A stretch of DNA of 64,000 nt from Rhabdophis nuchalis (taxonomy: Eukaryota > Chordata > Lepidosauria > Squamata > Natricidae). This document shows positions 1-64,000 of the stretch, in pieces; position 1 is the first letter of the stretch, and every line of letters begins with the position of its first letter. The position numbers and the translations under genes are program-made. Location: NCBI GenBank assembly GCA_039707465.1, contig CM077644.1, positions 143,066,962 through 143,130,961 of the forward strand, given 5' to 3'. Under the pieces are notes generated by a model. That model made no database searches, was not told the DNA's origin, and saw only the letters and a program-made list of their open reading frames with translations.

Positions 1-505
1 TGCAGCTCGCGCAGGAGCGGTGTTACATGGGAGAAACTAGAGGCTCCCATAACTACCCGCGTGGCTGCATTCTGGACTAGCTGAAGCCTTCGGGTGCACC
101 TCAAGGGGAGCCCCATGTAGAGAGCATTGCAGTAGTCCAGTCGGGATGTCACGAGGGCATGAGTGACTGTGCAAAGGGCACCCTGATCCAATAGGGGACG
201 CAACTGGTGGACCAGGCGAATCTGGTAAAACGCCCTCCTGGCCACGGCTGTCACTTGATCTTCCATGGACAGCCGGGCATCGAGGAGGATGCCCAAGTTG
301 CGTGCCCCATCCACAGGGGTAAGGTGATCGTCCCCTATGGCCAGTGATGGAGTCAACTGGTTGTACCGGGATGCCGGAAACCACAGCCACTCGGTTTTGG
401 ATGGGTTGAGTCTGAGTCTGTTACTTCCCATCCAGGCCCGCACGGCTTCCAGGCACTGGCACATCACCGCTACGGCATCGTTGGGGTGGTTTGGGGTAGA
501 TATAT
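1..505 (-). mobile_element. CR1-clade (L3-like) LINE, 5'-truncated, continuing off the left edge
   Basis: The - strand matches the reverse transcriptase region of the long LINE at 47763-52790: both carry blocks such as GCTCGCGCAGGAG and GGGGAGCCCCATGTAG in the same order. The copy begins near 505, with the sequence for the ISTPNHPNDAV region, and runs out of the window before its 3' end. Its frame is broken. Confidence 0.85.
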
Positions 506-1571
506 ACAGCTATAGAAAGAAGCATTGCATTTATTTCATTATGGCTCATTTACTTAAATGACATGTTAATATCTTACATGAAGTGCATCCTTTATTCAAG
601 CAAACTTGCACATATATTTGTCCCCTGAGGCCAACCAAATTCCAAATACTTGCTATGTTTATATCTTGCCACTCTCTTTGTTATTTTAAGGATTTTATAG
701 GGGGATTGCTATGTATTCTATTTTTGGGTACAAATGGCAAAGAGAGAAAGCTTAGGGGGAGGGGAAAGCATTAATGTCCCAAACTCATCTGGGATAAGAA
801 ATGATGCTTGGATCACAATTTTATAAGGCAACGTGGAAAATGCAGTGGATTTTGGAAGAATTGGCATAATTGTTGAATATAACATCCGGGGGGGGAGGGG
901 GGGGATTCATTTCCCAGTGTGCCCTGGGAGGATCCCCTCAGTATACAGAATTGCAAACTATTTTTTTTCTGTCTCCACAATCCCCCTTCCTGTGTCTTTG
1001 AAAGCTGTAAACAGATGGCTTTTACTACGTGGTTAATGGACTATATTGCAAATGGATTGTGTAATGGATACTGATGGCCATCAGTTGTCCAAAATGCAAC
1101 AGGAAGGCCTTCCTTTTTGAAAGGACATGCTCCAGAGCTGCTATTTTTCTGTCACCCCTGTCACATTCTGATTTTAGTCTGCCAGTTCCTGCTATGCTGG
1201 GGCCCCTTCTGCACGATGCTTCCAAATGGATAGTTTTCTTCCTGGGTTCCAAATTTCTCTACCTTCCTTGACAAATGAGACATGAAGTAGTAGACCAGGA
1301 TGTGGGAGTCTGCCAGACTGCTAAATTACAAGAGGGGAGGCAATTTGGAAGGAAGGCAGAGTAGGCAGAGCAAAGAGATAGAAACCTTCCCCTCTATTTA
1401 CCACTTCTTCTCCCTTTCTCCATTCTTCTTCTCTTCCAAGTGAGATTCCCAACCATCTTTGCTATGAAGATATGAAATAGTGGCAAAATGGTGTGTATAG
1501 GGAGGGCTGTGCTTGCTCCCCAGGTCCACCTTTGGTTCCAATCACAATTTGGCTATTTTAGCTGCTTAGCA
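506..1571. other. Non-coding intron/intergenic sequence
   Basis: No gene or recognised element. A G-rich run lies at about 886-904. Confidence 0.6.
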
Positions 1572-1706
1572 CAGGGGTCTCCAACCTTTGCAACTTTAAG
1601 TCTGAAGGACTTTGGCTCCCAGAATTCTCCAGCCAGCTTTGCTGGCTGGAGAACTCTGGGAGCTGAAGTCCTTCAGACTTAAAGTTGCAAAGGTTGGAGA
1701 CCCCTG
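1572..1706. mobile_element. Palindromic hAT MITE
   Basis: A near-perfect hairpin: CAGGGGTCTCCAACC at one end, its complement at the other, and arms of about 60 bp meeting around GCCAGCTTTGCTGGC. An exact 8-bp duplication GCTTAGCA flanks it at 1564-1571 and 1707-1714. CAG...CTG ends with 8-bp duplications define hAT elements. No transposase is encoded. Confidence 0.93.
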
Positions 1707-2109
1707 GCTTAGCAGACATTTAAATTCCCAGGCTTTTGTTTGGCTTGACTCTTCTGCAACAGTGACACCTTCTGTGTTTTCAACTGATGCATAGATACAA
1801 ATACATATGCATTCTAGTAATGATTTGGGGGCTCACGCTTACCTGCAGTGGGCTCAACATGGGAATGGGTTAGCTGCTATTTGTGAGAATAAGTGATAGG
1901 ATAGGATTGGAGGGATAAAATAGGTGCTTTTCCCTCAGGACAGGTAATGGTCTGGCAGCCACTACCTTCTTGCCTTCTTTGAGTTGAGTCAGTGCTTTTT
2001 GCCCAAACTTGTGGGGTTGACTTCTTCATGCACTGAGGCTCTATACCTGAAACTTTTGCAATGCAAAAATGTTCCATGGCAAATAAGGAAATACTGTAAT
2101 TCCTTGAAG

Positions 2110-2515
2110 ATTAGGTGTTTGTACTAGTCCCATGGTTAAGGGAATCGACCAGAAGACACCGAAGGTCCTTTCCAACTAGTGGTGGGTTCTGGATTACATT
2201 GCAACCGGTACGGTGCAACAGGGCCAGGCGTCCACTATATGCACGTGTGCAGCATGCGCGCAGTGCGCATATGCATACTTACTGCCCGTGATGCTCCAGC
2301 TGCTCAGCAGAGCATTGCGTAGGTGCTGTACACTCCATGTACGTGTGTGGAAGCCCCAATCAACTCAAATACCATTGAGGACGGGCAGGAGGGTGGGCCC
2401 TCTGGAGCAGTGTACCAGAATGGTACCTGGTGCTCCCAGCAGGCACCAGTACGCCCGTATCGGGGCATATCAGTCATATCCCACCACTGTTTCCAACCCT
2501 ATGATTCTATGGTTT
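2110..2515 (+). mobile_element. CR1 3' tail, split by a hAT insertion
   Basis: The left part reads GAAGGTCCTTTCCAAC and the right part continues TTCCAACCCTATGATTCTATG, the CR1 3' end with its octamer tail. The hAT element at 2177-2489 separates them. Confidence 0.75.
2177..2489. mobile_element. Non-autonomous hAT element (AGTGGTGGGTT ends)
   Basis: Inverted ends are TAGTGGTGGGTT and ATCCCACCACTG, with an exact 8-bp duplication TTTCCAAC at 2169-2176 and 2490-2497. The interior contains CAACCGGTA as in other members of this family. No transposase is present. Confidence 0.88.
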
Positions 2516-2767
2516 TCAATTTGTCTTAATTTGTTCTCTTGCTTCAACTGAGCCAGAATCCAAATGCATTTGATCTTGAAACACAAAGCAATAGGGATAC
2601 ATACTGTGGAGGTTTTTTTGCCTCTGCATCAAATAGGAAATGATGTAAATATAAATTTTGACTCAGATGCTGGAATATTTGTTTTCTTCTGAAGAGAAGG
2701 CCAGAAAAGGATCCTTAAAGTCATCTATCGCTGTTCCTCTATTTCCAATCACATTTTTGCACTAGCT

Positions 2768-2889
2768 CAGGGGTGTCAAACCCACGGCCCAAATGTGTCA
2801 CATGCTGACCATGTCTACCCAGTTTAGTGAAGGGGGGGGAGTCATAATAAGTCACATGATGACAACGTGACCCTGTGAGTTTGACCCTG
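2768..2889. mobile_element. Short hAT MITE (CAGGGGTGTCAAAC family)
   Basis: It starts CAGGGGTGTCAAACC and ends GAGTTTGACCCTG. The flanks CACTAGCT and CACTAACT match at 7 of 8 positions. Confidence 0.85.
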
Positions 2890-3017
2890 CACTAACTGGT
2901 TTTGCTTCCCGATTTGCTTTCTATGCTTTGGAGGCTGAAAGTAGAGGGTGTGGGAGGTATTTGCGGTAGATACCAGCACACACAGGTAAATGGGAAGCAA
3001 TTCTTGATCTTTTAATG

Positions 3018-3190
3018 CAGGGGTCCCCAACCTTTGCAACTTTAAGTCTGAAGGACTTCAGCTCCCAGAATTCTCCAGCCAGCTTTGGAGAAGCTCCAGC
3101 CAGAATTCTCCAGCCAGCTTTTCCCAGAATTCTCCAATTCTGGGAGCTGAAGTCCTTCAGACTTAAATTTGCAAAGGTTGGGGACCCCTG
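3018..3190. mobile_element. Palindromic hAT MITE with expanded centre
   Basis: Same family as 1572-1706. Arms start CAGGGGTCCCCAACC and are complementary at the other end. The centre has extra copies of CCAGAATTCTCCAGCCAG. Flanks TTTTAATG and TTTTATGG match at 6 of 8, so this copy is older. Confidence 0.85.
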
Positions 3191-3198
3191 TTTTATGG

Positions 3199-6100
3199 AA
3201 TATATTTCATGCTATTTTTTTAAAGTTGAAACTATGACCCAGTATACACTGTAAAAATCCTACAAATCTATCCTATTTACCAATTTAAGTATTGAATGAC
3301 CTATTGTTTGATTAAATTGCTCAAATGACATTCTCCAATTTCTAGTGCTTTGCAAAATAAGATTTTATGCATCAGGTTACAGTTGGGGGATGGAGTATCA
3401 AATACCTTTGCAATATTTTTTTCCGGATTGGCAAGAGTTTAATCTTGAGGGTGTTGTTGTCCCATATCCATTTTCCAGCTATTCTTTATTGGAAGTATAA
3501 TATGTCCTAATTTCTGCTCCTAATTGCTCAGAACCAAATTACACAATAAAATGCATTATTGTTCTGCTCACGCTGGTTTGAGATATTGTGGTTAATCAGG
3601 CTTTTTGTATGAGTCCTTCAACCAAATAGTTCATTTCACAAATGCCTGTGTTTCCTGAAGGAAAATGAAATTGCATGTTAACCCAGGTGGATTGCTGGTT
3701 TCACATCCTCCAGTGTAGTAATTGTATAAGATTGTTGTCAATCTGGAAGACATAGAAAGTTATCCCCATTAAATGCAGAATGAGTTGCTTCTATTTAAAT
3801 CAGCTGTGTATTCTGCTGCAGGCTTTGGAACTGCTGAAAATGAGAAGAATAACACATCCTGCAGCAATGGGAAGCTTTCTAATTAAGAAAGTCAGATGAA
3901 GATAGACCTTTTCCAAAGTATATATAGTTTGGTGACTTCTAGACATTTAACAATAATTCTATAAATAATTCTAATAATTCTATAAATGTCTTTACTCTTC
4001 CAGCTGCTCAAGCTTGAGAGGCATTTAATATCACCATTGTGTTGGTTGGGCTTGAATAGACGAGACAGAAATTCAGAGTTTAAGTCTCCATATTCAAACA
4101 TGGAAGGCAGAGAAAGTGAATGCTTACTATTGTTGAATGGATATTTTGTCATAAATGTGAGCCTGAAGCTGAAGAACGTATTTGAGATATTTTTAAGATC
4201 ATGATCTTTGTCAAAAGGCATAGTTTGGTTTGTGGTTCCTTCCTGCATTATTATTCTTTTTTTTTTTTTACTTTGTTTATTCCCTTGAGAGGAAGCTGAA
4301 GCGAACATGATTAATTTAAAGAGGAGATCGGCCATTCAAGAAAACATGCCAGGAAATTCTCTTGGCAAACTTTGCTGGTTGTATTTACATTTTCCTAAAA
4401 AGGAAATGTTGAGACAGAGCCAGGAGTGATGAGAAGAAATTATAATGGGGGATTTGAGATATACTGTATAATACAAAGTGGTTCTTGTATATTAGCTTGG
4501 ATCTGATTGTCAGCTGAGATTGGAATGGTGGCTTTTGTAGAATGATTTTTCAGTTGACAAGATTTGACCTGAGACCATCTCAGCATATCTTCTTGTTTGC
4601 TTGGCTAAATTGTGAGAAAGCCAGATGGCCAGAAAGTTGTCTACTCCAGGTCAGATTCTTTTGGCCATGACCTGCTCCACTGACACTTTTTTGGGAAAAG
4701 TTGAAGCTGCCAGTACTAGAATCTGGCAGCTGCCTTGTTCTGCCAACCTACTTTGTGCCAAAGAAAATTCTTCCCTCGTCTCTAGGAGGCCGTTTCATTT
4801 CTTTTGATTGAACTAGAACATGTGACAAGTTTCCAGAGAAATGGCAAGTAGCATATTTTCATTTTGCAACTCCGTTTACAGATGGTACAATACAGAAAGG
4901 GATCTGCAACTGAGTTGAATTTTCCCCACGCAGTCACTTGCTCAGGCTGCTGCTTTCATTGATGGGAAGCTTTCATATTGCTATATTTCTATACAAGGCT
5001 TTTACTGCTTTGGCAGCGTGTCTCCAATGTGTACTGAATAAATTCATTGCAAGCTTGGGATGCAGCTTATGATCACTTCTGCTGAAGAAGCTACTTGAAT
5101 GAGAAGCAAAATGTTTTCAAGGAAAAATCACCAAGAAAGTCCAGTTATCTTTTGAAAAAGCACCTTTGAGACAACCATGACCTGGATGATTGAGAATCTC
5201 CATAGACATAAGCTGCATCATTTAATTAACACTTTTGTTTAAGCAGCTATTAGCTCACCATTTAGGGGAGGAAGATTAAGCAGCCTCCCAGTGTTCCATT
5301 TAGAATAAGATTTATCCAACAACTCTTTAGAAATATAAATAGAGAATTAGATAGAGTCTTTTTCCATAATTTAGGCAATTTTTAAAAAAAAGGTAAAACT
5401 ATATGCCCCCTTCTTACATAACAGCTTTTTTGTTTAACCTATTGTACTAAGGCTAAAATAAGAATTAAAGTAATTCTAACTTTTTTTGGAGAAGAAAAAA
5501 AGCTAAATGGGAATCCTCTCTTTCAATAGGGCATTTTCAAGCTAAAATATAACTAAACTTGAATGCTATTATGAGTTGTATTTTTAAAAAAGTAATATGC
5601 AGTTGTAACTTTGGTATTGATTAGCCCTCTGCTTGATACAAAATTGTAAACTGATAATTCTGCAAATGAATTAATCCACACACAAATTTGGCTTTTTAAA
5701 AAATATTACCAGAGATAATGGCTAGAACTAACTGCATGTGTTTTGCTGCAGAGACTTTGTATAGAGAAATGTAACAGGAAGAGCTATAAACTGTCATTTG
5801 AGACTATAAAAACTCTTTCTCAATCCATTTAAAAGATCTCTTTGGTATCCATCTTAAGTAATTTGTGTTAGAAATAAATAATTCTTCCCCTATGTAACTG
5901 ATTTTCCAGTTCAACATTTTATCCATTCTGGGATGTTATTATGGTTTGTCTTTGCTGAATCTACACAAACAGAAATGGAAACATGTCTCCATTTGCAAAA
6001 CATACCTCTAATAATTCTGCTGCTTCAAAATTCATACAGTATTTAAGGGAATCTTGTGAAAGTGACTTCCTAATTCTGCCCCGCTCTTATTATTTTGCTT

Positions 6101-7365
6101 ATTTACTGAACCACAGTAAACAGTGGCCACAATCATATGGTTGACTAGTTCTCTGAAGAGAGTTAATTGGAAGGAGAGAATGGTAATTTCATCCAATCCT
6201 TCACTGTCTTAAAGGGTATTTTCATTGCTGTGTAATTTTTGCCAAGGTCATAAACCTTTCCATTACATTTCAAGTTCGACAAATGTAGAACTGGATTGTA
6301 ATTTAGAAACTCCCAAAATGTACATTTTATTTTTAGTAATCTGTGAAAACAACTCATGGAGAAAAAATATATATGCACTTGCTAAGAGTTGACACTGTTT
6401 TGATGGCACAGTCAATCAATCAATGAAAACAACCACAAGAACAAAACAAAGGGTTCTGTCAGATCTCTCTTTTAGTTGTATTTGGGACTAATCTGGTATT
6501 ATAAAGAGTACGGTGTTATTAATTTTTTTTATCACTTTCAATATAACTATCTTGAACATTTCTATTTATCTTTAGTACTCTTTTTTTCTGCTGAAGATTG
6601 CCAAATCCTGCTCTGGCTCTACTCTGCTTCTTGTCACACCATCCAGGCGTGGCCAGAAAATGGTTCTGTGGAATAAACAGGACAATACTACTCTTAACCC
6701 TTTTAAAAAAACCTGACAGTTGTGTTTCTTCATTGGTTAACAAAACAGAGGAGAGGAAGAATGGAAAAAGTTAAGGGTGATGACATTGAGAACAAACACA
6801 GTTGACATATAGAGGATCTTTTGTTTTGCTTACGAATATAATAAATATGATCTAGCTATTTGTGTGATGCCAGGCTCTTTTATTAAAGTAATTGTAAACA
6901 TTAAAATATTATCTAAATAATTTTTATTGGGAAGCTGGTTTTTCATTCCTCCCTCTGTAAAGGAGGCTTGCGGGCATTGTTCCTCCTTGGACAACATCTG
7001 AACTACTGTGTATGTTTTAACAACATTCACGTAACTGAATGGGAAGAAGAGACAAGTCTTTTCGCAAGACTTATGAAAATGAGCATCCTCCTCCAACACG
7101 ATGAACTGCTGTCTGGGGGGGGGGCATCTTAGGAGCACCCCCAATGTTCTGAGAAAACTCCAGGTTTTGGAAGGCTGATGCATAGCAAAGTAAAATTCTT
7201 TGCTGTGTGTCTGTTTTCTCTCTTCCCATAGTTTGAAGGGAAGTTCATTGAAACGCAAAATGAGCACATTCCTTTCATATAAACTTTATGGTTGGTCTTA
7301 ACTATAAGCCAAACTGGACAGAAAACTGACAAATTGTAGGTTTATGTGAGTATGTGGTGTTGTAT
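3199..7365. other. AT-rich intron or upstream sequence without recognised genes
   Basis: Open frames here, such as 3892-4335 on the - strand, show no family signature. B4GALT1 exon 2 was looked for and not found. Confidence 0.6.
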
Positions 7366-7634
7366 ATGTTGCCCAGGGGTGCGTTACTGCCGGTTCGCAA
7401 CCCGCATGCCAGATGTGTGCAGTGCACGTGTGCGCTGTTCAATATAAATTGTTCTTTGCGCATGCACAGAACAATTTACAATGAACTGCACGCGCAGTCA
7501 CTAAAATCTAAAATGGCGGCGGCCTAGTGGCAGTGAGGGAACTGGTTTGGGGGGGGTGTGGCAGGCCTGGGTCACTGCCAGTTCTGTGACCCAGGCCTGA
7601 ATTCCACTAACGGCTCAGCTGAACCGGGTCAAAC

Positions 7635-8384
7635 CAGTAGCGTAGCGTGGGTTGTCAGCACCCGGGGCAAGGCAAGTAATTTGCGCCCCCTGGTGGAGCA
7701 CGGCAGGACGACCCGGACAGGGCCCCGGGTGTCCGGGAAGCGGGTAGGCGCCTTGGTCATGGTGGTGAGCCGGGTACTGATCTGGTTGGGTGTCCGAGAA
7801 GCGGGGGCAGCGGCGGCGGCGTCCGTGCCGGGGGAGGCGGTGAGCTCCCCGCTCTTGGGCGGCGTGGTGGGCTGCTTGGAAAGGAAGAAGGGGTCCTGCT
7901 CGATGCCTTTGGAATCCATGAGCTCGGTGGGCAGGTACTCTTGCACGGACCCCACCACGATCCACTTGAGCAGCATCAGGCTGAGCCCCAGGCCCACGAA
8001 GCCGATGAAGAGGGGCACGACGCAGAGCCACGTCTGCTGTCGGTTCCACACTAGGCAGTCGCCGCAGCGCACCTCCCGCCCCGCTGCCTCGGGCCCTCCA
8101 TCGCCTGCCGCAGGGGCCCCGCCCGCCGCCACCCCCTCCTCGGCAGCGGCTGCGGCACCCGGCGGCGAGGCGACCCCTTCGCTCATCTTTCTCGGTGCCT
8201 TTCTAGCCCTCCCCCGGGGGGAAGCAGCAGCATCGAGGACGGGGAGGGTGCAGCATGCGGAGCGGCGGGGAAGCGAGAAACGGGAAGGGGGGAGAGGAGG
8301 GGTGCAGGAAGATCCGACGGCGCCCCCCCAGATGTTGCGCCCGGTGCGGCCGGGCCCCCCTGCACCCCCCACGCTACGCCTCTG
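7635..8384. mobile_element. Nested hAT-like element carrying an NRG3 exon fragment
   Basis: Ends are CAGTAGCGTAGCGTGGG and the complement of CAGAGGCGTAGCGTGGG (15 of 17 match). The 8-bp duplication GGTCAAAC is exact at 7627-7634 and 8385-8392. Roughly 65-75 bp at each end look like transposon. The GC-rich middle, about 7700-8310, is host-gene sequence from NRG3. No transposase is seen, so it must have moved in trans. This fits a transposon that has captured a gene fragment (Pack-type). Confidence 0.9.
7713..8186 (-). pseudogene. NRG3: Captured fragment of neuregulin 3 first coding exon
   Basis: The ATG is at 8184-8186 and the frame stays open leftwards for about 158 matching residues. It starts MSEGVASPPG, then an Ala/Gly-rich stretch, then the strongly conserved block WNRQQTWLCVVPLFIGF leading into a hydrophobic segment (residues about 53-79), LLKWIVVGSV, DPFFLSK, and ISTRLTTMTKAPTRFP. 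This is the N-terminal cytoplasmic part, internal membrane segment and start of the Ser/Thr-rich ectodomain of NRG3 as known in vertebrates. The EGF domain is not present. About 120 bp upstream of the ATG may be captured 5' UTR. No stop or frameshift was found, which suggests recent capture. I call it a pseudogene fragment because it lacks the receptor-binding domain and lies inside a transposon. Confidence 0.88.
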
Positions 8385-8511
8385 GGTCAAACTGGCAGCA
8401 ATCCACCTCTGATGTTGCCTCTGATGAAGGCCCTGGTTGGTACGGTAATAAATAGGAAACACCAACTAGTCTTTTGAAGGCTCATAACAATTCTCCCTTT
8501 TCTTACATTAG

Positions 8512-8699
8512 GATGGAGAAGAAACATTTAACCGTGCAAAGCTTCTGAATATAGGCTTCACAGAAGCTTTGAAAGAATATGATTATGACTGCTTTGTATT
8601 TAGTGATGTTGACCTAATCCCGATGGATGACAGAAATATCTATAAGTGTTACGACCAGCCCAGGCACCTCTCTGTATCTATGGATAAATTTGGATTTCG
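8512..8699 (+). CDS. B4GALT1: B4GALT1 exon 3 (188 bp)
   Basis: The acceptor is a pyrimidine-rich tract ending in ATTAG at 8511, and the donor is GTAAG at 8700. The reading frame starts at the first base and ends with two bases of an Arg codon. It encodes DGEETFNRAKLLNIGF onwards, including FSDVDLIPMDD, where the DVD motif binds Mn2+ and UDP-galactose. A nested transposon with its target duplication ends at 8419, so only 92 bp of older intron sequence lies between it and this exon. Confidence 0.95.
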
Positions 8700-11600
8700 G
8701 TAAGAAGTTGGTTGTTTACACTTAGCATAAAACATATACCAATATGAGTGAATTACTGGGAGTTGGTGGCAAATGAATATAATAAATAATCTCTAGTCAT
8801 GGGGATCAGGAAGCCATAATATGACCATATCTACACTTGCATTATACTATTGGAAGGAGGGCAGATTTTGTGTTGCATGTTCTCTGTTGGGACTCAAACC
8901 AATATTTAGGGGGATCTTGGAAGTGATTTTTTTTTAGATATAGCTTGTGCCACAACTAAATCTGGCATCTGTTCTAATGACACTCTAATTATTCTTACTT
9001 TTTTTAAGTGTCCAGTCTAGCTTCCAACCTTATATTCCCATCTAAGTGCTAACCAGTCCCTACCTTACCTTCTGAGCTTGCCCTCTGAGCTCAGATAAGG
9101 TTACCTAGATGCTGCTGACAGTTCAGTTAAGCTTGAATAATAGTATGTGTATACAGATGCAAATACATATGTGTGTCTATAAAATGTATTAACGGAGACA
9201 CACATCTATAAATATATATATATGTTTATATGTAGCATAATAATATAAATGTAATGAAAAACTTTTTTTTACAAAATTAAAACTACAGAAAAATGAAAAA
9301 ATATATTGAAAAGTGAAAAAGATATAAAGATAGGAAAGAAAAACAGAAAAAAGTGAACAACAATATGCTGTAGATCCAGAAAAAAGAAATATTTGAAGAA
9401 GCAATTTATGGTCTTTGTATCAGGTATACACATAACTAGTACTGTTTCCATCCTCTCAAAATACAGAATTATTCTTCCTATTTAATAAACCTATAAAAAT
9501 GAACCATAGAGCTCATTTTTTTTCATTTTCATCAAAATCTCCATAAAAGATTTCCAGTCTTTTAAAAAAAGGAGTTATGTCTCCTTCCAACTTGAAAAAT
9601 GGTTTTAATGAATTCTGAACTCAGATTTCAGAAAACACAGACTTATATATTGGCACAGAAAAGTTTACAGGCGTCCGATGCGACATGTTACTTTTTCTGA
9701 TCACATCTATCTAGAATTGTGACTAGAGACATAATCCAAGCTTCTCTGTGATCGCATGAATTTAAACGAACAATTTATCTTTGTCTCTTCCAGCTTACCT
9801 TACAATCAGTATTTTGGAGGTGTGTCTGCTTTAAGTAAGGAGCAATTCCAAAAAATCAATGGGTTTCCCAATAATTATTGGGGCTGGGGTGGTGAAGATG
9901 ATGACATTTATAACAGGTAAGATCTCTCATCTTTTTAATTAATGTTGAATTTGGGTCTTGGTATGTTATTTAGTTTTGGGAGTTGTGCCCGGTACAGTAG
10001 TTTCTCTCTGTGCCATTTGTTGATTTACCGTTTCTTCTTATACTGCTCTGGTATGTAGCCTTATGGGTACAAGAATGCAAATCCAGAATTGGTCTTTAAG
10101 AAATATTTGCATGTGAAGAGTTTGTCTTGACAAATATGGCTACGGTAGCCTAAGGAATTTCAAGGCCTTCAAGCCATCTTTGACTTAGAGCAGCAATCAT
10201 TCACAGCCCAAATGTGGACAAAAGAGCCAGTATCAATTTAGTTCAGATTATCATCTCTGGAGGCTACTAATTTGCTTAGAAACTAGAGTTGAGAATGCCT
10301 ATAATCCATGTACAATAAAGCTTGATTTAATTAAGCTGTGCTTTTCTGTGTGGTGCTGCCCCTATCATTGTCCATTATCATTTCTGAGTACCAATCTAGA
10401 AGGGGGTTGTAGAAGATACATTTATTTTTCAAATACTAGTCCACCCCTCTCCTATTAAGTGCATCTATTTCTCTCACCCTGACAGTGTATCATCTAGGAG
10501 CCTTGTTGACACTATAATAAATGGCAAGAGGTTTTCATATTTGCCCCGGTGTCAGTTTCTTACCTGCTAGTGAAATGAGTTTCTGTCTTTTAAAATGATC
10601 TCCCTGCCTTGTATTCTCTTTTCTTCAAGATGCAGGTTTGATACAACTGAGAATCGTCTACCCTGACCCATTTCTTAAACAAATCTATCTCTTGCTTAAA
10701 ATAAAATTATTGCTTATGTTAGTATTTATAGCTGTTGGGCTATGTGCAAATTCTGAAATCAAGATATCATAAGGTTTTTTAAATTTTTATTTTCATTAGG
10801 ACGAGAAATGAATAGAAAAGCAGAACTTCCATATAACTTAGCACAGATTCAAGATCCAGAATGTCCATTTTAAAATAGACCTGTGATCAACAAGATGCTG
10901 GACTTTCACAAAACTTAAGTCCTTTCCATTTAGATCTTTAGTTCAATGCCCATTATGATTGTATATCAAGCAAGTCACATAAAAACAGTAACTCATAACC
11001 ATGCATGTCATGTAGAAGCTGGAAAAGTCCTTGAAACCTGCACAGAAAATGTAGGAATGTTACAGGACATCCGTGTGGCGATCAATTATACTGTAGGATG
11101 GGTAGACTTTCAGTATCTTTATGTTCAGAGTATCTTTCTGAATTCCTTATAGTTGGAATATTCACTTGAGATTTCAAGCTGACACATGCACAGGATGTTT
11201 ACTAAGGGCTCATTATTTTGGTGAGGGGGGTTCTTACTGATTTTATTGCACAACAACCTTGGCTTTATATTTTATTGTGTAATCCAACTAAAATATCACA
11301 ATAGAGGTGAGGTGGTAGGGGCAGGGAAAAGAACTTGGTTGGAGAGTTATTTAAAAATGTTCTTCTAACCATAAGCAAAGTGCTGAAAGAATACTACTCT
11401 TTGGTGCATATGCTCTCAGTGTACATAAAAAGATGAATATATATTGCCTTTTTATGTACATTGAGAGTATATATACCAAAGACAAATTCCTTGCGTGTTC
11501 AATCACACTTGGAGAGTTCTATTCTATTCTATTCTGTTCTGTTCTGTTCTATTCTGAATCAGCTGCATATGTGAACCTGCTCCTTGTTTGCTCTGGAATA

Positions 11601-13773
11601 AATCCAAATGCCTTCTTTAACTCAGATTGGAACATTTTAAGAAACACTTTGGCACATTGGCTTTAGATGACACTCTACTGGAGGTTTCTTTTTAGATAAA
11701 GATATAAGTATTCACTATGGGATAGTTTTATTTTTATTACTTTAAATCAGGGGTGTCAAACTGGATTTCTTGGAGGGCTGGATCAGCATTGTAGTTGTCC
11801 TACATGGGCTGGCCGGTGAGGAAATGGGATGGGGGAGGAAATGGGATGGACAGCCTCCTGCAGCACCCTGCCTGCCAAAACAGAGCCTGGGGTGGCCATG
11901 GGTGGCACCCAGGCATCCCATTTTGGCAAGCAGGAGGACATCCAGGCCAAAAATGGGGCATGGGGGCAACCCACATGCCCCATTTTCACTAAATCAAATC
12001 AAATCAAATCAAATGTTTATTTGTATGCCGCTCCCTCTCCCCGAAGGGACTCGGGGCAGTGCACAGGAAATATAAAACATAAAAACACACAACAATATAA
12101 ATATCTAAAATTAAATTAAATTACAATAACCCTGTGCTAAAACCTAAAAAACCTAAAACACTAAACCCCCTAAAAACCCAATTAAAAATTTAAATATGCA
12201 GACTGGAGGTGTGAAAGATAGATTAGGCCAGGCCGGCCTGTTGGAAGAAATATGTTTTGAGCTTTCGGCGGAAGGAGCGGAGGTCCGGAGTTGTTCTGAG
12301 GTCGGGGGGTAAGTCGTTCCATAGGATAGGGCCTGCAACAGAGAAGGCCCTTTCGCTGGGAGTCGCCCGCTGGCATTGCCTAGTGGACAGCACTCGGAGA
12401 ACTCCCTCTCTGTGCGAGCGAATCGGTCGAAGGGATGTATGGGGCAGGATGCGATCTCGCAGATAGCTAGGTCCCGTACCATGGAGCGCTTTGAAGATGG
12501 TAATCAGCACCTTGAAGCGCACCCGAAAGACCACAGTCAGCCAATGCAGCTCGCGCAGGAGCGGTGTTATGTGGGAGTGCCTGGGGGCTCCCAGAATTGC
12601 CCGTGCGGCCGCATTTTGAACTAGCTGTAGTCTTCGGATGCACCTCAGGGGAAGCCCCATGTAGAGAGCGTTGCACTAGCAGAGGCACTGTGGGCTTGTC
12701 CTTTGATATTTCCAGGCTGGCACCACAGACCGTATTTAACCATCCTGTGGGCCGGATCCAGCCCTCAGGCCTTGAGAGTGGCACTCCTGCTTTAAATGAA
12801 AGCTTAAATATTCAAAACATTTACAGACCATGGACACTTGCATTCTCCTTTCTAATAGTTATTGATTTTAGAGCAGGGGTCCCCAACCCCCGGGCCGCAG
12901 ACTGGTGCCGGTCCGTGGCTGGGTGGGAGCCAGGCCGAGGGCTGGAGAGGAGGAGGAGGGAGGAGGGGGCAGCCCCCTGAGCAGAGTGCGTGGGAGAACG
13001 CAGGCGCGGCTGTTCGCGCCGTTGGAGTGTGGCTCTTCTTCCTCCCTCGTCGGCGGAGGGACTCCTGGGCGCCGATTCCCTTCCCTGCTGGCATGCCGGC
13101 CACTCGTTTTTTTCCAGGGACTGCGGAGGCTCCGCCAGCGGGGGAAGGAACTGGCTGGAGAGGAGGCGGAGGGAGGAGGGAGCAGTCCATTGGGCAGAGC
13201 GCGCAGGAGAACGCAGGAGGATGGTGGGGGCTCTTCCTCCATCCTCGTCGGGAGGGTTGCTCAGGCGGCGCACAGGAGTCCCTCCGTCGACGAGGGTGGA
13301 GGAAGAGCCCCCACCATCCTCCTGCGTTCTCTCGCGCGCTCTGCCCAATGGGCTGCCCCCTCCTCCCTCCTCCTCCTCTCCAGCCCTGCAGCCACGGAGC
13401 CTGCCCGAGCGAACGAGCGACCAAGCGCGGCAGGCGAGCTGAGGAGGCTGGGGGGGGGACGGACGACGACAGACACACATAGAGAGACAGAGAGAGGGAG
13501 GGAAGGAGAGAAAGATAGACAGAGACACAGAATGAGTGATTGAGTGAACGCAAGACAGACAGACAGACACACGCACGCACACAGAGTGACAGAGATGGGC
13601 GGATGAAGGAGAGAGACAGAGAAAGAAAGAGAAAGAAATAGTGAGAGAAAGGGAAAGAGAGAGAAAGAGAGAAAGAAAGAAATAGCGAGAGAAAGAAAGA
13701 GAGACAGAGACAAAGAAAGAGAGAGAAAGAAAGAAAGAAAGAAAGAAAGAGAAAGAAAGAAAGAAAGAAAGGA

Positions 13774-13841
<68 letters not shown>

Positions 13842-16800
13842 ACTTATGACCACAGTTGAGGCCAAAAGTTTGGTTGCTAAACAAGATCATTGTTAAGTGA
13901 GTTTCACATTTTCCAAGTTGGCCCCGCCCACCCAGTCACATGACTGCTGAGCCACTCAGCCGGTCCGCAGAATTTTCTTTAAAATGAAACCGGTCCCTGG
14001 TGAAAAAAAAGGTTAGGGACCCCTGTTTTAGAGAACAAACATTTGTATGGGAGCCGCAAAGTAAACGGGAGTGGCCTGCTTCCAGAGGGAACCAGGAAGC
14101 ATTGCAATGTTCCTTTTCTTGATGTTTTAGAAAGCAGATGATCCAGGGATCATGCTATTCAAGGGTCACTGCTCTCCTTGTCTTCTAGCACTTCTCTCTT
14201 GATTTATACCAAGTGAGAAGCTGTCTGCCTGCTGTTGGGTCAAGACTTTAGCAACAAAGCACATAGTGTTTCTACTCAGTCCCTTTGAATACTTGTTTCC
14301 TTGGCACATACTACTAGGTGCACATTGTGTTTGGGTTGAGCAGGAAGCCTTTTATGTCAACAGGTGTTATGTTTGGCAAACAGAAGGAAAATATGCTTAG
14401 CATTTAGCGGTCATCAGGATTTTTAGATAGTATTCTTAGAATACCGTCAAGAGAATGAGAAATACCAGATTCTGGCTTATACAAGAATCCATTTCTGGGC
14501 TCTGGTAGGAGTCCTGCTCTTTCATTCTAAATAAATTCTGTTCACCATTTAGAGGAAAATGTTCTTTCAGGAAGCTCAGAAATAAACTTAGCAAATTTTA
14601 CTACCCCCCAAGTAGAGAACTATATTATTCCATAAAGTCAATAATGTTTAAAGTTACAAGGTCACCAGCGTTTCCTGTTTCTCATTTACACCATTGCCCT
14701 GAAACTTGTTTTTCAATCCTCGTGTTCCTTATTGCTAAGCTGACACTACCATTGTTTAACATTATTTTGTTCCTGCTTTGTCAAGGGGCACATATATTTA
14801 TTTATGTAACCATTTTTGTTCGCACCTTTCCTACAGTAGCTGGATAGGAAGGAGGTCAGGCTTAAAGAAGCTGGGAGTTGAGGTGAAACCCTTCTCTGGC
14901 AGGCAGGACATCTTATGGGTAGGCTTTTAGAACTTCATAGGAGAATCGTGAGATCTTCCCCTTATTCAACCTCTTTTGACCATCTAAGCCAGTGTTTCTC
15001 AACCTTGACAACTTGAAGATGTCTGGACATCAACTCTCAGAATTCCCCAGCCAGCATTCTGAGAGTTGAAGTCCAGACATCTTCAAGTTGCCAAGGTTGA
15101 GAAACACTGATCTAAACAGATCATTTCTATATCCTTAAGTGGCACCTTGTCCTTGAACAAAAATTGGATTAAAATAGAACTGTTTGACTTGGGATGCTCA
15201 GTTAATTACTACAGCCTTAAATCATATTCATTAATGAGGGAGACGTTCCTTGATATTGATGTACCTGTTGTAGTGATAATGTTTATGTAGAATGAAATAC
15301 AAATCATGGATTGAGTTAATGATTGAATTTGGTTAAAGGGCTATCTCATTGTTCATTGTTGACATGATAATTCAAAGCCTGGCTCCTTTTTTGTGTGGTC
15401 ACTTATATGCCTATGTCTGGGCATTCAGCAACCTATTTTGCTTTCCATTGGGAATCGATATTAAAATTGTTGGGCAGATGTTGTGCAAGTGTCATTGGGG
15501 GCTTCCTGGATTTGAATCTTCCAGCTTGAAAGACGAGGAAGGTCAGCTGCACTGGTACGGATGAATTGTTCATAATGTTTCTGTATTCTCTCACAAGTGC
15601 ACCTTGCCTTCATAAAGGTGGTGATGCTATATGACTCAGAGCAGGAAGCCAGCAGTGGTTTTAATACATCCGCTTATAATCCTCATGGTGTGGTTGAGTC
15701 TGGCATCTAATTTACTAGTATGGCAACTGTTAAGCCAAACAGGGAAATAGTATTCTGCTGCGGAGTAGCAATAGCAATTACACTTAGACTGATATACTGT
15801 ATAGCTTCACAGTGCTTTATAGCCCTCTCTAAGTGGTTTACAGAGTCAGCATATTTTCCCCAAGAATCTGGGTCTTAATTTTACCGATCTCAGAAGGATG
15901 GAAGGCTGAGTTAGTCTTGAACTGGTGACATTCGAACTGCTGAATTGCAGGCAGCCGGCAGCCAGCAAAGATAGCCTACAGTACTGCATTCTAACCACTG
16001 TTCTCATCACGGAGTAGACCAATCCTAGTGCCTGATGACCTGAGGGTGGCAGCTGAATCTCCTCATTTAGTTGCACATAATTTCTGGAATATGCTGTTAT
16101 AAATATTGGCAACAAAATGAGATAAGAAGATTGCTAAACTATGCCTCCTTGAAAGCAGAAAAGAGAAGGTTGTTCACATAACAGAAATCTTATCTTTTAT
16201 TTGCTTTTGCAGATTGGTTTTTAAAGGCATGGGGATTTCCCGCCCAGATGCTACAATTGGCAAATGTCGAATGATTCGCCACATGAGAGACACTAAAAAT
16301 GAGCCCAATCCACAGAGGTAGGTTGTTCATGCTGCTTCTGCCCACACAGATCCAAGTAGCCTTTATTAACTTTCTTCGGGTCCTCCAGAAGTAGATATTT
16401 GATCATGAAATAGCCTTATTTTTATATATAAAGATATATAGGGATCCTTTAAAATACTAGGTCTGTATTTTAGGACTATAAAAAATCCTGGGATGTTGTT
16501 CAATAAAGCCATTTTAGAAGACAATGAATGCAATCCTTCCGGTGTGTTTCAAACAGCCCCTGTTGTGTATTCACAACTGGAAAACAAAACTTAGCAACAT
16601 TTTGTTTGTTATATTTATACCCTGTTTTTTATTCAGGAATTCAAGGTAACATATATAGTAAACTTTCTTCCCATTACCTCCAACAACTTTCTGAAGTAGT
16701 CTGGACTGGTTCAAAGAAAGATCTTTGGTTAATAGTAGACTAGAACCTGGGTCTGCCCAGCACAAATACAACAGCATAATCAATTTCAGCTGAATTTTAA

Positions 16801-17793
16801 ATTCTCATAATCAGAAGTGCGGCCAAAGCAAAAACATAGTTTCCGTTGTTGGACTACTACATATAACAAAAGAGTCCGCTTGGTCTAGTGGTTAAGCACC
16901 AGGCTACAAACTGCGGGACTGTGAGTTCAAGTCCTGCATTAGCCATGAAAGCCAGCTGAGTGACTTTAGGCCAATCACTCTCTTTCAGCCTAACCTACCT
17001 TACAGAGTAGTTGCTGTGGAGAAAATAGTAGTAGGAAAGTAGATTGGATAAGTTTGCCCGCTTGAGTTATTTGTAAAAATAATAAAGGCATAAAGGATAC
17101 TAATTAAAGAAAAAATATAGCAAGAGCACTTAGACATATACCTCTCCATGGTACTTTACAGCAGGGGTCTCCAATCTTTGCAACTTTAAGTCTGAAGTCC
17201 TTCAGACTTAAAGTTGCAAAGGTTGGAGTCCCCTGCTTTACAGTATTCTCAGTTTATAATGTCAGCCTATTGCCCCCAGCAATCTGAGTCCTCATTTTAC
17301 CAATCTCTGAAGGATGGAAGGCTGAGTCAACCTTGAGCCCGTCAGGATTGAACTCTAGACTGTAGGCAGACTTTGCCTGCAATACTACATTCTAACCACT
17401 GCTCTACCACCAAATGTATGTTATATATCAGTAATTCTGTTATATGAGCACAGTCTTTTTGCCACTAAATTTTTAACCTTTGAGTACAGAACTCTTTATA
17501 TTCTTCTTCTGAGAAACTCTTAGCAAAAATATATATGGAAGAGGGAAATGAAATACAAAATACAAGTTTATGCAAATAGATTAACATTTGCAGAAGGCCA
17601 ATGGCGATACTAATCACAAATTGATATTTACCAACTATGTCTACTTTATTTTCACAGGTTTAACAAAATTGCTCATACAAAGGAAACAATGAAATCTGAT
17701 GGTCTAAACTCTCTGACTTACACCGTAATAAAAACTGATAAATTTCAATTATATACAAAAATCACAGTGAATATTGGATCACCAAAAAGCTAG
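8512..17793 (+). CDS. B4GALT1: B4GALT1, partial gene: join(8512-8699, 9794-9916, 16213-16317, 17658-17793)
   Basis: Beta-1,4-galactosyltransferase 1 is a Golgi type II membrane enzyme that moves galactose from UDP-galactose to terminal GlcNAc; with alpha-lactalbumin it makes lactose in mammals. The four exons join without a frame break into 183 residues plus a stop. Seen directly: the FSDVDLIPM metal-binding DVD motif, the GWGGEDDDI acceptor/catalytic block, and CRMIRH, which supplies the Met and His manganese ligands. Exon lengths of 188, 123 and 105 bp match the vertebrate family as I know it. B4GALT1 is preferred over B4GALT2 because of NNYWGWGG, IAHTKETM and LNSLTY and because the protein ends within a few residues after NIG. 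Exons encoding the cytoplasmic tail, membrane anchor, stem and start of the catalytic domain are absent, so they lie upstream of base 1. No disabling change is visible. Confidence 0.93.
8700..9793 (+). other. B4GALT1 intron 3
   Basis: GT at 8700 to AG at 9793. AT-rich, with a (TA)-rich patch near 9205-9235. No recognised element. Confidence 0.8.
9794..9916 (+). CDS. B4GALT1: B4GALT1 exon 4 (123 bp)
   Basis: The exon is bounded by TTCCAG at 9793 and GTAAGA at 9917. Its first base completes the Arg codon from exon 3. It encodes LPYNQYFGGVSALSKEQF and NNYWGWGGEDDDIYN. The GWGGEDDD block carries the Trp, Glu and Asp used for acceptor binding and catalysis in this family. Confidence 0.95.
9917..11515 (+). 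other. B4GALT1 intron 4, first part, no recognised element
   Basis: Unique-looking AT-rich intron sequence. Confidence 0.6.
11516..11556 (+). repeat. Pentanucleotide microsatellite (TTCTA/TTCTG)n
   Basis: Repeated ATTCT units grading into GTTCT. Confidence 0.85.
11748..12789. mobile_element. hAT element (CAGGGGTGTCAAAC family) split by a LINE
   Basis: Starts CAGGGGTGTCAAACTGG, ends GTGGCACTCCTG, with exact duplication CTTTAAAT at 11740-11747 and 12790-12797. Removing the LINE at 11992-12673 leaves about 350 bp, close to the 364-bp relative at 25474-25837. Confidence 0.9.
11992..12673 (-). mobile_element. 5'-truncated CR1-clade LINE inside a hAT element
   Basis: On the - strand it encodes RRLQLVQNAAARAILGAP, LLRELHWLTVVFRVRFKVL and ILWNDLPPDLRTTPDLR, the C-terminal part of the LINE ORF2 also seen at 47959. 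Its 3' tail is (TTTGA)n at about 11992-12013. CACTA occurs at both junctions (11987 and 12674) and may be a short target duplication. Confidence 0.9.
12874..14025. mobile_element. 1.15-kb hAT element (CAGGGGTCCCCAACC family)
   Basis: Ends CAGGGGTCCCCAACCCC and GGTTAGGGACCCCTG, exact duplication TTTTAGAG at 12866-12873 and 14026-14033. Inside are two direct copies of a GC-rich block (about 12925-13010 and 13155-13235), an inverted copy (about 13300-13400), a long purine microsatellite and a fragment resembling the pogo-like MITE at 23912. Several long ORFs on both strands come from this low-complexity sequence and no transposase motif is seen. Confidence 0.9.
13485..13842 (+). repeat. Purine-rich microsatellite, mainly (GAAA)n
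   Basis: GAGA/GACA-type sequence grading into about 25 or more pure AAAG units from about 13770 to 13842. Confidence 0.95.
14034..14981 (+). other. B4GALT1 intron 4 sequence without recognised features
   Basis: No element or exon detected. Confidence 0.55.
14990..15109. mobile_element. Palindromic hAT MITE (CAGTGTTTCTCAACC subgroup)
   Basis: Hairpin arms start CAGTGTTTCTCAACCTTG and are complementary at the other end. Flanks ATCTAAGC and ATCTAAAC match at 7 of 8. Confidence 0.92.
15774..16012 (-). mobile_element. tRNA-derived SINE (MIR-like squamate type)
   Basis: On the - strand: a tRNA-like head ending near 16012, then GGCTGAGTT-type sequence, GTAAACCACTTAGAGAGGG and CTAAGTGTAATTGCTATTG. 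The same order appears in the copy at 17119-17415. Confidence 0.75.
16213..16317 (+). CDS. B4GALT1: B4GALT1 exon 5 (105 bp)
   Basis: The acceptor is TTTTGCAG ending at 16212 and the donor GTAGGT starts at 16318. It encodes LVFKGMGISRPDATIGKC followed by RMIRHMRDTKNEPNPQ. The Met and His of MIRH are the manganese ligands that join the DVD motif of exon 3. The intron before it is 6.3 kb and is enlarged by two hAT elements, a LINE fragment and a SINE. Confidence 0.95.
16874..17100 (+). mobile_element. tRNA-derived SINE
   Basis: The head has an A-box-like TGGTCTAGTGGTT and a B-box-like GAGTTCAAGTCC at tRNA spacing, so it would be a pol III promoter. A conserved body follows (AAAGCCAGCTGAGTGACTT, CAATCACTCTCTTTCAGCC), then an AATAAAGGC-type tail. 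It is not a tRNA gene because the acceptor stem is not complete. Confidence 0.82.
17119..17415 (-). mobile_element. tRNA-derived SINE split by a MITE
   Basis: Same family as 15774-16012 (GGATGGAAGGCTGAGTCAAC on the + strand, tRNA head near 17400). The palindromic MITE at 17162-17235 has inserted into it and duplicated CTTTACAG. Confidence 0.75.
17162..17235. mobile_element. Palindromic hAT MITE, 74-bp short form
   Basis: Only the outer arms remain, meeting at TCTGAAGTCCTTCAGA. Exact duplication CTTTACAG at 17154-17161 and 17236-17243. Confidence 0.93.
17658..17793 (+). CDS. B4GALT1: B4GALT1 exon 6, coding part, with stop codon
   Basis: The acceptor TTTTCACAG ends at 17657. It encodes FNKIAHTKETMKSDGLNSL, then a beta-strand-rich end TKITVNIGSPKS and TAG at 17791-17793. 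The ending is the B4GALT1 type (ITVDIG plus a few residues); B4GALT2 has a longer proline-rich end. The 3' UTR follows without interruption. Confidence 0.95.
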
Positions 17794-17996
17794 TGTGGCA
17801 GAAATGCAATAGAAGACTTGGAATATCCAACGAGTGACAATTCAACTTTTCAGCATTTTATAAATGATTTTATGCAATCAACTTGAAAGATGGACACCTG
17901 TTTTGTCATCCTGAGACCTTGCAGTTGGCAGGACAAATGAGAATTTTAACCCCAAATTTTGCTTTTTTTATTTTTAAAAACTTTATAAACAATAAA
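17794..17996 (+). other. B4GALT1: B4GALT1 3' UTR, start; first AATAAA at 17991
   Basis: Non-coding sequence directly after the stop. An AATAAA at 17991-17996 is the first candidate polyadenylation signal, but no clear GU-rich element follows. Further AATAAA hexamers lie at 23129 and 24910. Mammalian B4GALT1 has a 3' UTR of a few kilobases, so the true end is probably distal. The choice needs RNA data. Confidence 0.4.
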
Positions 17997-20900
17997 TAGA
18001 AAGTTGTAAATATATGAATTTTCAGGGAATGGTTGGAGACTAAGGTGCTCACTCCCCTTGGAAGTTCTCCCATGCAAGTGTCACAAAAAAGAACGAAAGT
18101 TGTATTGAAGCATTCTTTTTTTTTCTTTCCAAAATGTTCTCTTTTATGTTAGGAAGCTAAACTAAGAAAGATTCCTAGTGGGTAGAGGCCTATGTATTTG
18201 ACGGGCATTCTCTCCACTTTAAAATAATGAGGGTCACAATTTGGGAACGTTATTATTTCCAAATTGTGAAGTATTCTGCAGTGGTAAGTCATTTCCCTTT
18301 CTTCCTGCTCTTTTCTCAATTTAATTTAAAAATTGGATCACTGTATGAAAATTCACTGCTGTGGGTACAGATGGAAGGATTGGAAAATGCTGCTAAAGTG
18401 GTTTGAGTTTACATTCTTTGATTTATCTTCCCCAAATCTTGTCAAAATTGTTCCTCTTTGTCTGTAACCTTACGTGGGGAGAAGAGGAACTAGGAACCTC
18501 AAAGCAAACAGATTTGCATTCTCTTCTGCTGGCATGGAGATTTAAATAATGCAGGCCTCTTTGCCCAAAAGTGTGTCAGCAAGCCAAAATCTTGATCCAT
18601 GGTGCTTGCTTTATCTAATAGGACCATCAGCCCAGTTTTTACACTGGGCTCACTGCACTATGGGGTGAAAATATGAGTGAAACAGTTTCATCCTATCTCT
18701 TTTCATGCAAAAACCAATCATGTTAGGTTGCTAATTGAAGCTTCCTAATTTTTGCTGGAACTAATTGGGTGATTGTGGAGAGGTCAGGTTAAAATATGCA
18801 CTATAACCCAGATCACGCAGCATTCCTTCCCTAAGGTATAGAAAGGAGAAAGCGTGCATCCAAGTCTCGCACTTGGGTGGCCAACACATTGTGGTGTGAA
18901 CTGCGAATATCAGCTTCAAAGGCACAAGGGATGCTGATAGGTGGAAGGCACCGTTCATGGCTTGGTCCATGGAGGCAGAATATTGCTACACCAGCAATGC
19001 ATAAACCTTAACTTGCTTATGTGCTGCTGCTGTTTGAAAATGAGCCACTTCTATTTTGAAAGGACAAAGCTCAAGCATATGGCCTGCAAAACATCTGCTT
19101 TGGAATTAAACTGAGCATTGTATTTATTCATGTGAGAAACATCTCTGTTCCTATGGAATACTGATGGGGTCTCTCCCAAGCTAATTCTGCAGAGTTGTCC
19201 TTGTCTTAAGAACAAGAACGGAGAAACATGGACGTTTGGCAAGAGCGAGACAGCATTACTCGCCAACTGACCAGAACTTGTCAACTCTGAGTCAGTCTGC
19301 TGGGATTTCCTCATCCAATGGGAAGTTATGCTTTCAGATTTTCTCTAAGTACAGCTGGAGAGGGAGTCATTCAGTTTCCTAGATTAAAAAAAGGCAAAGT
19401 TCTTGCTTAGTTAAAACATATACTGTAGATGGGGATCAGCCTTTCAACAAAGTTCAGATGAAGAATATCCTAAGCCTATTGGGACCATTTATTGCCTGAT
19501 TGGTATGTTTACGTGTGATATTGGGGTGTAAAGCCTGCTCAGGTTGTGGTAGGAGCACAGAAATGAAAATGGCCCCAGGGACTAGACCCTGGAGTGAAGT
19601 CAAACCGTTTTCTGGTTGTGAGCAATATGCTGCTTGCAAGGAATACAGCCAGGCAGAGGTAAATGATAACCTGAAGATTTGGGGTGCACTAACTAGTTTA
19701 TCAGAGACCTTCTATGGAAGAGGGGATGACTTTTTAACTTCCTTTTTGCTCTACCTGGCAAAATTGTAGCAGAGAGATGTGCCAGTAACCAGAGGCATCA
19801 TCTCTAAAATAAGAGAACAGTTCAAATGGAATTCCTCAGTGAAGCCCATTCTTGATACTGCAAAACAAACATGATCCACCTAAACACCAGGACATTGCCA
19901 GATTGCCTTACATGTGAATGGAAAGTTTTGTTTCATGTTTTACTGCTCTAATGAAATCTTTTCCCTACTGGAGCATGGCAAATATTTGCAATTCTAGTTT
20001 TATAAAGTGCCTTTTTGGTTTTTAAAATGATTTGTCAGGAATGTTTACTATTGTAAAAGCCTAAATGTTACAAAATGTCAAACAAAGATGTATTTTCTCA
20101 GTGTTTTGTGTAAAACTTGAAGTCTGCTGCTGGATTTTACTGTTAAAAATGTTACAGGGGAATAGGGCTAAGGCAACTGCAGCATAAAATGGCATATTAG
20201 TACCATTAAATTAGCGTAAGTGGCAGGCGGCATCATGTTTTAACTAGATTTGATTTATAGAATCAGCCTTCACAAGAACGTTCAGTTTGCCTTACAAATA
20301 TATTCATCTCCATCATAAACTATGGCCTGTTGGGATGTTGTCATTTCTCCCCCTCCATTATGAACATTTGATGAAGACAATGAAGCATAGCTTGAGGATC
20401 AAAGTGGAATTTGCATCCCAGAACTCAACATCCTTGATTTTTACTTTCAAAATTATATGCTTCTATGAGAATGTTTCCAGTGGTTTCCTTCTATAAATGG
20501 AGTAGCCTCCCAACAGCTTCGACATTTTTTATTATCAAGCAGATCTTAACCAGTGATTAAGGGACCTGCTCAGAACTCACATATTTTCAGGGATGGAGAT
20601 AACTTTCAAATTTAGCTTTCTCCTGTATCTGCCCTTCCTCTTTTTTTTTTTAACGGACGCAAAATAATCAGTTTTAAGAAAATATCTTGGAGGGATATTC
20701 ACATCCCTCAACAGTCAGGGAAAGGAAGCCCTGCTTTCCATGCTAATGGCCATCAATAGCTTTTCAACTCCATTTGTCCAACTGCATCACCAAAGGAAAC
20801 CATCCCCAGTTCATTTCAATCAGCCTTTCCTAAATTGGTCTGCTTCAAATGTGTGTGGGTCATTGTAATCCAATGCAACTCAAGGACACCAAATTGGCCA

Positions 20901-21731
20901 AGGTTGTTTTTGCTGTTTACAATGGCAGAGAATGTGCACGTTGCCCTCCAGTTTACTCACGTCTGAGGCAATCCCTGAAATAGAGCAGAGGCACTGTCCC
21001 CTGTGTACCTCATAGGAAACTATGTGTTTCCTAACTTCTCAAGCACATTGGCAGCCAGTTGTGTAGCGGATGAAAGTTCTTGTGTAAAGCTCTTAGTATA
21101 TGACATTCTTAAATTTTAGACTATGAAGAAAGTTGGATGGGAGAAGCAATTGGCTTCTTCATGCCAATTGCTTCCCCCTTTGTTCAAAGAAAAGCAAATG
21201 GCCAAAATAAGTAACCCCACCATTGTTGGAACAAGGGATCCCTTTGTCCTTTTGAAATGAAACCTCTTTTAAAAATCTCTAATAGAAATATTAAGATCTT
21301 CCCAGAGTGAGATTAATTGAGGTAGGAGGGTGCAATTGCAGAGGGAAGGCCATTCAAACAGATATTGGGTTTTCCAACCTGAAGAAGCTTCTCCAATCTG
21401 GTGAAATCTCCTGAAACATCGGGATACAACTCCCATTGTTCTTGTCCAACATCCTTAGTTTGCTGCCATGAAATCTGGGCTGTATCAAAGAACAAAGAAA
21501 GAATGGGAGGCAGGAATTATCTCTTGCTCTTATTTCACTACTCTTGCTTGATTCCTGAAGTGTATGTGACTGTAGTTTGTTATCTTTGACTGCCAAACTT
21601 TAATTTTTTTTAAATGTTCAGCTCCAAATGCTTAATTTCTCCTTACTGTTCTGTGCCATCCTTTTAAGGCAAGAAAAAAGTTTCAAATCTTAGGCAGACT
21701 GACAACAAAGAAGCAATTCTGATATCACTTA
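17997..21731 (+). other. Probable B4GALT1 3' UTR continuing into downstream sequence
   Basis: No transposon recognised in this 3.7-kb stretch, unlike the rest of the window, which would fit retained exonic or regulatory sequence. That is inference only. Confidence 0.35.
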
Positions 21732-21739
21732 CTCAAGGC

Positions 21740-21859
21740 CAGTGTTTCTCAACCTCAGCAATTTTAAGATGTGTGGACTTCAACTTCTAAAATTCCCCAG
21801 CCAGAACTTCTGGAAGTTGAAGTCCATGCATTAAAGATATTGAAATTGAGAAACGCTGG
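21740..21859. mobile_element. Palindromic hAT MITE, degenerate copy
   Basis: CAGTGTTTCTCAACCTCAGC start and GAGAAACGCTG end. Arms carry mismatches and no convincing duplication remains. Confidence 0.8.
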
Positions 21860-23909
21860 TCTAGGTAACCAAGCCCTTCAAATCTTTCAGATTCCCTCTT
21901 CTTGTAGCATTTGGAACAAATTAAAACTCTATTCAATATTTCTTTGAACCTGATATGTTTCTAAATTTTTCCTTGGTTTCTCCAGCTATAGAAGCAAGAG
22001 GCACATATTTAAATGTCTGCATTAGCATTATCTGAAGACATGTATTTGGGGATCACATCCATCTGAGTACCTGTTGCTGGGAAAACTGAATTTGAGATGT
22101 AAGTTAAATGTGAATTTTAAGGTTAGGGTTTTCTTCTACATTTTTTACTTCACAACAGCTCCTAATGGCCTTAATAATTTCATGTACCCTGTAAATGAAC
22201 ACAATCTCCCTGCCAACCTCTTTTGGAAATTATAGAAATGAGAAGCTTTTGTGGACATTTTAGAATTAGATTAACTGTTCTTAGTGAAAACACAAGCATG
22301 AAAAATTACAAATCAAAATGAAGGCTGAGAACTTCTAACTAACTGAATACAGATGGTATTTACAGATTGTCAGGGTTAATATGTTACATTAGACATCAGT
22401 CAAACAAATCTGAGACGCAGTATAAAGTCCACTCCAGTCACTCAGTTCTTTATGAGGGCCACATTTCCATGGTAACAATATGGAAGACATTTGCCACTGC
22501 TTTCTTCCTGGGATTTTATTTCAACTGTTGAATTTAAACTGTAGTTTTGTAAGGATTTCCTTGTGGTGCCCCATTCAAATGCTAATCAAGTACTGCACGT
22601 TTCTGCTTTTCTGAAATCAGTCAACTTTTGCCCGCATTCTGTTGTCTGCTGTGAAAAAACGTCGTATAAAACCTCTCAGAGCCCTTTTATTGAAATAATA
22701 TAGTAGGCTGAATTTACAAAGTGCAAATTGTGATCTCATTTATCACTTCCCCTATTTTCACTGGACACGTGGATGCCTTTTAAAAATCAGACTCAATTGC
22801 TAATATGGATACAGCAAATAGGTTTTCTAACCTATAAATATACATTCCAGCAAGCAACTATTATGGTATCCGTCATACAGCACAGCTTAGACATGTGCTT
22901 ACCTGTAAGTATGTGTGACTTGGATGTGCACATGAAAATCAGGGAAAATTGCCATAGAACCTTATTCAATAACCTGGCTATAATTTTCATCTCTTCAAGA
23001 TGTTTGAGAGAAGTGCCTTAAAATATTTTGGGAAGTGCATGGGGTAAAGGGATAAACAGTGTTTGCTCAGTTACTTTAGCATTGCTGTGGGTCATTTTTG
23101 CCTTTCCAGAAAAAAGTATAAAAGAAATAATAAAAGTTGCTGTATAATAACTACAACGTTCCTGCTGTTGTATTTAATTCCATGATGTTTCTCCTCTTAT
23201 TTCTTGTGATCGCATCATAAATAGTCAGCTAACATTTCTGTTTAATCTGTGAATCATCAGAACATATGGACTTTTGTTCTGTTTTCACTTTGCAATATGT
23301 GGTGTGTGGAGATACTTGAATAACAAATGGGAAATTGGTGTTTCTTCTTATCCCACTGGCAATACTAATTCAAACAAGGTCTTCTTCTGAAAATATTTTT
23401 TAGTCTGACATCCAAGGCAGGGCAGCCGAACTTCTCCCTGCGCCGCTCAATCATCTCAGGAGTCCTGGATCCTGCAGAAAGACGACAGCTCCTTCCCCTC
23501 CTTCATTCTGGACTGATTATAGGGTGGAGGCTGGAGAAGCCCATTCTGGCTGTTTTCAGGCAAAGGGCTCCTGCAGCTACCAATTAAACCAAACCCAGTC
23601 TTGTGAGAAGCAGGATGTGCAATAAGTTGCCCCTTTCATTTATTGCAATTAAAAGGCACAAAGCAAAATAAAAATAGTGGAAGCCATGATTAAGGTTATA
23701 TTTTCAGCTGTTACAATAATCTCGGTCATAAATGATAACCAAAACTCTCATTTCCACAGCCATTTGTATGTCTAGGTGTCACTGTGTTCTATATTTATTT
23801 TATCCAGACATCTTGCAATATTTGCAGTAAAGTCTGCTAGCTGGTATGTTTTCGGAGCAGCTTCATGTGGAGGACCACTGCCTGGATCTGTGTAGACTCC
23901 ACAATTGTA
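21860..23909. other. Intergenic or distal 3' UTR sequence
   Basis: No recognised element. A candidate AATAAA lies at 23129-23134. Confidence 0.5.
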
Positions 23910-23911
23910 TA

Positions 23912-24304
23912 CAGGTAGTCCTCAACTTACGATCACAACTGAGTTCAAATTTTCTGTTGTTAAGTGAGATATTTGTTAAGTGAGTTTTGCCCCATTTTAG
24001 GACCTTTCTTGCCACAGTTGTTAAGTGAATGACTGCAGCTGTTAAATTAGTAACATGGTTGTTAAGTGAATCTGGCTTCCCCATTGACCTTGCTTGTTAA
24101 AATGCGGGGAAAGGATCACATGACTTGGGACAATGCAACCGTCATAACTATGAGTTGATTGCTAAGCGTCTGACTTTTGAGCACAAGGCCGTGTGGATGC
24201 TGCAATGGTCATAAGTGTGAAAAATGGTCATAAGTCACTTTCTTTAGTGCCATTGTAACATTGAATGGTCACTAAACGAACTGTTGTAAGTCAAGGACTA
24301 CCTG
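23912..24304. mobile_element. Pogo/Tigger-like (Tc1/mariner) MITE
   Basis: Ends CAGGTAGTCCTCAACTTAC and GTAAGTCAAGGACTACCTG, flanked by TA on both sides. The interior repeats GTTAAGTGA motifs and has no transposase. The TA duplication and CAGG ends fit pogo-type elements. Confidence 0.88.
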
Positions 24305-24306
24305 TA

Positions 24307-25196
24307 TTTAAATGTATCAATAGAAAAAAGTGTGTAAGTGTGTGCATGTCTATACATAGTCAGCTGGTATTCTGCACTCACCTCTCTGAACTATGCAAAC
24401 TGAGCAAAAATGCTATCTCCCAGCACAGAGTCTAGCTGTAAATGGAATGGTCTGGAAGGAAAACACTGGAATTTGAAATACAGAGTGATAACTTATCTCC
24501 TGTTGCTAGTGCCTCTCCTCCTGGGCATGAGTGTAGGAAAGGGAAGGTGCCACTACAGGAATGCTTTCCATATGATTCCTGGCTGAACTCTGGATCAGGA
24601 TCTTAAAAGATCCATTGTGTTGTTTCTTCAGTGCTGGTGAAGTTGTTATTGGAAAGGCTTGAATTATGTGTTGGCATCAAGTTCCTGGAAGGACCAGTGA
24701 ACTGTAAAATAACTCTATTGCTTATTGTTTTCAGGACTTGCTGATCGTTATGGGTATAAACAATTGGTATTTTCCGTTGATCAAATATTCTTTCATTCTT
24801 CATTAAAGAATTGTCCCTCTGTTCCCAGGGCTGGAGAAATTATTGTTGTTGTCTGTGTTAATATGTTAATATGATGACATTCATTTATTTTTTTATATAT
24901 TGCTGGCAAAATAAAATGTTTTTTTAATCAGCGCATTTGGTCACATTCTTGGAATGGAAGAGAGGGACGTCTGTTCTGCCTCTTTTCTGAGATTAAATGG
25001 CTTTAGTGTAACATGATAGAAGTTATAAGCAAACAGGTAGGGAATTGCATGGTGTGGAATGGACAGTTTCTATTATTTTGATTGTTAAATAATCAGTTCA
25101 TATTGAAAGTGGCACATCAGGATCCTAGATTCCTGTCCTGTTTTAGATTGATTTATTATTTAATGTGGGGAAGTGTTCAAATATAAAAATACTTCT
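24307..25196. other. Intergenic sequence
   Basis: No element recognised. AATAAA at 24910-24915 is a possible distal poly(A) signal. Confidence 0.45.
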
Positions 25197-25296
25197 GAGC
25201 CGTCGTCCAGGTCAACTCCATTGGCCATATGAACAGGTCTCCTGCTGCCGTGTGGGTGCTTTTGGCACCCAAGGAAAAAAAGGTTTGCCATCACTG
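25197..25296. mobile_element. hAT element fragment (CAGTGATGGC family end)
   Basis: Only the terminal GGTTTGCCATCACTG and adjacent GTGCTTTTGGCACCC are recognisable. Confidence 0.55.
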
Positions 25297-25473
25297 GTAT
25301 AGTCAAACAACAACTGCACCACAAAATTATCTTAATTATCTGATCATGAATAATTTTTAAGCAGACACATTTATTTCAGGGGGTTTATAAACACAACAGG
25401 AAATGTCAAGTTTCACTTCTAGGGGTTGCCACCTACCTTAAAAATGAGCACAAGAGGATAACATTACCTAACC

Positions 25474-25837
25474 CAGGGGTGTCAAACTTGATTTCATTAA
25501 CAGCTGCATCAGGGTTATGTTTGACCTCGGGTGGCCAGGAGGGCGTGGCCAGGGTGGGCATGCCCAGCTTGTCACTCGTGTCGGCGTGTATGGTGGCCTG
25601 AGCGCCCTGCCAGCGAAAACAGACTCCTGAACTCCGCATGCGGCCCTCCTGAGCTCCTTTTTCACTGGCAGAGGGTTGCAGGAAGCCATTGCAGCCAAAC
25701 ATGGAGCTCCGGAGCCCATTATCGCTGGCAGAGGTACTGCAGGCTGGTCCTTCACTGTTTCCACAGTGCCCCCTGGACCAGATCTAAGCACACCCTGGGC
25801 CAGATCCAGCCCCTGGGCCTTGAGTTTAATGCCCCAA
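25474..25837. mobile_element. hAT MITE (CAGGGGTGTCAAAC family)
   Basis: Starts CAGGGGTGTCAAACTTG, ends CTTGAGTTTAATGCCCCAA (terminal bases diverged). Flanks ACCTAACC and ATCTAACC match at 7 of 8. Confidence 0.85.
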
Positions 25838-26149
25838 ATCTAACCCATTCATGAGATATCATTATCTTTTTGTATCTGCAGGTCTTATTTCATACATATG
25901 CATGCACGTGTTTGCTACGTGCCATACGATAGTCTTCAAGGAACACACATTCTCTCTCCACCTCACTTGGTTTAAGGAGCAGAACAACTGAACTTTGAAT
26001 TTCATGGTTACTTGGAAGAGACAAATGATTATTTCCGTCTTTGTTCAGTAAATGGCTAATGTAAATTTGTATATGTGATTTACACTTAACTACAATGTTT
26101 GCAGTCAAATAACATACAAAAAGTGGAGGGATTTTCCATCTTAAATGTG

Positions 26150-26580
26150 TTTCATTGAATCATAGGAAGGGATCTTGGAGGTCTTCTAGTCCCACCACCT
26201 GCTCAAGGCAGTCGCCTATACAGTGATGGCGAACCTTTTATGGCTCACATGCCAAAAGTGGATGGAACGCAGGGGAGAGTTGTGCAGGGGCATGCCACAC
26301 ATGCACGCACTTTCTCCCTCTGGTTTGCTCATAGGATACTTTTTCACCCTCCGGAGCATTCAGGAGCCTCCAAAGGGTGAAAAACGGTCTCAAAAGAAGG
26401 CGACATGCACGCTGGAGATGACAGGGCAACGCCTCACGTGCCCTAACAAATAGCTCTGTGTGCCACCTGTGGCACCCGTGCCATAGGTTCGCCATCATGG
26501 GCCTATACCATCCCAGGCAAATAGTTGTCCAGTCTGTTTTTCTGATAAGATATCCTCACTCCCCATGCCTTCTAATTTCT
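26150..26580 (-). mobile_element. CR1 3' UTR fragment split by a hAT
   Basis: On the + strand GGATCTTGGAGGTCTTCTAG and CACCTGCTCAAGGCAG precede the hAT, and CCATCCCAGGCAAATAGTTG follows. This is the reverse complement of the CR1 3' region seen at 43250-43690. Confidence 0.78.
26222..26500. mobile_element. hAT MITE (CAGTGATGGCGAACC family)
   Basis: Inverted ends AGTGATGGCGAACC and GGTTCGCCATCATGG, exact duplication GCCTATAC at 26214-26221 and 26501-26508. The first C of the usual CAG end coincides with the last duplicated base. Confidence 0.88.
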
Positions 26581-26693
26581 CTCTCTTGTCCCCTGACGTT
26601 CCCTGACGCTAATCTCCAAAGAAATATCTCTGCCAGAGAAACCAAATTACAGGGTGATCTATTTTGTATAGTACATCAAAATTAGAACAAATC

Positions 26694-26885
26694 AATGGTG
26701 GGTTCCTACTGGTTCGGATCGGTTCAGCCAAACCGGTAGAGGTTTGGCGGCCTGGGTCACTGGAACCCTGAACCAGTTCCCCCGATGGCGCCATAGGCAC
26801 TCCCATCTTGTTTTTTTGCTTCTGTGCATGTGCTGAGCAATTTTTATTCCACTGCACACGCATGCGCATGGTACAGTCACCCCTG
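26694..26885. mobile_element. hAT element, partial (CARNGGTGGGTTCC family)
   Basis: Starts CAATGGTGGGTTCCTACTGG and contains ACCGGTAGAGGTTTGGCGG. The other end is not clear. Confidence 0.6.
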
Positions 26886-27235
26886 GAACAAACGGCAAAT
26901 GATTGGATCTCCAGAACTGCTGTGTTCTGGTAAGAAAATCTAGATCTGCTGTGTTCTGGTAATTTCTCTTGTGGGCTATTTTTACTCTTTAGCATTATGC
27001 CACATCACTCATCTCAGGGTGTGTTCTATTCCAGCTAATTTTCTGTTCCTTATTCCTCCATAAAATATATTGTTGCATCACATTTGAGAGTGATGCAATC
27101 ATTTCCAAGAAAGTGGCATAGGAAGTTCCCAGATGTAGTTGGGGAGACGCACTTGCATTTTCAAACTTCCTGACTAGTGGACAGAAGACTAGCTATTCCT
27201 TCCCCTTAAGAGCTCTAATAATCTTTAGAGCAGGG

Positions 27236-28629
27236 CAGAGGTGGGTTCCTACTGGTTCAGATGAGTTTGGCAAAACCGGTAGTGGTTTGGTGGCCCCGGC
27301 CACCTGCCCACTCATTGCTTTCCCAGCCGGCTGCCTGGCTGACCAGGTGGGGCCCATGCTGCAGCTGGAGGTGTGCGCAGGGCGAAACAGCTGAGGACGG
27401 AAGAGGAGCCGAGGAGAGGAGCCAAGGAGCCGAGGGGGTGTGCGCAGGGCGAAACAGCTGAGGACGGAAGAGGAGCCGAGGAACTGTGGGGAGCCTCCAG
27501 CGTATTGCACCCCTTCCAGTCTTCGCTGGTGCCTCTGCGCCAGCCAGCATCTCTTGAGGCAGCTACTGTTGTAGTTGCGATGGGGATGGAGGGGCAGGCC
27601 GGCAAGCAGGGCACCCAAAAATGGCACGGAGGCATGGACGAAGGGTGGGAGGGGGTGCAACATGGCTCTGGCTTCCAACTTTGGCTCCTCTTCCATCCTC
27701 AGCTGTTGCAAAGAAGAAGAAGCAGCAGCTCTGGGTGTGCCATGCCCCCTTTGTTCTCTTTGAGAGCCACCTTGCAAAATGTCAGAAAATTCCCCACAGG
27801 GCGGAATTTCACAACCTTGGAGGTTGCCACTCACTTCCTACTACGAATGAGACCGCCGGAGTCAGGGTTACGTACATTTGAGGTGGCATCTGCCGGACCA
27901 CAATGCAAGTAGCATTCAAAGCGCCACAGGCTGCCTCTTCTCGGGGTTCTGGATTTCTCCGGTAAGGAAAGCGAGCACCTAGACCCGGCAAGCTTAAAGG
28001 GGAGAGGCAGCTGAAGGCAGCCACGGGAAACGTCTTCCCATTTGGCACTTCCACCTCCTTTCTCCCCCTTCTGAGACAAAACAGGCCAACAAGCCAAACC
28101 TCCCACACCACTTACTTGCTCCTGCAAGGGGAGTGGGCAGGCCGGAGTGTGGGTGGCTGTGGATGGGCAAGCGGAGGGGCTGCATTGAGGGGAGGAAGGG
28201 AAAATGTAGGGTGTCCACCCACCCGCTCGGGACCTGCTTCTTCCTCTCCCGGTTCTCTCTGCATGCCCACTTTTATTCCTGCAAAACCTGGTGACAGCCG
28301 TGAGGAGGAGGAGAAGCAGGGCGAGCAAGAGCAGTCACGGGTCCAACCCAGCCAACCTTGAGAGATTGCTGAGAGGAAGAGCAGCATTCGCTGAGGCGAC
28401 CTGGCTCGCTTTCCCATCTCCCTAGCAGAAGCTTGGCCTCCTCCTGCCCCTCCCTCTGATTTCTCCCCGTTTTGCCAGTTTGGTGGGTGTGGGTAGATAG
28501 AGGGGGGGGCATGTGACTGAGTAGGCATATGTGTGAGTGATTTCAAGTTGGCCATGCCCAATTAGTCACATGCCCCCACCTACCCATGTCCACCGAACCG
28601 GTAGTAAACATTTTTGAAACCTATCCCTG
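27236..28629. mobile_element. 1.39-kb hAT element with GC-rich cargo
   Basis: Starts CAGAGGTGGGTTCCTACTGG, ends AACCGGTAGTAAACATTT and CCTATCCCTG. Exact duplication GAGCAGGG at 27228-27235 and 28630-28637. Internally it holds a 43-bp direct repeat (27371 and 27440) and about 650 bp of CpG-rich non-repetitive sequence (27760-28410) that may be captured host DNA. No transposase found. Confidence 0.88.
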
Positions 28630-28632
28630 GAG

Positions 28633-28820
28633 CAGGGGTGTCAAACTCAAGGCCCAGGAGCAAGATCTGGCACGCAGGGCCACTCTGGAAATAGTGAAGG
28701 GACTGGCCTGCAGTGCTTCTGCCAGAGAAAGTGGGCTCCTTAGCTCCATTTTCGGCTGCCACAGCCTCCTGTAACCCTCTACCAGTGAAAACGGAGCTCT
28801 GGAGGGCTATCCTACCCACT
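28633..28820. mobile_element. hAT MITE fragment (CAGGGGTGTCAAAC family)
   Basis: Starts CAGGGGTGTCAAACTCAAGG. The larger hAT at 27236 inserted into its first bases, since the GAGCAGGG target overlaps CAGGG. The far end is missing. Confidence 0.75.
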
Positions 28821-28829
28821 GCCTAGTAA

Positions 28830-29505
28830 CATTTGTATATTTGAAAATGTCTCCAGGCAATACTACATCTTTAGTAAACATTTTATTAAGGCGTATGCAT
28901 TCATCTGCTTGCTGTAATAATTGACTTTTTTTTCTGACCTGGAATCAGTTGCTGGGTTTATTGCTTCAAACACAATCATCTTGGATTTCAAAAAAAAATA
29001 ATATTCAGATACAACACTTCCTTATTTCATAGTATCTATTTACAATTTGAAAAAGTTGAGTTCCCAGTGAACAAATAGCATCATCTGCATATAGGAATGT
29101 ACATGCACAACCAACAAATCTCTCACACCACCACAAGTGTTGTTTTCATGTGTCTTATTTCATGCTTCCATTATATCTTTGTTATTGAATTCAACAATTA
29201 ACTTCCAACTCTATCCAGAATATGCATTGATTTTTCCATAACTCAAACCCATTAATTTATTATAAATTTGTTTTCAGTTAACGAATACTTTTTTCTTACA
29301 TTTATGCATTACTCAGCAATCTGTTGAAGAGCAAACATCTGGTCTGTATACACCCTATTTGGCATCTTGCATTTTCCAAATGTTGTTAATATTGCCATTC
29401 ATACCATTTGACTCAGAATTGGGCCAAATACCTCCCTAGCTATACAGTACTTATTAAACTAATCCTCTGGGGTTATTACGTTCACTTATGTTATATACTA
29501 TGTTC
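28830..29505. other. AT-rich intergenic sequence
   Basis: Nothing recognised. Confidence 0.6.
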
Positions 29506-29513
29506 CTGTATGC

Positions 29514-29644
29514 CGGGGGTGTCCAAATTTGGGAACTTTAAGACTTGTGGACTTCAACTCCCAGAATTCCCCAGCATAGCTGGCTGGGGAATTCTGGGAG
29601 TTGAAGTCCACAAGTCTTAAAGTTCCCAAGTTTGGACATCCCTG
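29514..29644. mobile_element. Palindromic hAT MITE
   Basis: Long perfect arms meeting at CCCCAGCATAGCTGGCTGGGG. Exact duplication CTGTATGC at 29506-29513 and 29645-29652. Confidence 0.95.
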
Positions 29645-29894
29645 CTGTATGCAATACCAAACAGTTTTCTGCCAGGATGCTACAACTGCAACAAAAGGCT
29701 AATCTTACTTCAAACATGGTAATCTATTCTTTGCAAGCTAACATCTAGATGTTATCCTGAAAGCCAGTATAAGTGGCTTGCAGTATAAATCACTCTAATT
29801 AAGAGGTTCACCAGTGCACTAAGATGCTTAATATTATTAATTCAGAAAAAATAAAAATATAGTCATGAAGTGGAACATGGTGCCCTCTGTATTT

Positions 29895-30375
29895 TTTGTT
29901 TTATTTATTCGTATTTATACCCCGCCCTTCTCCAAAAAGGACCCAGGGCGGCGCACAGGAAATTAAAACATACAAATATAGACAAAATATAAAATTTAAA
30001 AAACTATTAAATTTCCCCTGTGCTAAAATCAATTTAAAATCCCCAAATTTAAAACTGTCTAATAATAGTCCCAACGGAGGTTACGCTAGGCCGGCTTGAT
30101 GGAAAAGGTATGTCTTTAGACATTGGCGGAAGAGGCGGAGGTCAGAGATAGTTCGTAATTCCGGGGGTAGGTCGTTCCAAAGGGTAGGGCCCGCCACAGA
30201 GAAGGCCCTTCCCCTGGGTGTTGCCAACTGGCATTGCCCGGCCGATGGTACCCTGAGAAGGCCCTCTCTGTGGGAGCAGATCGGACGAAGGGATGTATGG
30301 GGCAGGAGGTGGTCTCGCATATAATTAGGTCCCGAGCCATGGAGCGCTTTAAAGATGGTCGTCAACACCTTGAAG
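29895..30375 (-). mobile_element. 5'-truncated CR1-clade LINE 3' end
   Basis: The - strand encodes LTTIFKALHGSGPNYMRD, VAGPTLWNDLPPELRTIS and LKTYLFHQAGLA, the ORF2 C terminus. The 3' UTR has the complement of ATACCCCGCCCTTCTCC. The 95-residue frame is intact from its truncation point. Confidence 0.9.
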
Positions 30376-30379
30376 AATA

Positions 30380-31375
30380 ACTAGAATAACTGAACTCTGT
30401 TGTCCACTCTTTAACAACTAATTCGGTCTCTGGCTTGAAGCATTTGATTACATATTGCCTATTTATTTTTTAAGTGCTTTCTACTCCCAATAGTTAAAAA
30501 TGCAATTAACAAAAATGAAAACGCTGAAGTTCTTTGGAAGTGTAACTGCTTTGAATGTCCCATTGGACATAATTATTGGCACTTTGGTGACATTGTGGTT
30601 TAGGAGTTGCCCCATTTGTTCATAAGCCACGCAGGAGCAAGAGAGACTGTTAGTGGATATGTAGACGATGCATTGTGGAGTAGCTTTTTCCTTATAAATA
30701 AATGTTGGTAGACGATGCAATGGTGGAACAAAATTTATCTTTGAACCGTCCACTGTCAGACCTGAAAGCACAATATCCTATTTTTTCCACATTATTTTTT
30801 AAAAACGCATAATTACAGGGTGAAAGAAATTGGAAGGTTCTGCTGCTTGTCGAAGGCAGTTTAAACAACTGGAAAAGTTGTAAATAGGTGACAGGCATTT
30901 GCTCTTTGGCACATTGCTAAAGTAGAAAGCAAACATCGTTCATAATCACCAGCCAGCTTGCCTGGAGGGAAAATTCTTTCCACTTTGATTTCAGATAGAG
31001 CCCTACAAAGCAAGGGAGAGAGAATTATGATGTAGCCTACAGCTGTGTATTATTAACGGTGAACAAAACCCTACATATCGGTTTACCAGCATTAATAAAC
31101 AAAACTGGAGAGTTTACAAACAGGTTTTTCTTCCTCTAAGTTTTCCATCGCAAGGAATGGCCTGTTGGAGTTAAGCCCTCCTGAGCCAAAGAAGAAACTT
31201 GCTAGATTGAAACACAGTTCACTCTAATCCGGTATTTGGTTTCAACGTGCCACTAGCCAGACTGGAATTCTACAATCCCAATGGGGAGCCATAGTCTCTA
31301 ACCGATGTCTGAGCCTCCTGGGCATTGTAGTGTAGAAATAGCAGAAAGGAGCAGTTAAGTTTCCTGGGCTTGAGC
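30380..31375. other. Intergenic sequence
   Basis: No gene or element recognised. Confidence 0.55.
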
Positions 31376-31383
31376 CTTTAAAT

Positions 31384-31518
31384 CAGGGGTCCCCAACCTT
31401 GGCAACGTTAAGACTTGTGGACTTCAACTCCCAGAGTTCCTCAGCCAGCAAAGCTGGCTGAGGAACTCTAGGAGTTGAAGTCCACAAGTCTTAACGTTGC
31501 CAAGGTTGGAGACCCCTG
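31384..31518. mobile_element. Palindromic hAT MITE
   Basis: CAGGGGTCCCCAACCTTGGC start, complementary end. Flanks CTTTAAAT and CTTTAAGT match at 7 of 8. Confidence 0.93.
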
Positions 31519-31634
31519 CTTTAAGTGTCAAAAAATGTCAAAAGCAACCCACTGATCTGGGCCCAAAAGTGATTGGCCATTACTGCAACTGCTAATGTTA
31601 TTTACGGGATGGAGAAAAAAACGGTAAATGTTTC

Positions 31635-31960
31635 CCCTGCCAGTTGTGTCCAATTCTAGGAAGTGCTGCTTATCTCCGTTTCACAGCCAAAGAGGCAGCG
31701 TGATCTGAAGACGTTTCTGGGGTTATGTGGTTAATAAGACTATACGCATGGAAGGCACGCGGAACCCCGTTCCCTTCCTCCTGAAGTGGTACCTATTTAT
31801 CTGTTTGCATTCTGCATGCTTTCGAAGTTAGGTTGCCAGGAGCTGAGGCAAGTAACAGGAACTCACTCTCATCACACGGTACTGTAGTCTCAAACTGCCA
31901 ACCTTTTGAATGACGAGCCCAATGTCTTAACCGCTCAGCCACAGCACCTCTTGGTAAAAA
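31635..31960 (-). mobile_element. Sauria-type SINE
   Basis: On the + strand: GCTTATCTCCGTTTCACAGC, then GAAGTGGTACCTATTTATC, TTCGAAGTTAGGTTGCCAGG and a reversed tRNA head (CTTAACCGCTCAGCCACAG). Order and motifs match the copies at 33352 and 55062. Confidence 0.82.
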
Positions 31961-32227
31961 AGCAGCAACTTCCTGTACCAAATGCTGCTTCAGAACAAAC
32001 CTGGGGAGGGAGGGATGGAGGGACAGACACCAGTGATACTCTGCTGTCTTTTCCCACTTCTACGTAGAATATCTATTCATTGGCAGAATGCGACTGTTCC
32101 CCTGTTCCCAATGTGGAGGTCTAATTAAAGAGTGAAATAAAGGTGGTCCTTGCTTAATGTCCACCCATTCAACAACTGTTTGAACTTACAATGGTGCTGA
32201 ACAAGTAGTTATGACCAGCCCTCATAC

Positions 32228-32435
32228 CAGTGGTGGGTTTCTGCAGGCTCGCACCTACTCGCGAGAGCCGGTTGGTGAAATTTAGAGAACCGGTGAGAGG
32301 GGGTTCCACCGGCGTACCTGGAAGTAAATCTGGCCCACCGCTGCCAGTGACCCAACGGGAAGGAAAGGAAAGGAAAGGAAGGAAGGAAGGAAGGAAGGAA
32401 GGAAGGAAGGAAGGAAGGAAGGAAGGAAGGAAGGA

Positions 32436-32471
<36 letters not shown>

Positions 32472-32651
32472 ATTAATTTATCATCACAATTGAGTCCAAA
32501 ATTTTGGTTGCTAAGCAAGAGCGTTGTTAAATGAGTTTCACCACATTTTAAAAGGTGGCCACTCCCACCCTGTCACATGACTGCCAAGCCACGCCCACAA
32601 AATAGGCCACATCTACGGAGTAGGTTCTAAAAAATTTGAAACCCACCACTG
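32228..32651. mobile_element. hAT element (CAGTGGTGGGTTTC family)
   Basis: Ends CAGTGGTGGGTTTC and GAAACCCACCACTG, exact duplication CCTCATAC at 32220-32227 and 32652-32659. It contains the microsatellite at 32357-32471 followed by a pogo-like piece (GGTTGCTAAGCAAGA). Confidence 0.93.
32357..32471 (+). repeat. Microsatellite (GGAA)n then (GAAA)n
   Basis: About 18 GGAA units grading into about 9 AAAG units. Confidence 0.95.
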
Positions 32652-32704
32652 CCTCATACGTACAACAGCCACAGAGTCCCTGTGATCACTGGATTGCCAT
32701 TGGT

Positions 32705-32944
32705 AATCAAAACGCATTTTAAAACGCATTTCTTCCATCTGGCCGGCCTGGCATAGATTAAGGGTTTAATTTTAAAGTTAATTTTAGTGGTCTTAATTTT
32801 TCTTAGCGCAGATTTTACTATTTAATTCCATTTTATATTATATGTATGTGTTGTGGTTTTTACTTTTTCTGTGCACCGCCCTGAGTCCTACCACGGAGAA
32901 TAGGGCGGTATATAAATTTGAAATAAATAAATAAAAATAAATAA
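32705..32944 (+). mobile_element. CR1-clade LINE 3' end
   Basis: GTGCACCGCCCTGAGTCC, then AATAGGGCGGTATATAAAT and an AAATAAATAAATAA tail. This is the hairpin-like 3' terminus shared by the LINEs here. Confidence 0.75.
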
Positions 32945-33351
32945 ATGGTGAACTTCACTGCTACCCTCCCAACAAGCAAAGTCAATGGGGAAGCTGGCAG
33001 GAGGTTGCAGATGGCAGCCATGTGATGTGCTTGGTTATCATCCTACATTGTGATTTGCTTAACAACAACAACTGGTAGTGCAGGAACGGCCACCGTTAAG
33101 CGGCACACATGTGATGTCTCATTTTATGACTACACTGCTTAGTGATGGACATTCGATTCCCAATTGCCATTGCGGTACTATCACCTAATTGTTTTGATTA
33201 AACTACCTGCTTTTTCACTGATTTAATTATATTAAATTAAGTTTGTATGGAGCCAAATGTTTAACTGTATGGTGTTTTTTTTCAGCAGCAGCAAGACAGG
33301 ATGATTGATTTACTACATATAATTATTTAAAATAAAATTATGGGCATGCAG

Positions 33352-33700
33352 TAAAGGTAAAGGTTCCCCTCACACATATGTGCTAGTCGTTCCCGGCTCT
33401 AGGGGGCAGTGCTCATCTCCATTTCAAAGCTGAACAGCCAGCGCTATCCCAAGATGTCTCCATGGTCAGGTGGCCAGCATGACTAAATGCCAAAGGAGCA
33501 CTTGTTACTTTCCCACCAAAGTAGTTCCTATTTTTTCTACTTGCATTTTTACATATTTTCGAACTGCTAGGTTGGCAGAAGCTGGGATAAGTAATGGGAG
33601 CTCGCTCCGTTACACGGCGCTAGGGATTCAAACCACCAAACTACCGACCTTTCTGATTGACAAGCTCAGCATTTCAGCTTCCGAGCTACCACATCCCTGG
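33352..33700 (-). mobile_element. Sauria-type SINE
   Basis: On the + strand it opens GGTAAAGGTTCCCCTC, then ATATGTGCTAGTCGTTCCCG and GCAGTGCTCATCTCC. This is the reverse complement of a Sauria SINE with a Bov-B-like 3' end. The tRNA head lies near 33690. Confidence 0.9.
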
Positions 33701-34069
33701 GCATTACTAATATTTAATTCCAGATTCATTATTATTCCATGTAACAATAAAAAAAACATCTATGCCCAGCAATATTTCCTGTTACAGTAGCAGTGCCAGC
33801 ATGAAACAAAATTGCTTTGTGAAACGGAAAAGGCTGCTAGGATGCCTCAGGCTAGCTGAATGAAGATAACCAAGATATTTGGTTTTTAAAAAAAATTCCT
33901 TATCAGCAGAATCTGTTACAGCTTGCAGTTGTAAAGCCTGTGAACCGTAAAATTGTTTGCACAGAAGAGAACACTCCCATATAGCCTGGACTCCAAAACT
34001 GTTGCAGAATATTGCAAAAGTTCTAAAATAATGCAAAGAACATTTCTTTTATTTAAGGTGCACATAGAT

Positions 34070-34204
34070 CAGGGGTGTCCAAACTTGGGAACTTTAAGAC
34101 TTGTGGACTTCAACTCCCAGAATTCCCCAGCCAGCATAGCTGGCTGGGGAATTCTGGGAGTTGAAGTCCACATGTCTTAAAGTTCCCAAGTTTGGACACC
34201 CCTG
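34070..34204. mobile_element. Palindromic hAT MITE
   Basis: CAGGGGTGTCCAAACTTGGG start, perfect complementary end. Exact duplication ACATAGAT at 34062-34069 and 34205-34212. Confidence 0.96.
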
Positions 34205-34212
34205 ACATAGAT

Positions 34213-35083
34213 GAATTCCTTGACTTCACCCAACTTCTGGAGCAGTTGTGTTGGTAAATGGGCCACCGGGTGTTCATTTTCTACCCTACAAGAATGTTGA
34301 TCCCTTTGTACTCATTTAATGCCCTTTAAATACATTCTGAGGCCTGAAACTGGCAAGGCCAAAAGGAAGCATCAGGAATCAGATAAACGCATTGATGAAA
34401 ATACTGTGCAATTGCCTTCAGCATCCAAATCTGAAAAATGGTTGAGAAAAAGTCAGTTGCCAAGTAATAATGGGAGAAAAGACCAAATAATACTAGGAGA
34501 AATAGGTAAAATTCTAGATCTGAGATATAGGTAGGGGACATTCTTAGATTTTGGAGTAGCTGATCTTCCATACTGTAAGAAATTTATTTGCCTCTGCAAT
34601 AAAAACAACTTGTTTCTGAGCCTTGTCCATTACTCTCCCACTGAGGAATCACAAGTACCAGTTTGCCCTTCTCAGAAGAGATTTATTGCCTTAATACATG
34701 TGGAAGCTCTGATGCCCTTCATAAATTTGGTCTAGGTAATTACTATCTGGCAGCTGGAAGTGAAACGGGGGCATTGCAAAATTAAATTTATCTAAGAGAG
34801 AGCCTGATTAAGGCATAAACTAAGCAAGTTACAGGTAGGGAGTCTCTCAAATTTTTACTTTTAGTTTTATTATAATTCCTCCATAAATTAAACCCCCTTC
34901 CTGTATGACTCATGCAACCCTATTCATTAAGATATTGTTTGTGTATGCATTCATACCTTCTGCTGGCCCTTACCCATTCTCCACTCTGCCTCCCTCAAAC
35001 GCCCCGCCCCCAATGGGTTACTTATGATTCTTGGTGGCATTCTTGCCAAATTGAAATGTTACACAGGATTTGTAAAATAGAGC
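34213..35083. other. Intergenic sequence
   Basis: No recognised element. Confidence 0.55.
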
Positions 35084-35091
35084 CTTTATAC

Positions 35092-35565
35092 CAGTGGTGG
35101 CCAACCTTTTTGGCGTGTCCCAATAGTGCCTGTGCACACCTTCACCCATAATGCAATGCGGATGTGACCCCCCCCCCTTGTCCCGCCCCCAGACATGCAC
35201 CCTTTGCCCCTTTTTGGCTTCCAGGTTCATGCAGGAGCCTTTCCAGGTCCAAAACGGGCCACGGGGGCCCCCACATCCCAGTTTAGGCCTGGAAGGCCTT
35301 TTGCACCAACCTGGAAGCCAAAAATGGGCAAAAGGGTGCTGCACAAGGCCCCAAAATGCAAGTGCCCCCTGCGCATGCACTCTGCTTCCCCATGCATGTG
35401 TGCACGCATCTCCCAGATGTGCTCTGCCCCCCATGCATGTGGACAGAATCCCAAAGACCAACTGGCCAGTGGGAAGTTTGCACACATGTGTGCTGGAGCT
35501 GGGCTGGGGTGACAGTTGGCATGCCCGCAGAGTGGGCTCTGTGTGCCACATGTTTGCCATCATGG
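35092..35565. mobile_element. hAT element (CAGTGATGGC family)
   Basis: Starts CAGTGGTGGCCAACC, ends GTTTGCCATCATGG. Flanks CTTTATAC and ATTTATAC match at 7 of 8. The long overlapping ORFs inside are GC-rich chance frames. Confidence 0.8.
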
Positions 35566-35618
35566 ATTTATACAATACCTTCTTAAAGCTCATAGGCTCA
35601 CTAAGGGTCAATCTAGAC

Positions 35619-35723
35619 CACGGGTGTCAAACTTGCCACATCACGTTGCCATCACATGACGTTTCGTGAGGTTATTCCCCTTCACGAAGCCTGGGTGGGT
35701 GTGGCCTACGCGCGACACCCCTG
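35619..35723. mobile_element. hAT MITE (CAGGGGTGTCAAAC family)
   Basis: Starts CACGGGTGTCAAACTTG, ends GCGACACCCCTG. Flanks ATCTAGAC and ATCAGACC fit with a one-base gap. Confidence 0.75.
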
Positions 35724-35731
35724 ATCAGACC

Positions 35732-37977
35732 ACTGATTTATCCAGCGTTTAAATGGACTAATTGACTAATCTGCTTGTTGAAATTCAATGAACTGGAGAT
35801 GTCTGTCACCAAATGATGGAAATCAAACTAAACTCTTCTCTCTCAAAGCAGGAGGAGAGACTACTGTGGCCCTCCAGATATTCCTATTCCCATCAGCCAC
35901 AACTCAGGATGGTGAAGTAGAGCATGAGTTGGAATGCTGCAATGCTTGGGTGACCATAAGTTCAGTCCTTTTTTTTCTTAAGCAAACATTGACTTCAGAA
36001 AATACAGCACATCCCTAGAAAAATATGGATTATCGGTGCATAAATTTTCATACTGAGAAAAACAGGAAGAAAACATAAAACCTAGTCCAAAAATTAAGCG
36101 TGAGAGAGACAGGCGTCTTCCTCTGCACAGCTTTAATAAATCAACCCTATGGCTCCTGTACTTTCTGAACAAAATGACCCCGCAATTTTCTAGCAAAAAC
36201 TTTTATCACATTCCAGGAACTCTGGGGGCAAACTCTGAACTTTAAAGTGGTGGCTTGGAAGCAGAGTAAGAATTACGTAATCTCTGAAAGTAGCACTGAG
36301 CCTGCCTGGCTCAATGGTATTTAAATTGCCATATTGCTTTGGTAATGCTAATATTGCTGGTATTGGTAGAATTCACCAAAGGCTGATCTCAGCAAGAACC
36401 AGAGGTGCTCAATTGATTCTAATTAAAATTGTAGGTGCTCAATTGATTCTAATTAAAATTAGATTAAATGTGGGGTTTCTTATCAAGCAAACTCTTTTAA
36501 CATTTGGCTCCAGAGAAAGAGATTCTTGCCAGTGAAGTTTCTCAATCATATGTGTTTAGTTTGGTTTTCTTTTCTTTTTTCACATTCTTGACTCTCCTTC
36601 CAAAATGACAGTTTCCAAACTGCTTTGCATTCCCAGCACCAGCTATTTATCACTCTCATTTTGCCAGTCTTAGGACTCTTATATCTTGTCATCCTTGAAA
36701 GTTATCTTGACAATACTGTGAAATCTCTGAAAGGTTAAAAAAAAATGGAAACAGGCAGCAGTGGGTTACATAAAAGTATGCAAGTATGTTTACTTTGACT
36801 CAATGAGCTGGCAGTGGCAAGCTATATGGCTTTCCTTTTTCTCAGACCGAAGTTGACCTTGGCAACAATGTGATTATGGCCTCCTTGGACAAATATGTAT
36901 AATTGTTTTGCTGAGGGTGGCCAGGTTAGACTGGAGATAGAAGGCAAATAGAACTGATTGATCATGGAGTGGCATCTGGGAATAGTTACTGCTGGAGATA
37001 ATAGAGAGAATGCATTTTTTTTAAAAAAGAACCTATTGTGTTGTTGGAAGAAATGTCCTTCTGGGTTCGGCTCTAAGTGGGGAAAAAGGCACCAGAGAAA
37101 TGGAGGCTGCTTGGAAAGATGGTTTAATGGTGGACAGGACCACATGGCTTGAGTCCTGAATAGAAAAGGGGGATCATATGCTTTAATGTTGGGTGAAGAA
37201 GAAGAGAAGAGAGCGAAGGGCTGAAAGTTCCTGGCTTTATACTCTCTGTTCGGCCCCACCTCTCTGTTTCCTGTTCTTGTGTAAGAAATGTATTTTGATT
37301 GGTTGTCAGACTCCCATGGAGTCATGCAGGGGCAACTCTCTAGGCTGTATTTTGAGTCCCAAGTTTGATTGAGTTTCCTGATGCCATGTTGTGAATTTCT
37401 GTGAAAGGCTGATATTACCTTTATTATGTAAAGTAGACTAGCCCAGGCTTTAATGGCTCATTGATAAAAGGGGGTGGGTGGGCAGGAAGCTGCAGAGAGC
37501 TACTTTGTCTTTAAAACATGATTCTCCCTTTTCACATTCAGGGAAACATAATATTCTGCTTTTTCAGTATTTCCTAGGATATTTCATTTTTCTAGGAGAG
37601 GGCTGGGTGCTAACTTCCTACAGGAACTTGACTTGGGACAACAGGAAAAGCAGCTGTGGTGTGAGTGGCTGTGCAATATTCCACTGTGCTCAGTTGAAAT
37701 TGAACACTTTTCAAAAGATAGCTGTTTACAGCATGTAGCAAGATATTGTTTTGTCTATACACCCAATTGTACATCTTGATCCTGGGCCCTGGAAACAATG
37801 CAGTTGGTCCTGTTCCCATATCTGGAAGTTGTGCACATCTGGATGGGGAGGAACAGAGTCAGGCTCAACCATGATAGGACTGGATGGTTGTGGATAATTG
37901 GGGGAGGGGGTGCTTTTAATCTTCAATCTAGTGCACTAGTTGTTCTCATTCCTGGTCACTAATTCCCCAGTAACCTC
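35732..37977. other. Intergenic sequence, possibly with an unclassified repeat at 36790-37400
   Basis: A 167-codon frame on the - strand (36822-37325) has no recognised domain. A 30-bp tandem duplication lies at 36403-36460. Confidence 0.4.
36403..36460 (+). repeat. Two-copy 30-bp tandem duplication
   Basis: AGGTGCTCAATTGATTCT and the following 10 bases occur twice head to tail. Confidence 0.9.
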
Positions 37978-38036
37978 ATGAATGGATTGCTGCAGTGGTT
38001 ATACATGGGGCTGCCCCTGAAGAAAATCAGAAGCTG

Positions 38037-40052
38037 TGACTTCCGCTTCCGCCCTCCAACGGCGACGGATGGGTCCCTGACTCGTCCGCCGCTTTGTCCT
38101 TTTTTCTGCCCCCCGACGGGGGCGAGACGCCCCATCCTGGGGGTCTTCCGTAGGGTTGGCTTGCTGGGGTCGTTCTCTCCCCACTGCGGTGGGAAAGCGA
38201 CCCTTGTCTTCAGCCTAGGTGAGGAAAGGCTGGCTGCGGGGGGGAGACGCCTGTCTCCGCCTTCGCCAATGGAGATCGGAAAAGCTTTTTAATTGTGAAG
38301 AGAGCCGGACGTTCGGGTCGAAAGGCTCTCCCGAGGCTCGGCTGCAAGGCGAAGAGTGAGTGTATTTTTATTTGCTATTTTATCTCCGATGGCAGCGCTG
38401 GACTAAAAAGCTTGGAGGGGGGTGTTTTTTTGTTAAAACCCCCCTCGGATTTAAAGCGGCTCTTTGAAATGGCTCCTCATTCCGAGGAACGGGTTTTTTT
38501 TCTATGCGGTTTGCCTGGAACTTAGTGAAAGCAAGTGAAAGTGATTTGCGGCTTGCAACAATGTTTCTAAGTTCGATTGGCTTGCTACAATTTTTTTTTC
38601 TTTGTTACTCTCACCGGCTGGCTCCCAGCTTGGGCGGTGGAAGATGGCTTCTCTCTGCTCCTGAATGACTATTGTATTTATGGAAAATTACCAGCATCTC
38701 CTTGTGATTTGGACTTCCTCTTGCTATCAATGAAGAATTTTTTTGGATTAATTGATTCCTTGTCTGGAGTGCCTTTTTTACTATAACTATTGATTTGGAA
38801 AAGTGTTTCTCTTCTGGTTTCTGAACTTTTTATAACCCTGATTTGAAACTTTTACCTCCTGATTTGCCTCAGCGGCCCCACCCAAAAAACGCCATCTTAG
38901 TGGCACTGACTTTAACAGCCAACCATGGCACAAAAATCAGAATTGGCAGGTTTGGAACAAAGATTGTCTTCTCTGGAATCTGTTATACAAACTTTGGTGC
39001 AGGAAATTAAAGCCCAGAGAGAAGAAAATAACAACTTTAAGAAGGAACTCTTGGAAACTCGGAAGCAAGTGCAGGAGAATACACAGAAGACTGAAGATCT
39101 GGAAGGGGGGCTAATTGAGGCAAAGGGAGAGCTTAAAAATGTTAACAGTGAGGTGGGGGAACTAACTGGGCATATGTCTAGGATGGACTTTGAAAGGATG
39201 TCATATTTTTTAAGATTTCAGAATATTTCTGAAGAATCTGGTGAATGCCTGCCTGAACTCATGAGCACAATTTTAGCAGACTATTTACATAAACCTAAAG
39301 ATGAGATCAGGGGGGACATTGACCTAGTCTACAGAATAAACTCAGCATATGCCAGGATAAATGAAGTACCCAGAGAGATACACATTAAATTTGTTAGAAG
39401 GTCAACCAGGGAGGGAATTTTGAGGGCGCAGAGAGGGGGTCCTTTAATTTACCAACAAAAGGTGGTCGTTATCTTGAAGCAGGTCCCAAAAAAAATTAGA
39501 GAAATGAGAAGGAAATTTTCCTTCTTATCCAAAAAATTGTTTGACCACGGGATTTGGTTCAAGTGGGCGATGCCCGAAGGGATGCTGGTGTTCTGGGAAG
39601 GAGGAAGAGTGAAGATTAAAACAGTTGCTGAGGCGGAAGCCTTTCTTAAAAAACATTCCTCTGTCCTGGGGGAAGATCCAGGGGGGGCAGAGGGGGCCAC
39701 GGCCCCGCCCACTGGGGGCCAGGTGGGAGGAAAAGAAGATACAATAGCCAAGAGACTTAGATCAAAAAATGATTTTGCTTGTTTTTCTTTTTTTTTACTA
39801 ACTTTTTTTTAATTCCTTTTGTACCAGGATGTTTGTACATGTCTGCCATCTGAGAATTGGAAATGTATTATGTATTCACTTGTCTTTATCTTGTAGTATT
39901 TTTTCGGATAAATTTCTTTACTATTGTTTTATTATGTAGCCCGGGATGGGCCAAGGACTCTGACGCAAAGGTTCTCAAAATGTTTCTGTAACCCTTACCT
40001 TACCCTCTAGAAAATTGTTAAAACTCAATAAAACTTTAAAAAAAAAAAAAAA
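38037..40052 (+). mobile_element. HAL1-like retrotransposon copy 1 (L1-type ORF1 only)
   Basis: A 2.0-kb unit: GC-rich 5' UTR (38037-38924), one ORF, a 226-bp 3' UTR, AATAAA at 40027, and a poly(A) tail to 40052. The flanking duplication AAAATCAGAAGCTG occurs at 38023-38036 and 40049-40062 (some A's shared with the tail). There is no ORF2: the 3' end follows ORF1 directly. This is the half-L1 layout known from mammalian HAL1 elements and implies mobilisation by another L1's enzymes. Confidence 0.88.
38925..39812 (+). CDS. L1 ORF1p-like RNA-binding protein
   Basis: A 295-residue protein with a strong start context (AACCATGG). Residues about 5-90 form a heptad-rich coiled coil (LEQRLSSLESVIQTLVQEI). 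Next is a short RRM-like strand YFLRFQNISE, then a C-terminal domain with IHIKFVRRSTREGILRA and WFKWAMPEGMLVFWEGG. This order is that of L1 ORF1p, an RNA-binding trimeric chaperone. The last 14 residues (FACFSFFLLTFF end) are probably not native: copy 2 stops after RLRSQK, and one extra A in an A-run here shifts past that stop. Apart from that the frame is intact. Function as a trans-acting protein is inferred from the family. Confidence 0.85.
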   Translation: MAQKSELAGLEQRLSSLESVIQTLVQEIKAQREENNNFKKELLETRKQVQENTQKTEDLEGGLIEAKGELKNVNSEVGELTGHMSRMDFERMSYFLRFQNISEESGECLPELMSTILADYLHKPKDEIRGDIDLVYRINSAYARINEVPREIHIKFVRRSTREGILRAQRGGPLIYQQKVVVILKQVPKKIREMRRKFSFLSKKLFDHGIWFKWAMPEGMLVFWEGGRVKIKTVAEAEAFLKKHSSVLGEDPGGAEGATAPPTGGQVGGKEDTIAKRLRSKNDFACFSFFLLTFF

Positions 40053-40226
40053 TCAGAAGCTGCAATTGATCCAGAATGCAACAACATGACAATTAATGAG
40101 TGAACCTCAGTATGTCTATATAACATCACTGCTGTGTGATTAGCATCGGCTCTCAAGTATGCATGTAGGTGAAATCCCAAAATTCATTTTTAAAACTAAT
40201 TATTTTTATATTGGGCCCAAATGGAT

Positions 40227-40498
40227 CAGAGGTGGGTTGCTCCCAGTTTGGCCCAGTTTGGCCGAACGGGTAGTGGAATTCAGGCCTGGGTTGCAGAACC
40301 GGCAGTGACCCAGGCCTGCCATACCCCCAGTCGGTTCCCTCGCCGCCATTGGGTCACCGCCATTTTGGTTTTTAGTGAATGTGCGTGCACAGTTCGCTGT
40401 AAATTGTTCTGTGCATGCGCAAAGAACAATTTACATTGAACAGCGCATGTGCGCAGGGGTTGCGAACCGGTAGTAAAACCAGCAGCAATCCACCCCTG
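40227..40498. mobile_element. hAT MITE, relative of the outer element at 7374
   Basis: Starts CAGAGGTGGGTTGCTCCC, ends GCAGCAATCCACCCCTG, exact duplication AAATGGAT at 40219-40226 and 40499-40506. Contains TGCGCAAAGAACAATTTACA as in the 7374 element. It gives the empty length of that family, 272 bp. Confidence 0.93.
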
Positions 40499-40936
40499 AA
40501 ATGGATCATTCAATCATCCTTGGTACAGAGATCCTGAATTGATTTAATATATTCAAAATATACTTTTGTTTCTGTCTCTGCCTCATTGAGAGGGATTTGT
40601 GGAAGAAATAAACTTTTTATTTCAACAAGTAATCTCCTCTTCCCCATCCATTCAGCAGAACAGTTTAATAACCTCAGTTTGTTCTCTGGGATGTTTTGAA
40701 TGAGGGAAAGCAAACACAGAATAAAAGTTTCTGGTTTCCTGAAACGATGCAAGATAACAGGCGATTCTGCATATGGGAATGATTTGAGGAACAATTAGAA
40801 GACGATAACCATTCAAAATGTAACAGGGAAAGGCAACAACTAACTATCTACAGATATTTCTAAAGCAAACGATAAAGCCAATCTAACATTGCTAAACCAG
40901 ATGCAAATTCAAATGGCATTAGATTAACTCCTATGC

Positions 40937-41276
40937 CCATGATGGCAAACCTATGGCATGTGTGCCCAAGGTGGCCTGCAGAATCCTCTCTGCTGGCATG
41001 CGTGCCCCCAGGTCAGATCTCCATGGAGTTTCTTTCGTGAGCTTGTTTCCCTGAAACGACGAAACAGAAGCTCATGAAAGAAAAGGTTCTTACCTTTTGC
41101 TGTGCTGCCGATGTTGGGGTGCCCTTCCTCCCACTGGCCAGCTGGTTTTCGGGTCTCTGCTATGTATGCACACACACACACACATGTGCATGTATATGTG
41201 CATTTGCATGCATGCGCCTTTCAGATTGGGCATGCACGCACATGCAGTTTGATGTCTAAAAGATTCACCATCACTG
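40937..41276. mobile_element. hAT element (CAGTGATGGC family)
   Basis: Starts CCATGATGGCAAACC, ends ATTCACCATCACTG. Flanks TCCTATGC and CCCTATGC match at 7 of 8. Holds a (CA) run at about 41168-41183. Confidence 0.85.
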
Positions 41277-41347
41277 CCCTATGCTGATACTCCAAAGGTC
41301 TCAGCCAGACGAAGGGATGATGTACTGTATCTGTGTGTCCTATGTTC

Positions 41348-41582
41348 CACTGGTGGGATTCAATTTTTTTACTACCGGTTCTGTGGGTGTGGCTTAGTAG
41401 GCGTGTCAAGGGAAGGATACGGCAAAATCTCCAATCCCTCCTGATCAACTGGGACTCGGGAGGCAGAGAATAGATGGGGGGCATGGCCAGCCAGTGGTGG
41501 TATTTGCCGGTTCTCCAAACTACTCAAAATTTCCGCTACCGGTTCTCCAGAACTGGTCAGAACCTGCTGAATCCCACCTCTG
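41348..41582. mobile_element. hAT MITE (CASTGGTGGGATTCAA family)
   Basis: Starts CACTGGTGGGATTCAA, ends TGAATCCCACCTCTG, exact duplication CTATGTTC at 41340-41347 and 41583-41590. Interior TACTACCGGTTCTGTGGG is shared with 42754. Confidence 0.93.
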
Positions 41583-42589
41583 CTATGTTCATACAATATT
41601 TATCAAATATATACATCCACCCATCTCAGTAATGTGACTCTGGGCAGTATACAATATTGTTTTTTTTTAAAAGAACCTTAAGTAGACATTTAAACAATTA
41701 ACAAAATACAAACAGGATTATGGGAGATTGCAACCAATTTTCACATGCAATGCAACCATCTTGGGATCCCCAAGTCTACTGGGGGGAAAAACCAACCTCA
41801 GATTTTAAGGCATTTCTGAAAAGACAATGGGGTTAAAGTTAAATGGGGGAGGGAGAGATGAAGTTTCAACTGGTGGATGCCACGGAAGAAAAGGCTCTCT
41901 TCTTGGCTCCCATCAGATGGAACTCTTTAGCAAACAGGGCCCACAGCTGGCCCTCCTGCCAGACCTGATGGGATGGGTAAATGTAACTGAGGACAGATGT
42001 GCCTTCAAATGTTTAATATTCAAAAGTCATTCCTTAAAAAAAAGAATGTAAACTGAGGAAATTATATGCCTGAGAAGCAACAAGAGGAATGAGTTGATGT
42101 CCTAGCTTAACCTTTCTGGAGCATCTGGTTGGCCACAGCATGAATCTGGAGCAGACCATTGATGGTAGGTTCATAAATGCATGCATTACATTTATAAGAG
42201 GGAGATAGAAAGCAAGGGCTGGTACGTGAGATATTATACTCTCTCTGTGGCTGAATTCTAAGTCCAACATGTTGACATACAAGAAAAGAACTGTTTCTTG
42301 ACAAGCATTTTGAATGAGAAGAAAGCCAAAGATAACATTGAAAGTCCTCTTTTATTAGTAGGAGAATTGCAAGAGTAAATTGCAAGCAATGCAATGTAAG
42401 ACTAGGAAAATAAAACCCACACAGACAGTTATGGTTAATTTACAGAAGAAAAAAAAAGGACCCGTTAACACATGTGCATGCACAGACACACAATCACTGT
42501 GGTTTTCTTCATATAAAACATGATTAATAACAGATGAACGGTACAGCATTACTTACAACAGAGGGGGTGGGGGGGGGAGGATTTGCCTT

Positions 42590-43085
42590 TGAGTCAGTAT
42601 TTCTGGCAATTGCCTGAACCAGTCCCTGCAGTTTTCCGGGCAAGTTTCCCCTCCCAGAAATGGATTGCCATTGCCTCCTTCCTAGGGCTGAGAGAATTAA
42701 GGTCACCCAGCTGGCTTTGTGCCTGAGGCAGGATTATACATCATTGTCTATGGCAGTGGAGGGATTCAAAACTTTTTACTACCGGTTCTGTGGGTGTGGC
42801 TTGCTGACCGTGGCAGGGGAAGGATACTGTAAAATCTCTATTCCTTCCCCACTCCAGGGAAAGGTTACTGCAAAATCCCCATTCCCTCCCAATCAGCTGG
42901 GTCTGATTGGGAGGGAGAGAATAGATGGCGGCAGGGCCAGTCAGAGGTGGTATTTACCGGTTCTCCGAATTACTCAAAATGTCTGCTACTGGTTCTCTAG
43001 AACTGGTCAGAACCTGCTGAATACCACCTCTGGTCTATAGGTTTCTAGCCTGATGTCTTAACCACTACGTCAAATTGGTGTTCTA
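42590..43085 (-). mobile_element. tRNA-derived SINE split by a hAT
   Basis: On the + strand: AAGGTCACCCAGCTGGCTTT before the insert, then GTTTCTAGCCTGATGTCTTA and ACCACTACGTCAAATTGG after it. This is the reverse of the tRNA head and body of the SINE at 16874. Confidence 0.8.
42754..43032. mobile_element. hAT MITE with internal duplication
   Basis: Starts CAGTGGAGGGATTCAAAAC, ends TGAATACCACCTCTG. Flanks GTCTATGG and GTCTATAG match at 7 of 8. A roughly 45-bp segment (GGGAAGGATACTGTAAAATC and its neighbour GGGAAAGGTTACTGCAAAAT) is tandemly duplicated. Confidence 0.88.
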
Positions 43086-43249
43086 TTTTTAATGGTAGAT
43101 GTGGTTTGGAGGATTTGGGGGGAGTGTTGTTTTGTTTTTGTATATTTGTGCACTTTTGTCATTCATAATACAAGTACTATGGTATCCTCACATTCTGTCT
43201 TCCCAAGTTCTGGATTATAACAGTGACTCCCAGTCACTGTTACCAAGGT

Positions 43250-43690
43250 TTGATTTAGCATTGTGGTTGCCACAAAGAAGAGGGAGTCAAACTATTCTCC
43301 AAGGCACCTGAGGGCAGAACAAGAAGCAATGGGTGGAACCTCATCAAGGAGAGAAGCAACTTAGAACTGAGGAGAAATTTCCTGACAGAACAATTAGTGA
43401 GTGGAACAGCTTGCCTCCAGAAGTTGTGAATGCCCCAACAATGGAAGTCTTTAAGAAGATGTTGGATAGCTATTTGTATGAAATGGTATAGGGCAGGGGT
43501 CTGCAAAGTCGGCTCTTTTAAGACTGGTGGACTTCAACTCCCAGAGTTCCCCAGCCAGCTGGCTGGGGAACTCTGGGAGTTGAAGTCCACCAGTCTTAAA
43601 AGAGCCGACTTTGCAGACCCCTGGTATAGGGCTTCCTGCCTAGGCAGGGGGCTGGACTAGAAGACCTCCAAGGTCCCTTCCAACTCTGCT
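43250..43690 (+). mobile_element. CR1 LINE 3' UTR, split by a palindromic MITE
   Basis: Contains GGAACAGCTTGCCTCCAGAA, GAAATGGTATAGGG and after the MITE CAGGGGGCTGGACTAGAAGA and AAGGTCCCTTCCAACTCT, the classic CR1 3' end. Its short terminal repeat has expanded into the microsatellite that follows. Confidence 0.88.
43494..43623. mobile_element. Palindromic hAT MITE in CR1
   Basis: CAGGGGTCTGCAAAGTCGGC start with complementary end. Exact duplication GTATAGGG at 43486-43493 and 43624-43631. Confidence 0.96.
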
Positions 43691-43939
43691 ATTGTATTGT
43701 ATTGTATTGTATTGTATTGTATTGTATTGTATTGTATTGTATTGTAGTCTAGTCTAGTCTAGTCTAGTCTAGTCTAGTCTAGTCTAGTCTAGTCTAGTCT
43801 ATTCCTTTTTAATTCTATTCTATTCTCTACTTCTTATTCTATTCTATTCTATTCTCTACTTCTTATTCTATTCTATTCTATTCTCTACTTCTTATTCTAT
43901 TCTATTCTATTCTATTCTATTCTATTCTATTCTATTCTA
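43691..43939 (+). repeat. Compound pentanucleotide microsatellite
   Basis: Three blocks in a row: (ATTGT)n, (AGTCT)n, then (ATTCT)n. The last block contains a 36-bp higher-order unit with TCTCTACTTCTT repeated three times. Confidence 0.95.
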
Positions 43940-43944
43940 TCTTG

Positions 43945-44576
43945 TATGAATCCAGATAGGATAGTTTGTAAGCCTCTGTTTAAGGTTTCAGGTGGTTCAG
44001 CCTTATTCAATCCATGGCTTTGCTCGAGTGGGACTCCAGCCTAGAGGCAGACAGGAATGGCTCCTCAAATCCTGCTGGGGGAGACCAGTTCCAAAAGGGA
44101 AAAACCAGCCTAAGAAGGAAAAGTTGCCTCTCTCTTCATCTGCCACCCAAATAGTCAGCCCAATATTGCTGAAAATACAGAAGACCACACCGACTGCTGA
44201 CCCTGTTCAAAGTTGAAAGGATAATTGCACGATCTCTGTTCAAAAAGAATGCCAGCCAAAAGATCAGCCTAACCCCTCCATGTCAAAGCCTCTTTAAAAT
44301 CTACCACTCAGTTCTGGCATTGCTCAACTCATTTCCTCTTCTCATTCATTTGAGGCTGGCCCAGAACATTTTGTTCTATGTATCCTTCTTGCCTCTCCTC
44401 ATTCCTCTTACAGGTCCAGACCAGACAGGTCTTCGTCACTCAACAGAGCAGTTTAGTGGGCATACAGTTCTGCCCAACAATCCTGTAACTGCTTATTCCT
44501 AGTGTTGAATTTAAATTTACCCGCAAAGAAATAAAGGGAGACTGGCATAGCTATTTCAAGCTCTTTAACTCTCATC
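43945..44576. other. Intergenic sequence
   Basis: Nothing recognised. Confidence 0.5.
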
Positions 44577-44584
44577 AGCTAGAC

Positions 44585-45104
44585 CAGCGATGGCAAACCT
44601 TTTTTGGTTCGTGTGCCATAAGCGGGGGGAGCGCAGGGAGGTTGTGCGTGGGCATGCTGCACCCATAATGCAATGTGCGACACCCCCCAGTGCACATGCG
44701 CGCATAACAGGCGCTCCCCCCATTTTTTGCATGCTTTTTTCGCCCTCCCCAGGCTTCAGAGGCTCTATAGGAGCCAGAGGAGGGCAAAAACAGCCCCCCT
44801 ACCCTCCTTGGAGGCCCTCTGGAGGATTCAGGATCTTCCCTGAACACTCTGGAGAGCAAAAAACCAACCCTACGGGCAAACCAGAAGTCCGTTCCAGAAG
44901 CCTCCGGAGGGCCTCGGGGGGGGGGGGAGGCTGTTTTCGCCCTCCCCAGGCCCCTATAAAGCCTCTGGAGTCTGGGGAGGGTGAAAATGGCTTTTAAAAA
45001 GGCTGAACTCAGCTGCCCAATGCGCGCAGGGCAATCCTCGCATACCCTGACAAATGGCTCCACATGCCACCTGTGGCACATGTACCATAGGTTCGCCTTC
45101 CCAG
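44585..45104. mobile_element. hAT element (CAGCGATGGC family)
   Basis: Starts CAGCGATGGCAAACC, ends GGTTCGCCTTCCCAG, exact duplication AGCTAGAC at 44577-44584 and 45105-45112. GC-rich interior with inverted CTCCCCAGGC/GCCTGGGGAG-type segments. Confidence 0.9.
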
Positions 45105-45154
45105 AGCTAGACATACCTTTCTGGGATTCGAACCCCAGCCACTTGCATATGGCT

Positions 45155-45390
45155 AGCTGATTAATTTTTAATTTTAATTTTAATTTTCAAATTTTTATAC
45201 CGCCCCATCTCCACAATGGGACTCGGGGCGGTGCACAGAAGATAAAAAGTAAAAACAACAGCATACACATCATATAAATACAATCCACAATTTAAAACCG
45301 AATTAAATAAATATAACTGTGCTATAAAGATTAAAACTATAAAACCCTCTATTAAAATTAAACTTACATTATTAAACTCTAAGCCAGATG
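45155..45390 (-). mobile_element. CR1-clade LINE 3' end
   Basis: (TTTAA)n tail, then TATACCGCCCCATCTCC and GGGACTCGGGGCGGTGCACA, the reverse of the LINE 3' terminus. No coding part remains. Confidence 0.8.
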
Positions 45391-45399
45391 AGAGCTAAA

Positions 45400-46022
45400 C
45401 AGGTCTCCCTTTATTTTTTTGTCGCTAAATTTAAATTTAACCCAAAATAGTTTGTTGCGGAAGTATCTGCCTGCAAAGGCTCCTGGATTGGGACTGAAAG
45501 GCAAAAGCGGAAGCAGTATGCTCCATCCCATATTTGGGTAGAGCAGGTTGCTCTAATAGATCGGTCTCACTGGAAAAATGCTTACTCCTAGCTTCCCCAG
45601 CATCTGCTTGCTGTTGGCTCAAAAGTTGAAATGCATGGCAGCAGCCTCTGCATGACGCACTGCTCTGTACATGTCCTGGACTGGTTGACTCTCTGCTGCT
45701 TGCATCATTTTCTGGGGCTTCTCACAACTTTTCATGTGATCTTCTGCAAGATGGTGATGAAGACAGACAGCCAACTAGACTGGACTAGCAAGAAAAGCTG
45801 GTGCAACAACTGTGGAACCATTCAGTATAGCGATGGCTGTGGATTTTAAAGCAAATTAGATAAGTTGATAGAGGACTGGGCTAACAATGGTCAGGAATCC
45901 CAGACAGCTAATATGTAGTAACAATACATATGGGGGGGGAGATGTCTTTCCTATCTGCATTGTGAATTTCTTAGCAGCATCTGGTTGGCCTTTGTAGGGC
46001 TTGATGGAGGAAACCTTACATT
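45400..46022. other. Intergenic sequence
   Basis: Nothing recognised before the HAL1-like target duplication. Confidence 0.5.
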
Positions 46023-46039
46023 AGGAGATGGCAGAGCTT

Positions 46040-47659
46040 GGGGAGGCAGAGAAAGTAACATCCGACTTTAACTATTGAAAAAGTGAAAGTATTACCATAT
46101 ATGGAATTGCGGTGGAAACATTGTATCTGAGGCTTGTAGCAGCAGAAATGGATTGATACTAATTCTTCACGACCGCCAAAGAGGCGGAAAAATGGCGCTT
46201 CTTTGTTCTCAGCAAGAAACTTTCTCTTTTGAAATGTGAACATTCCTTCAATTTAATAAGACTCTAAAATTTATACACAAGCCAACTCAAGTGACTCTCA
46301 GAATTTCTCCCATTGTGTGCCTTCTTTTTTATTGGATTGTATTTGTAGAAATTTTCTTTCTGGACTTTATACAAGTTGTACTTTAAATTTGGACACAGAC
46401 TTTCCCTTTTCTTCGACCTCACAGATTGCTCACCCACCAGACGCCATCTTTTACACAAAAACTTAAAACTTTCACTATGGCAGCAAGAAAGCCTCCATCT
46501 GGCAAATCTTGGTCTGCGCCAGCTTCTACGAAAGCCAGTCCGACTCCACAGCAATCCAAAATCACCACAATGTTACAAAAAGAAGCGGGTGGAGAGGACA
46601 CTCAACAATCATCAATTGAGGAAACTCTTCAAAACATAATGAAAGAAATAAAAGAAATACGCAGGGACATGATAAGTTCAAGATTGGAGCTTCTGGAAAC
46701 GCAGAGAGCATTAGCGGAAAACAAACAAAAAATTGATGGGCTGGAGGGGGGGGCAGCCAAGGTGAGGGAGGAGGTGAGGGAAGCATGAAAAGAAATAGTT
46801 TGGAAATTGGTTATATGTCTAGAATGGATTTTGAAAGAATGTCTTATTTTTTAAGGTTTCAAAACGTTTCCGAGTCAGATTCAGAAAATTTAAGAGATTT
46901 AATGTCTACAATTTTAGCAGACTACACTAAAAAGAACAAAGAATATATCTGGGGGGGACATTGACCTGATTTATAGAATTAATTCAGCATATGCCAGAAT
47001 AAATGATGTACCCAGAGAGATACACATCAAATTTGTAAGAAGGTCAATAAGGGATGAGATTCTGAGAGCACAGAGAGATGGCCCATTGATATATCAGCAG
47101 AAAGAAATTGCTATTTTGAAGCAGATCCTGAAAAAGATTCGTGAGATTAGAAGGAAATATTCCTTCCTATCCAAAAAGCTGTATAAAAAGGGGGTGTGGT
47201 TCAAATGGTCAATGCCTGAAGGAATGTTGGTGTTCTGGGAGGGGGGAAGAGTAAGAATCAAAACAGTCGAAGAGGCAGAAGCCTTTCTTAAAAAACACTC
47301 CTCAATCCTGGAGGACGAAAATGGGGGAGTGAGAGGGGCCATGGCTCCGCCCACTGGCGGGAAGGAAGAAGAAGACACGATAGCAAAAAGACTCAGATCA
47401 CAAAAATGATTTTTTCTTTTATACATTGTAATTCCTAATGGATGCTAATAGAAACAAATGATTGATTGCATGGAATTTATGATATGATATGTATGTATCT
47501 CTTTCCACCTTATATTGAAAGAATTTTGTATGAAGTCTCGGAGGCGGCCATCACCTCCGACATGGAAGCCCTAAAATATTTCTATTCATATCCTATATAC
47601 CCTTTTTCCCTTTAAAAATTTGTAAAACCAATAAAATTGATGTTATAAAAAAAAAAAAA
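46040..47659 (+). mobile_element. HAL1-like retrotransposon copy 2
   Basis: A 1.6-kb unit with a 17-bp exact duplication AGGAGATGGCAGAGCTT at 46023-46039 and 47659-47675, AATAAA near 47630 and a poly(A) tail. One decayed ORF1 and no ORF2. The ORF1 is clearly homologous to copy 1, but the 5' and 3' UTRs differ, so it is another subfamily. CGCCATCTT just before the ORF is shared with copy 1. Confidence 0.9.
46477..47409 (+). pseudogene. L1 ORF1p-like gene, broken by frameshifts
   Basis: It starts MAARKPPSGKSW and has the coiled-coil region (EETLQNIMKEIKEIRRDM). The first frame ends at a stop after VREEVREA (46788). The next part (MSRMDFERMSYFLRFQNVSE) is in another frame and breaks at a run of seven G's near 46951. 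The rest (GDIDLIYRINSAYARIN to AKRLRSQK) runs to the stop at 47407-47409 in a third frame. The same domains as copy 1 are present, so it once encoded a full ORF1p. Confidence 0.85.
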
Positions 47660-47958
47660 GGAGATGGCAGAGCTTCATTTCACTTAATAGCAGAACCAGC
47701 TCTGCTGTGTAGCTCCTGGTATATATAATCTTGAAAGACCATCACACTTTTTAGAAACATTTTATTTTATTTTATTTTATGTTTTATTAAATTTATACCC
47801 CGTCCTTCTCCTTGTTAGGACCCAGGGCGGCACACAGGCATTATTAAAATCACAAAATACAAAATCGATTAAAATATATTAAATTATTAGACCCGTGCTA
47901 AAAACCCATTTTAAAACCATACCAAATTAATTTTAATTTTAAAAGTCAGAAGTAGGGG

Positions 47959-50928
47959 CTATCCTAGGCCGGCTTGTTGGAATAGATACGTCTTAAGACG
48001 TTGGCGGAAGAGGCGGAGGTCCAAGATAGTGCGAAGGTCGGGGGGTAGGTCGTTCCAGAGGGCCGGGCCCGCCACAGAGAAGGCCCTTCCCCTGGGTGTC
48101 GCCAGCCGGCATTGCCCCGCTGACGGCACCCGGAGAAGACCCTCTCTGTGGGAGCGGATCGGACGAAGGGATGTATGGGGCAGGAGACGGTCTCGTATAT
48201 AGCTAGGCCCCGAGCCATGGAGCGATTTAAAGATGGTCGTCAGCACCTTGAAGCGCACTCGAAAGGCCACAGGCAGCCAGTGCAGCTCGCGCAGGAGAGG
48301 TGTTACGTGGGTTTGCCTTGAGGCACCCATAATCACCCGCGCCGCCGCATTCTGTACTAACTGTAGCTTTCGAGTGCACCTCAAGGGGAGCCCCATGTAG
48401 AGAGCGTTACAGTAATCCAGCCGGGATGTCACAAGCGCTTGAGTGACTGTACGAAGGGCTCCCCGGTCCAGTAAGGGGCGCAACTGGTGTATCAGGCGTA
48501 CCTGATAGAACGCCCCCCTGGCCACGGCCGTCACATGGTCCTCCATGGACAGCCGCGAATCCAGGAGGACACCCAAGTTGCGCGCCCTCTCCACAGGGGC
48601 CAGTTGTTCGCCCCCAATGGCCAGTGTTGGACTTATCTGGCTGAACCGGGGTGCCGGAAACCACAGCCACTCGGTCTTGGACGGGTTGAGTTTGAGTTTG
48701 TTACTACCCATCCAGATCCGTACGGCCTCCAGACACCGGGACAGCACCTCGACGGCATCGTTGGGGTGGTTTGGGGTGGATATGTACAACTGAGTGCCAT
48801 CAGCGTACAGATGGTATTCCACCCCAAAACCACGGATGATCTCGCCCAGCGGCTTCATGTAGGTGTTAAACAGGAGTGGCGAGAGGACCGACCCCTGAGG
48901 GACCCCACATGTGAGTGGCCTCGGGGACGACCTCTGCCTTCCTGCCAACACCCATTGCGACCGACCAGAGAGGTAAGACGAGAACCACCGTAGGACGGTG
49001 CCTCTCAGCCCCAACCCCCCCAATCAGTGCAATAAGATACCATGGTCGATGGTATCAAAAGCCGCTGAGAGGTCTAATAGGACAAGGATAGAGGAACAAC
49101 CACTATCCCGTGCCCTCCAGAGATCATCTACCAACGCGACCAATGCCGTTTCGGTGCTGTGACCAGGCCGGAAGCCGGACTGGCGCGGGTCTAGATAATC
49201 AACTTCCTCCAGATGTCGGGGAAACTGTTGAGCCACCACACTCTCAACAACCTTCACTAAAAAGTGAAGGTTGGAGACGGGACGATAGTTCTCTAATAAA
49301 GCTGGATCCAGGGATGGTTTCTTGAGGAGGGGCCTCACCACCGCCTCTTTCAAAACGGTGGGCAAGTGCCCCTCACTCAGAGATGAATTCACAATGCCCT
49401 GGAGTCAGCCTCGTGTCACCTCCCAGGATGCCAGTACAAGCCAGGAGGGACACGGGTCCAATAAACATGTGGTGGCTCTAAGGTTCCTCCGCAACCTGTC
49501 CATATCCTCGGTAGTAACAAAGTCAAACTCCTCCCAAGGTGTAATCTCAAGACCAACGCTGGACGCCTCGACTGGACCACAAGTGGAGGGCAACTCGTTC
49601 CGAATCTGAGTGATTTTGTTCTGGAGGAATACTCCAAATTCCTCTGCTCGACCCTGCAGAGGGGCTTCCCGCGGCCTCAGATGAAGGAGAGAGCAGGTCA
49701 CCCCAAACAGGGCGGCAGGGCGGTTTTCCGCGGACGCGATAAGAGTAGCACAATACTCACGTTTGGCCACTCTTAGCGCCACTAAGTAAGTCCTAATATG
49801 GTCTCTCACTAGTGTTCGGTCAGATTCGGATCGAGAAGATCTCCACCTACTCTCTAGGCGTCTCTTGCGGCATTTCATCTCCCGAAGCTCCTCGGTAAAC
49901 CAAGGAGCCTGGGTGACTCGGCGCCGCATGAGAGGCCGCAAGGGCGCAACTCGGTCCAAGGCCCCCGTGGCCGCACTATACCATGCGGCCACTAGATCCT
50001 CAGTCGAGCCACGGGGCAGGGACACAGGTATTGGCCCAAGCTCCCTCTGGAACCTTTCCGGGTCCATCAGGCGCCTGGGGCGGAACCAACTCGGTGTCTC
50101 TGGTTCCGCCTCCCCGCGGTGGGGTGTGACGGTTGGAAAGTCTATCCGAAGGAGAGAGTGATCTGTCCATGACAAGGGTAAGATGACTAAATCCCCTGTT
50201 CCGAGATCACTAATTCAGTGTCCAGAGACAAAAATCAGATCCAGCGTGTGTCCTCCCTCGTGAGTGGGGCCCTGAACTACTTGGGTCAGGTCCATGGCCG
50301 TCATGGAAGCCATGAACTCCCGAGCCACCTCGGATGTTTCGCCCGCCGACGGCAGGTTGAAGTCCCCCATGACTATAAGTCTGGGGGTCTCCACCGCCAT
50401 CGCGGCGATCACCTCGAGTAGCTCGGGCAGGGCTGCTGTTACATAGCGGGGAGCCAGGTATACAACTAGCAAGCCCAACTGCCTCCCTAGGCCCCATTTC
50501 ACGAAGAGGGACTCACAACCGGTCGTCTGAGGCACAGTTGTCTCCTTCGGCTCCAGACTTTCCTTAACAATAACCGCCACCCCCCCACCCCTGCCGAGGG
50601 CCCTGGGCTGATGAAAAGCACGGTAGCCTGGTGGGCACATTTCCACGAGGGGTAAACCCCCCTCGGGGCCCAACCAGGTCTCCGTAATTCCCACCAGGTC
50701 CGGGTCCCCCTCTGACACGAGGTCATTTATGAGGGGGGCTTTATTCACCACGGACCTGGCGTTGCAGAACATCAGCCTGGGACCCCGGCTCTGTAGTCCC
50801 TGACCGCCTAGCCCACGAGCGGAGTACAGGGGGTTGGGGCAAGCGACCGCTCGTAACCAGCGACCACGAGCCTCCAACCCATGATGGACATCCTGTCTCC
50901 CGCCGCCCCTGCCCCTCCCCAAGACCAA
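47959..50928 (-). pseudogene. LINE ORF2: endonuclease and reverse transcriptase, inactivated
   Basis: One reading frame of 990 codons with three in-frame TGA stops (50213-50215, 49405-49407 and 49024-49026 areas) and no frameshift. Order from the N side: APE-type endonuclease (LMFCNARSV, DLVGITETWLG, VMGDFNLPSAG), a linker, then reverse transcriptase ([53 protein letters not shown]). The catalytic block reads YADG where the family has YADD. The C-terminal part has LLRELHWLPVAFRVRFKVL. Each TGA fits decay of CGA at a CpG site. The listed start at 50928 is a TTG and the true start is probably upstream. The missing Asp alone should abolish polymerase activity. Confidence 0.9.
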
Positions 50929-51797
50929 TCGAATGGGGCGGCCCTCAACAGAGACGACCCCCGATCCCCCCTCCCTAGTGGACCCCTCCTTTATCCTACT
51001 TCCGCCGGCCGGCCCTATATCTTGGCCCCTCTCTGACTGAATGAACCCTCCCCCCTCCCCAGAACCCCTTAAAAGCCTAATTAAAAATTTGTTTAAAAAC
51101 CCCCTAAGTCCGCGCTTCGCCCACCTCTCTGGATTAATCCATCCCTCATAGAGGTGGGCCCTTGATAAACCCAGGGGCCAAACCTGCGAGAGGGGAACCT
51201 CCCGCAGGGAGAGGAGATCCGTCCTTGAGTACAGCTGGGTGGTGAATATTTACAAGGGACCCATAATGGCCATAAAGGTAAAGGGAGGAAAATCGCCTAG
51301 ATATTTACAGCAAGATAAAACCAGTTCAGAGAGGAGATGTTTTAAATAGATAAATAAATAAATAGGGGGGCATTTGTCAGCTAAAGCCAGGGGGGGGGAA
51401 GGATAGAAGTCAGGTCACCATGTGGTGGAGATAGTCCCCACAGTTCAGAGTCAGTTTAGCCGGCAGGCTCCGCCACGCAATTTGATGGTATGTTGCGTGG
51501 CCCAAAACGATCTTCACCTCAGCCCGTTTTCCACTCCACTCCTTCATCCGGTCTGGGTGGGCATCGTGCAAGCCGATGGTACGTTGCACGGATGGAAGTT
51601 GTTTCACTTAGTCCAGGCCGGCCTGCCTCTTCCCTGTCCGGGCACCCCTCCACCGCGTGGGTCCCCCTCCCTACGTCACCCTGCAACTTCCTCCTGTTGT
51701 AGCTTGGTTTCTCCCAGGCCCCACCAACGTCTCTCTGCAGCTGGGCCCACAGGGTCGAAATGATGTTAAAGTAGCAGTAGGCAGATTGTTTGTTAGA

Positions 51798-52670
51798 CCA
51801 ACCCCCATTAGATGGACATTGGGGGCTGGTTCTTCTGTGCCATCTGCGCCTCCTTCTGCCCCATGGCACCTCGCGGGGGCCGGAATAATCCGGACTAGTC
51901 CAGGCCAGAACCAAGGCCAGGCAGGTCGAAACAGTCGCACTGACCTCTCTGGCCTCACTCTGCAGCACCACTCGCCTGTTGTGCCAGCCCCCACAGATGG
52001 TACATAGGGGCTGGCAGTATATTCCGAGGCCGGGCAGGCCGTACTCCACCCCTCCGCCGCTCGCCTATTTCGCCAGCCCCACAGATGATGCACGGGGCTG
52101 GCAGAATTTTCCGAGGCCGAGCAGGCCGCCTTCCGCCGCTCGCCTATTACGCCAGCCCCACAGATGATACTCGGGGCTGGCAGTATTTTCCGGGGCCGAG
52201 CAGGCTGCGCTGGGGCCGGGCAGGCCATGTTGGGGCCGGACAGGCCACGCTGGGGCCGGGCAGGCTCGCGGTGAAACCCGGTGAAACCCGGCAGGCTCGC
52301 GGTGTCCTCCGAGTCCTCCGGGGCGAGCAGATGGTGTCTACCAGGGCCGGGCATGCCGCGCCAGCCGCCGGTCGCAAAGGCCCCAACCCCCGCCATTCCG
52401 CGGTTTCGCCAGCCCCTCCGATGGAACTCTGGGGCTGGCGGTATCTTCTGGGGCCGAGCAGGCCACGCCGGCCGCGCCAGCCGCATCGGCCCGGCTGCGT
52501 TTTTCCGGCCCGGTCGCCCGATCGCTCCGCCGCCCCGCCGATCGCCTCTGCCGCCCGTTGCCGCCCGTTGCCCCCAAGGCACCTCACGGGGCTGAAACAG
52601 GCCCTTCCTGACGACGGGGCACAATACTTGCCGAACCAGCCCCTTTAGATGGAAAATAGGGGCTGGTGGC
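51798..52670 (-). repeat. Six hairpin-bearing repeat units in the LINE 5' UTR
   Basis: CCAGCCCC (or CCAACCCCC), 13-17 bases containing GATG, then GGGGCTGG, starting near 51798, 51984, 52073, 52152, 52409 and 52636. The middle units are 79-89 bp apart and share flanks such as TTCCGAGGCCGAGCAGGC. They resemble promoter monomers in layout. Confidence 0.8.
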
Positions 52671-52799
52671 GTCCTCCGGGGGCCGAAAAGGCCCTTGTCT
52701 CCATGCTGCGCTCAGGAGATCGCCATCTTCCTTCGCGCCTGCGCAGACCAGACTGCGCAGAAACATAATAATTTCATTATTAAAAGGGGAAAAGGCCCC

Positions 52800-53739
52800 T
52801 GAGCTGGTTTAACCTACTCACTTGCTAATTGCTACTTTCAAAATCAAAGTACCTATTTTATGTAGAATGTAATAAAAAAGTAAATAAATAAAGCATCGAC
52901 ATTAAGAGTGGTGTTAAAATGATGGTTTCCTATTAAAAACCTTTATTATTGTGTACATTCAATATACAGTATATCACAGAAGTGAGCATACCTCCTCATA
53001 TTTTGTAAATATTTAAGTATATCTTGTCAGCAGTTTAGAAATTAATGGCTTTATGTTATGTTATTTTGAGGAGACAGCACATTTATACTGTTATACAAAC
53101 TGTATACTCACTACTTTACATTGTAGCCATATATATAGTAAATATATATTGGTATCTTTATTATATACCGGTACTCGCAACAGGACAAGAGGGAAGAAAG
53201 TTACATGAACCAAAGGAAGAGAATGGAAAATCAAATGCAATGCAGAATAACAAAGACAGTTTGAAAGAACCCTGGCTAAGGCATTGTTTGTTTGTGATAA
53301 TTATAAAAAAGGAAGTTTATTTTTCAAACCTGTGGTTTTGTGGCATACCAAATGCAAATAAACTATTGAAATACCTGTTCTTATTTGTTAACTGTGCAGT
53401 TAATTTCTCCTTGCGATAAACTTTTAAATTATTTCACCCAGTTCTTAGCTTTTTTTCCAAATATGTAGAGTTTCTTTTCTTCTTCACTATTTTCTTTTGT
53501 TTCTTTCGTCTTTTTTCCTTTGTTAAAGATGCCACTGTAGGCAACTCCACTGCATTTCAAATTATGTCCTGTCACCTCCCCTCTCCCCACTTTATAAAGG
53601 TGCAAAACAGTTAAAGCTATTTGGGAAGTAGAAGCAGAGCCCTGCTGATGACCTTGGCAGGAAGGAAGTGGTCTACATGTTTTCTGCATCTGCCTCCCCC
53701 TTGCTCATAACAATGCAGGGGTCTTTTTTCCTTCTGTGG
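52800..53739. other. AT-rich intergenic sequence
   Basis: No recognised element. Confidence 0.55.
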
Positions 53740-53747
53740 CTCTAAGC

Positions 53748-53875
53748 CAGTGCTTCTCAACCTTGGCCCACCTGAAGATGTGTGGACTTCAACTCCCAGA
53801 ATTCCCAGAGCTGGCTGGGGGATTCTGGGAGTTAAAGTCCACACATCTTCAGGTGACCAAGGTTGAGAAACACTG
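53748..53875. mobile_element. Palindromic hAT MITE (CAGTGCTTCTCAACC)
   Basis: Complementary arms. Exact duplication CTCTAAGC at 53740-53747 and 53876-53883. Confidence 0.95.
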
Positions 53876-53883
53876 CTCTAAGC

Positions 53884-54480
53884 GGAAGAAATCTAAAGTC
53901 TGTAAGACAAACTAAACACATTGTTCACTGCTACGGTAAACTCATTCACCAGGATCATTCAAGCACCAACCCAACCCTAATGGGCAGGGGGGTGGGGCAG
54001 AGAAAGAGAAGGCATATATGTAAACCTAAACTTTGATGTGTCATAAAGGAAATTAGATGTTTGTGGGGAAAGGAGAGAGTCCTTTGTGGCTTGGAAGGGT
54101 AAGGACTGTGCAACTGTGTGTAAAAGGACCCGATTTGCTGCAAGGTATGCTATTAACTCAGAAAGAGTTGCTAATATCTGATCTCTTCATGGGGCCATTC
54201 TAGTGACATTCAGAAAAGTCATCTCTGGTTTAATCTGTGTGTAAAGCTATAGCAAAGTACCCTGAGCTCATATTTCATGGAGAAGTCCTTGAAGTTCACA
54301 ATATGTAATATTGTAATTTGCCATTTAACTTTGCCAAAGATGTTTTTTCAAAACTCCAGTCTAGTAGTCTTCAGAGAGAAGGGATTCTTCTTCTTTTTTC
54401 ACACAGTGCATGCTTTTTGTGCCTCTTGAGAAAGATCTAATGCTGGAATAGGTGGAAGGAAAAAGAAGAAAAGAATGATG
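53884..54480. other. Intergenic sequence
   Basis: Nothing recognised. Confidence 0.5.
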
Positions 54481-54483
54481 TTA

Positions 54484-54840
54484 TTGTTAGTTGCAAAGCC
54501 ATGTCTGACCCATTGCGACCCCATGGACAACATTCCTCCAGGCCTTCCTGTCCTCTACCATCCTCTGGAGTCCATCTAAGCTCATGCCTACTGCTTCGGT
54601 GACTCCATCCAGCCACCTCATTCTTTGTCGTCCCCTTCTTCTTTTGCCCTCAACCTTTCCCAGCATTAGGCTCTCCTCCAGTAAGTCCTTCCTTCTCATT
54701 AGGTGGCCAAAGTATTTGAGTTTCCTCTTCAGGATCTGGCCTTTTAAAGGGTTGATCTCCTCTAGGACTGACTGGTTTGATCGCCTTCAGTCCAAGGGAC
54801 TCACAGGAATCTTCTCCAGCACCATAGTTCAAAGGATGTT
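54484..54840 (-). mobile_element. Bov-B (RTE-clade) LINE, 3' part of ORF2
   Basis: The - strand encodes SLMLGKVEGKRRRGRQRM, RWLDGVTEAVGMSLDGL and DRKAWRNVVHGVAMGQT, the typical Bov-B ORF2 C terminus. It is 5'-truncated. Bov-B is abundant in squamates and known for horizontal spread between vertebrates. Confidence 0.9.
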
Positions 54841-55061
54841 AAGTTGTATATAAAGCTGTGTTAACCATGGGCCTTAATATTCACTTTATCTGAGATATAA
54901 CAGTGACTCTTAGTGTTTTAGTGCAATACATTTAATATATTGAACTTTTTATAAGTAATGATTCCTTAGAAAGCTACAACCGCAATAACATTATAAAATC
55001 CTTGATTTATTCATCAATACTATATTCTCTTTACAAAAAATATTTCTTGTACCTGTTTATG

Positions 55062-55412
55062 GGTGGTGTGATGGCTCAGCAGTTAAAAACACTGAGCTTG
55101 TCAGCTGAAAAGTTAATATCCTGGGTTTGAAACCCAAGCACTGCGCAATGGGCTCTCCGTTTCTACCCCAGCTCCTGCTCACCTAACAGTTCGAAAGCAT
55201 GCAAATGCAAGTAGATTAATAGGTACCACTTTGGTGGGAAGGCAACAGTGTTCTGTGCATCTGTAGTATACAGCCATGCTGGCCATATATGACCACAGAA
55301 AATGGCCATATATGACCACAGAAAAGGGAGCCAACATTTGGACAATGTTGGCTCCCTTGGCTAAGAAACGGAGATGAGCATTGTGCCCTAGAAACCTTTA
55401 CCATTACTTTTG
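55062..55412 (+). mobile_element. Sauria-type SINE
   Basis: tRNA head GGTGTGATGGCTCAGCAGTT with B-box-like GGGTTTGAAACCC, body GTTCGAAAGCATGCAAATGC, GGTACCACTTTGGTGGGAAG and 3' end GAAACCTTTACCATTACTTT. Contains a local duplication of GGCCATATATGACCACAG. Confidence 0.9.
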
Positions 55413-55419
55413 CCTGTTT

Positions 55420-56092
55420 ATATATTTTCTTTAAAGCACCCAATAAAAATGTGAAAAAGAGTTTTACATTTTTTTAGCAACCTAGAGAAATTGTGTCACT
55501 TCACTAAGTCACTTTTGACACTTTTTGATATGAATATTAATAATCTAAAAATGGAACATAGAACAATGATGCCACATAGTGGCATGATCTATAATAGCAA
55601 CTCTTACTTTAAAATAGCATTTCCTAAGTACTTTCAACACTGAAACTTTAGAAGTTACTTGTGCCATGGATTATCACATTACAGATCTATTCCTCTAATC
55701 CAGAGATAGGCAACCTGAGGCATTTCAGGCCTCACTAAATATGTTTACAATTTGGTCTTGGAGACCTCAAAATTATCCCAGGACTACAGGCTTTGCTGGA
55801 AAGCCGGTAATCATTCTGGAGCGAGTCAATGGTATCTTGGATAGGAAATCAATTGTATTGTTGCCAAGAAAATGTCCATGAAGGCACCATAAGTTTTAGT
55901 ATGAAGTCTTAGTATGAAGAATTGCCTTGTTCAAATATTAACAGAAAGTGGATTAATTACAGATCTTTGTTGCAGAATTGTCTGCTTATTCTCTGATCCT
56001 TGTCTTGGGGGATACTGGCTCACGGCTGTGGTTGATTTGTGGGCATGCTGGGGTTTTTTAACCAGAAAAAAGATGCTGCATCTGCCTGTATC
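55420..56092. other. Intergenic sequence, possible hAT end at 55701
   Basis: CAGAGATAGGCAACCTGAGG at 55701 looks like a hAT terminus, but no partner end was found. Confidence 0.35.
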
Positions 56093-56100
56093 TGCTAGGT

Positions 56101-56778
56101 CAGCAATGGCAAACCTTTTTTGGCTCACGTGCCATAAGTGGGGGGAGTGCAGGGGGGTCGTGTGCTGGCGTGCTGCACCCATAATGGCATGCGCGCACTA
56201 CAGGCATGACCCCACATTTTTTGCATGCTCTTTTTGCTCTCCTCAGGCTCCAGAGGCTTTATAGGAGCCTGGGGAGGGCGAAAACAGCTCCCCCCAGAGG
56301 CCCTCCGGAGGCTTCAGTGACCTTCAGGAGGCTTCCCTGAAGCCACCGGAGCACTCAAAATGATGCGCCGCCGAAATCGGAAGTGACATCCGATTTGCTT
56401 GGAACGTCATTTTGAATGGTCCGGAGGCTTAAGGGAAGCCTCCTGAAGGTCACTGAAGTCTCTGAACCACTCAAAATGATGCTCCAAGCAAACCGGACGT
56501 CATGTCCGGTTTTGGCAGCGCGTCATTTTGTGTGCTTGGAGGCTTCAGGAAACTTTATGAAGCCTCCGGAGGGCCTCTGGGGAGGGCAGGAAGGCTGTTT
56601 TCACCCTCCCCAGGTTCTGGAGCCTGGGGAGGGTGAAAAGAACATGCAAATAAGGGCAAATTCAGCTAGCCATTGAGCGCATGCGCGCTGATCTGCTGAC
56701 AGGGCATCGCCTCAGGTGCCCTGACAAATGGCTCTGCTTGCCACATGTGGCATGCGTGCCATAGGTTCGCTATCACGG
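56101..56778. mobile_element. hAT element (CAGCAATGGC family) with internal palindromes
   Basis: Starts CAGCAATGGCAAACC, ends GGTTCGCTATCACGG. Flanks TGCTAGGT and TGCTAGAT match at 7 of 8. The interior 56310-56560 carries inverted copies of TTCAGTGACCTTCAGGAGGC and related blocks. Confidence 0.85.
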
Positions 56779-57296
56779 TGCTAGATGTTGCTCTAAAAAT
56801 AAAGGAACCTCTTGTCTGTGGAGATTCTCAGTCATCCGGGTCATAGTTGTCTCAAAGGTGCTTTTTCAAAAGACAACTGGACCGTTGTTGTTTTTCCTTG
56901 AGGAAAAAGGAGGAAATGTTTCATTTCTCATCCAAGAAGTTTCATCGGTTGTGAATGATGGTGGGGAGATGGAAGGATAGGTACTGACAGTTGAGGCTAG
57001 ATGGTGGGGTAGATGGAAGTTTGTGGACTCAGTTCAAGATGTGGGGTTTTCCGTTGTCATCCCGGTAAGCCCTAACTCCGAGGTTCATCTTCTTGACACT
57101 GCCATATCTCTTGAAGGCCTCAGTCATCCCCAGAATAGGTTGATAGGATGGCCGGGGCAAGGGGGTGGGAATTGGAAGGATTGTATTTCTTTACAGTCAT
57201 CTGGTTGTTAGCGCTCTCTATGGGAGCTATTGAGGTCACTTGAGGTTTATCTGTGCCCTCTAGGTCAGCTGAAATAGGGTGCAATTCAGGGGTGAA

Positions 57297-57485
57297 ATCA
57301 ACTTACCTTTGCTACCAGTCTGCAAATGTGAGCAAATTTACCTTCGCTATCAGTTTGCAAATTCCACGCATGCGCAGAGTGTCAAAAACGGGACATGATG
57401 ACATCTAGGTGGGTGGGCGGAGCCTCCTGCCACCAGCGCTATCAGTTCGTCCAAACCAGATAGAACTGGCTGAATTTCACCACTG
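57297..57485. mobile_element. hAT MITE (CAGGGGTGAAATC family)
   Basis: Starts CAGGGGTGAAATCAAC, ends GAATTTCACCACTG, exact duplication GTGCAATT at 57289-57296 and 57486-57493. Confidence 0.93.
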
Positions 57486-57734
57486 GTGCAATTGGCCGTG
57501 GAATCTTCCAGGAACTGCTGAAAGGGCTGCATTATTATAGACTGGAGATAGGTGTCTTACTCCTCCCCCTCTGCTGAGGGAAGGCTGTTCAGTTCTAACA
57601 TAGATGGATTCTTTTACCTCTCTTTCAAACCAACGGCCCTCTCTATCCAAAATGTGGACTCTAATGTAAAGGAATCTCTTGTGTTGCAGCGTGAAAACCA
57701 GGACCTTGGGGAAAAAGACAAGAGGAACTGTTAT

Positions 57735-57893
57735 GACCTTCTGCTGTGGCCTAGAGGTGGAGCTCTCACCTCCCAATCAGGAGGTTGTGAGTTCAATCCT
57801 AGGTAAAGGTAGATGTAGGGTCTCCTGCTTGGGCAGGGGGTTGGACTAGATGACCTGCAAGGTCCCTTCCAACTCTGTTAATCTGTTATAGTC
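57735..57893 (+). mobile_element. tRNA-derived SINE with a CR1-type 3' tail
   Basis: A-box-like TGGCCTAGAGGTGG and B-box-like GTGAGTTCAATCC, then GGCAGGGGGTTGGACTAGAT and AAGGTCCCTTCCAACTCTG, the CR1 3' end. The tail would let CR1 enzymes copy it. Confidence 0.85.
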
Positions 57894-57899
57894 TAGGAA

Positions 57900-59090
57900 C
57901 TGAAAAGCTATTTGCGGCCAGGGACCATGTTTTTAAGGTTTTCAGAAGGCAAGGCTGCAAACAGTGGGGCAATGATCTAGAAGTGGTGCAAGCTGCAGGC
58001 ATTTGGTCCAACATCCTGATATTTTGTTGTTGTGGCTGTATGATGCAGACATTGAGGATCTGATTGTTGGGGCCTGGGAATTTAGGAGGATTTGGATTTG
58101 GGTTGTTTTTTTTCGCCACATAGAGCCTCAGCAGACAAAGGGATTGCCGTGCCATCACTGGAAAGCTTTACTTGTACAAAAATTACGAATCATGCAGTGG
58201 CTGCCAATTCTGTTCAACGCATAATCAGATCAGGATGTCCCGCCCCACGCCTTTTTTTTTTCTTGAATGGCACACACTGTTCTATTTGTCCTCAGAAAAG
58301 CAGCCTTTTAGCAGTGCAAGTTGGAGATCCAGACATGTCAAAACCCTTTTCCCTCATCTGGCAGACAGGCATTTCTGTGATTCTGTCAGTCCCAGCTGGA
58401 AGGAAGACTTGACCTTCCCCTCCTATTCAAGCTGCTCCACAGCCATCAGGTTGGTTTCCCTTCTTAGCATTTTTGGTCATCTGTCCACCGGTTTGCATCC
58501 AAAAGAATAAGACATGGATCCAGTGTTGGGCAATCCATCCTAAGCCATATGCATTTGACGTGTTGTTCTTATTCTTATTTAGTTACCGTAGTTCTTATTC
58601 AGCCTAAGACGTAGATCCCACCTTTTTAGAAACCTGGAAAATAGAGAAAATGGGCTAGTTCCTCTTTAATTAGGGTAGCAAAAGAAAATCTAATGAAGCC
58701 AGCTGCACTAGAGCATAATGTATAAAATATCTTCTATAACAGGGTAGTACAGTGCAAATATACATGTAAACATAGCAACAAACAATAGTTGCTAAATCCA
58801 ATATATCCTCAGAAAAATGCATATTTTTATAACCACAACACAAAAGAATGTAGCAGTATATAAACATTGCCTCACATAGCATTATTTCAAGATTTCAAAC
58901 TTTCCATGGTTTTATATCTGCTTTTAATAATGGAAGTATAATGCTATGTGGGAATGAAGAGCTTCAGCCGGGGGAACAATTGCGTAAGCAGCAACTTAGC
59001 CCTAAAAGAATTGTAAGGATACTACATGTCATAGAAGGGACCCTCCCTAATTGCTTCAGCTCTTAGGTGACAGGGTAGAAATGTATTTTG
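57900..59090. other. Intergenic sequence
   Basis: Nothing recognised. Confidence 0.5.
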
Positions 59091-59102
59091 ATTCTGTTAA
59101 TG

Positions 59103-59422
59103 CAGGGTTGTCAAACTCGATTTCATTGAGGGCTGCATCAGAGTTGTTTGACTTTGAGGGGCTGGGGTGGGTGTGGCCATCTCGACATCACCCGTCCCGT
59201 ATCGGGGCCACCCGTGGTGGCTTGAGTGCACTGCAAAGGAAAACAGATTCCTAAGCTCTGCTTTTGGCTGCGACAGCCTCCTGCAAGCCTCTTGCTAGCA
59301 AACACGGAACTCAGGAGGGCCACCCATGGCCCTCACAAGCTCCGTTTTCATTGGCAGAGGCACCGCGGACCGGTCCTTTGCTGTTTCCAGCGTGATCCCT
59401 CAAGTCAGATCTAAACACCCTG
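59103..59422. mobile_element. hAT MITE (CAGGGGTGTCAAAC family)
   Basis: Starts CAGGGTTGTCAAACTCG, ends AGATCTAAACACCCTG. Similar in content to 25474-25837. No duplication recognisable. Confidence 0.75.
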
Positions 59423-59710
59423 CTTTCTGTACTACCTTGCAAGGCTGATATGGTAGTGAAACAAACATATATCAGATCCCTATGAACATTTTAGGTCTCC
59501 TTTTTTTCCAATATTGTGTAAACTACCAAGAAATGTTTGACAAGAAAGAGATCAGGCTTGCGCGTTGGCTGAAAATAGGCAATTTTGGGCAAACGTTTCT
59601 TCAGAACTATTTCCACTTGAAGTAGAAACAGCTCCTTGCATCCTCTTTACCCTGCTGGGCCTTCATCTTTTCCTCAGTCCATGCTGAACGCCAGGATGAG
59701 AAACCTAGAG

Positions 59711-59792
59711 CAGTGTTTCTCAAACTTGGTGACTTTAAGTCCTGAGGACTTCAACTCCCAGAATCCCCCAGCCAGCAGGTTGAGAAACACTG
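59711..59792. mobile_element. Palindromic hAT MITE, asymmetric deletion
   Basis: CAGTGTTTCTCAAACTTGG start, short CAGGTTGAGAAACACTG end, so one arm has lost its inner part. Exact duplication ACCTAGAG at 59703-59710 and 59793-59800. Confidence 0.93.
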
Positions 59793-59800
59793 ACCTAGAG

Positions 59801-62800
59801 GCTGATCAAGATGTCTAGAATGGCAGTAGGGAATTCATTCTGCAGCCCCACAGTTCTCCTTTGGCCCTTGAGATACACATACCAAGAGTGCCAAAATCTT
59901 TTAGTCATGTATGAAAGAATAAGAACAAGGAGTTCTTGGAAAAGACACTGTGGTATCCATTTACTGCCAGATCTGGCAGGAATATCTTTTACCCCGATGG
60001 GTTCTGTGCACTAAGACAGGGATTTGGCAAACAGCAAGCTGGCAAATGAGCCAATGGGCCTTTGTGAAGGTCTCAGAGAGCTTTTGAGTAAAAGCAAACT
60101 CGATGGGGCTTTGGCAGCAAGTTTACGCAAAATCTGAACACTGTGTATTCTTTGCCACAAAACTATTGAGTCAATTAGAAATTTGACATCCATTGTATAA
60201 ACAGAGGAAAGATGAGAAGTCCAAGGTTTTTTTTCCTGCTAGTGACCAGTGGGGCAAAGCCTTCTAGGAAAGCTACTGCCGTGACTCATGAGCTAGTCAG
60301 AGCAGTTAGTGAAGCGCTGTGTCGTCTAATTGAGCATGGAAATCTGTTTATGTCTTCTTCTTTTTTTTTTTTTACTAAAGACTGCAAACCTCAGCAATTT
60401 GTTTGAAAAGCAGATCTAATAGGAATATGCAGGACCTCTTTGGGCAGATGCATTTCGGTTCAGGTTGCAAATTGCATTAAAAGAAGCAACATTGCTTAGC
60501 GTTACTAACACCATTCAGAATAAGGAAAACTCTACTTTCATATTTCTCCCATATTTCAAATAAATTGGTTCCTGCAAACTGGAAAAAAAATGATTTTAGA
60601 CTAGGGGTGAGCAAGAGGACATGGGGGCATGCTTACATTTTGTGGAAAAACAATCGTAGTTGTGGTTAAATGCTCATCTTAGTAACACTTACTTTGGCAT
60701 TATGATCCTGCATTCTCTTTCCAAAGAGCAAGCATCAATGAATTTGGTGTGTGGGGAGCTGCGTTTCTTAGATCCAAGCATGCCAAATACCTTATGAAAC
60801 AGTGTGATGTGATGCCACTTTAAGTTTCATTGGTTAGTGCAGTTTTTGTGGAAGAGAAAACCATAGGGATATGGATTTCTCAAAGTCAAAGGACTTTATT
60901 TCAGTTTATATACATTTCTCATTTGTTAAAAACATCTGCCTCTTTTTAAGAGATGCATCTTGGGAAAAACCTCTCTTGTGATTAAAGAAACCCAGGAGTG
61001 GAGAATTTCCTCATCATACAGAGGTTGTTTGTTTGATTCCTTTCCTTTTTGTTTTATTATTCCAAACACAAATCTGACCATCCATATATAGTTCAAAGCT
61101 AGAGATCATTTCCCATAACAACAAACAAAGAAACAAACAAACAACTCTTAAAGTGTGCTTCTTGGAGATCCTGGTGTTTGCACTGTTCCATCATTATTTG
61201 CCATTTTGGAATTCTGGTTTATTTATTTGCAGAAAATGGTTAAATAAAATAATTTTATTGAAATTCTTGGGTACATTCCCCTCTATCCTTCTTTGTTACA
61301 AAATAAGCCTCTATGTGCTCCACAATAAGCTTAGCCTATCCATTTGGTATAGTAACCTGGTTTGATGTCTTCAAACTCCGTCACCTCAACATCTCGGGTT
61401 GCTCCAAGCGAGGGGTGAGAGCTACGCAGGTGCAGATAAGTGTTTTCTCTCCTCACCCGCTGATGGCCACCAGCTGACTGGAGGAATACACAATGACTGC
61501 GCGAGGTGGATCCAACCTGGCTGCTCCCTGCAGTGTGCCTATTTTTACTTGATTTCTAGTTTTCAATTGACCTCATGCAGGCTTGACAGAGACGAAGATT
61601 CAGATGTAGGCCATAAAATGCCCAGGTCTGCTTGACAGGATTGTGAGAGGCTGGTATAGACAATTAAATTATCCTAATAAAGATAATTCAAACATATTCT
61701 TCTCAAATAATTTTTAATATTTGCCATTTTCTCCCAAATATTGGAACTTCCATGTTGCCATCATTTCTATTTTATAATCCTACAAAACCAGACTGGAACC
61801 ATTTTCATCCTCTTTTTTGAGGGCCTTGGAATGCTGGTAAAAAATTACAACTGCAAAACAAGCTACCACAAATTCAGGCAGTGGGAGGGTTATTTACTGA
61901 TTTGCAAAATTCATAAAATAAAATAATCTTTTCTATCTCTTGTCCCATCCCCCAGCCACATTCCTACTTGTGTCATTCAACTCTCAAACACTGTCAAACC
62001 CCATGAGAATGTAACATCTGGACATGGTTTAAACTGATGCCATCTTCTTGTGTGGAAATGCCCATTCTCTCCTGTTAATATTCTTCCTGTGTGATTTTCC
62101 AGTCTTAACGAAGTATTTATTTTGGTCAGAAAAATGGCAGGAAGCTAGAATGCCAAACTATATGCCAGGTGTGTTTTTAAAAGGAAGTTCTACACAATAT
62201 CTGGAAAGTGAGAGACATTTTCAAACCTAAAGACGATGGGCTGGTATGTAATGGAAAATGATTCTAGCTTTTCAGAAACTCCTGGCCCTATCAATTCTCC
62301 TTCCCCAATTTGCTCCTTATCCCTTTCTCCAGCTAGGAGAAAAAGGCTGCATTCACACAGCATGCTTACCTATAGTGTAGTTGGTTGGGATTTTGATCAG
62401 TTGTGTGGATATAGCCAGTATGATTAGTTTATGTTTGAGTTAGTGATTGATGCAATAAATTATAATTGAGTTACCCATGCATATTATGTTTTATGTGAAA
62501 TGTAAACATAGCCAAAGTGTCAATGTGCTCCTAGTGAGTGAGAAAATATCTAGTAGAAAGAGGGCTCAATTTAACTCACTTAATATGATAGACTATTCTA
62601 AGCCTGAGTCCAAACAAGAGAATGGAGTGGCATTACTATTCATTAAGAGTTGATTAAAGATATGCTTGGATATAACTTATTTGCAACAGGATTGTAACCA
62701 TTAAAATTAATGAGAGTGTAATATTCAGCAGTATAATACAATTATGTGTACCCACTATAGATGCAGTAGAGAAAGACATTGAGGAACTCTATGGCAAACT

Positions 62801-63630
62801 GCTAGATATGCTAGAAGCAAATTTGAGAAAAGGTGGAATACCACTAATAAACAGAAACAGAAATGTGTACCAAATGAAAGAATCTGGAATCAGAGGAAGA
62901 TCAACCAGAAGAACAATGCAAGGAACAAGCTAATAATGTTCGATGGAGAGAATTCTCTGTAATTGCTGGTATTAGTTTCAAACATATAAAACAAAGGTTT
63001 TGCATATGGATATCATTTCAGCAATAACACTGAAATCAAAGGAGGCCATAATAAGAAACAGAAAATGGTGAACTGCATGTCAATCTGCCACTACATGAAG
63101 ACATAAATTATTAGGATTAAATCTGTGGAAAATTAAAGAGGGTAGTATTCAAATAGGATATGACTACATAATGTAAAAGTTCAATGTAATGATCACACAC
63201 GTAGTATGTGATCAAGACAGTACACAAGTACAGATCAAGACAAAATAAGTAATGAAAGAGTTGTAGAGAAACAGAAAGATTAATCCTAAGGAAGAGCACA
63301 ATAACAAAGTTAGATAAAAATAAGGACGACTTAATAAAAATTAAAATAGTCTTGCTTTATACGGCTAATGTATGGCTATGGATACTAAAACGGTAAAAGG
63401 AAGTGTTAATTGATTAACAACAAATCCCACCTTCTCCCCCTCTCATATTCCTCCCCCATCTGTTTAGCTAGGTTGACTTTATAATATTTATAGTATTTCA
63501 TTTATAGCGATTTTGCCTGTCTCCTACCTTTCAGTGGGGCTCGGCTGTATATCCCCATGTGATTTGTTTATCTTGTTTTCTGGTCCATGACCGCAATAAA
63601 GTTTTATCTAATCTTTCATTTATAGTTTTA
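59801..63630. other. Intergenic sequence without recognised genes
   Basis: AT-rich. The stretch 62760-63320 may be a decayed retrotransposon coding region, but no motif settles it. Confidence 0.4.
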
Positions 63631-63631
63631 G

Positions 63632-63965
63632 GGGCGCAGTAAATCAGCGGTTAAAGATACTGAGCTTGTCAGCTAGAAAGTTGACAGTTAAGATAACTGA
63701 CCTGACTGCCACGCAATTGGGTAAGCTCTTGTTACTTATCCCAGCTCCTTCCCCCTTAGAACTTCAAAAGCATGCAAATGGAAGTAGATAAACAGGTATC
63801 ACTTCAGTGGGAAGGTAACAGCATTTTGTGCATCTCAGCATACAGTCCTGCTGGCCACATGACCATGTGTCTTCAGACAACACTGGTTCCCTTGGCCAAG
63901 AAACACAGATGAGCACTGCCCCCCTAAAGTCGGATATGACTGGATAGGGGAAATCTTTGCCTTTA
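63632..63965 (+). mobile_element. Sauria-type SINE
   Basis: GGGGCGCAGTAAATCAGCGG head, GAAGTAGATAAACAGGTATC and AAACACAGATGAGCACTGCC in the body, ending near TTTGCCTTTATTTAT. Confidence 0.85.
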
Positions 63966-64000
63966 TTTATATACAATTATGAATTACATAGTTTATCTTT

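Follow-up and report, generated by a model that had tools for sequence, protein, structure and literature searches.

Introduction

Transposons that take up the starts of host genes and amplify them are well known, as Pack-MULEs in plants and as Helitrons in bats. Pack-MULEs use a Mutator transposase, belong to a superfamily different from hAT, and have longer ends and 9–10 bp duplications; Helitrons make no target-site duplication. For animals, the part of the survey by Tan et al. 2021 available to us (PMC8277862) reports 370 Pack-TIRs from 100 genomes, 208 of them hAT cases. The available text gives four Pack-TIRs as multicopy and 56.9% as lying within 15 kb of the parent, and it infers transposition-independent gap repair for most single-copy cases. 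Its frog example is a 291-bp piece of the CAPSL 5' UTR captured by hAT-N8_XT, which moved with distinct duplications and is found on three chromosomes. High-GC capture is stated there for Pack-MULEs and for multicopy Pack-TIRs. In Myotis lucifugus, according to the available sections of a second report (PMC4778049), Helitrons captured the promoters of 15 genes and reached 4,690 copies; HelibatN3 took the NUBPL promoter with a few N-terminal codons. Helitron ends are given in the same sections as 5' TC and 3' CTRR, without inverted repeats.

The locus described here lies in a 64,000-nt stretch of snake DNA (the whole stretch analysed, called the window below). A 750-bp hAT element in it carries the 5' end of host NRG3. 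What appears new is that two NRG3 5'-end captures were amplified to more than 400 places within a single hAT family, which took up FEZF2 as well. The preliminary description of this locus had considered gene capture rarely documented for vertebrate hATs, which agrees poorly with the 208 hAT cases in animals, though so few Pack-TIRs are multicopy (PMC8277862, in the part available). In the open-licence literature, as far as its accessible text goes, we found no report of a Pack-hAT with NRG3 or of one from a snake, and no related work on the end sequences by title and abstract. The effect of hundreds of dispersed neuronal-gene 5' ends on NRG3 regulation becomes directly testable.

Results and Discussion

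The element and its insertion site

The element occupies 7635–8384, exactly as first reported, and consists of a 56 bp left end, 631 bp of NRG3 and a 63 bp right end. The features are as follows.

7431..7634, resuming at 8393-8413, no strand: older dispersed repeat hit by the insertion (84% match to 40225-40447)
7627..7634, no strand: target-site duplication GGTCAAAC, left copy (from the sequence)
7635..7690, plus strand: hAT left end with terminal inverted repeat, 56 bp (alignment edge against NRG3 and the transposase-bearing L089)
7691..8321, minus strand: NRG3 segment taken up by the element, 631 bp (differs from the parent C3 NRG3, L067/L048, at 14 of 631 positions)
7691..8186, minus strand: coding part of NRG3 exon 1, 165 codons without a stop, ATG at 8184-8186 (translation and protein matches)
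8187..8321, minus strand: NRG3 sequence 5' of the ATG, 135 bp (aligned to parent L048, base 814 to the ATG at 949)
8322..8384, plus strand: hAT right end with terminal inverted repeat, 63 bp (sequence comparison)
8385..8392, no strand: target-site duplication GGTCAAAC, right copy (from the sequence)
8515..8697, plus strand: exon of a B4GALT1-like gene, directly downstream of the insertion (tblastn, 46/61 residues identical)

The inverted ends and the 8-bp duplication of the preliminary description were both borne out. The ends CAGTAGCGTAGCGTGGG and CAGAGGCGTAGCGTGGG form a 17-bp inverted repeat with 15 of 17 bases matching, and GGTCAAAC stands in exact copies at 7627-7634 and 8385-8392. The G preceding each GGTCAAAC copy is also common to both sides, because the element ends in G. 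The consensus element has the ends CAGTGGCGTAGCGTGGG and CAGAGGCGTAGCGTGGG, short inverted repeats that start with CAG as in the hAT superfamily. Within the window, a 13-nt end motif with up to 1 mismatch was found just at the element's own two ends; at 3 mismatches it was found at 12 more places. When the flanks were rejoined without the element, they matched the repeat copy at 40225-40447 by 84% over 227 columns with 6 gap columns, none of them at the junction. As this copy aligns gap-free through the rejoined junction, the empty site is visible.

The element sits in the intron preceding the B4GALT1-like exon, about 120 bp before it, and its NRG3 segment is antisense to the B4GALT1-like gene (the tblastn query was a C-terminal part of human B4GALT1). 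Its GC content is 0.70 and its CpG observed/expected ratio 0.77, against 0.43 and 0.37 for the rest of the window. This copy encodes no transposase. Most likely it is a passive insertion in the B4GALT1-like intron. An inverted repeat at 7421-7502, with 39-nt arms that are 74% complementary, lies within or beside the host repeat to the left of the element.

The captured NRG3 segment and its parent

The minus-strand NRG3 reading from the ATG at 8184-8186 held up: it contains no stop, and its translation matched 136 proteins at E<=0.01 (best E 6.4e-88), the best named matches among the 120 listed being snake NRG3 (Pseudonaja, Protobothrops and Crotalus). Pfam and PDB searches with the fragment returned nothing useful. 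Two details of the first reading were amended. It had the first coding exon captured; the sequence is indeed from NRG3 exon 1, and it comprises only part of that exon (496 bp of coding sequence). It had also followed NRG3 as far as TKAPTRFP; the frame is NRG3 down to 7691, and its last open residues are transposon. All 13 matched proteins that were aligned depart from the window translation where the transposon starts. Because the capture edge falls inside exon 1, no NRG3 splice donor was captured.

An intact NRG3 exon 1, which had been looked for elsewhere as a check, was found at C3:111993511. The half of exon 1 that was not captured (query taken from Protobothrops protein P0004) gave this single genome match among 90 candidates, in an open frame of 332 codons. 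The parental exon 1 is single-copy and on a chromosome different from that of the window copy. Alignment to the parent exon gave sharp capture edges, with 14 differences and no length change over the 631 bp. The consensus of 40 copies is closer still, with 636 of 639 bases identical to the parent locus. Of the three differing bases, two are at the border with the hAT; the third, internal one is polymorphic among the copies, with the parental base in 19 of 40 including the window copy. A screen for ends of this hAT family found none in 19.7 kb around the parent, and apart from pieces of up to 35 bases nothing else there matched the element. As the founder was nearly identical to the living parent and many of the copies keep clean junctions, the capture step (edges, overlaps and orientation) is open to study.

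Copies of the element

The window's own genome (1.92 Gb, 348 contigs) was searched for copies. With the element as query, 40 near-full-length places and one 97-bp piece were obtained (40 of 558 candidates scored). These places are the window copy and 39 others at 91–97% identity, spread over many chromosomes. A pattern across the right junction, with up to 3 mismatches allowed, occurred at 54 genome places, and its reversed control at 0. Fifty-two of the 54, all read, belong to the same class (class G below), and the two 3-mismatch places are same-ended elements of another class, A. As junction patterns allow 3 mismatches, more decayed copies are missed by such counts.

Altogether 56 class G copies were read: the window copy, the 39 query matches and 16 from the right-junction pattern. 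The copy number is therefore at least 56, which agrees with the several same-ended copies foreseen at first. A sole copy joined to downstream NRG3 exons had been named in advance as fatal to a transposon capture; at least 56 copies and a separate parent were found. Perfect 8-bp duplications flank 50 of the 56, 49 of these being different, and 2 more copies match at 7 of 8 bases. One pair, L013 and L022, shares one duplication as well as its flanks and is likely a segmental copy. The other four copies have no duplication at the expected place, with 6, 1, 0 and 0 of 8 bases matching; among these, L041 has a match of 7 bp once its edge is shifted. In L014 (C4:79374640-79376189) a further piece of the element's first 97 bp stands directly before the class G copy, and no recognisable duplication was seen there.

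The same-ended hAT family and its transposase

A 30-nt piece of the left end occurred at 2,249 genome places with up to 3 mismatches, and its control at 0. We sampled 36 carriers, the first in order of 100 listed, all on C1 (20 on the plus and 16 on the minus strand); they are exact matches to the 30-nt pattern with two class G places skipped, and so are not a random genome sample. A right end and a perfect 8-bp duplication were present in 31 of the 36; in the other five, the stretch that was read did not show a right end. The 8-bp target-site duplication, a feature of the hAT superfamily, was thus found both in class G copies and in these carriers. Over its first 57 bp, the class G consensus is matched at 57 positions by 30 carriers and at 56 by six, the carriers having been chosen by an exact 30-nt match inside those 57 bp. 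The first 15 complete carriers were compared together with the NRG3 consensus and a class A copy. Elements from different classes had about 57–90 bp in common at the left and 52–99 bp at the right, and their interiors differed. The exceptions were L071, which shares NRG3 with class G, and L070 and L075, which share about 690 bp.

The carriers were sorted by judgement from shared sequence into transposase-type and deleted-looking forms (8), class A (7), class B (7), class C (8), a second NRG3 version (3), FEZF2 (1), a FEZF2-side derivative (1) and class F (1). Same-ended elements that lack the NRG3 segment of the window copy, another check proposed at the outset, are therefore present in the sample. 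The elements referred to by class are listed here.

Class A: L073, L077, L080, L081, L082, L099, L102, L065, L066
Class B: L076, L078, L079, L084, L086, L096, L106
Class C, short elements: L072, L088, L094, L108
Class F: L083

The interiors of classes A and B are CpG-rich, with GC about 0.7. The interiors of classes A, B and F look CpG-rich in the manner of further captured CpG islands and are candidates for such. L086 of class B is interrupted by what appears to be an element of CR1 type. For class C, a capture reading was dropped, as the class is also present in long elements, one of them (L085) with a Dimer_Tnp_hAT match in Pfam. The long same-ended elements L074/L091, L085/L092, L095 and L104 share their right part with the short class C elements, and the class C interior may be native hAT sequence. 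The duplication GTCTTAAG is found at both L072 and L094.

A putative source of the transposase is found among the relatives. L089 (3,396 bp) has the same ends, a perfect duplication and a minus-strand transposase frame. Transposase domains in L087/L089 were DUF4371 (E 5.7e-15) and Dimer_Tnp_hAT (E 6.7e-13), the Pfam check for such domains covering L087 and L085. The L089 frame is broken by one stop between stretches of 519 and 167 codons, so that this copy may be dead. A PDB search with the transposase piece gave nothing at E<=0.1.

A second NRG3 version

Three of the sampled carriers (L071, L098 and L105) contain NRG3 from L067 8050 to 7245 between the same hAT ends. This version has 715 bp upstream of the ATG (L067 7960), minus an internal deletion, plus 30 codons. 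The deletion leaves 134 bp unaligned and has 3 nt common to its edges. Its junction occurred at 371 genome places with up to 3 mismatches (reversed control 0), of which three were read.

The outer junctions of the two versions differ on both sides, in NRG3 as well as in hAT, and the versions overlap at L067 7825-8050. We favour two independent captures, as the junctions suggest. The two versions (at least 56 and about 371 copies) could instead be remains of one larger capture that deletions trimmed later. Such an origin would suit the same gene, the same orientation and the overlapping segment, and internal-deletion-like elements are common among the sampled carriers. We consider it the less likely origin, since all four outer junctions differ, which would need several deletions each sparing the ends, and since no carrier of the whole segment (L067 7245 to 8455) was present among the 36 sampled.

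A FEZF2 capture

In L070 (C1:8233617-8236617), an element of 1,769 bp starts at base 175, with the same hAT ends and a perfect duplication. Its minus strand encodes an interrupted FEZF2 N terminus, the reading of which matched 125 proteins at E<=0.001; the best of the 120 listed was Notechis FEZF2 at 87%. The interior has two full matches in the genome, L070 itself and C4:50091714 at 97%, and one short weak match. Just past the capture edge on C4 (L109), the next FEZF2 residues, 190-255, follow at 97% identity to Notechis, and no hAT end was found in this stretch. By sequence comparison, this is a FEZF2 5' end captured by the same hAT ends, with its parent at C4:50091714.

It is possible, although we lean slightly against it, that one hAT lineage repeatedly copied CpG-rich 5' ends from developmental genes: that of NRG3 twice, that of FEZF2, and likely those now inside class A, B and F elements. 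It would have spread these as separate subfamilies, and a substantial part of the roughly 2,200 members would then be mobile gene starts able to seed promoters or antisense RNA.

Age, mutation pattern and coding fate

The counts of divergence, frame and neutrality use 40 of the 56 class G copies. Mean divergence from the consensus was 1.85% and mean pairwise divergence 3.49%. The pairwise value is close to twice the consensus value, the pattern expected of a star-like burst. The data point to a recent burst that began with a single founder, nearly the same in sequence as present-day NRG3. The rate of difference is 5.1% at CpG sites and 0.93% at other sites. The NRG3 segment has 71 CpGs in the parent and 71 in the consensus; the 54 copies longer than 700 bp have a mean of 73 CpGs, against 82 in the consensus element. 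From decay that is neutral and falls mostly at CpG, we infer an absence of selection on the peptide and, with likelihood, methylation. In the germline, methylation would affect the copies and spare the parental island, and most class G copies are probably silenced in this way.

The captured frame could be in use, as a truncated NRG3 protein or as antisense or small RNA regulating NRG3, and be kept by selection. The ATG, the frame and the absence of stops over 156 codons are preserved in 26 of 40 copies. At 1.85% divergence, most copies are expected to be open anyway, and the substitution events (120 nonsynonymous, 66 synonymous and 3 stop) fit the neutral expectation of 0.608:0.372:0.02, in a test that is blind to regulatory RNA. 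The excess of differences at CpG sites also speaks against such use, which we regard as quite improbable. The preliminary description had further suggested that a mobile copy could spread an NRG3 promoter or give antisense RNA against NRG3; the way the copies have mutated speaks rather for neutral, probably methylated ones.

Origin of the element

We are highly confident that the window element is one of at least 56 nonautonomous hAT copies carrying 631 bp of host NRG3, likely acquired by template switching and likely moved by the transposase of relatives. The founder would have been created by microhomology-guided template switching into NRG3. The likely route, after Tan et al., is that NRG3 was copied into a broken or replicating hAT, which would then have spread by cut-and-paste. 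A hAT transposase of same-ended relatives presumably moves the NRG3 element.

The four outer capture junctions, compared by eye with the hAT of L089 and L070, show overlaps of 1, 2, 2 and 2 nt. At the right edge of the second capture, L071 alone has the 2-nt overlap; in L098 and L105 a different base stands in that position and nothing overlaps. Overlaps of 1–2 nt are near chance level. Relative to the left end, the gene runs antisense in each of the three captures read (NRG3 twice, FEZF2 once), and with so few cases this may be chance.

A plain hAT already in the intron might have been filled in place with NRG3 during gap repair. This route explains most animal Pack-TIRs according to Tan et al. 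(PMC8277862, in the part available), and short overlaps do occur at the capture junctions. The two junctions recur in at least 56 copies, whose sites show 49 different perfect duplications, and the parent is on another chromosome, which makes this route exceedingly improbable here. Filling in place is contradicted for the window copy by the shared junctions, and it may still describe the founder event. An assembly chimera or contamination, including artefactual flanking ends as the preliminary description had allowed for, can practically be dismissed, since separate copies with exact duplications lie on many chromosomes and the parent in the same genome is nearly identical.

Comparison with described systems

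Tan et al. (PMC8277862), in the available text, define a Pack-TIR by flanks of at least 10 bp of element ends around an interior of 100-5000 bp. Its parent lies elsewhere, is at least 90% identical with a length ratio of 80-120%, and is free of transposons within 100 bp. The element studied here has ends of 56 and 63 bp around 631 bp, and its parent differs at 14 of 631 positions without a length change. As in the animal Pack-hATs of that text, hAT ends surround non-transposon DNA with one unambiguous parent and short microhomology. Animal Pack-TIRs are there nearly all single-copy and often near the parent, whereas at least 56 and about 371 places were found here and the parent of the window copy is on another chromosome. 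Unlike the Pack-TIRs described, this one hAT family captured two genes.

The bat Helitrons resemble the NRG3 hAT, as far as the available sections on them go, in that one transposon group captured several gene starts and amplified them. They differ in that they are rolling-circle elements, whereas the NRG3 element belongs to the cut-and-paste hATs, has 8-bp duplications and lacks a captured splice donor. Helitron capture is ruled out by these duplications and by the CAG...CTG inverted ends. Plant Pack-MULEs likewise capture gene fragments between inverted ends; a Pack-MULE is ruled out by the 8-bp duplications and the hAT transposase in a same-ended relative. Ssk-FB4 of Drosophila, as outlined in the available text of PMC8277862, is similarly a multicopy capture of a gene and its upstream part with distinct duplications, but it is known there from three loci, is likely a MULE and possibly encodes a functional protein. 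By the features tested, the NRG3 hAT family is a Pack-hAT, amplified more like the bat Helitrons.

Other features of the window

Two related open frames, at 38916-39812 and 46387-47409, are present elsewhere in the window and resemble LINE-1 ORF1. Long minus-strand frames at 47959-51249 presumably belong to a CR1-type retrotransposon. The most CpG-rich stretch of the window lies at 51751-52950, with a CpG observed/expected ratio of about 0.76-0.94.
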